A stretch of 64,000 bases of DNA from the NCBI GenBank assembly GCA_026387935.1, contig JAPLKU010000003.1, positions 1-64,000 on the forward strand. The letters run 5' to 3'. The first letter of the stretch is position 1. Every line of letters starts with the position of its first letter. This DNA comes from Gemmatimonadota bacterium. GTDB lineage: Bacteria; Gemmatimonadota; Gemmatimonadetes; Gemmatimonadales; Gemmatimonadaceae. The notes beneath the pieces were generated by a model. That model saw only the letters and a program-made list of their open reading frames with translations, was not told the DNA's origin and searched no databases. Position numbers and translations under genes: made by a program. This document shows, one piece after another, positions 1-64,000 of the stretch.

Positions 1-371
1 GAACCGATGGGAACAATGATGGGTTTGGGAAAGTTGTTGCTGTTGCGTGATTGGAACGCGGCGGGCGTGAACACCGTGTCTCTCCGCGTGATGGCATCAC
101 TGCGGGATTGGAACTGGATGACAACATCCACGGCGTTTGACTTGATCCAGTCCTTCACTGCTTCGCGGTTGGTTTCCTTCACTGCTTCGCGGTGGGTCAC
201 TGGGAACTGGGAACCCACTTCGTGAGTTCCTTCATCCCCGACTGCGTCGGGTCTGAAATCACTGGTGTTGGTCATACCAGGTGCCTGATGGGAACTGTTG
301 TTGGTGCTACCAGATGCCTGATGGGATTGGAGTGTTCCCTTGTTCAGTGTGTCGTTATTCGCATTGTTCAT
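1..371 (-). CDS. Partial hypothetical protein of the foreign segment, running off the left edge (MNNANNDTLNKGTLQSHQASGSTNNSSHQAPGMTNTSDFRPDAV...)
   Basis: Minus frame open from ATG at 371 to position 1 (>120 codons); upstream GAGGG Shine-Dalgarno-like sequence; the two direct repeats fall in this frame. Missing from the supplied ORF track, probably because no stop is in the window. Confidence 0.6.
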   Translation of the reverse strand, partial: MNNANNDTLNKGTLQSHQASGSTNNSSHQAPGMTNTSDFRPDAVGDEGTHEVGSQFPVTHREAVKETNREAVKDWIKSNAVDVVIQFQSRSDAITRRDTVFTPAAFQSRNSNNFPKPIIVPIG

Positions 372-591
372 TCGTTGATCCCTCAGGTCGCTGGTGAGTG
401 GGTGATGAGTTCGGTTATGGGTACACGTGGGGTAAAGGGGAGAAGTGGTTCTACTCAGTGGGTGCTGCCAATGTCCTGTAGAGCGAGTGATTCCTTTTCT
501 GTCTATGAACTAGCGATGCTAGAACGCAGTGGTGACTGCTGAAGAGGTCAAGTTTCCTTCTCGTCCAAGGTGCTACATGTTCTTGTGACTT

Positions 592-607
592 CGTGACACT
601 TGTCACG
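592..607. promoter_or_regulatory. 16-bp palindrome CGTGACACTTGTCACG, possible operator upstream of the 371 (-) CDS
   Basis: 7+2+7 perfect inverted repeat in the non-coding gap between the recombinase terminator and the CDS. Confidence 0.35.
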
Positions 608-647
608 CATAACGAAATATTTATACAAACCGATATTGCTACAGCCA

Positions 648-673
648 ATAAAAAAAGACACGCAGGGTGTCTT
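648..673 (-). terminator. Intrinsic terminator downstream of the serine recombinase
   Basis: Minus strand AAGACAC-CCTGC-GTGTCTT followed by a T run. Confidence 0.6.
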
Positions 674-843
674 GGGGGACGAAAAACTTTTTGAGTTTTT
701 CTTTCTTGAACGTCGTTGAGATGTTCACGTCATCGTGGTTTACCCAAACGGTACATGTCTGTGTGACTAGAGATGTTCAAGATGCCCAACCCTGCAACTC
801 GTACTACTTCAACAACACGTGTCGTACAGTCTTGGTACAAGTG

Positions 844-1485
844 TTATGCGACCAACCTGTCTCGCACTTTGTATACCGTTCTCACGGATACTGATAGAAT
901 CTTCGCGATATGAGTGACTCGGGTGTTCTCGCGAAGCAGCTTGATGATTTTCTGCGACTTGGGTTTCTCGAGAAACGCAAGAAGTGATTCATGTGACCCT
1001 TTTCGTCGTCCCGTGTACAACCCCTTTGCTTTCGCGATGGCAATGCCTTCCATCTGTCGTTCCCTGATGTTCGTTCTTTCAATACTTGATAAACATGTCA
1101 TCACGGACAGAACGATTTGCGCGGTGGCATTCACGGTGCCATCGTCATTCAACAGTCGGATGCCTTCTTTCTGAATGATGACTTGAATCTTGTTCTCGAC
1201 GAAATACTGAATGGTGATGGTGATGTCTGCAATGTCTCGTCCCGCGCGACTGATTTCATGAAAATGGATTTCCCCGATTTCTCCCTTCGCGCAATCATTC
1301 AACAACTGTCTTCCAGCAACCCTGTCTCGAAACTTCACCACCCCTGAAATCTTGTCTTCATAGTGTCGAGAAAACGTCGTCGTCCCTCCTAGCGTCGCGT
1401 CTGCACGACGAAACGACTGCATTTGTCTGTCTGTCTTCTGAGACGCACTTGAGACTCGTGCGTACGAAACCGTGAGTTTTGTCAT
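844..1485 (-). CDS. Serine recombinase (resolvase/invertase family)
   Basis: MTKLTVSYARVSSASQKTDRQ... N-terminal catalytic motif, HFHEISRAGRDIADI, C-terminal helix-turn-helix. Start moved to 1485 because AGAGGAAAA precedes that ATG. Confidence 0.9.
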   Translation of the reverse strand: MTKLTVSYARVSSASQKTDRQMQSFRRADATLGGTTTFSRHYEDKISGVVKFRDRVAGRQLLNDCAKGEIGEIHFHEISRAGRDIADITITIQYFVENKIQVIIQKEGIRLLNDDGTVNATAQIVLSVMTCLSSIERTNIRERQMEGIAIAKAKGLYTGRRKGSHESLLAFLEKPKSQKIIKLLRENTRVTHIAKILSVSVRTVYKVRDRLVA

Positions 1486-1732
1486 TTTTCCTCTGTTTTC
1501 GACTGGTACGTCCAACATGTCACCTGTGGGACATACACTAAAACTAACATGTATGGGTCTGTTTGTCAACCCCAGAAAACACCTGTAAGTGCTTTAACCA
1601 CAAGCAGTTACATGGTTCAATATGATGATGGTTACAGAAGGTTTCTTGTCTCAGAATCAGGTGATTTTACCGTCATTTCCAGGTATAGTCTAAAAATGAT
1701 GTTTTTTCTGTCCCAGTGTTCGGTGTAAATGA

Positions 1733-1776
1733 GAGAACGGAAAAAGTGATAACGTCAGTTCACTTTTTCTGTTCTC
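1733..1776. repeat. Inverted repeat GAGAACGGAAAAAGTGA / TCACTTTTTCTGTTCTC
   Basis: 17-bp arms, one mismatch, 10-bp spacer, in AT-rich non-coding DNA. Confidence 0.7.
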
Positions 1777-1956
1777 ACGTTTCGCCAGAATTACAACCAT
1801 TATTTGTTTTATTCTTTATTATTTAAATAAGAATGATTCTTTAGTAACTTCTTTAGTAATAATGTCGCTGTATAGACATGTTTTTGGTCACTGAGACGGT
1901 GTTGAGGTTTGCTAAGTCGTTATGTGACAACACTTGGAGATTGGTGTGTAGTTAGG

Positions 1957-2034
1957 CATCACTTTTACAACACGATGGAAGAAGTCGACCGCACGGTTGG
2001 GACCATCAAGCGGTACATCGCCAACGGCGTGTAA
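1957..2034 (+). pseudogene. C-terminal fragment of a class-V aminotransferase / cysteine desulfurase-like protein
   Basis: HHFYNTMEEVDRTVGTIKRYIANGV* resembles the conserved HxYNTxEEVDR C-terminus; the frame upstream is low-GC foreign sequence and stops at ~1903. Confidence 0.6.
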
Positions 2035-2043
2035 GAAAAGGTC

Positions 2044-2090
2044 CAGCTCGGCCGCGGCCGAGCTGATTTCGGCCAATTTCGCGGAATTGG
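2044..2090 (+). terminator. Tandem palindromes, terminator-like
   Basis: Perfect 22-bp palindrome CAGCTCGGCCGCGGCCGAGCTG, then CCAATT-TCGCGG-AATTGG and CAACCTTTTT just after the aminotransferase stub. Confidence 0.45.
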
Positions 2091-2125
2091 CAACCTTTTT
2101 GACCCCGTACTCGTTCTAATGATGT

Positions 2126-2158
2126 GGTAACGGCAAACGTCCAACGTTTGCCGTTACC
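2126..2158. repeat. Perfect 15-bp inverted repeat (3-nt loop) in the leader of the TonB receptor gene
   Basis: GGTAACGGCAAACGT-CCA-ACGTTTGCCGTTACC. Confidence 0.75.
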
Positions 2159-2198
2159 CGTCAGGCTCGCCCCATCCATCCCGACTCCACACACTTCC

Positions 2199-5100
2199 GT
2201 GAAACTGCGCCTGCTCCTTGCGACGCTCCTTTGCGTAGTTGCCTCTGCCTTTTCCTCGCCGCTTTCCGCCCAGACCGTTGACGTCATTCGCGGCCGGGTG
2301 ACCGGCCCGGAAAACCAGCCGCTCGAGGGCGCCCAGGTCACGGTGACCACGTTGGCTGGCGCGGTAAGCCGGAACGCCCGAACCGATGCGAATGGCCGGT
2401 ATACCGTCACCTTTCCCGGTGGCGATGGTGACTACTTCGTCACGTTCAATTCGATCGGATACGCCCAGCGCCGTTACGAGATCAAGCGCGTCGCCGATGA
2501 AGACATCCTGATTGCCGACTCGAAGATGTCGCGCACGGCGACGGCACTCGGCGAAGTGCGAGTTCAGGGCGACCGCACGCGCCCCAATCGCAATGAGACC
2601 AATCCCGATATCAGCGGCACCGAGCGGGCAACGAACACGTCCGCACTCTCTGCGGCGCAAATGGGCGACCTCGCCGCGATGGCCGCGTCCATTCCCGGCG
2701 TGCTGCTCGTACCCGGTGCCGATGGCGACCCATCCGGCTTCTCGGTGCTTGGCCTCGATCCGAGCCAGAACTCCACAACACTCAACGGACAGAACTTCGG
2801 CGGCTCGGACATTCCGCGCGACGCCGCCGTTGGTTCGTCGCTCACCACATCGCCGTACGACGTGTCCCGCGGCGGCTTCAGCGGCGCGAACTTCAACCTG
2901 CGCACACAGAGTGGAACGAACTTCATCCTCCGCACGAACAGTCTGAACATCGACTCGCCGTCCATGCAGTGGACGGACCAAGCTGCCAAGGCGCTCGGGC
3001 AGCAGTACAGCAATCTCTCGCTGGGCGGCCGGCTCTCCGGACCGATCAAATACAACCAGTCGTTCTTCAACCTCGCGTACCAGCTCGGGCGCCGGTCGAA
3101 TGACCTGCAGACCTTGCTCAATACGTCGCCGCTCGGGTTGCAGACCAGCGGCATCGCGGCGGATTCGATCACGCGACTGCTCGGCATTGCGCAGCGCCTG
3201 AATGTGCCAACCACGGCCGGGCACCCCGCGAGCGAGCGCCTCAGCGACCAGGGTTCCATCATCGGCTCCTTTGATCTTGCTCCGCCATCGTCGCGCGCTG
3301 GATCGGCCTACAACCTCACGGTAAATGGTTCGTGGAACACGCAGTCGCCGGTGTCGAACCTGACGTCGGAGTTTCCGGCCCACAGCGGCGATCGTAGGAA
3401 CTGGAACGCTGGCGGACAGTTCCGGCACTCGACGTACTGGGGCATCGGCATCCTCAGCGAAACAACGCTTGGACTTACCGGGTCCGACAACAATTCGGTT
3501 CCGTACCTCGAGATGCCGAGCGGAAGCGTGCGCATCAACTCGACGTTTGCGGATGGCACCAATGGCGTGAAGAGCATCGGCTTCGGCGGCAACTCGTCGC
3601 TCAACAGCTCCTCATCCAACGCATCGCTCGCCTTCACGAACCTGAGTTCCTGGTTCAGCGAGAACAACAAGCACCGCATCAAGCTCTCAACCGAGCTGCG
3701 CAACGATTCCTACGGAATCGACCAGCACATCAACCAGCTCGGCGCGTTCACGTTCAACTCGCTGGCCGACCTCGATGCCGGACGGCCCGCCTCGTTCAGC
3801 CGCACATTGTCGCCGCGCACGCGGAGCGGCAGTCAGATCGTCGGCGCCATTTCACTCGGTGATTCGTACCGCAGGAGCAACACTTTCCAGCTGCAGTATG
3901 GCGTGCGAATCGACGGCAACGCCTTCAACACACACCCGAACGTGAACCCGCAGGTCGAGCAGCTCTTCGGCGTGAAAAACAGCGAAGTCCCGAATCGGTT
4001 GTATGTGAGCCCGCGGGTGGGGTTCTCGTGGAGCTATGGCACGGCCGCGCAGATTGCTGGGTTTGAAGGGGCATTCCGCGGGCCGCGCGCGACGGTGCGC
4101 GGCGGGCTGGGGCTGTTCCAGGGCACGCCTGGTGTGCAAACCCTCGGTGGTGCGATTGACAACACCGGCCTCGCGAGCGGTCTGCAGCAGGTGTTTTGCA
4201 CCGGTATCGCCACACCGACGCCGAACTGGGCCTCGTACGCCGGCGGCGCTGGCTCGATTCCAACCCAGTGCGCCGACGGCACGAGCGGCTCGGTGTTCTC
4301 GAGCACCGTGCCGAACGTTTCGTTGTTTGACAAGAACTACACCTCGCCCCGCAGCGTGCGGTCAAATCTGCAATGGGGCGGCGCGATTCTCGACAACCGG
4401 TTCAACGGCCAGTTCGAGGTGACGTACTCGCTCAACTTGAACCAGCCCGGCAACGTGGACCTGAACTTCTCGCCGACGCAGCGCTTTGCGCTGGCGGGAG
4501 AGGGCAACCGACCCGTGTATGTGCAGCCGACCAGTATTGACCCGCGCACCGGTCTCATCGCGTCGCGCGACGCGCGCGTGTCGCAGCTCTACAACCGCGT
4601 CACCGAAAGCAAGTCCGACCTTCGCTCGGAGAGCAAGCAGCTGCGCGCGTCGATTTCGCCGCTGACGTTCAACAGCGCGTTTTCCTGGAACCTGTCGTAC
4701 GTCTACCAGGACGTGCGCGAACGCGTGCGCGGGTTCGGCACGAACACCGTCGGCAACCCGTTCAACGAAGAATGGGCACGCTCGAACTTCGATTCGCGCC
4801 ACCAGATTCAGTATTCGCTCTTTTACAATGCGTGGGACTTCGTGCGCTTCAGCTGGAGCGGCGGTTTCCGGTCGGGCAACCCGTTCACGCCGCTCGTAAA
4901 TGCGGACTTGAACGGCGATGGATATGCCAACGACCGCGCGTTCATCTTTGACGGTGCTGGTGGTGGCGATGCCGCACTCGGGACCGCGATGCAAACGCTG
5001 GTGAAGTCGGCTCCCGGCTATGTGCAGAGTTGCCTGCAGAAGCAGACCGGCGCACTGGCAGGACGCAACAGCTGCGAAGGTCCGTGGACCTCGTCGGCGA

Positions 5101-5942
5101 ACCTCTCGATTTCATTCAATCCGGTGAAGCTGCAGCTCCCGCAGCGCGCCACGTTCACCTTTGCGGTTTCCAACCCGCTCGGCGCCGCCGACCTGATGCT
5201 CCACGGCAGCAACAACCTGCGCGGCTGGGGCCAGAGTCCCTTTCCTGACCAGAACCTGCTTTATGTGAAGGGCTTCGATCCGGCGACCAACAAGTACAAG
5301 TACGACGTCAACCAGCGCTTCGGCTCATCGAACCCCGCGTTCCAGCCTTTCCGCACGCCGGTCACGGTGACGGCGATGTTCCGCTTCGACATCGGACCGA
5401 CCCGTGAAGAGCAATCGCTCCTGCAGCAGCTCAACGTCGGGCGCCGCACCGACGGCAACAAGTTCAACGAGGGCGTGATCAAGGCGATCTATGCCAACGG
5501 CGGATTGGTGAATCCCATCGGCACGGTACTTCGCCAGTCCGACACCCTCAAGCTCACGAGCGTGCAGGCCGACAGCTTGGCGACGCTCAATCGCTGGTAC
5601 CTGATACGCCTCGATTCCATCTGGTCGCCAATCGCGAAGGCGCTCGCCGACCTGCCTGATCGCTACGACGAAGGCGATGCGTATGTCCGCTACAAGCATG
5701 GCCGCGAAGCCACGGTCGATCTGCTCAAGCGCATTGCGCCACAAGTGAAAGGCGTGCTCAACGAAGCGCAGAAGCGCCAGCTGCCGTCTATCGTCACCAG
5801 CTATCTCGATACGCGCTACCTCGCCTCCATTCGCTCCGGCACCGCCGGGGCCGGCGGGACCGGCTTCGGCGGCGGCGGTGGCGGCCCCGCAATTTTCGGT
5901 GGTGGCGGTGGCGGTGGGCAGACGATCACCATTGTTCGGTAA
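2199..5942 (+). CDS. TonB-dependent receptor with N-terminal carboxypeptidase-regulatory-like domain, extra C-terminal helical region and Gly-rich tail
   Basis: GTG start before signal peptide KLRLLLATLLCVVASAFSSPLSA; IRGRVTGPENQPLEGAQVTVT domain; plug and barrel-like sequence. Confidence 0.85.
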   Translation: MKLRLLLATLLCVVASAFSSPLSAQTVDVIRGRVTGPENQPLEGAQVTVTTLAGAVSRNARTDANGRYTVTFPGGDGDYFVTFNSIGYAQRRYEIKRVADEDILIADSKMSRTATALGEVRVQGDRTRPNRNETNPDISGTERATNTSALSAAQMGDLAAMAASIPGVLLVPGADGDPSGFSVLGLDPSQNSTTLNGQNFGGSDIPRDAAVGSSLTTSPYDVSRGGFSGANFNLRTQSGTNFILRTNSLNIDSPSMQWTDQAAKALGQQYSNLSLGGRLSGPIKYNQSFFNLAYQLGRRSNDLQTLLNTSPLGLQTSGIAADSITRLLGIAQRLNVPTTAGHPASERLSDQGSIIGSFDLAPPSSRAGSAYNLTVNGSWNTQSPVSNLTSEFPAHSGDRRNWNAGGQFRHSTYWGIGILSETTLGLTGSDNNSVPYLEMPSGSVRINSTFADGTNGVKSIGFGGNSSLNSSSSNASLAFTNLSSWFSENNKHRIKLSTELRNDSYGIDQHINQLGAFTFNSLADLDAGRPASFSRTLSPRTRSGSQIVGAISLGDSYRRSNTFQLQYGVRIDGNAFNTHPNVNPQVEQLFGVKNSEVPNRLYVSPRVGFSWSYGTAAQIAGFEGAFRGPRATVRGGLGLFQGTPGVQTLGGAIDNTGLASGLQQVFCTGIATPTPNWASYAGGAGSIPTQCADGTSGSVFSSTVPNVSLFDKNYTSPRSVRSNLQWGGAILDNRFNGQFEVTYSLNLNQPGNVDLNFSPTQRFALAGEGNRPVYVQPTSIDPRTGLIASRDARVSQLYNRVTESKSDLRSESKQLRASISPLTFNSAFSWNLSYVYQDVRERVRGFGTNTVGNPFNEEWARSNFDSRHQIQYSLFYNAWDFVRFSWSGGFRSGNPFTPLVNADLNGDGYANDRAFIFDGAGGGDAALGTAMQTLVKSAPGYVQSCLQKQTGALAGRNSCEGPWTSSANLSISFNPVKLQLPQRATFTFAVSNPLGAADLMLHGSNNLRGWGQSPFPDQNLLYVKGFDPATNKYKYDVNQRFGSSNPAFQPFRTPVTVTAMFRFDIGPTREEQSLLQQLNVGRRTDGNKFNEGVIKAIYANGGLVNPIGTVLRQSDTLKLTSVQADSLATLNRWYLIRLDSIWSPIAKALADLPDRYDEGDAYVRYKHGREATVDLLKRIAPQVKGVLNEAQKRQLPSIVTSYLDTRYLASIRSGTAGAGGTGFGGGGGGPAIFGGGGGGGQTITIVR

Positions 5943-5970
5943 GTTCGTAGGCACTCCCTCCTCATCACGA

Positions 5971-7416
5971 ATGCCCATGTCAACGCTTCGCTCAGCATTT
6001 GTCCGCGTGCTCGGCATTGCCACGATTTCGGGTGGCGCTGCGCTGTCCGCGATGGCGCAGGAACCCACCACGACCGCCGCCGGCGCGCTGCCACCCATTC
6101 GCGCACTCGGGAAAGCAACCGCGCGCTCGACGGACCTCCTCGGCGCCGTGTCTCAGGTGCGGGCGCTCCCAGGCGGCCGAGTGCTGGTGAACGACAATCT
6201 CGGCCGAAAGGTCGTGATGTTCGAGCCAGGCCTTGGCTCGTTCAAGGTCGTGGCCGATACGACCAGCGCAACCGCCAATGCCTACAGCTCGCGGGCCGGC
6301 GGACTGGTTGCCTACAAAGGCGATTCCACGCTCTTCGTCGATCCAACATCGCTGTCCATGCTCGTCATCGACAGCAAAGGCAGCATCACGCGCGTCATGT
6401 CTGTGCCGCGCCCGAACGATGCGGCGTCGCTGATTGGCGGGCCGAACGGCACTCCGGCGTTCGACGCGCAGGGCCGGCTGGTCTATCGCGCACCGCCACA
6501 TCTCCATGTGGAAGGTGCTGGGTTTGGCGGCGCCGGTGGCGCGGGCGGTGGCGCGGGCGGTGGCCGCGGACAATTCCAGATGCCGACCTTCCCCGACTCG
6601 GCAGCAATCGTGCGCATCGCGCTCGATACGCGCGCCGTTGATACCGTCGCCTGGCTCAAGATCGCCAAGCAGACCACGACCACCACGCACACGGCCGACG
6701 GCGGCCGCTCCGTGGTTTCGACCATCAACCCGATGCAGATCGTGGACGATTGGGCCGTGACCGCTGATGGGCGAGTGGCGATCGTGCGCGGCCAGGACTA
6801 CAAGATCGAATGGATTGATGGCAAGGGCGCAGTGGCCGGCTCGAGCAAGATTCCATTCGCGTGGCGCCGTCTGAACGATTCGATGAAGGTGGCGTTCATC
6901 GACTCGACGAAAAAGGCGATGGAGGTGCTGCGCCAGCAGGCGGCCGCGCTGGCCCAGGCCGGTGGCACGGCGTCGGCGTTCGCTCCCGACCCGACCGCAG
7001 GCATCGGTGGTCCGCCGGCGAACGTTCGCTTCGAGTTCCACGGCGCCGGCGAGGAAGCACGGCGGCCGCAGGCTGCCAGCTCGAACGGTGCGCCGACAAC
7101 CGGCGGACCAAATACATCGCAAGTCGCCCAGCTCAACTTCGTGAATCCGACGGACCTGCCAGACTATGCACCGCCTTTCGCAGCCGGCGCGGCGCGCAGC
7201 GACCTGAATGGAAACGTTTGGATCCGCACATCAAACGTCTACAACAACGGATCAGTGTACGACATCGTGAATGCCAAAGGCGCGCTGACCGATCGTGTCC
7301 TGCTTCCCCCTGGCCGCGTGATTGCCGGATTCGGCCCGGGCGTGGTGTATATGGGCTACCGCGACGGCGCGGGCGTGCGCCTCGAAGTGGCGCCGATTGC
7401 GAGCGCAACACCCTAA
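5971..7416 (+). CDS. Secreted protein of unknown function (paralogue 1)
   Basis: Signal peptide MPMSTLRSAFVRVLGIATISGGAALSAMAQ; nearly collinear with the next CDS. Confidence 0.75.
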   Translation: MPMSTLRSAFVRVLGIATISGGAALSAMAQEPTTTAAGALPPIRALGKATARSTDLLGAVSQVRALPGGRVLVNDNLGRKVVMFEPGLGSFKVVADTTSATANAYSSRAGGLVAYKGDSTLFVDPTSLSMLVIDSKGSITRVMSVPRPNDAASLIGGPNGTPAFDAQGRLVYRAPPHLHVEGAGFGGAGGAGGGAGGGRGQFQMPTFPDSAAIVRIALDTRAVDTVAWLKIAKQTTTTTHTADGGRSVVSTINPMQIVDDWAVTADGRVAIVRGQDYKIEWIDGKGAVAGSSKIPFAWRRLNDSMKVAFIDSTKKAMEVLRQQAAALAQAGGTASAFAPDPTAGIGGPPANVRFEFHGAGEEARRPQAASSNGAPTTGGPNTSQVAQLNFVNPTDLPDYAPPFAAGAARSDLNGNVWIRTSNVYNNGSVYDIVNAKGALTDRVLLPPGRVIAGFGPGVVYMGYRDGAGVRLEVAPIASATP

Positions 7417-7451
7417 GTATCCTCTGGACTTACATCGAACCAATCAGAACT

Positions 7452-8867
7452 ATGTCCCTACATCGCAAACTGCTCGCGCTCGCTTTTACTGCCGTGTCGA
7501 CTCGTGCGTCGGCGCAACAGCCAACCACCGCCGCTGCAGGCGCCCTGCCGGCCATTCGGCAGCTCGCCAAGCCACGCGCTGTTTCCACGGAACTGCTTGG
7601 CGCCGTCTCTCAAGTGCGCCAGCTTTCCAACGGCAGCGTACTGGTCAACGACAACCTCGGCCGCAAAGTTGTGCTCTTCGACGCCGGGCTGACCAAGTCG
7701 ACCGTCGTCGCGGACACGACGAGCGCCACGGCCAATGCCTACAGCTCGCGCGCCGGCGGACTCATCGCGTACAAGGGCGACTCCACACTCTTCGTTGACC
7801 CCACATCCCTCTCGATGCTCGTCATCGACGGCAAGGGCAGCGTGGCGCGCGTGATGTCCGTCCCGCGTCCGAACGAGGCACAGTCACTGATCGGCGGCCC
7901 GAGTGGCACACCAGGATTCGACGCGCAGGGCCGCCTGGTCTATCGCGCGCCGCCAAACTTCCGGATCACGCCGCCGCCCGGCGGCGATATGTCGAAGTTC
8001 GTCATGCCGCAGATTCCGGATTCTGCCGCTGTCGTTCGGATCGCGCTCGACACGCGCAAGGTGGACACGGTCGCGTTCCTGAAGACGCAAAAGACGAACG
8101 TGTCGATGTCGCAAGGCGCGGACGGTCGCATGAGCGTCACGAGCACGCTCAATCCGATGCAGGTCATCGACGACTGGGCGGTTACCGCCGACGGTCGCGT
8201 GGCCATTGTGCGCGGTCAGGAGTACCGCATTGACTGGATCGATGGCACTGGCGCGGTTGCTGCATCAAACAAGGTGCCTTTTGCCTGGCGCCACCTCGAT
8301 GATTCAATAAAGGTTGCGTTCATCGACTCGACACGAGCTGCCATGGAGACCCTGCGTCAGCAGGCGCTCACGCGAATGCAAGCAGGCGGAGGCGGCGCAG
8401 CCGGCATCGCCGCGGCTGCGCCTGGTCTGGCCGCAGCGGCGGGCATTGAGATGGGCGCCATGGCCGGTATACGAATGGAATTCCGCGCGGGCCCCGGCGA
8501 CGGTCCCCGGGGCGCTGCTCCGGGTGCATCCAATGGCGCTCCGCCAGCCGGCGGACCAGCGAATATCACGATTCCGCCGCTCAACTTCGTGAATCCGTCC
8601 GAACTACCGGACTACGCACCGCCGTTCACGGCGGGCGCCGTCCGCGGAGATCTCGACGGCAATGTCTGGATTCGCACGTCAAATGTTTTCAGCGGCGGCT
8701 CGGTGTACGACATCGTCAACGCGAAGGGAGAACTCACGGATCGTGTGCTCCTCCCCGCCGGCCGCGTGATCGCCGGGTTCGGCAAGGGCGTCGTGTACAT
8801 GGGCGTGCGCGATGGCACTGCCGGGGTGCGCCTCGAAGTCGCTCCGATCCGCTCGGCGACGCCGTAA
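7452..8867 (+). CDS. Secreted protein of unknown function (paralogue 2)
   Basis: Signal peptide MSLHRKLLALAFTAVSTRASAQ; shares GAVSQVR, NDNLGRKVV, DTTSATANAYSSRAGGL, GDSTLFVDPTSLSMLVID with paralogue 1. Confidence 0.78.
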   Translation: MSLHRKLLALAFTAVSTRASAQQPTTAAAGALPAIRQLAKPRAVSTELLGAVSQVRQLSNGSVLVNDNLGRKVVLFDAGLTKSTVVADTTSATANAYSSRAGGLIAYKGDSTLFVDPTSLSMLVIDGKGSVARVMSVPRPNEAQSLIGGPSGTPGFDAQGRLVYRAPPNFRITPPPGGDMSKFVMPQIPDSAAVVRIALDTRKVDTVAFLKTQKTNVSMSQGADGRMSVTSTLNPMQVIDDWAVTADGRVAIVRGQEYRIDWIDGTGAVAASNKVPFAWRHLDDSIKVAFIDSTRAAMETLRQQALTRMQAGGGGAAGIAAAAPGLAAAAGIEMGAMAGIRMEFRAGPGDGPRGAAPGASNGAPPAGGPANITIPPLNFVNPSELPDYAPPFTAGAVRGDLDGNVWIRTSNVFSGGSVYDIVNAKGELTDRVLLPAGRVIAGFGKGVVYMGVRDGTAGVRLEVAPIRSATP

Positions 8868-8889
8868 CCTTCGTCCGTCGCAGTGCTCG

Positions 8890-8917
8890 AACGGGAGCCG
8901 CGATCGCGGCTCCCGTT
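8890..8917 (+). terminator. Terminator-like 28-bp palindrome
   Basis: AACGGGAGCCGCGATCGCGGCTCCCGTT followed by TCGTTT. Confidence 0.6.
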
Positions 8918-8991
8918 TCGTTTGGGTTGTCGCATCGGGCGGTCGCACGAATCGGGTCGACCGCGCTCTGCCGCCCCGCTAATCTTCGCGC

Positions 8992-10464
8992 ATGACCGCC
9001 CCAGACTCCGCGCCATCTGCCCAGTCACGGCTCACGCTCGACCCCGCCGACTGGAACGCCTTTCGCGAGCTCGCCCACCGTATGGTGGATGATTCGCTCG
9101 AACATCTCCGAACCCTCGGCGATCGTGCGCCTTGGACGCCGCTGCCGGCCGCGACACGGGCGTCGCTAGCGAATGAGCCCCTCCCTCGCGCCGCTCAAGG
9201 CGCCGACGCCGCGTACGCACAGTTCGCCGAAGAAGTCCTGCCGTACACGAATGGCAATCGGCATCCGCGATTCTGGGGCTGGATCCAGGGCAACGGAACC
9301 CCACTCGGCATGATGGCCGACATGCTCGCAGCCGGCATGAATGCGCATCTCGCTGGGCTCGATCAATCGCCAAAGCTCGTGGAGCTCAAGGTGATCGAGT
9401 GGCTTGCTGAGCTGATGGGATTCCCGAAGAACTCGAGCGGCGTCTTGATGAGCGGCGGGACGATGGCGAATCTCGTTGGCCTCGCCGTTGCGCGTCACGC
9501 ACGATGCGGCTTCGACTTGCGGAAGGAGGGACTCGCGGGCGGTCCACGCCTCGCCGTCTATGCATCAACCGAAGTGCACTCGTGGGCGCAGAAGTGCGTC
9601 GAACTTTTCGGCATGGGCAGTTCGTCGCTCCGCAAAGTTCCGGCGGGCGCAGACATGCGTATGAACGTCACTGCATTGAAGCGCATGATCGCGGACGATC
9701 GCGCAGCAGGCCTTCGCCCCATCTGCGTGATCGGCACTGCCGGTACGGTGAACTCCGGCGCGATTGATGACCTCAATGGCGTTGCAGATGTATGCGCGGC
9801 CGAGAACCTCTGGTTCCACGTGGACGGCGCCTTCGGGGCGCTCGCGGCGTTTTCGCCGTCGCTGAAGCCGCTGGTTGCCGGCATGGATCGCGCAGATTCA
9901 CTCGCGTTCGACCTGCACAAATGGGGCTATTTGCCCTATGAAATCGCGTGCGTGCTCGTGAAAGATCGCGCCACACACGAGGGCACGTTCAGCGTAACGC
10001 CGAGCTATTTGACCGACGAAGGTCGCGGCGTGATTGCCGGCGGTCTGCCATTTGCCGACCGCGGGATAGAGCTCACCCGCAACTTCAAAGCGCTCAAGGT
10101 CTGGCTCTCGTTCAAGGCGCATGGCGTGGACGCCATCGCACATGTCATCGAGCAGAACGTCGCACAGGCGCAGGCGTTTGGAGTGGCGGTCGCGACACTG
10201 CCGGATGCGGTCGTCGCCGCGCCGGTGTCGCTGAATATCGTGTGCTTCCGTTTTGCTCCAACTGCGATGTCCGCCGAGCAGCAGGACGCGTACACCAAGG
10301 AGATCCTGCTCCGTGTGCAGGAAAGCGGACTCGCGATTGTCAGCGGATCCAAAATCGACGGACGCTATGTGATTCGCGTTGCGTGCTCGAACCACCGCAC
10401 GACTTGGGATGACTTCGAGGCGTTACTGGCTGGGCTCGCTCGGATTCGGAGTTCAATCGCGTAG
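8992..10464 (+). CDS. PLP-dependent group II (aromatic/glutamate-type) amino-acid decarboxylase
   Basis: HVDGAFGA and DLHKWGY PLP-lysine motif. Confidence 0.85.
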   Translation: MTAPDSAPSAQSRLTLDPADWNAFRELAHRMVDDSLEHLRTLGDRAPWTPLPAATRASLANEPLPRAAQGADAAYAQFAEEVLPYTNGNRHPRFWGWIQGNGTPLGMMADMLAAGMNAHLAGLDQSPKLVELKVIEWLAELMGFPKNSSGVLMSGGTMANLVGLAVARHARCGFDLRKEGLAGGPRLAVYASTEVHSWAQKCVELFGMGSSSLRKVPAGADMRMNVTALKRMIADDRAAGLRPICVIGTAGTVNSGAIDDLNGVADVCAAENLWFHVDGAFGALAAFSPSLKPLVAGMDRADSLAFDLHKWGYLPYEIACVLVKDRATHEGTFSVTPSYLTDEGRGVIAGGLPFADRGIELTRNFKALKVWLSFKAHGVDAIAHVIEQNVAQAQAFGVAVATLPDAVVAAPVSLNIVCFRFAPTAMSAEQQDAYTKEILLRVQESGLAIVSGSKIDGRYVIRVACSNHRTTWDDFEALLAGLARIRSSIA

Positions 10465-10473
10465 CGCGGGGTG

Positions 10474-10925
10474 CTACGCCATCGGGTCGCGGGCGCGCAG
10501 GCCGAAGGACTCCGCGGCTGCAATCATCCTGCGATCGGCCGTCCAGATTTCATCGAACCCGGCGAGCCGCGATCTCGAGAGGTGGATCGCATCTGCGCCC
10601 GAGAGCGCCATTTTGGTTTAAGCACCTCAAGACGGCGGCGTGCGTCTTCGATCACTGCAGTGCCGGCCGGAATCCACGTCCAGACCGCCGCGGCATTGTC
10701 GTCGTCGTACTCGTTCAGCGCTTTGCGCAACGCTCGCCCGGTCAGCCGCTTGTCGCGCCATGCGCGACGCCATGCGCGACGAAGCATCGAGACTACCTCT
10801 ACCCGTCCGAGGGCAGAGCAGCAAAGGCGTGCTGACTGAACTGCCACCTCGCGGACGAAGTCCGAGCCCGACTCGGGAACGCAGCACTACGCCAGGCACG
10901 AGCTATCGAAGTAGGCCCGCGTCAC
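10474..10925 (-). pseudogene. Decayed VapC-like PIN-domain toxin
   Basis: GTG VTRAYFDSSCLA then in-frame TAG, continues VPESGSDFVREVAV..., in-frame 12-bp duplication (RRAWRRAWRDKR), frameshift, then ALSGADAIHLSRSRLAGFDEIWTADRRMIAAAESFGLRARDPMA*. Confidence 0.75.
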
Positions 10926-11061
10926 CGTTGATCTTGATCCTCACGGATATGGATCGTGCTACCGGTTGCCCGCGGTCGGTGACGATGTAGCCATGAGTTG
11001 CGGCCTCGCGCACCAGCTTGCCCCTGCGCTCATGAAGGTCGCGGATACGGTAACGACTCGC
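10903..11061 (-). pseudogene. Phd/YefM-like antitoxin remnant without recognisable start codon
   Basis: IRDLHERRGKLVREAATHGYIVTDRGQPVARSI; its stop overlaps the vapC-like start. Confidence 0.6.
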
Positions 11062-11144
11062 TCACCTGCCGCGAGCATCGGCACCGAGCCCAGCGCCCTT
11101 CATCGCAAGGATGTTCGGTGCGTCTTCAGGAATGGTCGATACGA

Positions 11145-11318
11145 TCACAGATCAGCACGCCATCCGTCGCGGAGTTCGCGAACTGATCCGGTGAGCGTGA
11201 ACTCCTCCTCCAGCTTCGCGCTCGCCGCCTTCAACACCAGCTCCGGCACCGCCTGAGCGGAAATCGAAAACGGCGCCAAGAGCGCCGTTCCCAACACACA
11301 GATGAATGCCTTTCGCAC
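11145..11318 (-). CDS. Short or truncated secreted protein
   Basis: GTG start with GGAGG; signal peptide RKAFICVLGTALLAPFSISAQA; stops after 57 codons. Confidence 0.4.
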   Translation of the reverse strand: MRKAFICVLGTALLAPFSISAQAVPELVLKAASAKLEEEFTLTGSVRELRDGWRADL

Positions 11319-11326
11319 GCGACCTC

Positions 11327-11995
11327 CTATGATCGCTCGCCCGCCATGACGCGAATAACCTTGTACTCCTTTTCCGTCACGGGCGTCACTGAGAGGCGCC
11401 CGATGCGAATCAGTGCCATGTCCTTGAGCGCCGCCTTCAGCTTCATGGCCTGCAGCGTCACCGGCCGCGTGTACTGCGCCACGGCACAGAGATCCACCAT
11501 GTACCACTGCGGATTGTCCTGCTTCGAATCCGGGTCGTAGTGGCGGTGCTTCAGGTCGAACGCCGTATGGTCGACATATCCCTCTCGTGCCACCGTGCAC
11601 TCGCCCACAATCATCGGCGACCCATCCATCGAGTGGTAGAAAAACACCCGGTCGTTCATCTTCATGCCATCGCGCAGGAAGTTGCGCGCGGCAAAGTTTC
11701 GAACACCATCCCAGCAGGTCGTCCGGCCATGCCGCCGGAGCAGGTCATCGAACGAGAATATCCCCGGCTCGCTCTTAACGACCCAGCTGCGCACCTCACC
11801 CTCGGAGCGCTTGAACACCCACGCCCACTTCCCCTGTTCGTACGGGGTGGTGGCCGACGCGGTATCCATTTCATCTTCGACTACCGGCGGCCCCTTCGGA
11901 GCAGCCGATGCCTTCGACACCGTCTTCTTCTTCGGCTTCGCGTTCGTGCTGGCGCGCGCGGAGCTCTTGGACTTTGTGGTCTTCTTCGTTGGCAC
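11327..11995 (-). CDS. EVE-domain protein with Lys/Ala-rich N-terminal tail
   Basis: WVVKSEPGIFSFDDL...WDGVRNFAARNFLRDGMKMNDRVFFYHS...HYDPDS. Confidence 0.88.
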   Translation of the reverse strand: MPTKKTTKSKSSARASTNAKPKKKTVSKASAAPKGPPVVEDEMDTASATTPYEQGKWAWVFKRSEGEVRSWVVKSEPGIFSFDDLLRRHGRTTCWDGVRNFAARNFLRDGMKMNDRVFFYHSMDGSPMIVGECTVAREGYVDHTAFDLKHRHYDPDSKQDNPQWYMVDLCAVAQYTRPVTLQAMKLKAALKDMALIRIGRLSVTPVTEKEYKVIRVMAGERS

Positions 11996-12003
11996 AGGGT
12001 TCC

Positions 12004-13302
12004 CTACGATGCGATGCCGGTCTTGATCGCTTTCAATACCATGTCAGCGAACGTGTCCACTTCTGAGACCGACGTGTAGATGCTTGGCGTAATACGGATC
12101 CCACTGAACTCCGGATGCACGATCGGCGTCGTCACGATCCGGTGGTTTCCCAACAGCCACCCGCCAAGCTTCACGGGGTCGAGCCCATCAACATTGAACA
12201 GACAGATCGCGCCGGACTTGTCCGGACCGAGCTGCGTCAGCACATGCACCCGATCGCTCTCGGCGAGCAGGCGCTTGGCCCAGCGATCACGCAAATAGCG
12301 CAGGCGCGAAATCTTCCGGTCGAAGCCCATCCCCTGCGAAAACGCGAGCGCCGCCGACACGGCGTTGAAGTTCGCCTGGGGGTGCGTGCCGATCTCTTCG
12401 TACTTCCGGATGTCGGCCACCTGCGATTCGGCAGCGGCCATCAACGGCCAGAGCTTTGGAATCTTCTCCTGGCGTACGTACAGGAAGCCCGCGCCAATCG
12501 GCGCATGCAGCCATTTGTGGAGCGAGGTACCGTAGAAATCCACTCCAAGCTCATCGCGCTTCATCGGCCACTGCCCGAACGCATGCGCACCGTCCACGAA
12601 CACTTCGATGCCGAGCGGCTTCGCCATGTCCATGATCGCGCGCACCGGCATGATCTGGCCGGTGAGGTTCGTGATATGCGTGACTTCGATGACCTTTGTG
12701 CGCGGCGTAATCGCGGCGCGGAACTGGTCAACGATGTACTGGTCGGACGGCGGCGGCACTTTGAACGAGATCTGCTTGAGGACGATGCCCTCGCGGCGCT
12801 CACGCTGCTGCCAGGTGGCGATCATCCGGCCGTAGTTCTGGTTCGTGAGCAGGACCTCGTCGCCCTTCTTGAGATCGATGCCATAAATCATGATTTCGTT
12901 CGCTTCACTGGCGTTGCGAACGACGGCCATCTCCTCAGGGCTGCAGCCGAATTCCTTCGCGAGTTCGCGCCGCGTTGATTCCATGCGCGGCTGCAACACC
13001 CGCCACATGTGCTCGACCGGCAGCTCGTTCGTGAACTTGAGGTCGCGAATCATCTGCTCCAGCACATGACTCGGCGTGGGCGAGATCCCACCGTTGTTCA
13101 GGTTGATCATCGTCCGGTCGGCATCGAACGCACGCTGGATTTGCGCCCAGTACAGCTCGTCTTCGGCCACCGCGAGCGGCGTCCTGTTCCCGGCGATGGT
13201 ATTCGCACGGAAGAGGTGCGCGAACGCGTCTTCGCGAAACGCGGGGATTGCGACACCCGCGGCTGCGAGGCCGCGTACGAAGCTGCGTCGGGACGTCTGC
13301 AA
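12004..13302 (-). CDS. Class-V aminotransferase (isopenicillin-N epimerase-like), Tat-type signal
   Basis: SRRSFVRGLAAAG; EVFVDGAHAFGQWP...DFYGTSLHKWLHAP. Confidence 0.88.
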   Translation of the reverse strand: MQTSRRSFVRGLAAAGVAIPAFREDAFAHLFRANTIAGNRTPLAVAEDELYWAQIQRAFDADRTMINLNNGGISPTPSHVLEQMIRDLKFTNELPVEHMWRVLQPRMESTRRELAKEFGCSPEEMAVVRNASEANEIMIYGIDLKKGDEVLLTNQNYGRMIATWQQRERREGIVLKQISFKVPPPSDQYIVDQFRAAITPRTKVIEVTHITNLTGQIMPVRAIMDMAKPLGIEVFVDGAHAFGQWPMKRDELGVDFYGTSLHKWLHAPIGAGFLYVRQEKIPKLWPLMAAAESQVADIRKYEEIGTHPQANFNAVSAALAFSQGMGFDRKISRLRYLRDRWAKRLLAESDRVHVLTQLGPDKSGAICLFNVDGLDPVKLGGWLLGNHRIVTTPIVHPEFSGIRITPSIYTSVSEVDTFADMVLKAIKTGIAS

Positions 13303-13398
13303 TGGGGGTTACCTCGTCGGGCCTGCGGGGGAAAACCGCAACGGTGACGCTATGAAATTACGGTGTTGCGGCGACCCTACGCCAGCGGTCCGGGGCGG

Positions 13399-14568
13399 CT
13401 AAGGCACCACAATCAGACCAACTTCCCCTCCGAATTCCTTAAACCGCGCGAGGTTGGCCGGCGCCTTCCAGGTCCCGCCATCCACGCGGTAGGCCACCCG
13501 GTGGCGCCCTGGGGGCACCCGTACCTGCGCCTCCCAGACGTCACCTTTGAAGGTGACCGGAACGCCCTCCCAGCCGGAAAAGCTCCCGGCCACCTCTACC
13601 CGCGCGGCCGCGGCGGCGCGCACCCGGACGATCATCACGCTGCCGTCCGTCAGGCGCGCAATCGTCGCCTCGCCCTCGCGCCCCGGCGTCGGCGGCGTCG
13701 TGACCTCGGCGAACGAGAGGCGGAGCAGCGCCGTCGCGATCACTACGTCCGGCGTTCCCCGCAGTGGATCGGCTAACTGGTGCCCCCCGCCGACGACGAC
13801 GGAATAGCGCGGCGTGAAGGCGTAGCTCGCCGTGGCGAAGATGGCCGACTGGTCGGCGTCCGTTCCACGCAGGCCGCTTCGCTTTCGGCCGCTTGCGGTC
13901 ACCTCGAACGGGCCGTGTTCCCAACTCGCGGTCAGCACGAGATCCTCCACATCGAGCCAACCCGAACGATGGCGCGCAAAGACGCGACTTGCCGCGAGGA
14001 GGAGTGAGTCCTCGGTGCGCATGCGTGCAAACGACAAATCGAGATGCAGCGCCCCGGTCCCGGCCCACGCCCCAACCTCAAAGGCGTTCGAGTGATCTCC
14101 CACTTCGGAGCGCACCGTGTGCCCCATCGAGGCACCGGCCATCGTGCCGAACTGCGATGTGATCTGATGGCGTGCGCGGAGCCACGCGCTGGCATTTGCG
14201 TCGCGCAGTCCGCCAATGAGTGAAAAGGCGGTCGCAGACACGCCGCCCTCGGCCTGCCACGCGCTCTGCGGCGACGGACGCCATGCCAGTGCGCCAATCG
14301 CCTGCACGGCGGCCACGCTGTCGCGCGCCCATGTCATCGCACCGGAGAGCAGCGCCGCCAGCACGGTGTCGCCATGGTGACGAATTCCACTCAGCACGAC
14401 CGCATTCCGCGACGGGGTACCGAGTTGCTCAATATTGGCAACGCCGGCCTCGACTCGAACTTCGTGGCGCACCTGCGCCAGCGCGCCTTGCGGCGCGGCG
14501 AAGAGGACGAGCCCGGCGGTTGCTGCTAGATGCGCGAGCTTGGTTCGATGGCTAGCGGCGTTGCGCAG
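13399..14568 (-). CDS. Secreted/outer-membrane-like protein with C-terminal glycogen-binding (AMPK-CBM-like) domain; start uncertain
   Basis: C-terminal VEVAGSFSGWEGVPVTFKGDVWEAQVRVPPGRHRVAYRVDGGTW. Confidence 0.65.
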   Translation of the reverse strand: MRNAASHRTKLAHLAATAGLVLFAAPQGALAQVRHEVRVEAGVANIEQLGTPSRNAVVLSGIRHHGDTVLAALLSGAMTWARDSVAAVQAIGALAWRPSPQSAWQAEGGVSATAFSLIGGLRDANASAWLRARHQITSQFGTMAGASMGHTVRSEVGDHSNAFEVGAWAGTGALHLDLSFARMRTEDSLLLAASRVFARHRSGWLDVEDLVLTASWEHGPFEVTASGRKRSGLRGTDADQSAIFATASYAFTPRYSVVVGGGHQLADPLRGTPDVVIATALLRLSFAEVTTPPTPGREGEATIARLTDGSVMIVRVRAAAAARVEVAGSFSGWEGVPVTFKGDVWEAQVRVPPGRHRVAYRVDGGTWKAPANLARFKEFGGEVGLIVVP

Positions 14569-15193
14569 AGTTGACGGATGCCGGCGGCGGAAGGAGTGAC
14601 ATGACTCCGCGACCGCGCAGCTCGAGCGCCGCGACCGGCTTGATGCCGAGCGCAACATCCTGCTGAACGGCAGCGTTCAACTCCGTAAGTTGCGCCCCCG
14701 TTGCGCCACGCGCCATCAGCTCCTTGATCCGCTCGGCCGCGACCTTCGGCGAAATGCCCTTGGCCACGAGTTCGGTGAGCACACCGAGCTCAACCGTGAT
14801 CTGGCGCTGCGGGGCCAGCTTTTTCATCTCCTGAATCATGCCGGCCGGAACGTCGGCCGCGAGCGCGTCCGCGCCAGCAGCGACTTCGTCTGCCGTCGCC
14901 TTGGCGCCGAGCAAATCGCGCGAACGACGCAGCCGCTTCTCGAGGGCCGCCATCGCCTGCTCAATCCGCTTGCGGTCAGCCTTGAAGGCCACGCCTTCGA
15001 GCGCGCGCGAAACGAGCGGCTCAGTGGGCGTGCCGCGCACGCGCGCGGCCTCGACGAACTGACGGACGAAATCGCGCGTTGCATCGTCGCGAATGGCGAG
15101 CAGGCGGGCTTCCTGGGCGCCAACGAACTGCGGCGCCGACGCAATCGCCGCAACGCCGAGGAGGCGGGCGGTCCAACGAATGAAGTTGCTCAC
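14552..15193 (-). CDS. Hypothetical secreted protein
   Basis: Signal-like MSNFIRWTARLLGVAAIASAPQFVGA; overlaps neighbours in operon arrangement. Confidence 0.7.
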   Translation of the reverse strand: MSNFIRWTARLLGVAAIASAPQFVGAQEARLLAIRDDATRDFVRQFVEAARVRGTPTEPLVSRALEGVAFKADRKRIEQAMAALEKRLRRSRDLLGAKATADEVAAGADALAADVPAGMIQEMKKLAPQRQITVELGVLTELVAKGISPKVAAERIKELMARGATGAQLTELNAAVQQDVALGIKPVAALELRGRGVMSLLPPPASVNSAQRR

Positions 15194-15798
15194 GGCGTGC
15201 GCACCATCATCACGGAGGCGTCGCCGTCAAAGTCACTGCTCTTGGCGCGCGGCGCGCGCGGATCGGCCACGAGGGTCGCGCCATCCACCATGAAGGCGTA
15301 GGTGTGGCGGCCCGGCTTGGCGAGCACCGTTGCCGACCAGGGTCCGTCCTTGCCCACACGCTGCATCGGCGTGACCGAAGGATCCCAACCGTTGAAATCG
15401 CCGACGACGGCGACCGTCTTCGCATTTGCGAGTTCAACGGCAACAGCCACCGGCACCGGGCGGCTTTCGGCCGGCATGTTGGCGATGGACTGCAGCGCGG
15501 TGCCCGAGAGCTCCGATCCACCCGCGAACGAATCCCGCGCGTTGCCCACCGTGCCACGCGCGAAAAATCCAATCACGAGCGACGCAGCCATGAGCAACCC
15601 AGCTGCCTTGGCGGACACCGACGTTTCGTCAAAGCGACGCATGGCGCGCTTCCAGAATGGCAGCGGTCGCGCCTGGTTCGCACGCACCGCCATCAAAACG
15701 CGCGCCACGGCGCCCGCCTTCGTGGGCGGCATTCCGGAGAGCGCCCGCGCGGCTCGTACGATCAGTTCATCCGATTCTTCGATCATCTTTGCTCCCAT
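15190..15798 (-). CDS. Anti-sigma-like single-TM protein with C-terminal glycogen-binding (AMPK-CBM-like) domain
   Basis: TM segment AAGLLMAASLVIGFFARG; VAVVGDFNGWDPSVTPMQRVGKDGPWSATVLAKPGRHTYAFMVDG; overlaps ECF sigma gene. Confidence 0.8.
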   Translation of the reverse strand: MGAKMIEESDELIVRAARALSGMPPTKAGAVARVLMAVRANQARPLPFWKRAMRRFDETSVSAKAAGLLMAASLVIGFFARGTVGNARDSFAGGSELSGTALQSIANMPAESRPVPVAVAVELANAKTVAVVGDFNGWDPSVTPMQRVGKDGPWSATVLAKPGRHTYAFMVDGATLVADPRAPRAKSSDFDGDASVMMVRTP

Positions 15799-16351
15799 CG
15801 GTCAGACGCGCACGCAGCGCGTCACAGGCTCGTTTGACTCGCATCCGCAACGCCGAGAGACCGGCCCCCGTCATCGCAGAAATGTCTTCGTAGGAAAGGT
15901 CTTCGACGTGCCGAAGCAGAAATGCTTCCCGCTGCTCCGCCGGTAACGTGTCCAGTACCACCCGGACTTCTTCTGCCCAGTCGGCGCCAATCTCGTGCTC
16001 TGCCGTCGCCGTCTGTGGCACATCTCCGTACTCGATCACCGAGCGATGACGCCGATTGCGGGCCATCAATGTTCGGCAGCGGTTCGCGAGAATCCTGAAC
16101 AGCCAGGGATCAAACCTCGCGTCCTCGCGGAATCGCGGGAAACTGTCGTGCACGCGCACGAAGGTGTCCTGCACCGCCTCTTCTGCGTCCTGCTCACTGC
16201 CCAGCATGTTGCGCGCGAAGCGCAGGCATCGGGGATAGTAGAACTCCACGATCTTGATGAAGGCCTGTTCGTCGCCGTGCTTGGCACGGCCTGGGAGTGT
16301 CGGGTCGAAGTCGGTCACGGACGTTCGAAGGACTGCAAGGGTGGGAAACAC
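15767..16351 (-). CDS. ECF-family RNA polymerase sigma factor
   Basis: ARNMLGSEQDAEEAVQDTFVRV region 2; LPAEQREAFLLRHVEDLSYEDISAMTG region 4. Confidence 0.9.
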   Translation of the reverse strand: MFPTLAVLRTSVTDFDPTLPGRAKHGDEQAFIKIVEFYYPRCLRFARNMLGSEQDAEEAVQDTFVRVHDSFPRFREDARFDPWLFRILANRCRTLMARNRRHRSVIEYGDVPQTATAEHEIGADWAEEVRVVLDTLPAEQREAFLLRHVEDLSYEDISAMTGAGLSALRMRVKRACDALRARLTDGSKDDRRIG

Positions 16352-16542
16352 ATTACCCCCTAGAGCGCCTGTTGGCCACCGATTTCCTTCGTCGTTCAGG
16401 CCGAATGTGCACCCGTCCGACTACAGCAACCGCCTCGACATGACATCTTTCCCACGACTGCTGGACCATCACCTGCCGTACCTATGATTACCCGGGCGGA
16501 CATGCTCACGTCACCCCATTTTGTGCGCTCAGGAAGGGTCCC

Positions 16543-18135
16543 GTGACCCACATCACACCCCCTCCGGCGCAGAGCGGTTCCGCTCCCAAGCGGCGACCGG
16601 TCGAATCGCTCCAACCATCCACAGGCGAGGTCTGGCGGACCTTCACGCCAGCCACGCCTGACGAGGTCGTCGCCGCCGTCGCAGCCGCCCGAGCGGCGCA
16701 ACCGGCGTGGGCCGCGCAGCCGATTGGGGTCCGCCTGCACGCACTGCGTCGGTTTCACGAACTCGTATTCGCGCGGCGAAATGAGATTGCGGAGCTGATC
16801 AGTCGCGAGACCGACAAGCCGGTTGCCGAAGCGATGGGGACAGAGGTTGGGACGGCGCTCGACGATGCGCGCTTTTTATTGAAAGCCGTGCCGACGCTCG
16901 CAAAAGCGCCGTGGTTCGCATCAGGCAGCCTGGCGTATGCACGCAAACGGCTTCGCATCACGCACGAGCCGTATGGCGTGCTCGCCGTGATTTCGCCCTG
17001 GAACTATCCGTTCATGCTTGCGTGCGCGCGACTGCTGCCGGCACTGGCTTCTGGAAATGCCGTGGTGTTCAAGCCGAGCGAGCTCACGCCGTCGACCGGT
17101 GAATTGATTCAGCGGCTGTTGATCGACGCTGGTGTCCCGCGGGATGTGATGGCACTCGTGCAGGGCGATGGCGTCATTGGCGCCGCGCTCGCTGGCGCCG
17201 AGGTCGACAAGGTGTTCTTCACCGGAAGCGTGGCGGCCGGCCGCTCCGTGGCGATGGCATGCGCATCGCGGCTCATTCCCTGCGGACTCGAGCTCGGTGG
17301 CTCTGACGCGGCGATCGTGCTGGCCGGCGCGAACACCGCGCACGCCGCCTCCGGCCTCGCGTGGGGACGGTTCAGTAACGCGGGCCAAACCTGCGTGGCG
17401 CCGAAGCGGATTTTCGTCGAGGATGGCGCGTACGATGCGTTCGTCGCCGACATCACACGCGTGGTGACGCAATTGCACACCGGTCCGGGAAGCGATGACA
17501 CGTCGGACGTCGGCGCCGTGATTCGCCCCGAGTTTCGCGCGACGCTCGAAGCGCAACGCGACGACGCCGTTGCGCGCGGCGCGACGATCGCTGCGACGGC
17601 ATCGACGACGAACGCCGACATCTTTCCGCCGACGGTGCTGCTCGACGTGCCAGACGATGCGCGAGCGCTGCGGGAAGAAACGTTCGGCCCACTCATGACG
17701 GTGATTCGCGTGCGGGACGCCGACGAAGCGGTCGCGCGGGCGAACGCGAGTGAGTTTGGACTGTCGGCGAGCGTCTGGTCGCGAGATGCAGCGCGCGCCG
17801 GCGCCGTGGCCGCGCGCCTCGCGTGTGGAACGGTGGCCATTAACGATGTCTTGTGCACCGCCGGAATCCCCGAGCTGCCCCATGGTGGCGTGAAGCACTC
17901 CGGGTTTGGCAGCACGCATGGCATTGAGGGACTGCGCGATTGCATGCGCACAAAAGGCATCGCCGCTGATCACTTCAGCGGCGTGCGGCAGGCCTGGTGG
18001 TTTGGCTACTCACGAGCCCACCGCGATGGTGTGGATGCCTTTATCCGACTCGCGCACAGCAAGCGGGTCACCGAACGGATCGCCGCGATCGGCACCGTGC
18101 TGCGCATGCTCCTCTTCCCAAGCCGACCGCTCTGA
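16543..18135 (+). CDS. Aldehyde dehydrogenase family protein (succinate-semialdehyde-type)
   Basis: LELGGSDAAIVL, GQTCVAPKRIF, FTGSVAAGR. Confidence 0.9.
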   Translation: MTHITPPPAQSGSAPKRRPVESLQPSTGEVWRTFTPATPDEVVAAVAAARAAQPAWAAQPIGVRLHALRRFHELVFARRNEIAELISRETDKPVAEAMGTEVGTALDDARFLLKAVPTLAKAPWFASGSLAYARKRLRITHEPYGVLAVISPWNYPFMLACARLLPALASGNAVVFKPSELTPSTGELIQRLLIDAGVPRDVMALVQGDGVIGAALAGAEVDKVFFTGSVAAGRSVAMACASRLIPCGLELGGSDAAIVLAGANTAHAASGLAWGRFSNAGQTCVAPKRIFVEDGAYDAFVADITRVVTQLHTGPGSDDTSDVGAVIRPEFRATLEAQRDDAVARGATIAATASTTNADIFPPTVLLDVPDDARALREETFGPLMTVIRVRDADEAVARANASEFGLSASVWSRDAARAGAVAARLACGTVAINDVLCTAGIPELPHGGVKHSGFGSTHGIEGLRDCMRTKGIAADHFSGVRQAWWFGYSRAHRDGVDAFIRLAHSKRVTERIAAIGTVLRMLLFPSRPL

Positions 18136-18137
18136 GT

Positions 18138-18728
18138 ATGGAAACGCTCCTCGGCGCCATCGATTTCGTGCTGGTGTACGTGCGTCCCGCGCTTCTCGGG
18201 CTCGCGATTGGGCTCGGCGGCGTCGCCGCGCTCGACTGGGCCGTACGCACGCGGCGGATCAATCCATTCGGCCGGGTGGCGCGATTGCTCCGGACGACGG
18301 TTGATCCGCTGCTGATGCCCGTCGAGAGAATTGTTGTCCGGGCGGGCGGCTTGCCGACCGCTGCACCCTGGTATGCGCTGATGGGCGTCGTGCTCGGGGG
18401 GATTCTCTTGATCACGGCGCTCACCTTTGCGCGCGAACAGATCGCGCTCGTGGCCATGGCGCTGAACTCGGGTGCGCGCGGCGTCTATCGGCTCACCATG
18501 TCCTGGGTGTTCACGGTACTGCAGATAGCGATTGTGGTGCGGGTGGTGATGTCGTGGGTGCGCCTCAGGCCCAGCGCCTGGTACTCGCGCTGGGCGTACC
18601 GGCTGAGCGAGCCGATTCTTCGGCCGATTCGGAACATCATTCCCTTGATCGGCATGGTGGACATCTCGCCGATGGTGGCGTGGTTCGCACTTGGGCTCGT
18701 GGAGACGCTGCTGTTGAACGCCTGGTAG
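18138..18728 (+). CDS. YggT-family membrane protein
   Basis: Duplicated TM architecture; SWVRLRPSAWYSRWAYRLSEPILRPIRNIIPLIGMVDISP. Confidence 0.75.
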   Translation: METLLGAIDFVLVYVRPALLGLAIGLGGVAALDWAVRTRRINPFGRVARLLRTTVDPLLMPVERIVVRAGGLPTAAPWYALMGVVLGGILLITALTFAREQIALVAMALNSGARGVYRLTMSWVFTVLQIAIVVRVVMSWVRLRPSAWYSRWAYRLSEPILRPIRNIIPLIGMVDISPMVAWFALGLVETLLLNAW

Positions 18729-18736
18729 GCCGCTCT

Positions 18737-18763
18737 GCAGACCGAAGCGGGGCCGCGGTCTGC
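18737..18763 (+). terminator. Terminator-like hairpin after the YggT-family gene
   Basis: GCAGACCG...CGGTCTGC. Confidence 0.4.
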
Positions 18764-18823
18764 CCCGCCCTGACCCCGCTTGACATCATCCGTTCATCCG
18801 GATAGACTGATGAAAGACAACTG

Positions 18824-18880
18824 ATTCCGTGGCGATTTGGAGGCAAATTGCGGCCACGTAAAACAACCTGCTAAAGCGCC
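18824..18880 (+). promoter_or_regulatory. SAM-II (metA-type) riboswitch aptamer
   Basis: CGTGGC-GATTTGGAGGCAAATTGCG-GCCACG-TAAAACAACCTGCTAAAG: P1 stem plus conserved GAUUU, AUUGC, UAAA and GCUAAA; upstream of metF-metH. Confidence 0.83.
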
Positions 18881-18883
18881 TGT

Positions 18884-18918
18884 CCCGGTGCGCCTCCATT
18901 GGCCCCGGGGTTTTTCGT
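18884..18918 (+). terminator. Intrinsic terminator, putative expression platform of the SAM-II riboswitch
   Basis: CCCGG-tgc-GCC-tccatt-GGC-c-CCGGG-g-TTTTTCGTTTT. Confidence 0.7.
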
Positions 18919-18994
18919 TTTCACCCGATTTCCCGTTTCCTTCCCGTTTCCTTCCCGTTTCCGCGCACCTCCCGCCGTACCGGCACCCGCTCTC

Positions 18995-19864
18995 TTGTCT
19001 TCTCCGTTTTCCGTCTCCTTCGAGTTTTTCCCTCCCAAGACCCCCGAGTCTGAGGAGGCGCTCTGGCGTGCCATCACCCGCCTCGCGCCCCTCGCGCCGA
19101 AGTTCGTCTCGGTCACCTACGGCGCAGGCGGAAGCACGCGGGCGCGCACGCACCGCACGGTCAAACGGTTGCTGGCGGAAACGAAACTCATTCCGGCCGC
19201 GCACCTCACCTGCGTAGGCGCCACGAAGGCCGAACTCGACCAGGTCGCCGATGAGTACTGGGCGACCGGCGTGCGGCAGGTTGTCGCCCTCCGCGGCGAT
19301 CCGCCGGCCGGCGCTACTTCATATGAAGCGACACCAGGCGGCTACGCCTATGCGTCGGACCTCGTCGCAGGACTCAAAGCGCGGCACGACTTCGAAGTCA
19401 GCGTCGCCACCTTTCCTGAAGGCCACCCGGACTCGCTCTCGCTCGACCGCGAACTCGACAACCTCAAACGGAAGATCGACGCCGGCGCGTCGAAGGCGAT
19501 TACGCAGTTCTTCTTCGACAACTGGACCTACCTCAAGTTCGTGGATCGCGCGCGGAAGGCCGGCATCACGATACCGATTCTCCCCGGCATCATGCCGGTC
19601 TCGAACTTTCACACGATGACGAAATTCGCCGCGATGGCCGGCGCCACCGTGCCGCGCAGCATGGCGCCGCTGTTCGAGGGCCTCGACGACGATCCCGAAA
19701 CGCGAAAGCTCGTCGCGGTGACCGTCGCGGCCGAACAGTGCCAGCAGCTCGCCGAGGCCGGCGTGACGGAGTTCCACTTCTACACGCTGAACCGCGCGGA
19801 TCTCACCTACGCGCTCTGTCATATCCTTGGGCTGCGCCCCGTCGCACCCGGCGCGCAGCAGTAA
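18995..19864 (+). CDS. metF: Methylenetetrahydrofolate reductase; start uncertain (TTG at 18995, or 18899)
   Basis: VSFEFFPPKTPESEE, VTYGAGGSTRART, LRGDPP, FFDN, PGIMP. Confidence 0.92.
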   Translation: MSSPFSVSFEFFPPKTPESEEALWRAITRLAPLAPKFVSVTYGAGGSTRARTHRTVKRLLAETKLIPAAHLTCVGATKAELDQVADEYWATGVRQVVALRGDPPAGATSYEATPGGYAYASDLVAGLKARHDFEVSVATFPEGHPDSLSLDRELDNLKRKIDAGASKAITQFFFDNWTYLKFVDRARKAGITIPILPGIMPVSNFHTMTKFAAMAGATVPRSMAPLFEGLDDDPETRKLVAVTVAAEQCQQLAEAGVTEFHFYTLNRADLTYALCHILGLRPVAPGAQQ

Positions 19865-19867
19865 GCC

Positions 19868-23614
<3,747 letters not shown>

Positions 23615-23622
23615 TTCATCGA

Positions 23623-24798
23623 ATGACTGCCGCCATCCAGCCGCTCCCGACGTCGAACCGCCGCGTGCTCGTCATTGACGACGAGCCAGCGGTGCTCAAG
23701 GTGATTGGCTTGGTGCTCCAGCGCCGCGGCTTTGCCGTGGACACGATGTCGAGCGCGAAGGCCGCGCTTGCGCAGCTGCCGCATCAGAAATACCACGCCA
23801 TTCTCTCTGACATCATCATGCCCGAGATGACGGGCGTGGAGTTCCTCCGAGAACTCCGCCGCCACGATCTCGACGTGCCGGTGATCCTCATGACGGCTGG
23901 CCCAACGCTCGACTCGGCAATTAGTGCCATCGAGTACGGCGCCCAGCAGTACCTGCTCAAGCCGGTTGAACCCGACGAACTCGTGAAGGCGGTAGGCCGC
24001 GCAGTCGCGCTAGGCGAGCTCGCCCGCGCCAAACGTGACGCCCTCTCCGGTGGGCCAAAGAAAACCGTCTCGCTCAACGAGCGCGCCGATCTTGAAGCAA
24101 TCCTCACGCGCGCCTTCGACACGATCCGCGTCGTCTTTCAGCCCGTCGTCTCCATCAAGAACAACACGCTCTTCGGCTACGAAGCGCTGATGCGCTGCGA
24201 GGAAACCCTGTTCAGCTCTTATGGCTCGCTGCTCGCGGCGGCCGATCGCGTCGCATGGCGGCCGCTGATGGCCCGCACGATCTACCAGCGCATTGCGCAG
24301 TCGTGCACGGAACTGCCGGACGGCGCGATGCTCTTCGTGAACGTCCATCCGTTTGACGCCCAGGAAGGCCTGCTCACCGGTGCTGAATCGCCGCTGGAGC
24401 CGCTCGCGCGCAGCATTGTGCTCGACATCAGTGACAAAGCGCCGCGCATGCAGATCGACTCGTTCGCCAACAGCCTCCCCGCCCTCCGCGGTGCGGGATT
24501 CCGGATCGCCGTGGACGACGTCGGCACCGGCTCATCCGGCATGACAGTCTTTTCGAAGCTGCAGCCCGACTACGTGAAGCTCGACGGCGCCTTTGTCGCC
24601 GGCATCGCCAGCGATGCGGCGGCATCGCGCATGGCGCGCGGCATGTACGCCTTTTGCCGCGAACTCGAGGTGCCAGTGATTGCTGAGGGCGTGGAGACCC
24701 GCGCCGAGCGCGACGCGCTCGCCTCGATGGGCGCCGACTTGGCGCAGGGAAATGTATTCGGCGCACCTGCTGCCGAGTTCGCCCCACCAACCTTCTGA
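23623..24798 (+). CDS. Response regulator receiver fused to EAL domain
   Basis: REC: VIDDEPAV, SDIIMPEMTG, LLKP; EAL: YEALMR, NVHP, VDDVGTG, VKLD, AEGVET. Confidence 0.92.
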   Translation: MTAAIQPLPTSNRRVLVIDDEPAVLKVIGLVLQRRGFAVDTMSSAKAALAQLPHQKYHAILSDIIMPEMTGVEFLRELRRHDLDVPVILMTAGPTLDSAISAIEYGAQQYLLKPVEPDELVKAVGRAVALGELARAKRDALSGGPKKTVSLNERADLEAILTRAFDTIRVVFQPVVSIKNNTLFGYEALMRCEETLFSSYGSLLAAADRVAWRPLMARTIYQRIAQSCTELPDGAMLFVNVHPFDAQEGLLTGAESPLEPLARSIVLDISDKAPRMQIDSFANSLPALRGAGFRIAVDDVGTGSSGMTVFSKLQPDYVKLDGAFVAGIASDAAASRMARGMYAFCRELEVPVIAEGVETRAERDALASMGADLAQGNVFGAPAAEFAPPTF

Positions 24799-24811
24799 CC
24801 GGGTGAGATCG

Positions 24812-25966
24812 ATGTCTGAAACCGTCCAGCCCCTGTCGGTGCTGACGGACGACGAACGCGCTTTTCAGGGCGCCGTCGCCGAGTTCGCGCAGGGCGAAGT
24901 CGCGCCGCGCGTGGCCGAGATGGAGAAAAATGCCAGGCTCGATCCCACCCTCATTCCGAAGTACTTCGAAATGGGGCTGATGGGCATTCAGGTGCCCGAA
25001 GCGTTCGGCGGCGCCGGCGGCTCTGTCATGATGGTGACCATCGCCGTCGAGGAGCTGAGCAAGGTGGACGCTTCGGCCGCGATCATGGTGGACGTGCAGA
25101 ACACGCTCGTCGCGTATCCGATGCTCTCGGCGGCGAACGATGAGCAGAAGAAGCGCTACCTCCCCGCGCTCTGCGAATCACAGATCGGCGCCTACGCACT
25201 GTCAGAAGCGACAAGCGGATCGGATGCGTTCGCGCTCGCCACTCGTGCGGACAAGAAGGGCGACAACTGGATTCTCACCGGTCGGAAGCTCTGGATCACG
25301 AACGGCGCCGAGGCCGACGTATTCATCGTGTTCGCCAACACCGATCCGTCGAAAGGCTACAAGGGAATCACGGCTTTCATCGTCGAACGCTCGTTCAGCG
25401 GCTTCAGCGTGGGCAAGAAGGAAGACAAGCTTGGCATCCGTGCTTCGAGCACGACGGAACTGATTCTCGACGGCGTCGTGGTGCCGGCAACAAACGTGCT
25501 TGGTCCGGTGGGGCAAGGCTACAAGATTGCAATCGAAACGCTGAACGAAGGACGCATCGGCATTGGCGCGCAGATGATCGGCATCGCGCAGGGCGCACTC
25601 ACTGCCGCGACGGCCTATGTGAAGGAGCGACACCAGTTCGGCAAATGCATCGCCGACAATCAGGCGGTCCAGTTCCAGCTTGCGCAGGCGGCCACGGAAC
25701 TCGCCGCGGCGCGGTTGATGGTGTACGACGCGGCGCGCCTCAAGGACGCTGGCCGCGATATCGCTCAGGCCGGCGCGATGGCCAAGCTCTTCGCATCACA
25801 GGTCTCTGAGCGTGTGACATCACTCTGCGTGGAACTTTTCGGTGGCTACGGCTACACGAAGGACTATCCGGCCGAGAAGTTCTACCGCGACGCGAAAATT
25901 GGCACGATCTACGAAGGCACGAGCAACATGCAGCTGCAGACCATTGCCAAGGGACTTCTCAAATAA
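24812..25966 (+). CDS. Acyl-CoA dehydrogenase
   Basis: ALSEATSGSDAFALAT, ITNGAEADVFIVFA, GGYGYTKDYPAEKFYRDAKIGTIYEGTSNMQL. Confidence 0.95.
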   Translation: MSETVQPLSVLTDDERAFQGAVAEFAQGEVAPRVAEMEKNARLDPTLIPKYFEMGLMGIQVPEAFGGAGGSVMMVTIAVEELSKVDASAAIMVDVQNTLVAYPMLSAANDEQKKRYLPALCESQIGAYALSEATSGSDAFALATRADKKGDNWILTGRKLWITNGAEADVFIVFANTDPSKGYKGITAFIVERSFSGFSVGKKEDKLGIRASSTTELILDGVVVPATNVLGPVGQGYKIAIETLNEGRIGIGAQMIGIAQGALTAATAYVKERHQFGKCIADNQAVQFQLAQAATELAAARLMVYDAARLKDAGRDIAQAGAMAKLFASQVSERVTSLCVELFGGYGYTKDYPAEKFYRDAKIGTIYEGTSNMQLQTIAKGLLK

Positions 25967-26928
25967 TGCGCCGCATTTCCCTGCTCGCCCCGCTCGCCTT
26001 CGTCGCGGCAGCATGCGACCGTGAACCGCCGCCACTTCCGCCGGTCACGGCGGCGGTGCACCGCGACTCGGTCGTCGCGTGGCAGGCCTCGCGGCAGAAG
26101 GCTGTTTACGGACCCAGCGGCTGGGCGACGGTCCTCGGGCTCTGGTGGCTCGAGCCGGGGGAGATCACGATTGGGTCGGACTCATCGAACCAGGTCATCC
26201 TGCCGCGCGACCACGCCCCGCCGCGGGTTGGCACAGTGTTCATCGCCAAGGACTCCACCTGGTTCGTGGCGGCAAAGGGGGTGAAGGCTACCATTGATTC
26301 GGTGCCAGTCACGACGGCGCGGTTGCACAGCGATCTCACACCGAAGACCACGATCGTGCGCGCCGGCTCCATCATGATCTACTATCTGGTGCGTGAAGAT
26401 CGCGGCGTCTGGAAGCACGCGCTCCGCATCAAGGACACCGCGAGCGTCGCTCGCGCCGAGGGGGTGCCGTTCCGCTATTTCCCCACCGACATCAAGTGGC
26501 GCATTCAGGCGAAGTTCGTGCAATCACCGAAGCCGGACTCGCTCAACATCATCAGCGTGCTCGGCACCGAAACACGGATGTCGCACGAAGGCGATGTGCA
26601 CTTCGCGATCGACGGAACGAAGTACTCACTGGCAGTCATTCGCGAGCCGGAAGACCACGGCAAGAACCTCTTCCTCATGTTCACCGACTCGACCAGCCGG
26701 AAAGAGTCGTATCCGGCGACGCGCTACCTCTGGGTGGCGCCGGCCGACTCACTCGGCCGCACGATTCTTGATTTCAATCAGGCGTTCAATCCGCCCTGCG
26801 CGTTCACGAAGTTTGCCACCTGCCCCTTCCCACCGAAGGGCAATCATATCCCGATACGGGTCGAGGGTGGCGAGTGGAACCCGCACTACGGCGAGCCACA
26901 CGCGGCGGAGAAGCCGAAGGACACGTAG
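25966..26928 (+). CDS. DUF1684-family lipoprotein
   Basis: Lipobox FVAAACD; ASRQKAVYGPSGWATVLGLWWLEPGEITIGSD. Confidence 0.82.
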   Translation: MRRISLLAPLAFVAAACDREPPPLPPVTAAVHRDSVVAWQASRQKAVYGPSGWATVLGLWWLEPGEITIGSDSSNQVILPRDHAPPRVGTVFIAKDSTWFVAAKGVKATIDSVPVTTARLHSDLTPKTTIVRAGSIMIYYLVREDRGVWKHALRIKDTASVARAEGVPFRYFPTDIKWRIQAKFVQSPKPDSLNIISVLGTETRMSHEGDVHFAIDGTKYSLAVIREPEDHGKNLFLMFTDSTSRKESYPATRYLWVAPADSLGRTILDFNQAFNPPCAFTKFATCPFPPKGNHIPIRVEGGEWNPHYGEPHAAEKPKDT

Positions 26929-26976
26929 CGGCGGCGCCGACAGCTGCGCGCGCCAACGCGCGCCAACGCGCGCGGA

Positions 26977-28086
26977 CTATAACAGTCCGGGCGGCGTCCT
27001 TCCATGAAGGAACGGTAACGTAGGCCGCGCGATGCCATAGCCCTGCGCGTAGGTCGCGCCGTTGTCGCGGACCCACGCAAGTTCGTCATCCGTTTCCACA
27101 CCCTCTGCAATGCTTTCGATGCCGAGCGCGTGCGCGATCTCGAGCGTCTTCGTCGTGATCAGAGCCTTGTACGAGTCCGTGGTAACGCCGTGGATCAACT
27201 CCATGTCGAGCTTGATGAAGTCCGGACGCAGCTGGTGCAGCAGGTTCAGGCCTGAATACCCGGCGCCCACGTCGTCGAGCGCAACACGAAAGCCGGCGTC
27301 GCGATGCGTGCCGAGCAACCGTTGCAACGCGCTGAGGTCGTGCGCCTGGTCTGATTCGATAATCTCGAAGACGATGCGCTCATGCGGAATCCCCGCCTCG
27401 TCAATGAAGGCAATCGTTTCGCCCAGGCTCGACATCGGATCTTCGACGGCACTCGGCGTCACGTTGATAAACAGGTTTTCCGAAATGCCGTCAATAACCA
27501 TCCGGTTCACCGCCGCCTTGCGGGCCGCGATCTCCAGGCGGTTGAGCATCCCGCAACCGCGCGCCGCATCGAAAAGGTAAATCGGATGGATGACGGACTC
27601 GTCCCGCGCGATACCGCGCAGCAGCGCCTCGCGCGCGAACACACGGGTGGGCGCGTCGCAGTGCACAATTTTCTGTAGGACGCTGGTGTAACGCTCTTCA
27701 TCGAGCAGTTCGTGCAGCCAGTTCGACTCGGCGACCTGTGCGAACTGTGCGTAGCTCTTCACCTTCGGGAAGTCCGCGGTGGTGAGATCACCGGAATCAG
27801 CCTTGTAGAGTACGCGCACTGATTCCGACTCGGCGTGCGTCAACCCGCGCCGCAGCGGCATGACCATCGCGCGCATCGTGGGCCAGTCCATCCGGGCAAC
27901 GATGCAGTCGCCATCCTCGACCTCATATTGCGTGCCGAACCGCTCCAGCACCCCGCGCGTTTTTTCGCGCGCCGGTGCCGACGGACACCAGAGGTACAGC
28001 GTCCCCTCAGGCGTGAGCGACTGTCCGGAAGAGTCGCGGTGCGTCGCCGCCTGGCGGGACTGGTGCGTGAGTGGGTTCATCGACAT
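26977..28086 (-). CDS. EAL-domain cyclic-di-GMP phosphodiesterase
   Basis: REALLRG, FINVTP, FEIIES, LDDVGAGYSG, IKLD, AEGVET. Confidence 0.9.
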   Translation of the reverse strand: MSMNPLTHQSRQAATHRDSSGQSLTPEGTLYLWCPSAPAREKTRGVLERFGTQYEVEDGDCIVARMDWPTMRAMVMPLRRGLTHAESESVRVLYKADSGDLTTADFPKVKSYAQFAQVAESNWLHELLDEERYTSVLQKIVHCDAPTRVFAREALLRGIARDESVIHPIYLFDAARGCGMLNRLEIAARKAAVNRMVIDGISENLFINVTPSAVEDPMSSLGETIAFIDEAGIPHERIVFEIIESDQAHDLSALQRLLGTHRDAGFRVALDDVGAGYSGLNLLHQLRPDFIKLDMELIHGVTTDSYKALITTKTLEIAHALGIESIAEGVETDDELAWVRDNGATYAQGYGIARPTLPFLHGRTPPGLL

Positions 28087-28174
28087 GTCCGTACGAGGAC
28101 GATCAACGTGCGAGTTCGCACCGGCAAGTGCAGTGACTCTTGACACGAGAACGCAAGCAAATTGTGGACAAACA

Positions 28175-28208
28175 GAGAGCGGGCACCCGACTTCGGGTGC
28201 CCGCTCTC
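28175..28208. terminator. Strong hairpin between divergently placed EAL and M14 genes
   Basis: GAGAGCGGGCACCCG-ACTT-CGGGTGCCCGCTCTC, perfect 15-bp stem. Confidence 0.6.
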
Positions 28209-28239
28209 ACACACTGTCCATCAACTGCTCACCAACTCG

Positions 28240-31113
28240 CTACGGAACGATATTCGGCCGGCCGTCGCCAACAATGGAATTGAACAGCAACTTGAACGTC
28301 GCCGCCGGCTGCGCACGGAAGGTGATTTCGGGTCCGAACATGAAGACCGTGCCCTGTCCGTACTTGCCTTCGGCCATCGCCACGCCGCCGTCGAGATAGT
28401 TCTGGCCCCAGGCCCAACCGCTCTTCAGCGGCGCGGGGTTGTCGAACCACGCGATTGCCTTCACACCCTTGAGCGCCGCGTCCGGACCAAGACGCAACAC
28501 CGGGCTGTTGTCATAGAACACAGGGCCACGCGCATCCTGGCCCTTTGCGGCCAGTGAGGTCGTGTCGTACGCAACTTCGAGAATCGAGCCCGGCACGTAG
28601 AACTTCTCGCCCGCCAGCGGCGTCGTGCCTGTGCCCGTCGGCGTGCGTTCTACGAGATGGCTCGTCACCGGAAAGCCAAACTGCTGCGCCGCGTTGATCG
28701 ACGACGGTCCGATCGCGACCAGACGGCCACCCTGTGAAACGAACTCCTTGAGCTTCGTGATAGTTGCCGGCGACACGTTGCCGACCATCGCCGCAAACTC
28801 GCTCGGCGTTTCCGCCGCGCCGCCGCGTCCACCACCGCCGCCACCACCACCGCCGCGGCCGCCGCGACCACCACCCGCGCCGGCGACTGCCGGAATGGAG
28901 TTCTCAGGGAAGATCAGCACGTCGAACTTCGCGCGGAGGTTTCCCGCGTCGAGTTCAGGCGGATACACAACCTTGAACGGCATTTCGTACTGCTCGAAGA
29001 GCCAGCGCATGTGGCCGCTCGGCATCGATCCGCCGAAACGATCCCACAGGCCGATACGAACGGCCGGCACCTTCGACGACGTGGTCGACAGGTCGCTCGC
29101 CAGGGCAAACGTCACGCCGAGGTCAGCGGCTGACTTCTGCACCACCGGCGTGCTCTTCGCATTCGCCGGGATATAGAACGAACCGGCCGAGTACGACACG
29201 CCACCGATCGTCGTCGGACGGTCGAGTCGATAGACATCCGCACCGGCGGCCCAGAGCCGACTGACCGCATGGAACGCATCGTTCACCTTGGCCGAGACCA
29301 CCCAGCCGGCGCCCGTCGTCGCGACCGTCGTCGGGTCAGGCTTGATGCGATCGGTGAGTGGATCGATGCGCTTGAGCGGCCAGGCATCCGCACCACCATC
29401 GAGGAAGCGGTCGAACTTCACGCCCATCTGGATGGCCAGCGTGTACCCGGCATTGTCGTACGGCCGTGTGGGCGGCGCGCCGGGATATGCGAAGTCATTC
29501 GGGTGATCCTGCGGCTCGAACATGTCGAGCGCGTGGGCGCGGAAGGCCTGGTTGCTCTTCACGACGTACGAGCCAACCGGGTACTGCTTGCCGCCGGCCG
29601 AGAAGGCCGCCGTGGCGCGATGAATGATGATGCCAGCCTTCTGCAGCGAGACGAGGAACTTCTCGGCGGTCAGGAAGTCAGGCTGGTTGCTCGGCAGGAT
29701 GAACGCCCGCGGCACGCGGTTCGCCGGATTGCGGAAGTTCTCCGTGAACTGCTCCTTGGTGCCCCCACCGCCGCGACCACCGAAATCGGCGGCTGCAAAC
29801 GCATCGAGCGGCGCCGCACCACGGCCGCCGCGGCCAGCGCCCGCCGGATTCATCTTGGCCTGTGCATCGGCCAGGACCTTGGGCGTCACAATCCAGTCGT
29901 CCTTCGAGCCGCGCTCAATCATGTCGCGACCCATGCGATAGAAGTTCCAGAGGTACGCATCGCGGTTGCGCGACGCGAGATCCAGAATCGCCTTGTTTGC
30001 TGTGACTGAGTAGTCGATCGACTGACGGAAGTGCCAGGTCTGGAACGGCTCGACCGGGTACGTGTAATCGGCGAAGCGCAGCTGGCGTTCCGCGACGAAC
30101 GGAATCGTCATCGGCGTGGGACTGCCGATCGTCTCCGTGAGAATGCCGATCATGTTATGGAAATAGGCCATCGTCCGGAGGCCGCCGTTCCACCATGTGG
30201 AATACGACGACATCGAGCGTGATACGACGCCCGGCTTATGCTCGAGTTCGGCACGCGCGTGAATCGCCGCACCGACGATGTCGATACCGGTGATGATCGA
30301 TTCGTGGAAGTAGTAGTTGGCCGGATCGCGGAACGGCGGCGAGAACATCACGGCGCCGGCCGGACCGGTCTGGTGATGGTTGTACATGATCTGCGGATAC
30401 CAGGTCAGGTACATCCACTTGTTCATGTTCGTGCTTTCATTCTGGTTCGCGATGTAAAAGTCGCGATTATTGTCATGGCCGACGTACTTCTGGTAGAGCG
30501 TCGGTGTGTTGAGGTTCTTCTTCGCGTTGTCCGGTTCCTTGTTGTACCAGTCGGCTTCGAGCTCCATGCCATCCGGATTCGCGTGGACGAACACGATGAT
30601 CACGTCCTTGAGGATGCGGTTCGTTTCCTCATCCGTCCCGGCGATCATCTGGAAGCTCGTCTCGATCAGCTGGTTGGCGCCGAGCACTTCGCTTGCATGC
30701 AGGCCGCCGTCAATCCACACCACTGCTTTGCCGTCCTTGGCGAACTGCTTCGCGGTGGCCTCATCGATCTCGGCGTACGCGAGCTTCTTCACCATGTCGC
30801 GGTACTTGGCCAGCTGCTTCATGTTTTCAGGGCTCGACACAATCATCGAAAGCTGTGGACGCCCTTCGGCCGTGAGGCCGATGGTGTCGAGCTTCGCCCG
30901 CGGCGATTCCTTGGCGATCTTCTGCCAGTAGCCGGTGAACTGGGTGTAGTTCGGGAGCCAGTAATCGTCGCCGATGTTGTGGCCGAAGAACTCCTTGGGG
31001 GTCGTGATCTTCTGCGCGGCCGCTTCCGTGGTCGAAAGTCCGACCACCAAGAACGCGACCATACCGAACGTCAGGAACGCCTGGATCCGGCGGAGGAGTG
31101 CTACTCGCTGCAT
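28240..31113 (-). CDS. M14-family zinc carboxypeptidase-like peptidase, secreted, Gly/Arg-rich insertions
   Basis: Signal peptide; WIDGGLHASEVLG zinc-site motif; HANPDGMELEADW; RGGRGGGGGGGGGRGG. Confidence 0.88.
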   Translation of the reverse strand: MQRVALLRRIQAFLTFGMVAFLVVGLSTTEAAAQKITTPKEFFGHNIGDDYWLPNYTQFTGYWQKIAKESPRAKLDTIGLTAEGRPQLSMIVSSPENMKQLAKYRDMVKKLAYAEIDEATAKQFAKDGKAVVWIDGGLHASEVLGANQLIETSFQMIAGTDEETNRILKDVIIVFVHANPDGMELEADWYNKEPDNAKKNLNTPTLYQKYVGHDNNRDFYIANQNESTNMNKWMYLTWYPQIMYNHHQTGPAGAVMFSPPFRDPANYYFHESIITGIDIVGAAIHARAELEHKPGVVSRSMSSYSTWWNGGLRTMAYFHNMIGILTETIGSPTPMTIPFVAERQLRFADYTYPVEPFQTWHFRQSIDYSVTANKAILDLASRNRDAYLWNFYRMGRDMIERGSKDDWIVTPKVLADAQAKMNPAGAGRGGRGAAPLDAFAAADFGGRGGGGTKEQFTENFRNPANRVPRAFILPSNQPDFLTAEKFLVSLQKAGIIIHRATAAFSAGGKQYPVGSYVVKSNQAFRAHALDMFEPQDHPNDFAYPGAPPTRPYDNAGYTLAIQMGVKFDRFLDGGADAWPLKRIDPLTDRIKPDPTTVATTGAGWVVSAKVNDAFHAVSRLWAAGADVYRLDRPTTIGGVSYSAGSFYIPANAKSTPVVQKSAADLGVTFALASDLSTTSSKVPAVRIGLWDRFGGSMPSGHMRWLFEQYEMPFKVVYPPELDAGNLRAKFDVLIFPENSIPAVAGAGGGRGGRGGGGGGGGGRGGAAETPSEFAAMVGNVSPATITKLKEFVSQGGRLVAIGPSSINAAQQFGFPVTSHLVERTPTGTGTTPLAGEKFYVPGSILEVAYDTTSLAAKGQDARGPVFYDNSPVLRLGPDAALKGVKAIAWFDNPAPLKSGWAWGQNYLDGGVAMAEGKYGQGTVFMFGPEITFRAQPAATFKLLFNSIVGDGRPNIVP

Positions 31114-31250
31114 GATGGGGTGACTCCGATGGTGTTGTAGGCCGTGGCCGCAGGTGCCCCAGATGGTGGCACGAGAGCCCGGCGACTTACATTAGAATCT
31201 ACGGCGCCCAAGCGCCCTCCGCTGACCGTCCCAACCGATTCGAGGTACCC

Positions 31251-32783
31251 GTGAAACGGGATCGCCCCCTCCCCCGCACCGGCGTGCTCGTTCGTACCGC
31301 GCTGCTCGCCGTCGTCGTGGCCAGTGCTGTCGCTGCGCCGCTGAGCGCACCGCTTGGCGCGCAGATCTCACAAGCGGAATACGCCGCTCGCCGGACCGCG
31401 TTCACCTCACGCGTCAACGCCGACGGGGTGTACCTCGTGCTGGGCGGCGCCGAGCCGAAAGAGAACTACGAAAACTTCTGGCAGGCGCAGAACTTCCGAT
31501 ACCTGACGAGTTTTCTCGAGCCAGGCGCCGCGCTCGTCGTCGTGCGCAAGAATGGCCAGGATCATCCGACGCTCTTCGTCGAACCCAAGGATCCGGCGCA
31601 GGAAGTCTGGACTGGTGAACGGCTCGGTGTGCTGGGTGTGAAGACGCTCGGCATGGAGGGACGCGATGCCGCGTCGCTGCGCACTGTACTCGACTCGTTG
31701 CTCGCCGGCGGGATGACGCTCCACGTGGTCGGTGATTTCTCGCCCGGCGCTGGAGCCGATGTTCCGGGTGCCGCGGTACCGCGAACCGTTGACGACCAGC
31801 TTCTCGACGGCATCAAGGCGCGACACCGCGACATGAAAGTGGTGGACGCAACGCATGACGTGATGGTGCTGCGCGGCAAGAAGTCACCCGCTGAACTCGC
31901 ACTGATCCGCTCGGCAGCCAAGGTCAGCGCCGCGGCCCACAAGGAGGTGCTCGGCACGATCGCGCCGGGCATCAATGAGTTTGAAGTCCAGGCACTTGCT
32001 GAGTACACCTTCCGGCGAAATGGTGGCGACCGACCGTCGTACGGGTCCATCGTGGGCTCGGGACCGAACTCGACGACGTTGCATTACAATCGCGACGACC
32101 GCTTCATGAACAGCGGCGAAGTGGTCAACATGGACATGGCCACGTACTACGGCGGCTACTCCGCCGACGTGACGCGCACCGTTCCCGTGAACGGAAAGTT
32201 TTCCGCCGAGCAGCGCGCGGTGTATCAGATCGTGCTCGACGCGCAGGTGTCGGCGGAGCGGCAGATCAAGGTTGGACGCCCATTCAAGCAACTGAACGAC
32301 TCAGCGCTCTTCGTGCTGAAGACCGGCCTCGCGAAGCTCGGCCTCATCGAGTCGCCGGATGCGACGTATGAAGAGAATGGCCGGAAGGTGCCGCAGTACC
32401 GGCTCTATTACATGCATGGCCTCGGACATCCGATCGGGCTCGACGTGCACGATGTGGACGCGTACACGAGCGGCGGGTTAATCGAAGGGAGCGTCTTCAC
32501 GATCGAGCCCGGTGTCTACGTGCGCGCCAACACCGTCGAAATCATTCCGGATGTGCCGGCCAACGCAACCGCCCGCACGAAGCTCGCGCCGGCCGTGAAG
32601 AAGTACGCGAGCATCGGCGTGCGCATTGAGGACGACTACGTGGTCACCGCGTCGGGCTTCGACCGTATCAGTTCCGACGCACCACGTGAAATGGATGCCA
32701 TCGAAAAGGAGATGGCAAAACGCGCCGGAGTTTCTGCACGTGACGGCTCGACCATTGACGCCTACAAAAAAATCCGCCCATGA
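31251..32783 (+). CDS. Secreted Xaa-Pro aminopeptidase (M24)
   Basis: NMDMATYYGGYSADVTRTVPVNG, MHGLGHPIGLDVHD, FTIEPGVYV. Confidence 0.93.
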   Translation: MKRDRPLPRTGVLVRTALLAVVVASAVAAPLSAPLGAQISQAEYAARRTAFTSRVNADGVYLVLGGAEPKENYENFWQAQNFRYLTSFLEPGAALVVVRKNGQDHPTLFVEPKDPAQEVWTGERLGVLGVKTLGMEGRDAASLRTVLDSLLAGGMTLHVVGDFSPGAGADVPGAAVPRTVDDQLLDGIKARHRDMKVVDATHDVMVLRGKKSPAELALIRSAAKVSAAAHKEVLGTIAPGINEFEVQALAEYTFRRNGGDRPSYGSIVGSGPNSTTLHYNRDDRFMNSGEVVNMDMATYYGGYSADVTRTVPVNGKFSAEQRAVYQIVLDAQVSAERQIKVGRPFKQLNDSALFVLKTGLAKLGLIESPDATYEENGRKVPQYRLYYMHGLGHPIGLDVHDVDAYTSGGLIEGSVFTIEPGVYVRANTVEIIPDVPANATARTKLAPAVKKYASIGVRIEDDYVVTASGFDRISSDAPREMDAIEKEMAKRAGVSARDGSTIDAYKKIRP

Positions 32784-33295
32784 GCCCAATCGTTCGCGCG
32801 ACCAGGCCACGGGCTCCCATTCCGCGCCGTCTACACCTGTTGCTTCGCGATGGCACGGCCATCGAGGGCACGGTGAAAGTCGGCGGTGACCAGTCGCTGG
32901 TCTCGTTCCTCAACAGCCGCTCGGGCTGGATGAGCGTCACGCAAGCGACGCGCACCAAGGACACCGAGCCCGCCGGTCATATGCTCGTTCAGCTCGAGCA
33001 CATCGTCATGGCGTCAGCGCCCGACGGCAAGCTGCAAGTGGCCTCGACGCCAATTGCCGGCGTGGACGAACGGATTGTGGAGGTCACACTGCTCGGCGGC
33101 CGCGCGGTGCGCGGCTATCTGCCAGTCGCTCCCGGCCAGCGCTTGAGCGATTGCGTGGCGGCGGCCGGACGTTTCATGGGCCTGACGCTCGCGCGACTCT
33201 ACCCTGAAGAACAAGATGTCGGCGACGTCGCCGTGCAGACCGCCTCACTTGCGATCGTGCGCGATTTGCACGCCGCCGCGCCTGAACCCGAATAG
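32780..33295 (+). CDS. Conserved hypothetical protein
   Basis: Overlaps upstream stop by 4 bp; long ORF in high-GC context. Confidence 0.6.
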   Translation: MSPIVRATRPRAPIPRRLHLLLRDGTAIEGTVKVGGDQSLVSFLNSRSGWMSVTQATRTKDTEPAGHMLVQLEHIVMASAPDGKLQVASTPIAGVDERIVEVTLLGGRAVRGYLPVAPGQRLSDCVAAAGRFMGLTLARLYPEEQDVGDVAVQTASLAIVRDLHAAAPEPE

Positions 33296-33305
33296 TCAAC
33301 CGCAA

Positions 33306-34994
33306 ATGAATCGCCTTTCAATTGTCTCGTGCGCCCTGTTGGTCGCCGTACGCAGTGCGGCGCAGCAACCACAGCAGCCCGCCGACCTGATCGTCACCAA
33401 CGCGCGCATCTATACGGTAGACGATGCGCACCCCTTCGTGGCCGCCCTCGCGGTGCGCGGCGGCCGCATCGCGTTCGCTGGGGACGTACGAGGCGCGATG
33501 GCGTTGCGCGGCGCGCAAACACGCGTGCTCGATCTTGGCGGCCGCACGGTGATTCCCGGCATGGTGGACGCGCATGGCCATGTGTCCGGCCTCGGCGATG
33601 CGCTGGCGATCGTTGACCTCGTTGGCTCCACGAGTGTCGAGGATGTCGTCGCGCGCGTCGTGGCGAAGTCCGGCGGAACCTCCGCCGGGCAGTGGGTCGC
33701 GGGTCGCGGCTGGGACCAGAACCGATGGGGCGACACGCGCTTCCCTTCGCATGACAAGCTCTCGGCGGCGGTCCCGAATAATCCCGTCATCCTGACACGC
33801 ATTGACGGCCACGCCGTGTTCGCGAACAGAAAGGCGATGGAACTCGCGAGCATCACGTCGGCAACGAAGGACCCCGAGGGGGGCCAGATCATCCGCGATG
33901 CCTCGGGAAATCCCACTGGCGTGTTCGTGGACAACGCAATGGCGTTGGTTCGCGGAGTGATGCCTCCGCCAACGCGCGAGGAAGTGAAGCGTTCGGTGAT
34001 GGCCGCCATCGCCGAAGGACAGCGGTGGGGACTCACCGGCATGCATGACGCCGGCTCCGACGAGACGGTACTCAGCGTGTACGACGAACTGGGCAAGTCC
34101 GGCCGGATGAACTTCCGCATGTACGCGATGATCTCGGGCGGACGTACGGAATCGCCGATGCTCGACCGGTTGATCGCTGCCGGACCGAAGAGCGCACTGT
34201 ATGACGGCACGCTCTGGGTGCGCAGCATCAAGCTCTACTCCGACGGCGCGCTCGGTTCACGCGGCGCCGCGCTGCTCGATCCGTACAGCGACGACGCAAA
34301 GAACAACGGGTTGCTTGTGAGTGATCCGAAATTCATCGAGGCAATCGCGGTCAAGGCGCTCAAGGCTGGCTTCCAGGTCAACACACACGCCATTGGCGAT
34401 CGCGGCAATCGGGTCACGCTCGACGCCTACGAAGCCGCGCTCAAACAGGTACCGGTCGCGGACCATCGCTTTCGGATTGAGCATGCACAGATCCTGAACT
34501 ACGCCGACGTCCCGCGTTTCGCACAACTCGGCGTGATTCCCTCGATGCAGGCGAGCCATCAGACGAGCGACATGTACTGGGCCGGCACGCGGCTCGGCGT
34601 GCATCGCCTGCCGGGCGCCTATGCGTGGCGTGCCCTGCTGAACACGGGCGTCGTCATTCCCAACGGCAGTGACTTTCCGGTCGAGTACGTGAACCCGCTC
34701 ATCTCGTTCCATGCGGCGATCGCGCGGCAGGATGCGAACGACTGGCCTGCTGGCGGCTGGTACCCCGAACAGGCGATGACGCGCGAAGAAGCGCTCAAGG
34801 CGATGACCATCTGGCCGGCATACTCGGCATTTCAGGAGAAGGAGCTCGGATCATTGGCGCCGGGGAAGTACGCGGACTTCACGGTACTCGACCAGGACAT
34901 CATGCGGGTACCCGCGTCGCTCATTCTCAAAACGCATGTCGTGTCGACGTGGGTGGGCGGAAAGCCAGTCTACGAGGCGAAACTGACGCCCTGA
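33306..34994 (+). CDS. Amidohydrolase family protein (YtcJ-like)
   Basis: VIPGMVDAHGHVSG, NTHAIGDRGNR, FRIEHAQI, NGSDFPVE. Confidence 0.92.
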   Translation: MNRLSIVSCALLVAVRSAAQQPQQPADLIVTNARIYTVDDAHPFVAALAVRGGRIAFAGDVRGAMALRGAQTRVLDLGGRTVIPGMVDAHGHVSGLGDALAIVDLVGSTSVEDVVARVVAKSGGTSAGQWVAGRGWDQNRWGDTRFPSHDKLSAAVPNNPVILTRIDGHAVFANRKAMELASITSATKDPEGGQIIRDASGNPTGVFVDNAMALVRGVMPPPTREEVKRSVMAAIAEGQRWGLTGMHDAGSDETVLSVYDELGKSGRMNFRMYAMISGGRTESPMLDRLIAAGPKSALYDGTLWVRSIKLYSDGALGSRGAALLDPYSDDAKNNGLLVSDPKFIEAIAVKALKAGFQVNTHAIGDRGNRVTLDAYEAALKQVPVADHRFRIEHAQILNYADVPRFAQLGVIPSMQASHQTSDMYWAGTRLGVHRLPGAYAWRALLNTGVVIPNGSDFPVEYVNPLISFHAAIARQDANDWPAGGWYPEQAMTREEALKAMTIWPAYSAFQEKELGSLAPGKYADFTVLDQDIMRVPASLILKTHVVSTWVGGKPVYEAKLTP

Positions 34995-35023
34995 GTGGGG
35001 AATCTCAGCTGCGACGATTCGAT

Positions 35024-35926
35024 ATGCGAGTGATTTCTCTGCTGCCGAGTGCGACGGACGCGATCGTCGCACTGGGCGGTTTGGATGTACTGGTTGGCGT
35101 TTCGCACGCCTGCGATGCACCCAAATCGATTCCACGCGTGACGGCGCCCGCCGTGGACGCCACCGCAACGAGCGGTGCGATTGACGCCGCCGTTCGCGAG
35201 ATTGCCCAAGCGGGACGTCCGCTCTTTGCGCTCGACGAAGCGCGCATTGCTTCCCTCACACCCGACCTGATCATCACGCAGGCACTCTGCGACGTGTGCG
35301 CCGTGAGTGAGACGGACGTCCGCGCGCTCGCAGTGCGCATCGGCGGGCGCATCGCTCCGTCGCCGCGAGTCGTTTCCGTCTCCGGCTCAACCCTCGACAG
35401 TGTGTTCGCCGACATCACGACGATTGCCGCGGCCATCGCACTGAGCAGCGACGGCGACGCACTCCTCGCCGGACTCCGGCGCCGCATGCGCACGGTGCAT
35501 GACACGCTCAAGGCCGCCCGCGCGCCGCGCCCGCGCGTCGCGGTGCTGGAGTGGACCGACCCGCTCTACGCGGGTGGGCACTGGGTTCCCGAGCAGGTAG
35601 CGCGCGCGGGAGGCATCGACGTGCTCGCCACCGCTGGGACGCACTCCGTCGTCGTCACACCTCCGCAGCTTCGCGACGCAAACGCAGACATTCTACTGGT
35701 CGCGCCCTGCGGTTTTGGGATCGAGCGCGCCGCCGGCGAGGCGCGGAAGCTCGCTCGCACGCACGCCTGGCTGGCGAATACACAGATCTGGGCCCTCGAC
35801 GCGAACCGGCTGACGAGCCGGCCCGGACCGCACCTCGTGGATGGCATCGAGACCATGGCGCGCATTTTCGCGCCGTCGCTCTTTACCGCCGACGACTCCG
35901 CAGGTGCGAACCGAATCGCGGGCTGA
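35024..35926 (+). CDS. BtuF-like cobalamin/metal-chelate substrate-binding protein
   Basis: MRVISLLPSATDAIVALGGLDVLVGVSHACDAP; PDLIITQALCDVCA. Confidence 0.85.
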   Translation: MRVISLLPSATDAIVALGGLDVLVGVSHACDAPKSIPRVTAPAVDATATSGAIDAAVREIAQAGRPLFALDEARIASLTPDLIITQALCDVCAVSETDVRALAVRIGGRIAPSPRVVSVSGSTLDSVFADITTIAAAIALSSDGDALLAGLRRRMRTVHDTLKAARAPRPRVAVLEWTDPLYAGGHWVPEQVARAGGIDVLATAGTHSVVVTPPQLRDANADILLVAPCGFGIERAAGEARKLARTHAWLANTQIWALDANRLTSRPGPHLVDGIETMARIFAPSLFTADDSAGANRIAG

Positions 35927-35932
35927 CGATGG

Positions 35933-36295
35933 CTAGGCGGTCATCCAGAGGCGCGCGGCAACCAGCACGAGTAGCACGGCGAATCCGCGCTTCAGAATCG
36001 CGTCGGCCATCCCGAGCGAGAGCTGCGCGCCAAGAAAGCTGCCGACAAAGAGCCCGGCGGCGATCAGGAGCGACGCCCTCACGTTCACATTCCCCGCGCG
36101 CCAGTACGACAACGCCCCAAGCAGTGCCACGGGAAGGAGAAACACGCCCAGCGACGTTCCCGTCGCGAGCTTCTGCGGAAACTTCGCAAAGAACACGAGC
36201 ATCGGCACGATGACGATTCCACCGCCAATCCCGAACACTCCGCTGCAAATACCGGCTGCCAGGCCGATAAGCAGTAACACGACCGTTGGGTTCAC
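35933..36295 (-). CDS. Half-size TauE/SafE-family permease
   Basis: LIGLAAGICSGVFGIGGGIVIVPMLVF; 120 aa. Confidence 0.8.
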   Translation of the reverse strand: MNPTVVLLLIGLAAGICSGVFGIGGGIVIVPMLVFFAKFPQKLATGTSLGVFLLPVALLGALSYWRAGNVNVRASLLIAAGLFVGSFLGAQLSLGMADAILKRGFAVLLVLVAARLWMTA

Positions 36296-36328
36296 ACTGC
36301 CTCCGTTGCCCTGCTTGAAAAAGCGCCG

Positions 36329-37756
36329 CTAGCGCCCGATGGCGCGAACTGCGGCGTCACGCACTTCTCGTTCCTTGTCGTTCACGAGTGTCCGCAGCGC
36401 TGTCATTGCGCCCGCGGTTCGCGCCTCGGCCAGCGCGCGCACCGCGGCCACTCGCACACCGGATCCCTTCCTCGCGGCGAATACCGATCCGGCCTCTGCC
36501 GCCTTTGCCAATTTGGCCACGGCATCCGGGGTCGCGATCCGCCCAAGCGCGCCGATCATGCCCACCTGCACCTCGGCTTCGCCCTCCGAGTCAATCGCGC
36601 GACCGATAATATCGCCAACCTTCGCGCCCTTTCGGCTGGCGAGCGCCGCGACCGCCTCGAGACGCACCTCGATCACGGTATCATCAAACGCGCGCGCAAT
36701 TGCGTCCACGGCGAACGGGGTATCGTACGCGCCGAGGGCACGCACCGCGGCGCGGCGCGCGCGCTGATCGCCGGCGGAGAGCAGCTCCGCGAGCGCCTTG
36801 TCTCCGTCCGGCGTCTTCCGCGATGCAAGTAACTCGGCGGCGGCGCGAATCACATGCACGCGCGTGTCCGCTAACATCGCAATGAGCGACACATCGGCTG
36901 CGGGAAGTCGCTCGAGTGCCGCGCGGAATGTTTCGCGCTCTGCCCCGGTCGTCGCGCGCACCAACTGATCGACCGCCGCGTCGGCACCGTCCGTCCCGCA
37001 GCGCAGCAGAATGGCTTCGGCGTCGGTGGCGCGCTCGACATGGTCGACCATCACATGCGCAATCGGATGCAGCACGCGGGGCTTGGTGAGTCGGCGAATG
37101 GCGAGCACGAAGTGGCGGCGCACCTCCGGATCCGTCGCGTCGCGCTCATGCGCGATGAGCAATCCGAACACATCCATCGCGACATTCGTCCTCCCTTCGC
37201 GCGTAGCCTGTTCTGCGGCGAAGGCAATCTCTTCGAACACGCCCGACACACCCGGCACATCGCCAGTGCGATTCGCACGCATGAGCAGGAATGGAATGCG
37301 TTCCGGCGACCCAATCGGCGGTTCGGGCTCCGCTGCTTCCGCCGCGACCGCGCCGTCGGAGCCGATTCCTTCATGCAAATGAACGACGACCGTCTGGTTG
37401 TCGAGCTTTCGGATCCGTTCGTGTACCGGCTTTTCATCGCCGCCGAGGACCTCGGCAAGGATGCGCGCGGCGTGAAGGAGCTCCGCCGCGGCCACGCCCT
37501 GATTGATTTCGATGGACTCGACGCCGTGGCCGATCATCTGGTCGGCGAGGTCGCGCACACCGGCGAGCACCGCGGGGACGGCCAGCCCGTTCGCCACCAA
37601 CGACCCTTCAACCGTGGTGAGGCGGAGGGTGGCCTCTTTCGTCATAAGCACGGCCGTGCGCAGTTCCAGCTTTTGCTGGTCCACGGCGTTCGGCTGCCGC
37701 ATCAGCAGCGAAACGAGGCGAGCGACGTGCCGTGCGAGGTTAAAAGAGTCGTCCAT
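36329..37756 (-). CDS. HEAT-repeat protein
   Basis: C-terminal repeats (RRAAVRALGAYDTPFAVDAIARAFDD..., REVRDAAVRAIGR); start moved to 37756 to clear the divergent gene. Confidence 0.8.
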   Translation of the reverse strand: MDDSFNLARHVARLVSLLMRQPNAVDQQKLELRTAVLMTKEATLRLTTVEGSLVANGLAVPAVLAGVRDLADQMIGHGVESIEINQGVAAAELLHAARILAEVLGGDEKPVHERIRKLDNQTVVVHLHEGIGSDGAVAAEAAEPEPPIGSPERIPFLLMRANRTGDVPGVSGVFEEIAFAAEQATREGRTNVAMDVFGLLIAHERDATDPEVRRHFVLAIRRLTKPRVLHPIAHVMVDHVERATDAEAILLRCGTDGADAAVDQLVRATTGAERETFRAALERLPAADVSLIAMLADTRVHVIRAAAELLASRKTPDGDKALAELLSAGDQRARRAAVRALGAYDTPFAVDAIARAFDDTVIEVRLEAVAALASRKGAKVGDIIGRAIDSEGEAEVQVGMIGALGRIATPDAVAKLAKAAEAGSVFAARKGSGVRVAAVRALAEARTAGAMTALRTLVNDKEREVRDAAVRAIGR

Positions 37757-37886
37757 GGCAGTGATGGCGCGGAGATCCGACACGACAACTGGTGTCGTTT
37801 CCAGCGTGCCGATAACATACGACGAACCTCGTCTTGGTATCCACCGTCTCTGTAAAATTTTCAGGGCGCGCCTCAGGTAGCCTCGC

Positions 37887-38792
37887 ATGACGCCGCTGCC
37901 GATTCCCGCGCCTCGCGTAGAGGGGTTCACTGCGACCACGGCGATGCCTCTGTACTGGTGCCGCTACGGGTCCGCGGGCAGCCCGCGCCTGCTCGTATTG
38001 CATGGCGGACCCGGCGCGCACCATGACTACCTGCTACCGCACTTTCTCGATCTGGCGGATGAGTTCGAACTCGTCTTCTATGATCAACGGGGCGGCGGGC
38101 GTTCACGAACCGACGATCCGGCGGCCATCACCTGGCAGACGCACACGGATGACCTTGAGCGCGTCGCTGCGGAACTGGTCCCCGGACCGCTCACCATCCT
38201 CGGCTATTCCTGGGGCGCGCTGCTCGCGCTCCTCTACGCCATTGAAGGATCGGCCGGCACGCGCCTGCCATCGCCTTCCCGAATGGCCCTCGTCGATCCC
38301 GCGCCGATTTCACGAGCCCACCGCGCGGTATTCGAAGCGGAGTTCGCGCGCCGGGCGGCTGCACCGGCAATCCAGGCAATGCGCGCCGAACTGGCGGCCA
38401 GCGGCCTACGAGAGTCCGACCCCGCGGCGCACAAACAACGGGCGTTCGAGTTGAGTGTGGCCGGCTACTTCCACGACCCCCGGCGCGCGGCCGACCTCAC
38501 ACCCTTCCGCGTCACCGGCCGCGTGCAGACGCAGGTCTGGGAATCGCTGGGCGAATTCAACCTGGGGCCCGCCCTCCGCTCCGTGACGGCGGACACGTTG
38601 ATTGTGCATGGCCGCGAGGACCCCATCCCACTCGCTTCGTCACACGAGGCCGCCCAGGCCCTCGGCGCCCGCCTGGTTGTGCTGGATGACTGCGGGCACG
38701 TGCCATATGTTGAACAACCAACAGGGCTCTTCCGCGCGCTCCGGACATTCCTCCGAAACGCATCGGTCAACGCCTCAGCACCTGCGTCGTGA
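37887..38792 (+). CDS. Alpha/beta hydrolase (proline iminopeptidase-like)
   Basis: LHGGPGAHHDYL, YDQRGGGRS, GYSWGALLALLYA, GHVPYVEQP. Confidence 0.88.
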   Translation: MTPLPIPAPRVEGFTATTAMPLYWCRYGSAGSPRLLVLHGGPGAHHDYLLPHFLDLADEFELVFYDQRGGGRSRTDDPAAITWQTHTDDLERVAAELVPGPLTILGYSWGALLALLYAIEGSAGTRLPSPSRMALVDPAPISRAHRAVFEAEFARRAAAPAIQAMRAELAASGLRESDPAAHKQRAFELSVAGYFHDPRRAADLTPFRVTGRVQTQVWESLGEFNLGPALRSVTADTLIVHGREDPIPLASSHEAAQALGARLVVLDDCGHVPYVEQPTGLFRALRTFLRNASVNASAPAS

Positions 38793-39235
38793 ACGAAGTC
38801 ATCCAGCCTCACATCGCAACGATTGACAGCGACGGACGACGGTACAACGTCTCCTGCCGCGTGGTCTTCGACGGCGTGGAGTATGTCGGACGACTCTGGT
38901 TTGCCGACGAATCCTGGGATGACCTCGGGCTTCCGGATCGCGGCGCCTTTCCCGGCCGCACCAAAGAAGAGGCCATTGAGATGGCCCGTCGGCTCACGAC
39001 CGACGAGCTGGTGCGCCGGTACCGGCGCGCTGTTGCGGAAAAGCGGAAGTTCCACGGGCTGCGCAAGGCGACTGATGATGTGCTCGCAAAGATCCGCTAC
39101 CTGAATCAAGTCGCGATTTCGATGCGTGCCGGCTTGCTCGACGTGGATGGCGCGGCGCAGGAAATCGACCTGACGGAAAAGCAGCTGCACCAGTTGATCG
39201 ACCGCCTCGCCGCCTGCGCGGGCATCGAGGACTGA
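38789..39235 (+). CDS. Hypothetical protein
   Basis: 4-bp overlap with upstream gene; coherent high-GC ORF. Confidence 0.6.
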   Translation: MNEVIQPHIATIDSDGRRYNVSCRVVFDGVEYVGRLWFADESWDDLGLPDRGAFPGRTKEEAIEMARRLTTDELVRRYRRAVAEKRKFHGLRKATDDVLAKIRYLNQVAISMRAGLLDVDGAAQEIDLTEKQLHQLIDRLAACAGIED

Positions 39236-39252
39236 CCATCCCGAAGCAGACG

Positions 39253-39951
39253 GTGAAGCAGACGGTGAAGCGGGCGCATGCGAAGCTGGCCGCGCGGGCC
39301 AAGCCCGCGAAAACAAGCTTGGCGGCCCGGGCGCGAGCGATCTATAGGCGGCTGCTCAAGCTTTATCCCGACGCGCATTGCGAGCTCGACTATCGCACCC
39401 CGTTCGAACTCGCCGTCGCCACCGTGCTGAGCGCCCAATGCACCGACACGCGCGTGAACATGGTCACGCCCGTGCTGTTCGCGACGTACCAGACGCCGGC
39501 CGCACTCGCCGCCGCTGCGATCGGCGACGTGGAAGCACTCATCAGGAGCACTGGATTCTTCCGGAACAAGGCAAAAAGCATTACCGGCCTCGCGCGGACC
39601 GTGATGGAGCGGCACACGGGCGTGCTGCCGCAGACCATGGAAGAATTGTTCGCCCTTCCAGGAATCGGCCGCAAAACGGCGAATGTGATCCTCGGCAATG
39701 CCTTCGGAAAGAACGAAGGGATGGTGGTGGACACGCATATCGGGCGGCTGTCGAACCTCCTGGGGCTCACGCGCCAGACCGACCCAGTGAAAGTGGAGCA
39801 GGCGCTGATGGGCCTCTTTCCGCGCGAGTCATGGACGAGGCTCGCCCACCTGCTCATCTGGCATGGGCGCCGCGTGTGCATCGCGCGGCGCCCCCACTGC
39901 GACGATTGCGTACTCTCCGACCTCTGCCCCTCAGCCACCCTCAGCGATTAA
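39253..39951 (+). CDS. nth: Endonuclease III
   Basis: LSAQCTDTRVN, LPGIGRKTANVILGNAFG, C-X6-C-X2-C-X5-C iron-sulfur motif. Confidence 0.95.
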   Translation: MKQTVKRAHAKLAARAKPAKTSLAARARAIYRRLLKLYPDAHCELDYRTPFELAVATVLSAQCTDTRVNMVTPVLFATYQTPAALAAAAIGDVEALIRSTGFFRNKAKSITGLARTVMERHTGVLPQTMEELFALPGIGRKTANVILGNAFGKNEGMVVDTHIGRLSNLLGLTRQTDPVKVEQALMGLFPRESWTRLAHLLIWHGRRVCIARRPHCDDCVLSDLCPSATLSD

Positions 39952-39960
39952 CTTTCACCA

Positions 39961-40422
39961 ATGCCAAAAACCGCCATCTTCGAGACCAACCTCGGTACGA
40001 TCACGGCCGAGCTGTACGACAAGGACGCGCCCCTCGCGGTCGCCAACTTTGAAAAACTCGCCAACGACAAGTTCTACGACGGCGTGAAGTTCCATCGGGT
40101 CATCGCGGACTTCGTCGTGCAGGGCGGCGATCCGCTCTCGCGCGATCTGCCGGCGGGAAATCCTCGCATCGGCACCGGTGGCCCGGGATGGACCATCAAG
40201 TGCGAGACGGCCGGCAACCCGCGAACGCATGAAGTCGGCGCACTCTCAATGGCCCACGCCGGCAAGGACACGGGCGGCAGCCAGTTCTTCATGGTACTGA
40301 GCGAGCAGAACACCAAGCACCTCAACGGGGTCCACGCGGTCTTCGGCAAGATCACCGACGGGCTCGACGTGATGAAGAAAATCAAGCAGAACGATTTCAT
40401 GACCACCGTTCGCGTTTCGTAG
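39961..40422 (+). CDS. Cyclophilin-type peptidyl-prolyl cis-trans isomerase
   Basis: [41 protein letters not shown]. Confidence 0.95.
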
Positions 40423-40450
40423 TCGACCACACGATTCCCTGAGGAATTCC

Positions 40451-40615
40451 ATGTCCGGCCAACACGCTACGCCCGATCGCATGCCCGCATTCATGGGGCT
40501 GATCTTTGGCGCCATCGCGATTTTTGCCATCGTCTACGCGGTCAGCATGCTCACGGCAAAGAAGTACGCCGGGCACGAGGAAGGCGCGAAGTCGACGGCG
40601 AGCGCGCAGCGCTAG
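40451..40615 (+). CDS. Small single-TM protein (54 aa)
   Basis: GAGGAATTCCATG; MSGQHATPDRMPAFMGLIFGAIAIFAIVYAVSMLTAKKYAGHEEGAKSTASAQR*; below the ORF-track size cut-off. Confidence 0.6.
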   Translation: MSGQHATPDRMPAFMGLIFGAIAIFAIVYAVSMLTAKKYAGHEEGAKSTASAQR

Positions 40616-40846
40616 CGCTCCAATGACTCGGCGCGGCTCAATGCGCCAGTGAGCGACTAGCCGCATTCAGAGGCGTCAACGCGCTGCGGGCGGCACGCGA
40701 TCAGGCCTGACGGCGCCGACCTTGCGGCACGATTAACACGGCTCGCAGGCATCGCAAAAAGGCCGCGCTTGGGACAGATTTACCATTGGTGCGGCGCCCA
40801 GTTTCGTCGGCGCCCGATTCCCCGTGTCGCGACTGAGAAGCCAGCC

Positions 40847-41398
40847 ATGATCACAATTCGAGTTCTTGCGATTGCTGCGATTTGCCTCGCGCCTGTCCTC
40901 GCCACCGCTCAGCGCGGCGGCGCTGGTGGGAGCGGTGCCAAGCGCATGGAGGGCGGAGCCGATCCGTCCAAGTCGCGCGTCAAGCTCGCCACCCGCGGCG
41001 ATTTCGAAGACCTCAGCCCAGCGGGCTTTCTGCGCGACAAGCGGAAGAAGCTCCAGCTCGGCGACGCCGAAGCGAATGCCCTGAAGGCGGCCGAGGCGAC
41101 GGCAAAGGAACGTAATAAGGCGGTGCTCGTCGCGTACGACTCAGTGCGCCGCGAAGTGCAGAAAATGGCCGACTCCCCAGACATTGGCGGCAACGCGAAC
41201 GACGCGGCCCTGCGACGGATGGCGTTCCAGAACCTGCTCGGCCAGATCCGCGAGCAACGCGCCGTCGACCGCGCCGAAGCGCTGGCGCTGATTCCTGCCG
41301 AAAAGAAGACGCAGGCAGAAGAACTACTCAAGGAACAGGACGAGGAATTCACCAAGGTGGCCAGCATGGGTGGCGGTCGCCGCGGCGGCGGTCACTAG
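40847..41398 (+). CDS. Secreted Spy/CpxP-like helical protein
   Basis: Signal MITIRVLAIAAICLAPVLATAQ, charged helical body, Gly-rich tail. Confidence 0.65.
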   Translation: MITIRVLAIAAICLAPVLATAQRGGAGGSGAKRMEGGADPSKSRVKLATRGDFEDLSPAGFLRDKRKKLQLGDAEANALKAAEATAKERNKAVLVAYDSVRREVQKMADSPDIGGNANDAALRRMAFQNLLGQIREQRAVDRAEALALIPAEKKTQAEELLKEQDEEFTKVASMGGGRRGGGH

Positions 41399-41412
41399 GC
41401 CGGACGACGACC

Positions 41413-42003
41413 ATGACCGACACACTCCCGTCGCGCGCCGACGCACTGGCGCTCATGCAGGAATGGACGCCCAGCGAGTCGCTGCGGGGCCATATGTTCG
41501 CCGTCGAGGGCGCCATGCGCGCCTATGCCGCGCAGTTCGGGGAGGACGCCGAGCGTTGGGGCCTCGCCGGATTGATGCATGATTTCGACTATGAACGTTT
41601 CCCGAACGCTGCGCATGCGGCCGACGCCGAGCATCCGGCCGAGGGCGTACGCCACCTGCGCGCGCTGGGGTACCCCGACGACGTGCTCGAGGCGATTCTC
41701 GGACACGCGGACTACTCCGGCGTTCCGCGCGTGTCGCGCATGGCCAAGACGTTGTATGCCGTTGACGAACTCTGCGGGTTGGTGACGGCCTCGGCGCTCG
41801 TGCGCCCGTCGCGCAGTGTCAACGACCTCGAGGTTTCGAGTGTCAAGAAGAAGATGAAAGACAAGGCATTTGCGCGCGGAGTGAACCGGGACGATGTGGT
41901 GCGCGGCGCAGCGGAGCTTGGCGTTGAAATGGACGCCCATATCGGCGTCGTCATCGCGTCGATGCGCGAGCGGGCCGGCCTGCTCGGACTTGCCGGCGCG
42001 TAA
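41413..42003 (+). CDS. HD-domain (HDIG-like) hydrolase
   Basis: GHMFAVEGAMRAYA...GLMHDFDYERFP...ILGHADYSG. Confidence 0.85.
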   Translation: MTDTLPSRADALALMQEWTPSESLRGHMFAVEGAMRAYAAQFGEDAERWGLAGLMHDFDYERFPNAAHAADAEHPAEGVRHLRALGYPDDVLEAILGHADYSGVPRVSRMAKTLYAVDELCGLVTASALVRPSRSVNDLEVSSVKKKMKDKAFARGVNRDDVVRGAAELGVEMDAHIGVVIASMRERAGLLGLAGA

Positions 42004-42177
42004 CGGCCTGCCCACCTGCTTTGTCAGGTGGCCGACAGCTAACTGATGGGTTCCGGGCGCGTCCAACGGACGATCCCTTTAGCCCGTATGGGAGAGTGTG
42101 ATTGGGAAGCGATTCGCGTGACCAGCGCTGCGGTGCCTTTTGGGGCAGCGTTGGCCGTACAGCGGACCCGGTGGCTC

Positions 42178-42723
42178 GTGTCTGAACGGCCAGCAAACGA
42201 GCGCGAGCTCGTCCTGGCGGCGCAGGGCGGCCAACGGACGGCATTCTCGGAACTCGTGCGCATGCACGAGCGCCGTGCCTATGCCGTGGCGCGCGCGATT
42301 GTGGTCAATCATGAGGATGCGGAAGACGCCGTGCAGGACGGGTTCCTGCATGCGTACCGCGCCCTCGATCGGTTCTTGCCGGACCAGGCGTTTGGCGCGT
42401 GGTTGCATCGGATTGTCGCAAATGCGGCACTGGACATCACGCGGCGGCGCAAAGTTCGGGACGCGGACGAGCTGCCGGAGACGGTGGCCTCGCCCTTCCG
42501 CGACCCGGCCGAGGGGAGCGAACTTCGTAGGCGTCTGAACGAGGCCTTGGAGACCCTCCCGGCCCGGCAACGCGCCGTGATCGTTTTGCATGATGTGGAA
42601 GGGTTCAAGCATTCGGAAATCGGGACGATTCTCAGCATTCCAGAAGGGACGGCACGATCAGACTTGCACTACGCTCGCACTCAATTGCGGGCGATCCTTG
42701 GTGAAGTGAGGAACGAGCTATGA
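42178..42723 (+). CDS. ECF-family sigma factor
   Basis: NHEDAEDAVQDGFLHAYRAL; LPARQRAVIVLHDVEGFKHSEIGTILSIPEGTARSDLHYART. Confidence 0.92.
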   Translation: MSERPANERELVLAAQGGQRTAFSELVRMHERRAYAVARAIVVNHEDAEDAVQDGFLHAYRALDRFLPDQAFGAWLHRIVANAALDITRRRKVRDADELPETVASPFRDPAEGSELRRRLNEALETLPARQRAVIVLHDVEGFKHSEIGTILSIPEGTARSDLHYARTQLRAILGEVRNEL

Positions 42724-43097
42724 CCGATGGCAATCGGGGACCCGAAGGCGTACGCCTGGTGCGGGACGACGCGCTGACGCAGGCACTGCGGACCATCTAT
42801 GCGCCTCCCGTGGGCGACGCTTACTGGACGACTCTCGAACAGCGGATCATGACCGGGCTCGACGCCGAAGAGGCGTGGTACACGGTATCCGACCGCTGGC
42901 TGCGCACCGGCCTGGTGGCTGCAGCGGCGATTCTCGTCGTGGCCGGCGGGCTGCTGCTGCGCGCGCAGGCCCAGATGGCGCGGACGATGGCGTATGAAAA
43001 TGTGGTGGAAGTCGAGGGACTTGAGTCGGCGCTCGCACAGCGTGAGCCGCTCTCGAAGGAGCAGGCAACCCTGCGCAAGCTTACCGGACACCAATAG
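42720..43097 (+). CDS. Putative anti-sigma factor, single TM
   Basis: 4-bp overlap with sigma gene; RTGLVAAAAILVVAGGLLLRAQ. Confidence 0.6.
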   Translation: MTDGNRGPEGVRLVRDDALTQALRTIYAPPVGDAYWTTLEQRIMTGLDAEEAWYTVSDRWLRTGLVAAAAILVVAGGLLLRAQAQMARTMAYENVVEVEGLESALAQREPLSKEQATLRKLTGHQ

Positions 43098-43106
43098 GTC
43101 GCTGAC

Positions 43107-43502
43107 GTGTCTCGGACAAAAGGTCTCGCAATCGCCATGTACCTCGGCGCAGCGCTGGCAGGTGCAGCGATTGCGCTCGCGGCCGAACGGCTGACGCCTG
43201 GTGACAAGCGCCCGCCCGATCCGCGCGAACGGCGGTTGCAGTTCTTCAGCCAGTTGCACCTGACGCCTGCCCAGCGGGATTCGGCCACGGTCATTTACGA
43301 TGAACGCGACCGCCGCTTTCAGGCGCTGATGGAGAAGCACAAGGCCATTCTGGAGCCCGTCCGGACGGCGCAGGATTCCATCACGGTGGAGACACGCCAG
43401 CGCATGACGCAGCTGCTCACTTCGGAGCAGAAGGCGATTTATGAACAGATGTTGCAGGCGCAACGCGATCGCGCGGGGCGCAGCGGGGGAGCAAGGCAAT
43501 GA
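43107..43502 (+). CDS. Spy/CpxP-like membrane-anchored periplasmic protein
   Basis: TM MYLGAALAGAAIALAA; LHLTPAQRDSATVIYDERDRRF. Confidence 0.65.
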   Translation: MSRTKGLAIAMYLGAALAGAAIALAAERLTPGDKRPPDPRERRLQFFSQLHLTPAQRDSATVIYDERDRRFQALMEKHKAILEPVRTAQDSITVETRQRMTQLLTSEQKAIYEQMLQAQRDRAGRSGGARQ

Positions 43503-44821
43503 ACCGGGTTTTGAAGCAGGTGGTAATGGTCGCGGTTGTTCCGATGGCGCTTGCAGCACAGGGCGCAGTTGGTGATGCACGTCCGATTTCGCTCGACGAG
43601 GCGGTGAAGCTGGCGCTGCTCAACCAGCCGACGACCGTCGCGGCCCGGAACCAGATCCGGCAGAGCGAGGCATCGGTCAAGCGCAACTTCTACAACCTCG
43701 GATTCATTCCGACGCTCGGCATCGGCGCGAGTGCGAACCAGCGCGGCGGCGACCGATATGCTGAGGGCGTCAAGCTTCCCAATTCCGCGACGCCGTGGTC
43801 GTACGGGCGGCAGCTGAACATCGGCGGCATCACGCTTTTCGACGGCGGCACCAAGTGGAACGCCTGGCGCCAGTCCCAGGCCCAACTCAATTCAAACGAG
43901 GCCAGCCTCGTCACCCAGCGCTACACGGTCGCGCTCCAGGTGAAGACGGCGTACTACAACGTCGTGGCAGCGCGTGAACAACGTGCGGCCGCGCAGCGCC
44001 AGCTCGACCAGGCTCAGCAGCAACTGGCCGTGGCATCGGCGAAGGTGAATGCCGGCTCGGCCACGCGCACGGACTCGTTGACCGGCGCGATCTCGGTTGG
44101 CACGGCGAAACAGGCGATTCTGACGGCAGACAACGCCATCGCGAATGCCAACGCGGCGCTTACTCGTTACGCGGCGACGCCCTTCACCGTCACGGCGGTG
44201 AGCGGCGATTCCACCAGCATTCCAACGATCGACGTCAGCGACGCCGAGTTGGTGCGCCTGGCGCTGGCCGGTCCGCTCGTCACGCAGAACACCGCGCAGT
44301 TGCGCGTGGCGGATGCGCAGCGCCGCAGTGCCAACGCTCCCTATATGCCACAGCTCACGATGAGCCTGAGCTACGGCTGGACCATCGAGAACTCGCAGCG
44401 GTTCCAGCTGGCCGACGGCGCGAACGGCAACAGCACGGGGCTTGGTTTCAACTTCAATTACAACATCTGGGACAACTACGCGCGCGAACAATCGGTCGTG
44501 CAGGCCCGGCTGAGCCTCGATAACGCCGAGGCGACGCTGAAGGACAACAAGTTTGTCGTGCAGCAAAACCTGACCCAGCAGCTCAACACGTTCCGCACGG
44601 CCGTGGCGTCGATCGAGCTGAACCAGCTCCAGATCGCCTCGGCTGAGGAAAACCTTCGCGTCGTGCAGCAGCAGTACAACCTTGGCACCAAGCAACTGCT
44701 CGACCTGGTTACGGCACAGCGGTCGGTTGACGACGCGCGGGCGCAGCTGATCACGTCGCGGCAGAACGCCCGTATTGCCAAGGCGAATATCGAACAGATC
44801 ATCGGCCGCGACCTGAAGTAG
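43499..44821 (+). CDS. TolC-family outer-membrane efflux protein
   Basis: ISLDEAVKLALLNQPTTVAARNQIRQSEASVKR; paired coiled-coil repeats. Confidence 0.9.
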   Translation: MNRVLKQVVMVAVVPMALAAQGAVGDARPISLDEAVKLALLNQPTTVAARNQIRQSEASVKRNFYNLGFIPTLGIGASANQRGGDRYAEGVKLPNSATPWSYGRQLNIGGITLFDGGTKWNAWRQSQAQLNSNEASLVTQRYTVALQVKTAYYNVVAAREQRAAAQRQLDQAQQQLAVASAKVNAGSATRTDSLTGAISVGTAKQAILTADNAIANANAALTRYAATPFTVTAVSGDSTSIPTIDVSDAELVRLALAGPLVTQNTAQLRVADAQRRSANAPYMPQLTMSLSYGWTIENSQRFQLADGANGNSTGLGFNFNYNIWDNYAREQSVVQARLSLDNAEATLKDNKFVVQQNLTQQLNTFRTAVASIELNQLQIASAEENLRVVQQQYNLGTKQLLDLVTAQRSVDDARAQLITSRQNARIAKANIEQIIGRDLK

Positions 44822-44926
44822 CACGAGCAGAACGGCACCCCAGCAGAAGCCCAGCCACCGCGCGACCCAGCAGTGCGCAGAACTTTTCTTTACTACCGAC
44901 GTTTTCGTCCCCACCGGGAGTTCGCA

Positions 44927-46804
44927 GTGAATCGCAAGATTTTCGCTATCATCCTCGCCTGCACCTTCGCCTGCAATAAGCCGCCGGTCACGACGGTCAC
45001 GATTCAGACCGCGACCGTCCAGCGCCGCGACATTGTCGTGCAGGCGGAAGCCACTGGCGTCATCGAACCCATTACTGTTGTCGAAGTGAAGTCGAAGACG
45101 GCGTCGGGTCAGGTCACTGACATGAACATCGAGGTCGGGTCGTATGTACGCCCCGGCGACCTGATCGTCCAAATCGACACGACGGACTTGCACACGTCGC
45201 TCCTGCAAAACCTTTCGGACCGTGCTGCGGCGCAGTCGTCGTACGACGTCGCAAAGATCGTGCTGGAACGCAACACGTCGCTCTATGCACAGCGCGTCAT
45301 CACGAAGGACGTGCTCGAGCAGTCGCAGAACTCCGAGGCGAGCTCCAAGGCAACGCTGCTTCAGCGCGAAACGCAGGTGACGCTCCAGCTCCAGAAGCTC
45401 AAGGACTCGCGCGTGGTCGCGGCCGCTGAAGGCACGATCCTCACGCGTCCCGTCGCCAAGGGCCAGGTGGTCCAGGCCGGTTCAGGTGGTGTCAGCGCCG
45501 GCACGGTCATCGCCACGATGGCCGACCTCTCGAAGGTCCGCGCCCGCGCCCTCGTCAGTGAAACGGAAATCGGTCAGGTGACGGTTGGTCAGGACGCCGT
45601 CGTGCTGGTCGACGCATTCCCCGACCGCGCCTTCAACGGCACGGTTTCAAAGATCGAGCCGTCGGCCGTGGTGCAGCAGAACGTCACCATGTTCCCGGTG
45701 CTCATTACGCTCGACAACAGTGAAGGACTCCTCCGCCCCGGTATGAACGGCGAAGTGAATGTTCGCACGAACGAACGCCAGCAGGTGGTCACGGTGCCGA
45801 ACGACGCGATCCGCTCGACGCGTGAGTACAGCGACGCCGCGCTCGCGCTTGGGCTGATCCCTGACAGCGTACGCGCGATCGCGATGCCGGGCCGTGGTGG
45901 TGGCGGCGCGAATGGCGGCGGTGGACGCGGCAGCCGCGGTGGCGGCGGCGGTGGCCCGCAGGCCACGACGAGCCGCGTTGAGCTCGACCTCGGCATGATG
46001 CAGGGCGGCGGCGCGCAGGGCGGCGGCGCGCAGGGCGGCGCCGCGGGTGGCAACCAGGGCGGCGGTCGTCGTGGCGGCGCGCAGGGTGACTCGGCCGGCG
46101 GTGGTCGTCGCGGTGGTCGCGGTCCCCAGGTCGAAGTCACTGACGCTGACTGCAAGAAGATCGACGACGCGCTCAAGGCAAAGCCTGCGCTCGCCAAGAA
46201 GCTCGCGGACATTCAGGGCCAGATGCGCGACCAGAACGCCGATCGTCAGGCGCTCAACACGCAGTCCGAAGCTGTCTACAAGGAACTCGGCCTCGACGCC
46301 GCAAAGGCCCGCTCGTGCCGCTTCCGCAACGGCGGTGGCCGCGGTGGCCCCGGCGGGCAACAGGGCGGTCAGCAAGGTGCCCAGGGCGGTAGCAACTTCG
46401 CCGGCGGCGCAGGTGGCTTCGGTGGCGGTGGCGGTGGCGGCGGTGGTCGTCGCGGTGCCGGTGGCCGCGGTGGTCAGGGCGGCGCACGGCGCGTCGATCC
46501 GAACGCCACGCCGCGCTCGGGCCTCGTCTTCGTCCAGAAGGGAACAACCTGGGAACCGCGCCTGCTGCGCCTCGGCATCGCGAACTACGATTTCACGGAA
46601 GTGCAGTCGGGTGTCGAAGAGAACGAGAAGGTCGCGCTCATGAGCGCTGCCATTCTCCAGCTTCGCCGCCAGCAGCAGATGGATCGCACGAAGGCCATGG
46701 CGAGCCCACTTGGCGGTAGCGCACCGGGCGGCGGTAGCCCCGGCGGTAGCCCCGGCGGCGGACGTGGTGGCGCACCCGGTGGTGGTGGCGGACGCGGTAA
46801 CTAA
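44927..46804 (+). CDS. RND/MacA-type periplasmic adaptor lipoprotein with large Gly-rich insertion
   Basis: Lipobox IILACTFACN; VVQAEATGVIEPITVVEVKSKTASGQVTDMNIEVGSYVRPGDLIVQID. Confidence 0.9.
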   Translation: MNRKIFAIILACTFACNKPPVTTVTIQTATVQRRDIVVQAEATGVIEPITVVEVKSKTASGQVTDMNIEVGSYVRPGDLIVQIDTTDLHTSLLQNLSDRAAAQSSYDVAKIVLERNTSLYAQRVITKDVLEQSQNSEASSKATLLQRETQVTLQLQKLKDSRVVAAAEGTILTRPVAKGQVVQAGSGGVSAGTVIATMADLSKVRARALVSETEIGQVTVGQDAVVLVDAFPDRAFNGTVSKIEPSAVVQQNVTMFPVLITLDNSEGLLRPGMNGEVNVRTNERQQVVTVPNDAIRSTREYSDAALALGLIPDSVRAIAMPGRGGGGANGGGGRGSRGGGGGGPQATTSRVELDLGMMQGGGAQGGGAQGGAAGGNQGGGRRGGAQGDSAGGGRRGGRGPQVEVTDADCKKIDDALKAKPALAKKLADIQGQMRDQNADRQALNTQSEAVYKELGLDAAKARSCRFRNGGGRGGPGGQQGGQQGAQGGSNFAGGAGGFGGGGGGGGGRRGAGGRGGQGGARRVDPNATPRSGLVFVQKGTTWEPRLLRLGIANYDFTEVQSGVEENEKVALMSAAILQLRRQQQMDRTKAMASPLGGSAPGGGSPGGSPGGGRGGAPGGGGGRGN

Positions 46805-46828
46805 CGCCATTCCCCTGGAGATCGCTCC

Positions 46829-48001
46829 ATGCTGATCATCGAAACCGTTCGCGTCGCACTGGGTGCACTGCGCGCGAACAAGATGCGCTCACTGCTCACG
46901 ATGCTCGGCATCGTGATCGGCGTCGCGGCCGTCATCGCCGTTGTCGCGCTCGGTAACGGCGCACAAAAGCAGATCAACGACCGCATCACGGCGCTCGGCA
47001 CGACGCTACTGACCATCAATCCTGGCCAGGGCATGCAGGGTGGCGTTCGCACCGGTGGTGGTGGCGCACGCTTGACGACCGATGACGCGCAGGCGCTCGT
47101 GGACCGCGGAACGAAGATTCTTGCCGTGCAGCCCGAGCTCGCCACCAACCTGCAGGTGGTGTTCGGCAACAAGAACACGAGCACGTCGATCGTCGGCACC
47201 ACATCGAACTATCCGGAAGACCAGACCCGCCAGCGTGTCGCCGTAATCGGCCCGACCGTCGCCGAAAACCTTGGCCTCGGCACTGGCCTCGGCCTCGTCG
47301 GCGAGACGATTCGCATCCGCGGCATCCAGTTCACCGTGGTTGGATCGTTCAAGTCCAAGGGTTCTGGCGGCGGATTCGGTAATCCGGACGACCAGATCGT
47401 CATTCCCGTCCAGACGGCCCGCTTTCGCATCATCGGCAACAACCGCACGCGCTCGATCGGCATTCTTGCGCCGAGTGAAGCGGAAATTCCTGAGACGATG
47501 GCCGACGTACAGCAGATCCTTCGCCGCGAACATCATCTCCGGCCCGGCAAAGATGACGACTTCCAGATCCGCAGTCAGTCCGACTTCCTGAATACGCTCT
47601 CCGAGACGACGCAGACCTTCGGGCTCCTGCTCGCCGGCATCGCGGCCGTGTCGCTGCTCGTCGGCGGCATCGGCATCATGAACATCATGCTGGTCTCGGT
47701 CACCGAACGCACCCGCGAGATTGGTGTGCGCAAGGCACTCGGCGCCACGCGCTTGAACATCATGTTCCAGTTTCTGATCGAAGCCGTTGTACTCTGCCTC
47801 ATCGGTGGCGCAATCGGTATCGGCGCCGGAACGGGCGGCGCGATGATCTTCACCAGGAACTTCGGCTGGCAGACGTCGATCGGGTCTGACTCCATCCTGA
47901 TCGCCTTCGGCTTCTCGGCGTTCGTCGGCGTGGTGTTCGGGGTGTATCCCGCGCGTCGCGCCGCCGTCATGGATCCGATCACGGCACTGCGCTACGAATA
48001 G
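46829..48001 (+). CDS. MacB-type ABC transporter permease (no ATPase domain)
   Basis: NKMRSLLTMLGIVIGVAAVIAVVALGNGAQ; VGGIGIMNIMLVSVTERTREIGVRKALGAT. Confidence 0.93.
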   Translation: MLIIETVRVALGALRANKMRSLLTMLGIVIGVAAVIAVVALGNGAQKQINDRITALGTTLLTINPGQGMQGGVRTGGGGARLTTDDAQALVDRGTKILAVQPELATNLQVVFGNKNTSTSIVGTTSNYPEDQTRQRVAVIGPTVAENLGLGTGLGLVGETIRIRGIQFTVVGSFKSKGSGGGFGNPDDQIVIPVQTARFRIIGNNRTRSIGILAPSEAEIPETMADVQQILRREHHLRPGKDDDFQIRSQSDFLNTLSETTQTFGLLLAGIAAVSLLVGGIGIMNIMLVSVTERTREIGVRKALGATRLNIMFQFLIEAVVLCLIGGAIGIGAGTGGAMIFTRNFGWQTSIGSDSILIAFGFSAFVGVVFGVYPARRAAVMDPITALRYE

Positions 48002-48019
48002 GCCGCAGCAGGTGGAATA

Positions 48020-48052
48020 GAAAACGGCCCGGAGAGTTTCCGGGCCGTTTTC
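48020..48052 (+). terminator. Intrinsic terminator of the efflux operon
   Basis: GAAAACGGCCCGGA-gagtt-TCCGGGCCGTTTTC then TTTTG. Confidence 0.85.
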
Positions 48053-48068
48053 TTTTGTCCGGGTGCCG

Positions 48069-48782
48069 CTACGGCTTGGATCTGCCGGCCGCGACGATGG
48101 GTTTCTTGATCTCGAATTTGAAGAGCTGCTCCGCCAACTGTCGCACGGCCGCGTTGCCCATCATCGCCGGACGGAATCGCATCTTCGGCATGGCCTCTTC
48201 CACGGCCTTCACGAAGAGTGGATGCGAGGCCTCAATCAGCTTAATCGTGCCCAGGTCGATCAGCCCGGTGGAGTCGACCACAAACCGAAGCGTGGCGTGG
48301 CCCTCGATGTTTCTTGCGAGCAGGTCCTTGGGATACGCCGGCGCGGCGCTCATGGGATCGCGCTCGGCGGCCGAGTCGACATCCACGATGCTGAATGCAC
48401 CGACCGCCTGTGCCATTTCGGCGAGTTGCATTATGCCGTTCAGCTGCGCCGCCTCAGTCGCCTGCTGCGGAATGACCGGGTCGCCGCTCGTCGCTTTTTC
48501 GTCGACCTTCACCTGCTCGCCATGCGTGTCGCCTTTCGGTGAACCGACCACACCCGCGCCGACATACGCGAGGTGTTCCTCGCCCGCCTTCATCGCGCGG
48601 TCGGGCGGAAAGAGGAACTGCAGGAACGACTCGAACTGGTCGCGCGCGTCCGGATTCGCCGCGACGGTAGTACCGCCGACGAGCAGGGCGACGATCGCGA
48701 TATGCACGAACGCGCTCACCATCGTCTCGAGAATCGGACGCGGGGGCCCAACGTGCTTCGTCTCGAGCAGAACTTCAAACAT
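48069..48782 (-). CDS. TonB-family energy transducer
   Basis: N-terminal TM; C-terminal GHATLRFVVDSTGLIDLGTIKLIEASHPLFVKAVEEAMPKMRFRPA. Confidence 0.85.
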   Translation of the reverse strand: MFEVLLETKHVGPPRPILETMVSAFVHIAIVALLVGGTTVAANPDARDQFESFLQFLFPPDRAMKAGEEHLAYVGAGVVGSPKGDTHGEQVKVDEKATSGDPVIPQQATEAAQLNGIMQLAEMAQAVGAFSIVDVDSAAERDPMSAAPAYPKDLLARNIEGHATLRFVVDSTGLIDLGTIKLIEASHPLFVKAVEEAMPKMRFRPAMMGNAAVRQLAEQLFKFEIKKPIVAAGRSKP

Positions 48783-48815
48783 GAGTTCGCGCGGCCGTCC
48801 TTCAGGGGAGTCCAC

Positions 48816-48846
48816 TAGCCACTGCCTAGCCACTGCCTAGCCACTA
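48816..48846. repeat. 11-bp tandem repeat tagccactgcc
   Basis: Two perfect copies plus partial, upstream of the TonB start. Confidence 0.6.
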
Positions 48847-48995
48847 CTAGCCAATATTCAATACCCCATGTTGCACCGCCAGCGTCATTGTGGACGGCGC
48901 AAAGGGGTAAAAGGGTTGCCAGGCCACCAGGCGCGATCGCAGCCGACTAATTCAGCGGCAGCGGTTGTATCGAGCGAGCGAGGCAATCCGAACGA

Positions 48996-49045
48996 TTGAC
49001 TAAGATATATCGTAAAGTTATATCTAAGCTATATCGAATGAGGAG
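48996..49045 (+). promoter_or_regulatory. padR promoter with overlapping operator and Shine-Dalgarno
   Basis: TTGACT-N17-TATATC; AGATATA-N9-TATATCT inverted repeat over the -10; three TATATC copies; AGGAG 7 nt before ATG 49053. Confidence 0.65.
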
Positions 49046-49052
49046 ATTTTCA

Positions 49053-49646
49053 ATGTGGGGCAAACCCTGTTGGGATCGCGAACGCTCGTGGGCAGGGCGT
49101 TCCTGGGGTTGGAAGGGGGATACGGACTTCGGCCCGTTGTTCTTTGGCATCAGTGGGCGTCGCGGCCACAAACGCGGCGGCAGGATGTTCGAGCAGGGTG
49201 ACCTGAAGCTCGTCATTTTGCGATTGCTCGACGAAAAGCCGCGTCATGGCTACGAGATCATCAAGGAGCTCGAGGAACGTTCCGGCGGGCGCTATGCACC
49301 GAGTCCGGGAACGGTCTATCCGACGCTCACGATGCTCGAGGAAATGGGGTACGCGTCCTCAGTCGAGGAGGGCGGCCGTAAGGTCTATGCCATTACAGAG
49401 GAAGGACGCAAGCACCTCGGTGAGAACCAGACGACGGTGGACGACGTGTTCGAACGGCTTCAGGAGCTCGGCGCGTCGATTTTCGGCGATGCCGTGCGAC
49501 CGGCTCACGAAGCGATGGGCGAGCTAGGCCGCGCCTACTGGCAAGCAACCATGCGTCGCCCGGCGAGTACTGAAACGGTCACCAAAGCAGCAGAAATCCT
49601 GCGACGCGCGGCAGCCGAACTCCAGGCGCTCTCCAACCAGGGCTGA
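49053..49646 (+). CDS. PadR-family transcriptional regulator with Trp-rich N-terminus
   Basis: LVILRLLDEKPRHGYEIIKELEERSGGRYAPSPGTVYPTLTMLEEMGYASSVEEGGRKVYAITEEGR. Confidence 0.93.
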   Translation: MWGKPCWDRERSWAGRSWGWKGDTDFGPLFFGISGRRGHKRGGRMFEQGDLKLVILRLLDEKPRHGYEIIKELEERSGGRYAPSPGTVYPTLTMLEEMGYASSVEEGGRKVYAITEEGRKHLGENQTTVDDVFERLQELGASIFGDAVRPAHEAMGELGRAYWQATMRRPASTETVTKAAEILRRAAAELQALSNQG

Positions 49647-49742
49647 CCGGGCACGTCACGGGTGGTAACCGCGGTGCATTCGGCGCCTATGCGGTGAAGC
49701 ACGTGGCTTTACGGCCGCAGGGCGGACGATAGATTCCACGGT

Positions 49743-49771
49743 GGGTCGCGGATCGTCCGCGACCCGTTTTT
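49743..49771 (+). terminator. Intrinsic terminator between padR and kup
   Basis: GGGTCGCGGA-TCG-TCCGCGACCC-GTTTTT. Confidence 0.75.
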
Positions 49772-49785
49772 CGTTATTCGGCCCG

Positions 49786-51858
49786 ATGGGCACCGAACCA
49801 GACTCGACCCCAGAGCCGGCTGATTCCAGGCCGGCGCAGAATCCAACACCGCCTGGCGGCTCTCCCGCCGGCGGGGACGCCACAGCACAACGTGGGGCGA
49901 TGACGACCCCGTTGAATGGCGTGACGGCTGCGTACGCGCTGCCGCAGCCTAAACCTCATATCGAAGCGAATCCCAAGGGCAAGCGTCTCGCGATTCTGAC
50001 GCTGACGGCGCTCGGTGTGGTGTACGGCGACATCGGCACAAGCCCGTTGTACGCATTCCGCGAATGCTTCAATCCTGAATACGGAATAGCGCCAACCGCC
50101 GCGAATGTCACCGGCGTCCTGTCGCTGATTGTCTGGGCGCTCACGCTGATCGTGTCGGTGAAATACCTGCTCTTCGTGATGCGCGCGGACAACCGCGGCG
50201 AGGGCGGAATCCTGGCAATGCTGGCGCTCATCCTCGGCAAGGGAACGTCCCACCCATACCGCCGGGTGGTGCTGGTGATGCTCGGCTTGTTCGGCGCCGC
50301 GCTGCTGTATGGTGATGGCGTCATCACGCCGGCGATTTCGGTGCTCGGCGCCATGGAAGGCCTTGTCATTGTGTCGCCTTCGTTCGCGTACGCGGTCGTG
50401 CCCGTCACGATTGTGGTGCTTTTCGGGCTGTTCATCGTGCAGCGCCACGGCACGCACACGGTCGGCGGCTTTTTCGGACCACTGATGTTCGTCTGGTTCG
50501 TTACGATTGCCGCGCTCGGCTTCAAAGAACTCGTAAAGGCGCCGGTCGTGCTCTTGGCGGTGAACCCGATGTACGCCGTTCGCTTTGTGGCCGAGCATGG
50601 TTGGGGTGCGTTCTTGTTGCTTGGCGCGATCGTGCTGGCGGTCACCGGAGCGGAGGCACTCTATGCCGACATGGGGCATTTTGGGAAGAAGCCGATTCGG
50701 CTCGCCTGGTTCTGGCTCGTATTTCCCTGCCTCCTGCTCAACTATTTTGGCCAGGGCGCGCTGGTGCTGCGTGACCCCGCGGCCGTGGCCAACCCATTCT
50801 ATCTGCTCGCGCCGCGCGAATTGCTCTATCCGCTGATCGGGTTGGCCACCGCCGCCGCAGTGATCGCGTCGCAGGCGCTCATCTCGGGCGCGTTCTCCCT
50901 CACGCAGCAGTGCGTGCAACTCGGGTATAGCCCGCGCGTCAGCATCGTGCATACGTCGGCGCGTGAAGCCGGCCAAATCTTCATTCCTGAGGTGAACGCC
51001 GCCATTGCACTGGGCTGCTTCCTCGTGGTGCTTGGCTTCCAGACATCCACCGCGCTTGGCGCCGCGTATGGAATCGCGGTCACCGGCACGATGGCCATCA
51101 CGACGGTGTTGTTCGGCGTTGTGGCGGTGGCCAGATGGAATTGGTCGCGTTGGGCAGTGTGCGTAGTCGTCGCGGTGTTTCTCGCGATCGACTTATCGCT
51201 CATGGGCGCAAACATGTTAAAAATCGCGCATGGCGGATGGGTGCCCCTGGCACTGGCCGTTGTGCTCTTCACGCTGATGACCACCTGGAAGCGCGGGCGG
51301 GCCATTCTGCGCGAGCGCCTGATGGACATCACGATGCCGCTACCGACGTTCCTCGAAAGCATCGCATCGAGCCCCATTCCGCGCGTGCCCGGAACGGCAG
51401 TCTTCATGACGTCCGAGCCCGGCGGTACGCCGGTCGTGCTCTTGCATCACCTGAAGCACAACAAGGTGTTGCACGAGCAGATCATCCTGCTTTCTATTCA
51501 GACAGCGGAAGTGCCTGAAGTCCCGACTGCGGAGCGCGTGGCGTCGCTCGAGCGGCTCGAGAAGGGCTTCGTGCGCGTTGTGGCGCGCTACGGCTTCATG
51601 GAGTCGCCGGACGTCAAGGAAGTGCTGGCGGTGCTCAAGACACAGGGCATCAAGACTCGCCCGCTCGACACGAGCTATTACCTCGGCCGTGAAGAGCTCA
51701 TCGCGGCGGACAAGCCGTGGAAGAAGGGCGGCCTGACGATGAACATCTGGCGCAAGCGCCTCTTCGCGATCATGTCCAAGAACGCACGCAGTGCGGCGGC
51801 TTTCTTCAACCTGCCGCCGAACCGCGTGGTCGAACTGGGAACCCAGATCGAGTTCTAG
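49786..51858 (+). CDS. kup: KUP-family potassium transporter; start may be ATG 49900
   Basis: LTLTALGVVYGDIGTSPLYAFRECF; GGEGGILAML-like loop; ALYADMGHFGKKPIRLAW. Confidence 0.94.
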   Translation: MGTEPDSTPEPADSRPAQNPTPPGGSPAGGDATAQRGAMTTPLNGVTAAYALPQPKPHIEANPKGKRLAILTLTALGVVYGDIGTSPLYAFRECFNPEYGIAPTAANVTGVLSLIVWALTLIVSVKYLLFVMRADNRGEGGILAMLALILGKGTSHPYRRVVLVMLGLFGAALLYGDGVITPAISVLGAMEGLVIVSPSFAYAVVPVTIVVLFGLFIVQRHGTHTVGGFFGPLMFVWFVTIAALGFKELVKAPVVLLAVNPMYAVRFVAEHGWGAFLLLGAIVLAVTGAEALYADMGHFGKKPIRLAWFWLVFPCLLLNYFGQGALVLRDPAAVANPFYLLAPRELLYPLIGLATAAAVIASQALISGAFSLTQQCVQLGYSPRVSIVHTSAREAGQIFIPEVNAAIALGCFLVVLGFQTSTALGAAYGIAVTGTMAITTVLFGVVAVARWNWSRWAVCVVVAVFLAIDLSLMGANMLKIAHGGWVPLALAVVLFTLMTTWKRGRAILRERLMDITMPLPTFLESIASSPIPRVPGTAVFMTSEPGGTPVVLLHHLKHNKVLHEQIILLSIQTAEVPEVPTAERVASLERLEKGFVRVVARYGFMESPDVKEVLAVLKTQGIKTRPLDTSYYLGREELIAADKPWKKGGLTMNIWRKRLFAIMSKNARSAAAFFNLPPNRVVELGTQIEF

Positions 51859-52577
51859 AGAATCACCCGGTTGACCGAACGAACGGTCACCCGTGACTTC
51901 ATGCCGCCCTCGATCTGGCGACGGATCTGCGGACCGAGATCTCGCGGCAACCCTTCTTCGATCTGCTTGCGGATCTGCGGCCCGATCTCGCGAAGCTTGC
52001 CGAGCCCTTCCTCGAGATCGTAGCTGACGTCGTCTTCCATCCCGCCGCGGTTGATCCTGATACGGGGCATGACGTGTACGTTCGTATCGAAATTCATCGC
52101 GCCGTCAGGGCGAATGATGCGCACCGAGCCGTTTGTACCGGGCCCAATCATCCGCATGCCACCGGTCTCGCCGGTGCCGAACCGGAATCCGCTCGTCTCC
52201 CCACCGGGCAGATCGGCCGCCTTCACCGTGCGCATCACGCGGGTCAGCCGGTTCTGGTTGATGGCCGGCATTTCCTCATCGTCCGCGTCATCACGCGACA
52301 GCTTGAGGCTGACGCCGTTGATCGAGAGGATGCGATTCCCCTCCTCGAGGCCGGCCTTTTCTGCAGGGCCGGCGGCGGTGACCGACGAGATCATGAGCCC
52401 GAGTGTGTCGCGACGGCCGCCGGTTGACGTCGCGATGCCGAGCATGGCCCGGTCGCGGTCGTCCATCGTGCTGAGGGTATAGGAGGTCCCCGCGCGGGGC
52501 GTACGGACCACCGATTGAGCGTGCGACGTCGCGACAGCTACCAGGGCAAGTAAAAGTGCGGCGAAAATGTTACGCAT
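51855..52577 (-). CDS. Secreted PDZ-domain protein
   Basis: Signal MRNIFAALLLALVAVATSHAQ; MISSVTAAGPAEKAGLEEGNRILSINGVSL. Confidence 0.75.
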   Translation of the reverse strand: MRNIFAALLLALVAVATSHAQSVVRTPRAGTSYTLSTMDDRDRAMLGIATSTGGRRDTLGLMISSVTAAGPAEKAGLEEGNRILSINGVSLKLSRDDADDEEMPAINQNRLTRVMRTVKAADLPGGETSGFRFGTGETGGMRMIGPGTNGSVRIIRPDGAMNFDTNVHVMPRIRINRGGMEDDVSYDLEEGLGKLREIGPQIRKQIEEGLPRDLGPQIRRQIEGGMKSRVTVRSVNRVIL

Positions 52578-52645
52578 CGGTCGGTTCCTCGAAAGTTCGT
52601 GCTCGCCAATTGAGTCACGGCCGGGTCGCAGATGGTTTCCGCCGG

Positions 52646-52675
52646 GATCCGGCAGGATCCGGCAGGATCCGGCAG
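52646..52675. repeat. 10-bp tandem repeat (ggatccggca x3)
   Basis: Direct reading in the divergent intergenic region. Confidence 0.8.
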
Positions 52676-52734
52676 GGCCGATGACCCACTTGCCCAACCG
52701 GCTAGCTTCCACACTCCCCTCCTCTGCCGGACCC

Positions 52735-53847
52735 ATGACATCGCTCGAAACCTTCAAGCACCATTGGCAGGACGAGGCTGACGCCGCGTATCTCTATCGT
52801 ATTCTGGCCTCGCTCGAACCGGACCCATCGCGGCGCAGCGTGTACGAACGACTCGCCGAGGTCGAGGACAAGCACACGGTCATCTGGGCGCAGCTGATCC
52901 GCGACAATGGCGGCGCGGTCGGTGAACACCGCATCACCGGGCGCACACGGCTGCTGACGTTTCTCGGCCGCCGCTTCGGCCCGACCTTCCTGTTGCCGAT
53001 GCTGCTGGCTGAAGAAGGCCGGGAAGTGAAGGGCTACCTCGATATGCACCGCGAGACGCCGAAGGGCGCCGCCGGTTCCGCCGAGTCGCTACAGCTCGCG
53101 AAGGAATCAAAAGAGCACGCGCATGAGATTGCCGGACTCGCCGGGCGCGAAGGCGAGCCATGGCACCAGGCCGAGTCAGGCGGATTCTTGCGCAACGTGG
53201 TGTACGGTTTCAACGACGGACTCACGGCCAACTTCGGACTCGTTGCCGGTATACTCGGCGCAACCGCGAGTTCACAACATCACATGATCATCGTGGCGGG
53301 CGTGTCGGGCCTCATCGCCGACGCACTCTCGATGGGCTCGTCGGGGTACCTCGCCGCGAAGAGCGAGCAAGAGGTGTACGCGCACGAAATCGCGATGGAG
53401 CGTGACGAAATCGCGCTCATGCCCGAGATCGAGCGCGACGAGCTCGCGCTCATTTACGAAGCGAAAGGCATGCCAGCCGATCTTGCGCGCGCGCGCGCGG
53501 CCGAGCTGATGAAGGATCCCGAGCGGATGCTGGCGGAGAAGGTACAGCAGGAGTTGAAGATCGGCGGACACGAGCAGTCGCCGATGCGCGAGGCGTGGGT
53601 GACGGGCACGGCGACGGCGATCGGTGCACTGATTCCGGTGGCGCCCTTCTTCTTTGCCTCGGGCACGACGGCTATCGTGCTTTCCTTTACGCTCTCGATG
53701 GCGAGCCACTTCCTCGTTGGCGCGGGCCGAAGCGTGTTCACAGGCCGCAGCGTCTTTCGCTCGGGCCTCGACATGTTCGTCGTCGGACTCGGCGTGGCAT
53801 TCGTCGGGTACTACGTCGGCGAGTGGATCGGTAAGCTGGCCGCGTAA
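52735..53847 (+). CDS. Rubrerythrin-like domain fused to VIT1/CCC1 transporter (MbfA-like)
   Basis: DEADAAYLYRILASLE...VEDKH; VVYGFNDGLTANFGLVAGILGA...SMGSSGYLAAKSE. Confidence 0.88.
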   Translation: MTSLETFKHHWQDEADAAYLYRILASLEPDPSRRSVYERLAEVEDKHTVIWAQLIRDNGGAVGEHRITGRTRLLTFLGRRFGPTFLLPMLLAEEGREVKGYLDMHRETPKGAAGSAESLQLAKESKEHAHEIAGLAGREGEPWHQAESGGFLRNVVYGFNDGLTANFGLVAGILGATASSQHHMIIVAGVSGLIADALSMGSSGYLAAKSEQEVYAHEIAMERDEIALMPEIERDELALIYEAKGMPADLARARAAELMKDPERMLAEKVQQELKIGGHEQSPMREAWVTGTATAIGALIPVAPFFFASGTTAIVLSFTLSMASHFLVGAGRSVFTGRSVFRSGLDMFVVGLGVAFVGYYVGEWIGKLAA

Positions 53848-53876
53848 CCGCGGCCCGGAGTGAGTGTCGCCGGGCT

Positions 53877-54851
53877 TTACGGAACGATCGGATCGCCGAG
53901 CTTGGCTTCCTTGCGGACGTATTCGGCAGCGTCCTTGTGCGTGGCGAACCAGACGCCGGGCTTGGCCTTGATGTGCTTGATGAGCATTTCGAGGGCGAGC
54001 ACGCGCGAGCGATGGCCGCTGACGTGCGGATGCATCGTGTACACCACCATCGTGCCTTCGGCGTAGGCGCGGTCGAACTCGTCGATCCAGACCTGGGCGA
54101 CATCGCGCGGGTTCATGTAGCTCTGGCCACGCGGATCGAAGAGCGGCGCGTCGTCGAGGATCCATTCGACCGGAAGTTCCACCAAGCCGGTCGGCTTCCC
54201 CTTCTGCATGAGCTCGTACGGGCGGTCATCGGCCATGAGCGAACTCTCATAGCGGAACCCGAGGTCGCGGAGGATGGAGAGCGTGTTGGGACTGAAGTTC
54301 CAGCTCGGCGCGCGGTAGCCAACCGGCGTCACACCGGTCATCTGCTTCAACTCGGCGATAGCCTTGATGAGCAGGCGGCGCTCGATGGAATCGGGGAGCG
54401 TGCTGTTCATCTCATGGATCCAGCCGTGCACGCCAATCTCATGGCGGCCGCTTTTGTTGATCATCGGCCACATCTCGGGCGTGAGCGCGAGACTCACTGA
54501 CGGTATGAAGAACGTGGCCGGAATCTTGTTCTGGTCGAGGACGTCGAGAATGCGTTGCAGTCCAACGCGACCGCCGTACTGGTTCTGGGAGAGTGCGCCG
54601 ACACTCGGCTCACCGAACCGGAGCGAAACAGTCTCATTGTCCACGTCAAAGGAAAAAAGGACGGCGACTTTGTTACCGTTTGGCCACTTCGCGGGCTGAA
54701 GGTTTCGCCCAGCGCGAACCGCGTTCACGACGGTCTTGGCGCTATCGAAGGTCCAAGTCCAACCGGGCTTCGCGGTGGTGACGGGTACCGGCTGCGCCTG
54801 CGCGAAGAGTGCGGCGGGTGCAACGGCGAGAGCTACGAATGTGCGACGCAT
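53877..54851 (-). CDS. Polysaccharide deacetylase (NodB/PuuE-like)
   Basis: VLFSFDVDNET, KIPATFFIPS, HEIGVHGWIHE, GYRAPSWNFS. Confidence 0.88.
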   Translation of the reverse strand: MRRTFVALAVAPAALFAQAQPVPVTTAKPGWTWTFDSAKTVVNAVRAGRNLQPAKWPNGNKVAVLFSFDVDNETVSLRFGEPSVGALSQNQYGGRVGLQRILDVLDQNKIPATFFIPSVSLALTPEMWPMINKSGRHEIGVHGWIHEMNSTLPDSIERRLLIKAIAELKQMTGVTPVGYRAPSWNFSPNTLSILRDLGFRYESSLMADDRPYELMQKGKPTGLVELPVEWILDDAPLFDPRGQSYMNPRDVAQVWIDEFDRAYAEGTMVVYTMHPHVSGHRSRVLALEMLIKHIKAKPGVWFATHKDAAEYVRKEAKLGDPIVP

Positions 54852-54981
54852 CGGGGGAACGCTCCTGTGCAGACAGTAGATACGCTACGACACCAGCGCG
54901 CACTGCGCGAGTGGGTGCGCTGAAAGTGGATTTAAAAACGCCCTCACCCGTCAGAAATCGCCTGACTGACGCGATCAACCA

Positions 54982-55098
54982 GGGTCTCGGCGCTCGCGCC
55001 GTGCTGGTAGGTCGGCCACGGCGTTGTCGTTTCCTTGGCTGCCCGCCGACAATGTGTGGTAGTGCCTCCGGCCCTTGTCCGCACCCCGCGTTAGCGCC
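54982..55098. repeat. Dispersed structured repeat, copy A (3' of leuS)
   Basis: GGGTCTCGGCGCT...CCGGCCCTTGTCCGCACCCCGCGTTAGCGCC; ends shared with copy B. Confidence 0.6.
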
Positions 55099-55112
55099 TA
55101 GCCCCCCGGCCT

Positions 55113-57644
55113 CTAGACCTGAACGACGAGGCTCAGCAGTCTCCCGGCGACGAAGACGCGCTTTTTCGGCTCGCTGGTGACGAACTTGGCGATTCCAGCA
55201 TCGGCCATCGCCGCCGCATAGACGGCAGCTTCATCAGCGCCTTCGGAGACGACCACCGTGCCGCGCGTCTTGCCGTTGACCTGCACCGCGATCGTGACGC
55301 TCCCGCTGGCGAGCCGTTTCGGATCGAAGACTGGCCAGCCCGCATCGAATACACTCTCGGTGTGATTGAGCCACTCGCCCTGCCAGAGTTCTTCGGCGAT
55401 GTGAGGGGCGAATGGCGCCACCAGCTGCACAAGCGGTTCGACTTCTGCACGTCGCGGCGTGCGCTCGCCACGGCGCATGACATTCACGTACTCCATCATC
55501 GCGGCAATCGCCGTGTTGTAGGAGAGCATGGGAATATCTTCGCCGACCTTCTTGATGGTCTGGTGCAGCTTGCGCATGACTTCCGGATCGGGATCATCCG
55601 CGACACTCGCGTCGCGCACCGACGCCCAGATACGATCGAGGAACCGCTTTACGCCACTGATGCCACCGTCGCGGAAATCGCCGCCCTCTTCGAAGGCGCC
55701 GAGGAACATCAGGTAGGTGCGAAACGTGTCCGCCCCCCACTCCGTGATATACTCGTCCGGATTCACGATATTGCCCTTGGACTTCGACATCTTCGCGCCG
55801 TCACGAATGATCATCCCATGCGCGCGGAACTTCGTGAACGGTTCGTCGAAATCCAGATGGCCGGCGTCGTGCAGCACCATCGTGAGAAACCGCGAGTAGA
55901 GCAGGTGCAGCACGGCGTGCTCATTGCCGCCGATGTACGAGTTCACGGGCAGCCATTTTTTCGTGATCGACGGATCGAAGGGCATCGTGCCGGCGTTCGC
56001 ACTGCCAACGCTGGGGTAACGGAGGAAATACCAGCCACTGTCGAGGAAGGTGTCGCTGACGTCGGTTTCACGACGTGCCGGCTTGCCACACGTTGGGCAC
56101 GGCACGCGATACCACTCTTCGTGGCGCGCGAGCGGCGAAATTCCTGAATCGTCCGGCTTGAAGTCCGGAATATTCGGGAGAATCACCGGCAGATCCTTCT
56201 CCGGCACCGGCACCGCGCCGCAGGCATCGCAATGAATGATGGGAATCGGCGGGCCCCAGTATCGCTGCCGCGAGATGCACCAATCATGGAGCCGGAAGTT
56301 CACCACGCCCTTGCCGGCGTGCTTTTCTTCGAGCCACGCGGTGACGGCGGGCTTTGCTTCCTCCACGGCATAGCCGTCAAACTGCTCGCTGTTGCAGAGC
56401 ACGGCGCCAGCATCGTCAACAAACGCTTCCTTGAGCGGCGTGCGCGCAGTCTGGCCGGGACCGGCAACGACGCGCTCAATCGGGAGGCCGAACTTGGTCG
56501 CGAACTCGAAGTCGCGCTCATCGTGCCCAGGCACGGCCATGATCGCGCCGGTGCCGTACTCCATGAGCACGTAGTCGGCGGTCCAGATCGGGATCATCTC
56601 GCCCGTCGCGGGATTCACGCCGTAGGCGCCGGTAAAGACTCCCGTCTTTTCCTTGTTTGTCTTGCGTGAAATGAGATCCTGGCGCGACGATCGTGTCCGG
56701 TACTCGTCCACTGCCCGCTTCTGATCCACGCCGGCGATGTCGTCGAGCAGCGGATGCTCGGGCGCCAGCACGAGATAGGTCGCGCCAAAGATCGTGTCGG
56801 GCCTCGTGGTGAAGACCACCACCTCGCGCATGCCGGTCGCGACTTCGGAGGTGACGTGTACCGCCGCGCTGCCGGCATCCTCCATGGGATTCAACACGCG
56901 GAACCGCAGCTCCGCCCCATCAGAGCGGCCAATCCAGGTGCGCTGCGCCGTTTTCGTCGTCGTGGACCAGTCGAGGCCATCAAGATTCTTGAGCAGCCGC
57001 TCCGCGTAGTCCGTGATACGGAAAAACCACTGCTCGAGCGCGCGTTGCTCAACGGTCGCGCCGCATCGCTCGCACTTGCCCCCTTCCACCTGCTCGTTGG
57101 CGAGCACGGTCTTGTCGTTGGGACACCAGTTGACCGCCGCCTTTTTTCGGTACGCCAGGCCGCGCTTGAAGAGCTGCAGAAAGACCCACTGTGTCCACGC
57201 GTAATACGACGGGTGCGTCGTATCTACCGTGCGCGTCCAGTCGATCATGAGCCCGGCCGCGGTCAACTGCCGCGTGAAGTTCGCGACGTTTTTCGGGATC
57301 AGATCCATCGGATGCGCGCCCACCTTCAGGGCATAATTCTCCGAGTGGATTCCGAATGCGTCGAACCCCATGGGCTCAAAGACGGTGTGTCCTTGTAGCC
57401 GCTGGAAGCGGGCGAAGATATCATTGCCAGTGAAGGCAAAGAGGTTCCCGACGTGCAGCCCCTCGGCAGAGGGATAGGGGAACATCATGAGCGCGTAGTA
57501 CGGGCGAACGCCGCCCGCGATGTCCGGGGTGTTCGCCGAGCGCTGTGCCCACCGTTCGCGCCACTTCCGTTCGACGCGCGCGGGATCGTAACCGATGGGC
57601 GGCTCGGGCGCCGGCTCGTGAGGAAGCTGGTTGGGTGGGGTCAT
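55113..57644 (-). CDS. leuS: Leucyl-tRNA synthetase; start could be 57671
   Basis: FPYPSAEGLHVGNLFAF (HIGH-like), KMSKSKGNIVNPD (KMSKS), CP1 editing domain. Confidence 0.97.
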   Translation of the reverse strand: MTPPNQLPHEPAPEPPIGYDPARVERKWRERWAQRSANTPDIAGGVRPYYALMMFPYPSAEGLHVGNLFAFTGNDIFARFQRLQGHTVFEPMGFDAFGIHSENYALKVGAHPMDLIPKNVANFTRQLTAAGLMIDWTRTVDTTHPSYYAWTQWVFLQLFKRGLAYRKKAAVNWCPNDKTVLANEQVEGGKCERCGATVEQRALEQWFFRITDYAERLLKNLDGLDWSTTTKTAQRTWIGRSDGAELRFRVLNPMEDAGSAAVHVTSEVATGMREVVVFTTRPDTIFGATYLVLAPEHPLLDDIAGVDQKRAVDEYRTRSSRQDLISRKTNKEKTGVFTGAYGVNPATGEMIPIWTADYVLMEYGTGAIMAVPGHDERDFEFATKFGLPIERVVAGPGQTARTPLKEAFVDDAGAVLCNSEQFDGYAVEEAKPAVTAWLEEKHAGKGVVNFRLHDWCISRQRYWGPPIPIIHCDACGAVPVPEKDLPVILPNIPDFKPDDSGISPLARHEEWYRVPCPTCGKPARRETDVSDTFLDSGWYFLRYPSVGSANAGTMPFDPSITKKWLPVNSYIGGNEHAVLHLLYSRFLTMVLHDAGHLDFDEPFTKFRAHGMIIRDGAKMSKSKGNIVNPDEYITEWGADTFRTYLMFLGAFEEGGDFRDGGISGVKRFLDRIWASVRDASVADDPDPEVMRKLHQTIKKVGEDIPMLSYNTAIAAMMEYVNVMRRGERTPRRAEVEPLVQLVAPFAPHIAEELWQGEWLNHTESVFDAGWPVFDPKRLASGSVTIAVQVNGKTRGTVVVSEGADEAAVYAAAMADAGIAKFVTSEPKKRVFVAGRLLSLVVQV

Positions 57645-57725
57645 TGTGCGAGAAAGGGGCGCCTGGGGCACGCAGTTGCCCCCTTGGGACGCCCCTTGGA
57701 CTAACGGGATTTTCGGGGACAGCAG

Positions 57726-58090
57726 ATGAGCCAGCCGGTCCGCACCAATCTAGCCGAGACGCCATTCCGTACAAGCGCGATGATCGACTCCCCGGCGGCG
57801 CCACGCTCGCACGGGATTGATCGCGTGACGGCGTGGGTGGCCGCGATCGCGGGTGGATTCATCGTGCTCCTGGTCTGGGTTGCCCGAGACCTGCTTGGCC
57901 AGCTGCTCACAAGCGGTGAATTCTGGATTCTGCGCATGCTCGCCCTCGCGCTTTCGGCGCTCGTGGCCAGCCTGACGGTTCGCCTCATCGTCTCACCGCG
58001 GATCGGCCGCCAGATCGGCAATCTGGCCGATGTGGCCGAGGCGGTGGTCACGGGCGATCTCTCCCGGAAATCCGAAGCCATTCATGAAGG
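57726..58090 (+). pseudogene. 5' fragment of a two-TM HAMP-type membrane protein
   Basis: Two TM segments then RLIVSPRIGRQIGNLADVAEAVVTGDLSRKS; afterwards sequence reads as antisense of the next fragment. Confidence 0.5.
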
Positions 58091-58322
58091 CGGACAGCTT
58101 GAACGACTCGGCGGTGGGCGTGTTCGTCGGAATGATGTCGCGAAGGCCGGTGATGGTGAGCGTGATCGTGGCCATGTATCCGGCCTCGAGCCACGTGTGC
58201 TCCGCTCCGCCGACGAGCTTGTATCCGACGATGCCGAGGGCAAACGTCGCCAGCAGCAAAAGCGCCGCGTTTCGCACGCGGTGCTGAAGCAGCGACAGTT
58301 CTGCTTCTCTCACGGTACGCAT
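58080..58322 (-). pseudogene. 5' fragment of an ion-channel-like (2TM K+ channel family) gene
   Basis: MRTVREAELSLLQHRVRNAALLLLATFALGIVGYKLVGG...YMATITLTITGLRDIIPTNTPTAESF resembles a degenerate selectivity-filter region, then truncated. Confidence 0.5.
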
Positions 58323-58329
58323 GAGTGAC

Positions 58330-59463
58330 TCATCCGCGCCGAGGCCGCTCCGCCTGCTTGAAGAGGTATGCGCAGGTCTCAAGGCGCGGACCCTTCTCAT
58401 CGCACACCGCGTACTTCGCGCCTTCGTAGGCACAGGCGCCGGCGTAGCGGCCATCCTTCGTGACCGCGTAGAACGTCAGGTCGAAGAACGGGCGCCCCTT
58501 GTCGTCGAGTAATCGCTTTTCGCTGTGTTCGATCACTCGCTTCATGACATTCACCAGCGCCTGCTCCGGTGCGACGCCCTGCCGCATGTACTCCACGGCG
58601 AGAAATGCGCCGCACACCATGATGTTCGATTCCCCGCGACCCGTTGAGCCGGCGGCGCCTACGGTGTTGTCCGTGTATTCGCCGGCGCCAATCACGGGCG
58701 AGTCGCCCACACGGCCCGGCACCTTCCAGGAAATTCCGCTCGTGGTCGTGACAGAACTCACGTCACCCGCCGCGTTCACGGCATTCATGTTGATCGTGCC
58801 GTGCGTCCACGGAATACCGCGCTCCTCGTAGTAGTCCTGCTCGTCGAAGCCGCCGCGCGGCCTCATACGATTGGGCGGCTGCTTCACCCACGGAGTGTAG
58901 GCCTTGGGATCAGCCTTCCACTTCTCGAACGCCGCCTTCGACTTCGGCGTGAGCAAGTCACGCTCCGTGAATCCCATGGCCAGCGCGAAGCGCTTCGCAT
59001 CATGGCCGACGAGGAAAATGTGGTCGGTGTAATCCATGATGGCCTTGGCCACCTTTGACGGCGTATCAATGCCTTCGAGTGATCCAACCGCACCGGCACG
59101 CTTGGTCGGGCCGTGCATGCAACTCGCGTCGAGCTGCACGACGCCATCGGCATTCGGCAGGCCGCCATACCCAACCGAGTTGTCCTCGGGATCGAGCTCC
59201 TGCGTGTTCACGCCGGCGATAATCGCATCGAGCGTGTCCTCGCCCTTCATGATCTTGTCGTACGCGATCTTTACGCCCGATGGACGATCGGCGTGCAATC
59301 CGTTCGCGGACCCGACGACGCAGTTCTTGCCGGCAGAGCGTAGCGGCGCCGGCACACGGGCGCGCTCGGCTTCCCACTCGTCGAAACTGATCGTGCGCGG
59401 TGCGAAACCGGCCGCAGCGAGCATCGCACTGCGTTCAAGAAAATCGCGACGGGACGTGGACAT
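58330..59463 (-). CDS. N4-(beta-N-acetylglucosaminyl)-L-asparaginase family, Tat-type signal
   Basis: SRRDFLERS; HGTINMNAVNAAGDVSSVTTTSGISWKVPGRVGDSPVIGAGEYTDN. Confidence 0.9.
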   Translation of the reverse strand: MSTSRRDFLERSAMLAAAGFAPRTISFDEWEAERARVPAPLRSAGKNCVVGSANGLHADRPSGVKIAYDKIMKGEDTLDAIIAGVNTQELDPEDNSVGYGGLPNADGVVQLDASCMHGPTKRAGAVGSLEGIDTPSKVAKAIMDYTDHIFLVGHDAKRFALAMGFTERDLLTPKSKAAFEKWKADPKAYTPWVKQPPNRMRPRGGFDEQDYYEERGIPWTHGTINMNAVNAAGDVSSVTTTSGISWKVPGRVGDSPVIGAGEYTDNTVGAAGSTGRGESNIMVCGAFLAVEYMRQGVAPEQALVNVMKRVIEHSEKRLLDDKGRPFFDLTFYAVTKDGRYAGACAYEGAKYAVCDEKGPRLETCAYLFKQAERPRRG

Positions 59464-59557
59464 CGGCGCTCCTTGGTGCTTGCAGTGAGGACGTTCGCTG
59501 TCGAATCTACCGCGCCAACACCGCCGCGCTAGAAGCAGTTTCCAGCCCAATCGTGAC

Positions 59558-59770
59558 GGGTCTCGGCGCTGTCGCGGGTGCAGAACAGGTCCGGATGCAT
59601 CGGATGTCCCGAGAGCGCGACAGCGACAAATACTTGGGGAACTACCGCGACGACTCAGACGAGCGCCGTGGTGGCCGTCCCCCCAGTGGCTGCGTTTTCC
59701 ATGCTCTCAGTGCGGACAATCCGGTTGTTCGTCCGGCGCTTGTCCGCCCCACGCGATAGCGCCGAGACCC
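59558..59770. repeat. Dispersed structured repeat, copy B, with terminal inverted repeats
   Basis: GGGTCTCGGCGCTGTCGCG...CGCGATAGCGCCGAGACCC; internal right end matches copy A at 27/31 positions. Confidence 0.65.
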
Positions 59771-59777
59771 TTCGGGT

Positions 59778-60506
59778 TCAGACGAAGGATGCCAGATCCG
59801 CGTAGCGTTGAGCCGGATACACGGACAGCCAGAGGTCGAGTGTGCGCTCGACGGACGCCGCGGTCGCCGGATGGTCGAGATCAGCCGGATGGAGCGCAAT
59901 CCTGATCACCGACGCGCCCCGTTGCAGCGTCCAGCGAAGCTGCGCCTGAGCGAGCGACCCGTACGCCCGGAACGCACCTCGTGAACTCCAGCGCACCACG
60001 GGAGATTCGATCGTACGGGCGGCCTTGAACGCATAAATCGTCGCGTCGTCCTCGCTCACGGCGAGTCCGGCGTCGCGCACCGCGCGATGAGTGTCTGGCA
60101 GGGCGAGCCAGGCCGGCGGCACGAAGCCGATTGGCGAGAGCCCGAGTGCACGCAAACGCGCCAGCCCGCGATCGATGCGCGCGCGCGCCGCGTCGTACCC
60201 CAACGCGAGGAACTCCCCTTCCTTGTTCGTGCGCCCCAACGCGCGGAGTTCATCGCGCCAACCGCGCGGCGAACCGACTTCATCGTGGCGTTCGCCATGG
60301 AGAAAAATCTCGGCGCCCTCGTCCGCCCGCGCGCGAATCCACGCCACGCATGCCGCATCGTTTTCAATCGACGCGCCCCCGTGCCAATCGGGCACAACGA
60401 GAAGTCCCGGCTTCACATTGCGCGCGGCACACAGCGCCCAGAGTCGCTCGATGCGCGGCATGAGCGGGGGCGCGACATCATGAATCGTGACAAGAACTGG
60501 CGGCAT
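59778..60506 (-). CDS. DUF2334 polysaccharide-deacetylase-like protein
   Basis: VLVTIHDVAPPLMPRIERLWALC; EIFLHGERHDE; GFVPPAWL. Confidence 0.85.
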   Translation of the reverse strand: MPPVLVTIHDVAPPLMPRIERLWALCAARNVKPGLLVVPDWHGGASIENDAACVAWIRARADEGAEIFLHGERHDEVGSPRGWRDELRALGRTNKEGEFLALGYDAARARIDRGLARLRALGLSPIGFVPPAWLALPDTHRAVRDAGLAVSEDDATIYAFKAARTIESPVVRWSSRGAFRAYGSLAQAQLRWTLQRGASVIRIALHPADLDHPATAASVERTLDLWLSVYPAQRYADLASFV

Positions 60507-60508
60507 GT

Positions 60509-61810
60509 TCAGGTTCCGTGCTGGCGCACAACCGTTTCATACAACGCGAAAATTCGGTCAAACACCGACTCCCAGGCATGATTCGCCTCGGCATGGGCGC
60601 GGCCGCGCGCACCGAGAGCCTCGAGGTCGGTGCCAAACAATCGCACCGCCGCCTCGGTCAGGGCATTCGCATCGCCAGACACAAATCGCTCGCCGGCGCC
60701 GGAAGCCTCCACCTGCTCGCTGATGCCGCCGCGATCCGCGGAGAGCACGGGCGTGCCACTCGCGAGTCCCTCGAGCGGCGCGAGGCCAAAGGTCTCATTC
60801 GAACTTGGTGCCACGAACAGGTCCCACGATGCGAGCAGGTCGGCGAGTCGCTCTCGGTCTCGTTCGTAGGGAATGAACTTGATCCAGGGCGCGCCGGCCG
60901 AGCGTTCCTCGAGCAGCTTTCGCACCGGACCGTCGCCAACGAGCGCGAGCGTCGCGCCTGTCCTTCGATACACCTCCGGCCACGCTGCGATCAGCACATC
61001 AAGTTCTTTTTCGGGCGAGAAGCGTCCGACGAAGCCGGCCACCGGCCCGCTCGGCAACCCGTAACGCGCGCGCACCTCTTCGCGCTTCGCGCGGCGCCGC
61101 GGATGATAGCGAACGAGGTCAACGCCGAGCGGAATCAGCGTAACGCGGTCGATACCGGCGCGATGCAGATCGTCCATGACAAAACGCGAGCAGACAATCG
61201 TGTGTGCGAAATGCTTGTCGATCTGGCGGGCGTACTTCCACGCCAGATCATGGAGTGAGCGCTGCCACCAGGGGGCGCGCTCTGGCCAGGGCGAAAACAC
61301 ACGCGGAAAATTGCTGTGGTAGAACGCGACGACTGGCATGTTGAGCCCGCGCGCAGCAAGCCGCACAATCCACGGCACCAGACCGGGGCTCCCCACCTCA
61401 ATCACATTGGGCTGTTCATGCGTGACGATTCGCCGGTTGGTGCGCGTGGCGAGCATGAAACGGTAGGGCGCCTGCTTGGGGACAATTGGCCCTTTCAGGC
61501 GATAGACCCGCACTCCTTCGCTCTGCGAGATTGCGTCTCGTGACCCAGGAAGTGCGAGCACCTGACGAAAGTTTGGATGCGCCTCGACATAGGCGGCCTT
61601 TTCACGGAGGTACGTGCGCACGCCGCCCGTCGTGTCGCCATAGAACTCGGTGATGTCGAGCACGCCGAGCGTTGCCGCCGGCCGGAGCCGCGGAGGGAAC
61701 GCCGTCGCCGATATATCCAGATGTGACGCCCGCAACTGCGCGTCGGAAAGAAAGAGCGTGTCCGCGAGTGCGGGCGCGAGTGCGGGCGCGAGGTCTGACT
61801 GGGCGTTCAT
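60509..61810 (-). CDS. Glycosyltransferase family 4
   Basis: GLPSGPVAGFVGRFSPEKELDVLIAAW; VAPSSNETFGLAPLEGLASGTPVLSADRGG. Confidence 0.92.
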   Translation of the reverse strand: MNAQSDLAPALAPALADTLFLSDAQLRASHLDISATAFPPRLRPAATLGVLDITEFYGDTTGGVRTYLREKAAYVEAHPNFRQVLALPGSRDAISQSEGVRVYRLKGPIVPKQAPYRFMLATRTNRRIVTHEQPNVIEVGSPGLVPWIVRLAARGLNMPVVAFYHSNFPRVFSPWPERAPWWQRSLHDLAWKYARQIDKHFAHTIVCSRFVMDDLHRAGIDRVTLIPLGVDLVRYHPRRRAKREEVRARYGLPSGPVAGFVGRFSPEKELDVLIAAWPEVYRRTGATLALVGDGPVRKLLEERSAGAPWIKFIPYERDRERLADLLASWDLFVAPSSNETFGLAPLEGLASGTPVLSADRGGISEQVEASGAGERFVSGDANALTEAAVRLFGTDLEALGARGRAHAEANHAWESVFDRIFALYETVVRQHGT

Positions 61811-61903
61811 GGATACGACCGTCTGCTCTTCCGCCACGATGGCTGAACCTAGCCAGCGGAACGCCATGCGCTACCCGCTCCCGGGCGCCGGCCCTAGCTT
61901 CCA

Positions 61904-63784
61904 ATGATGGCTTCGACAAACACCATCGAAACTCTGCGCGACATCGCCTTTTTCGACGGGCTGCCCGACCAACTGCTTTGGCATCTCGCCAAGGCCAGCG
62001 AACAGCAACACTTCGCGACGGACGCGCTCGTCTTCCGCGAAGGCGAACCGCGCGCCTTCTTCGCCGTCATCGTGGACGGCAACGTCGCCATCGAGCGCAC
62101 CGATACTTCCAGCGGCCAAGAAGGGATCTCCTTCCGGCTCGCGACGTTCGGGCCGGGCAGCGTGCTCGCTGAGGGCTCGCTGCTCGACTCGAGCCCTCAT
62201 GGTTCGTCGGCGCGCGCGACGCGACCGACCAATGTCATCCTCTTCCGAACCGACAAACTCGAGCAGGCGCTGGAAGACGCGCCCGCCCTGCACGCAGCCC
62301 TTGTTTCACGAGCCGCGCGCGCGATCGCCGAACGGCTTCGCGGCGCCGATGCGATGCTCGCCGGTGGGCGCCGTGGCCCCGGCTTCGGCGGCGCCACGCG
62401 CAAGGAACATGACTTCCTCGGCGAACGCGACGTGCCCGATGCCGCGCTCTACGGCGTCCAGACTCTCCGCGCGATGGAGAATTTTCCCATCACCGGTGTA
62501 CCGCTGGCCGACTTTCCCGAACTGATCATCGCGCATGCGCAGGTGAAGGAATCCGCCGCGCGGGCAAACATGACGCTGGGCCTCCTCGACACGACGGTCG
62601 GCGACGCGATCATCAACGCATCGCGCGAAATCCAGCGCGGCCGCCACCACGAGCACTTCCGCGTGGACATGATCCAGGGCGGTGCGGGAACCTCGACGAA
62701 CATGAACGCGAACGAGGTCATCGCCAATCGTGCACTCGAACTGCTTGGCTTCGCCCGCGGCGACTACCATCACGTGCATCCCAACGAGCACGTAAACCTC
62801 TCGCAGAGCACCAACGACGTCTATCCGACGGCGGTGAAAATCGCGCTGCACCGCGGCATCGCCACACTGAAAGACTCGATGGTGGCGCTCGTCGCCGCCT
62901 TCGCTCGCAAAGGCGAGGCCTTTGCGCCGCATCTCAAGATGGGCCGCACGCAGCTGCAGGACGCCGTGCCCATGACGCTCGGCCAGGAGTTCATGGCCTT
63001 CGCGCATACCATACTGGAGGACGTGGACCGCCTCACGGAAGCGCAGGCGCTGATTCGCGAGATCAACATGGGCGCGACAGCCATCGGCACGGGCATTACG
63101 GCGCCGCCCGGGTACGCCGAGCTGGTCCGCACGAATCTGAGCGAAGTAACCGGCCTCGCGTTGATCACCGCGCCCGACCTGGTGGAAGCGACGGCCGACA
63201 CCGGCTCCTTCGTGCAACTCTCCGGCGTGCTCAAGCGCTGCGCGGTGAAGCTGTCAAAAATCTGCAACGATTTGCGGCTCCTTTCGAGCGGCCCACGCAC
63301 CGGGTTCGGCGAAATCAACCTCCCGCCCATGCAGCCCGGTTCGAGCATCATGCCCGGCAAGGTGAATCCGGTCATTCCCGAAGTGGTGAACCAGGTATGC
63401 TTCGACGTGATCGGTGGTGACATGACGGTCACCATGGCCGCCGAGGCAGGCCAGCTGCAGCTGAATGTATTCGAACCGATCATTGCGTTCCGGCTGCTCC
63501 GGAACATCCAGTCGCTGAGCAACGCGTGCCTGGTCCTTCGCGAGCGGTGTATTGACGGAATCACGGCCAACCCCGAGCGCATGCGCCAGCTGGTGGAGCA
63601 TTCGATCGGCATCGTGACGGCGCTGGTGCCCATTCTTGGCTATGAGAAGTGCGCCGAGGTCGCGATGGCCGCGCTGCAGTCGGGGCGCGGGGTCTATGAG
63701 CTCGTGCTGGAGCGCGGGTGGATGCAGCGCGCCGAGTTGGAGCGCGCATTAAACCCCGCGTCAATGACGGGCGGGACCACCTGA
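61904..63784 (+). CDS. Cyclic-nucleotide-binding domain fused to aspartate ammonia-lyase
   Basis: N-term: FFDGLPDQLLWHLAKASEQQHFATDALVFREGEPRAFFAVIVDGNVAIE..., AEGSLLDSSPHGSSARA; C-term: GSSIMPGKVNPVIPE signature and full lyase fold. Confidence 0.93.
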   Translation: MMASTNTIETLRDIAFFDGLPDQLLWHLAKASEQQHFATDALVFREGEPRAFFAVIVDGNVAIERTDTSSGQEGISFRLATFGPGSVLAEGSLLDSSPHGSSARATRPTNVILFRTDKLEQALEDAPALHAALVSRAARAIAERLRGADAMLAGGRRGPGFGGATRKEHDFLGERDVPDAALYGVQTLRAMENFPITGVPLADFPELIIAHAQVKESAARANMTLGLLDTTVGDAIINASREIQRGRHHEHFRVDMIQGGAGTSTNMNANEVIANRALELLGFARGDYHHVHPNEHVNLSQSTNDVYPTAVKIALHRGIATLKDSMVALVAAFARKGEAFAPHLKMGRTQLQDAVPMTLGQEFMAFAHTILEDVDRLTEAQALIREINMGATAIGTGITAPPGYAELVRTNLSEVTGLALITAPDLVEATADTGSFVQLSGVLKRCAVKLSKICNDLRLLSSGPRTGFGEINLPPMQPGSSIMPGKVNPVIPEVVNQVCFDVIGGDMTVTMAAEAGQLQLNVFEPIIAFRLLRNIQSLSNACLVLRERCIDGITANPERMRQLVEHSIGIVTALVPILGYEKCAEVAMAALQSGRGVYELVLERGWMQRAELERALNPASMTGGTT

Positions 63785-64000
63785 TGGCAGGCGTAAAGCT
63801 CGATGGCGCTGGGGACCAAAAGATGAAGACGCTTGAAGCGGCGCTCTTCACGATCGGCCCGATCCACGCGATGGTGGAGCGCGCCGCGATGGTGGAGCGC
63901 GCCGCGATGGAAGTGAAGGCCAACAAGCCCATCGGCACGATTCCGCATATGATCAAGCGACTGGCCGTCCCGATGCAAGGCCAGCTGAAGGGCCAGTTCG
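63784..64000 (+). CDS. Partial hypothetical protein, translationally coupled to the lyase (ATGA), runs off the right edge
   Basis: MAGVKLDGAGDQKMKTLEAALFTIGPIHAMVERAAMVERAAMEVKANKPIGTIPHMIK... Confidence 0.65.
   Translation, partial: MAGVKLDGAGDQKMKTLEAALFTIGPIHAMVERAAMVERAAMEVKANKPIGTIPHMIKRLAVPMQGQLKGQF
63868..63903. repeat. 18-bp perfect tandem duplication (gcgatggtggagcgcgcc x2), in frame
   Basis: Direct reading. Confidence 0.85.

Follow-up and report, generated by a model that had tools for sequence, protein, structure and literature searches.

A SAM-II riboswitch lies upstream of the methionine-synthesis genes metF and metH in a member of the Gemmatimonadaceae, and its sequence suggests a transcriptional OFF switch for both genes. 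We propose that a two-helix antiterminator competes with an intrinsic terminator that begins seven nucleotides beyond the aptamer's GCTAAA segment, so that transcription probably stops before metF–metH when SAM is high. We give this reading odds of roughly two in three. The locus is part of the window, by which we mean the whole 64,000-nucleotide stretch of DNA that was analysed. The switch is of a known kind; family-wide comparison supports a variant in its wiring.

The SAM-II aptamer and the genes it precedes

Much is known about the fold of the SAM-II aptamer. Scanning the window with Rfam returned a single family above threshold, RF00521 (SAM-II, SAM_alpha), with a full-length match (model positions 1–79) scoring 49.5 bits against a gathering score of 36 (E 4.1e-8). 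A sequence-only reading of the same DNA had called a SAM-II aptamer and named this covariance search as its check. The call holds, and on this evidence the region is a genuine SAM-II riboswitch. The P1 stem and the TTT, TTGC and GCTAAA segments can be read directly in the window, and another 121 loci of the family carry them too. TTGC was found in every locus read, although it was also part of the pattern used to find the loci. Both pairings of the P2 pseudoknot, AGGC/GCCT and TTGC/GCTAA, are possible in the window. AGGC (18841–18844), part of the P1-loop strand, complements GCCT (18878–18881) to form distal P2, and TTGC presumably pairs with GCTAA (18870–18874) as the P2 core, an assignment that we take from the known fold.

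The gene context also fits SAM-II, with the aptamer upstream of methionine/SAM genes. That these genes are metF and metH, as had been read from the letters, is confirmed by the Pfam MTHFR match (E 8e-95) and by five methionine synthase domains (Table 1). We place the metF start at a TTG because MTHFR homology begins there. Genes for methionine synthesis are ones that SAM would be expected to repress.

As had been claimed before, no Shine-Dalgarno sequence lies beside GCTAAA, nor is there one within the P2 3' strand (GCTAAAGCGCCTGTCCC); the metF start codon is more than 100 nt away. By its sequence, the window aptamer does not appear to be of the translational SAM-II type represented by the Sargasso Sea metX riboswitch (PDB 2QWY). 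The same aptamer fold is expected in both, but the metX example hides a Shine-Dalgarno sequence and the window has none to hide, its metF start lying at least 100 nt further on. A tiny reading frame inside the loop, with a GGAGG ribosome site and a TTG at 18848, was considered and attributed to chance, since this TTG belongs to the conserved elements of the aptamer. Between the terminator and metF (18916–18994) the leader is pyrimidine-rich, carries short repeats (TTTCCTTCCCG) and is likewise devoid of a Shine-Dalgarno sequence. Two relatives (L017 and L018) have different short pyrimidine repeats in the same place.

Table 1. Features of the metF–metH locus, in window coordinates
Feature	Position	Strand	Details
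Sigma-70-like promoter TTGACA-N17-TAGACT	18780–18808	+	10/12 consensus matches; one such pair here, shuffles average 0.2
Probable operator ATCCGTTCATCCGGAT inside promoter	18788–18803	+	Inverted repeat ATCCG-N6-CGGAT between -35 and -10
SAM-II (RF00521) aptamer match	18819–18894	+	49.5 bits, E 4.1e-8
P1 5' strand CGTGGC	18828–18833	+	Partner GCCACG 18853–18858; RF00521 consensus structure
P1-loop strand TGGAGGC, putative antiterminator strand AT1	18838–18844	+	Complements 18892–18898; family-wide loop:platform covariation
TTGC, conserved P2 core 5' strand	18848–18851	+	In every locus read; belongs to the search pattern
GCGCCT, distal P2 3' strand and putative AT2 5' half	18876–18881	+	Coordinates checked on the sequence
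Intrinsic terminator	18883–18915	+	Stem 18883–18894/18901–18910, loop 18895–18900, T5 18911–18915
GCCTCCA, terminator inner 5' arm and loop	18892–18898	+	Exact complement of 18838–18844
metF (methylenetetrahydrofolate reductase), probable TTG start	18995–19864	+	Pfam MTHFR E 8e-95
metH (cobalamin-dependent methionine synthase)	19868–23614	+	Five Pfam domains

A terminator with segments complementary to the aptamer

An intrinsic terminator had been proposed straight after the aptamer, and folding upholds it. The hairpin has a 10-pair stem, TCCCGGTGCGCC(tccatt)GGCCCCGGGG, with a predicted energy of -16.3 kcal/mol, is followed by TTTTT, and stands between aptamer and gene as an attenuator would. 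This hairpin escaped a strict pattern scan for terminators, presumably because its stem has bulges.

Two segments of the terminator complement strands of the aptamer. The first was already recognised in the sequence-only reading: the loop segment TGGAGGC is an exact 7-bp complement of GCCTCCA in the terminator, which we confirmed base for base and coordinate by coordinate. Dinucleotide shuffles put the chance of a perfect complement of at least 7 between loop and platform at 0.016–0.022, about 2%, so the match alone is suggestive and short of decisive. The second had been missed: GCGCC (18876–18880) in the P2 3' strand complements GGTGC (18887–18891) in the terminator 5' arm, a potential antiterminator hairpin that we call AT2. 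An unconstrained fold of 18819–18920 contains both, the GCGCC/GGTGC hairpin adjoining the TGGAGGC/GCCTCCA helix, at -38.4 kcal/mol. P1 is broken in this fold because free folding cannot hold pseudoknots.

We propose the following switch. Without SAM, GCGCC would pair with GGTGC and, directly after it, the P1 loop would pair with GCCTCCA. Together the two adjoining helices would form an antiterminator that uses up the 5' half of the terminator, and RNA polymerase would read through. The antiterminator partners (to 18898) are transcribed before the terminator 3' arm (18901–18910), which would give the antiterminator a head start when SAM is scarce. With SAM, the P2 pseudoknot (TTGC/GCTAA plus AGGC/GCCT) would occupy both antiterminator strands at once, the terminator would fold, and transcription would end before metF. 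The two folds are mutually exclusive in sequence: both need AGGC, and GCGCCT supplies GCCT to distal P2 and GCGCC to AT2, so SAM binding would remove both halves of the antiterminator. From these sequence relations we infer that SAM binds, that the RNA switches and how much each helix contributes.

The simple loop/terminator switch of the sequence-only reading is thus plausible and incomplete, AT2 being the missing part. Its idea that the loop acts as anti-terminator stands as far as the conserved complement goes, but blocking must be less simple than sequestering a 5' arm, because 3 of the 7 nucleotides of GCCTCCA belong to the inner 5' arm and the other 4 to the apical loop. Since metF loci have the partner mainly in the apical loop of the terminator, the loop helix may instead block nucleation or be a loop-loop contact, and the latter could coexist with the terminator stem. 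AT2, unlike the loop helix, does occupy that stem.

The same apical position invites the opposite polarity. If the loop:terminator helix belonged to the SAM-bound fold, extended or kissing, SAM would hinder the terminator and the riboswitch would be an ON switch. The guanidine-IV riboswitch is proposed to work in this manner, its ligand promoting a pseudoknot with the terminator loop (PMC10907184; PMC7736828), and its aptamer loop complements the terminator loop as in metF loci. It is an ON switch with a different aptamer, whereas the window pairing is expected in the ligand-free state. We regard this arrangement as highly improbable: the SAM-bound aptamer needs AGGC of the loop to build P2, SAM-II is described as an OFF switch in published work (PMC1273637), and it would be odd physiology for SAM to turn methionine synthesis on.

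SAM-II and terminators across the family

SAM-II is nearly universal in the window's family, occurring in 141 of 148 genomes and in all 35 genera. A terminator-like hairpin lies within 75 nt of GCTAAA at 112 of the 122 family loci, and 18 of 360 control windows taken from further downstream contain one, so the terminator of the window is conserved among relatives as the sequence-only reading had anticipated. Among named loci of the long-loop form, nearly all from alpha-proteobacteria, the corresponding counts are 61/65 and 27/181.

These counts agree with published SAM-II terminators, and the terminator platform itself is therefore not new. The earlier premise that SAM-II acts on translation and that a terminator is unusual is outdated; terminators after SAM-II have long been known (PMC1273637, PMC2258182, PMC9373788). 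They are common in proteobacteria (Corbino 2005, PMC1273637; Barrick and Breaker 2007, PMC2258182), and a further study likewise finds SAM-II often followed by a terminator (PMC9481103). Together, these four papers rule out a platform unique to this locus. We found no relevant literature on SAM-II in Gemmatimonadota.

Several loci depart from the common layout. The window's genome has a second, weaker SAM-II copy (L002; G000:C18:162657-165731) upstream of panB and a gene for a ThiS-like carrier. It is followed by two successive terminator-like hairpins, each with a loop-complementary segment (GCCGCC/GGCGGC; GCCGCCTAT/ATAGGCGGC). SAM control of panB is unexpected, and the operon may serve methionine synthesis that uses a sulfur carrier. 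Two loci of the window's genus (L041, L048) keep the aptamer and GCCTCG and have lost a recognisable terminator, whose place other downstream structure may have taken. Seven loci of one genus (L028, L057, L066, L075, L091, L100, L110) carry a second GGCGGC, complementary to the loop, and a GGCACTC/GAGAGTGCC hairpin after the terminator, possibly a second platform. In three loci of one genus (L053, L102, L116), SAM-II variants with a GCGG/GCCGC P1 precede metK, and the terminator is further off. A SAM-II aptamer sequence also occurs outside Proteobacteria and Gemmatimonadota, in Pyrinomonas methylaliphatogenes (L205). Two pairs of loci are identical in sequence: L014, from the same family, matches L134 (Gemmatimonadaceae bacterium isolate Chersky.30_11, JADGQU010000103.1), and L032, from the window's own genus, matches L164 (Gemmatimonadetes isolate GL140_4). 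These identities place the window in Gemmatimonadaceae or in its near vicinity.

Different strands covary with the terminator in different loci

We compared the duplex energy of each loop strand with its own platform to that with the platforms of other loci, using swap permutations on 58 loci from 28 genera, a set in which each combination of genus and loop type is represented once. Loop strands score better with their own platforms than with swapped ones (-9.77 versus -8.40 kcal/mol; z -6.2, with 0 of 2000 permutations as good), and z is still -4.7 with one locus per distinct loop sequence (38 loci), in tests that remove shared ancestry only partly and span several paralogous gene families. 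The same swap test yielded no signal in four control regions (linker, 5' flank, 110–152 nt downstream and upstream region). The permutations and these four nulls rule out a composition effect as the source of the complementarity. Across the family the loop also covaries with the P2 3' strand (z -4.3), but such covariation is absent within panB/metX/metZ-type loci (z +0.8).

The loci fall into three types. Type A comprises 30 metF-type loci from two genera, the window included, 28 of them in the metF protein cluster. Type B comprises panB, metX, metZ-like and other loci with GTGGT in P1 (19 genera), and type C consists mostly of metH loci (14 genera). In type B covariation with the platform is seen for the loop (z -3.8), through pairs such as GCCGCC/GGCGGC, GCCGCGA/TCGCGGC and GTCGCG/CGCGAC, and not for the P2 3' strand (z +2.0). 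Type C is the reverse: the platform covaries with the P2 3' strand (z -2.6, p 0.006), which pairs as GCGCC with GGTGC or GGCGC and as GCGCT with AGCGC, and not with the loop (z -0.7). The alpha-proteobacterial type (67 named loci) resembles type C, with covariation for the P2 3' strand (z -3.5) and none for the loop (z -0.8); here loop and P2 3' strand do covary with each other (z -5.9).

Type A loci carry the two pairings side by side, GCGCC/GGTGC adjoining GGAGGC/GCCTCC. A GCCTC platform stands opposite the GAGGC loop in 27 of 30, as against 0 of 40 type C loci, which have other loop sequences; the complementary pair had been expected to be conserved in relatives, and it is. The GCGCY/RGYGC pairing occurs in 25/30 metF-type loci (shuffle expectation 8.8) and 28/40 metH-type loci (10.6). 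Four close relatives (L013, L017, L034, L035) have GCCTCG opposite GGAGGC, and two metF loci (L094, L120) have no GCCTC. Within type A the GAGGC/GCCTC core has no variation that could reveal covariation, and the single variable outer pair is matched in 18 of 27 loci against 14.6 expected (p 0.08). Covariation of TGGAGGC with GCCTCCA, proposed earlier as a check, thus appears family-wide as loop:terminator covariation and is not significant for the exact 7-bp pair among metF loci.

That invariance leaves room for an antiterminator made solely of the P2 3' strand and the terminator arm (GCGCC/GGTGC), with the loop:GCCTCCA match incidental in metF loci. The type C and alpha-proteobacterial loci, where the platform covaries with the P2 3' strand and not with the loop, would fit such an arrangement. 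The co-occurrence of GAGGC with GCCTC (27/30 versus 0/40) argues against it, though a single origin could explain that pattern, and so do the type B loci of the same family, which covary by the loop and not by the P2 3' strand. On balance we think it unlikely and prefer the two-helix antiterminator.

From these comparisons three wirings appear to emerge: the loop with the terminator arm (panB/metX/metZ-type), the P2 3' strand with the arm (metH) and both side by side (metF). We therefore advance, with as much reserve as conviction, a scheme in which Gemmatimonadaceae couple one SAM-II aptamer to the terminator in three ways. One of these would be a pseudoknot exchange, in which the P1 loop pairs with the P2 tail when SAM is present and with the terminator 5' arm when it is absent. 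It would employ the opposite P2 strand from the one used in alpha-proteobacteria, and the metF switch would be a hybrid of the two.

Promoter and possible protein control

A sigma-70-like promoter precedes the aptamer and contains an operator-like inverted repeat (Table 1). This repeat is found upstream of 30 metF-type SAM-II loci in two genera, exact in 27 and with 1–2 differences in 3, while the flanks vary. It fits the ATC-10 nt-GAT form of SahR/SamR sites (PMC4239095). A near copy lies elsewhere in the genome (L252 1-1502), just upstream of a gene for an ArsR-type HTH plus methyltransferase, beside ahcY. Taken together, the form of the site and this near copy make it possible that a SahR/SamR-like repressor acts on the same metF promoter as the riboswitch, and the conserved site suggests additional protein control.

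Such a site could also mean that the terminator is SAM-independent and sets a low basal level, with regulation by the promoter operator or by RNA stability. A precedent is Sinorhizobium meliloti metA, whose terminator after SAM-II is not predicted to be SAM-affected and whose promoter activity itself responds to conditions (PMC9373788). In the window, the terminator begins 7 nt past GCTAAA, segments of it complement the aptamer, and the covariation is family-wide. We consider SAM-independence improbable and retain the SAM-responsive OFF switch.

Relation to known SAM-II systems

A close parallel is S. meliloti metZ, for which SAM-induced termination is predicted and an RNA of ~100 nt accumulates at high SAM (PMC9373788). 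The predicted mechanism is alike; phylum and gene differ. In marine SAM-II/SAM-V tandems (PMC9481103, PMC11508383) a SAM-II unit also stands before a terminator, but the window has no SAM-V unit. In 2007 the way in which the SAM-II aptamer drives transcription attenuation was described as not yet established by experiment (PMC2258182); according to a paper from 2022, effects on expression had not been studied (PMC9373788).

Alpha-proteobacterial SAM-II riboswitches with terminators resemble the window in aptamer, pathway, a terminator just past P2 and a promoter a few nucleotides upstream. The difference lies in the strand that covaries with the terminator: the P2 3' strand in alpha-proteobacteria, the loop strand in panB/metX/metZ-type loci of Gemmatimonadaceae, and in the window both pairings are present. 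This contrast suggests that Gemmatimonadaceae often couple the sensor to the stop signal through the strand opposite to the alpha-proteobacterial one. The comparison yields specific, testable pairings for three wirings of one aptamer within a single family of bacteria. For the evolution of expression platforms it suggests that a constant aptamer can be kept while the strand that does the switching moves to the other side.
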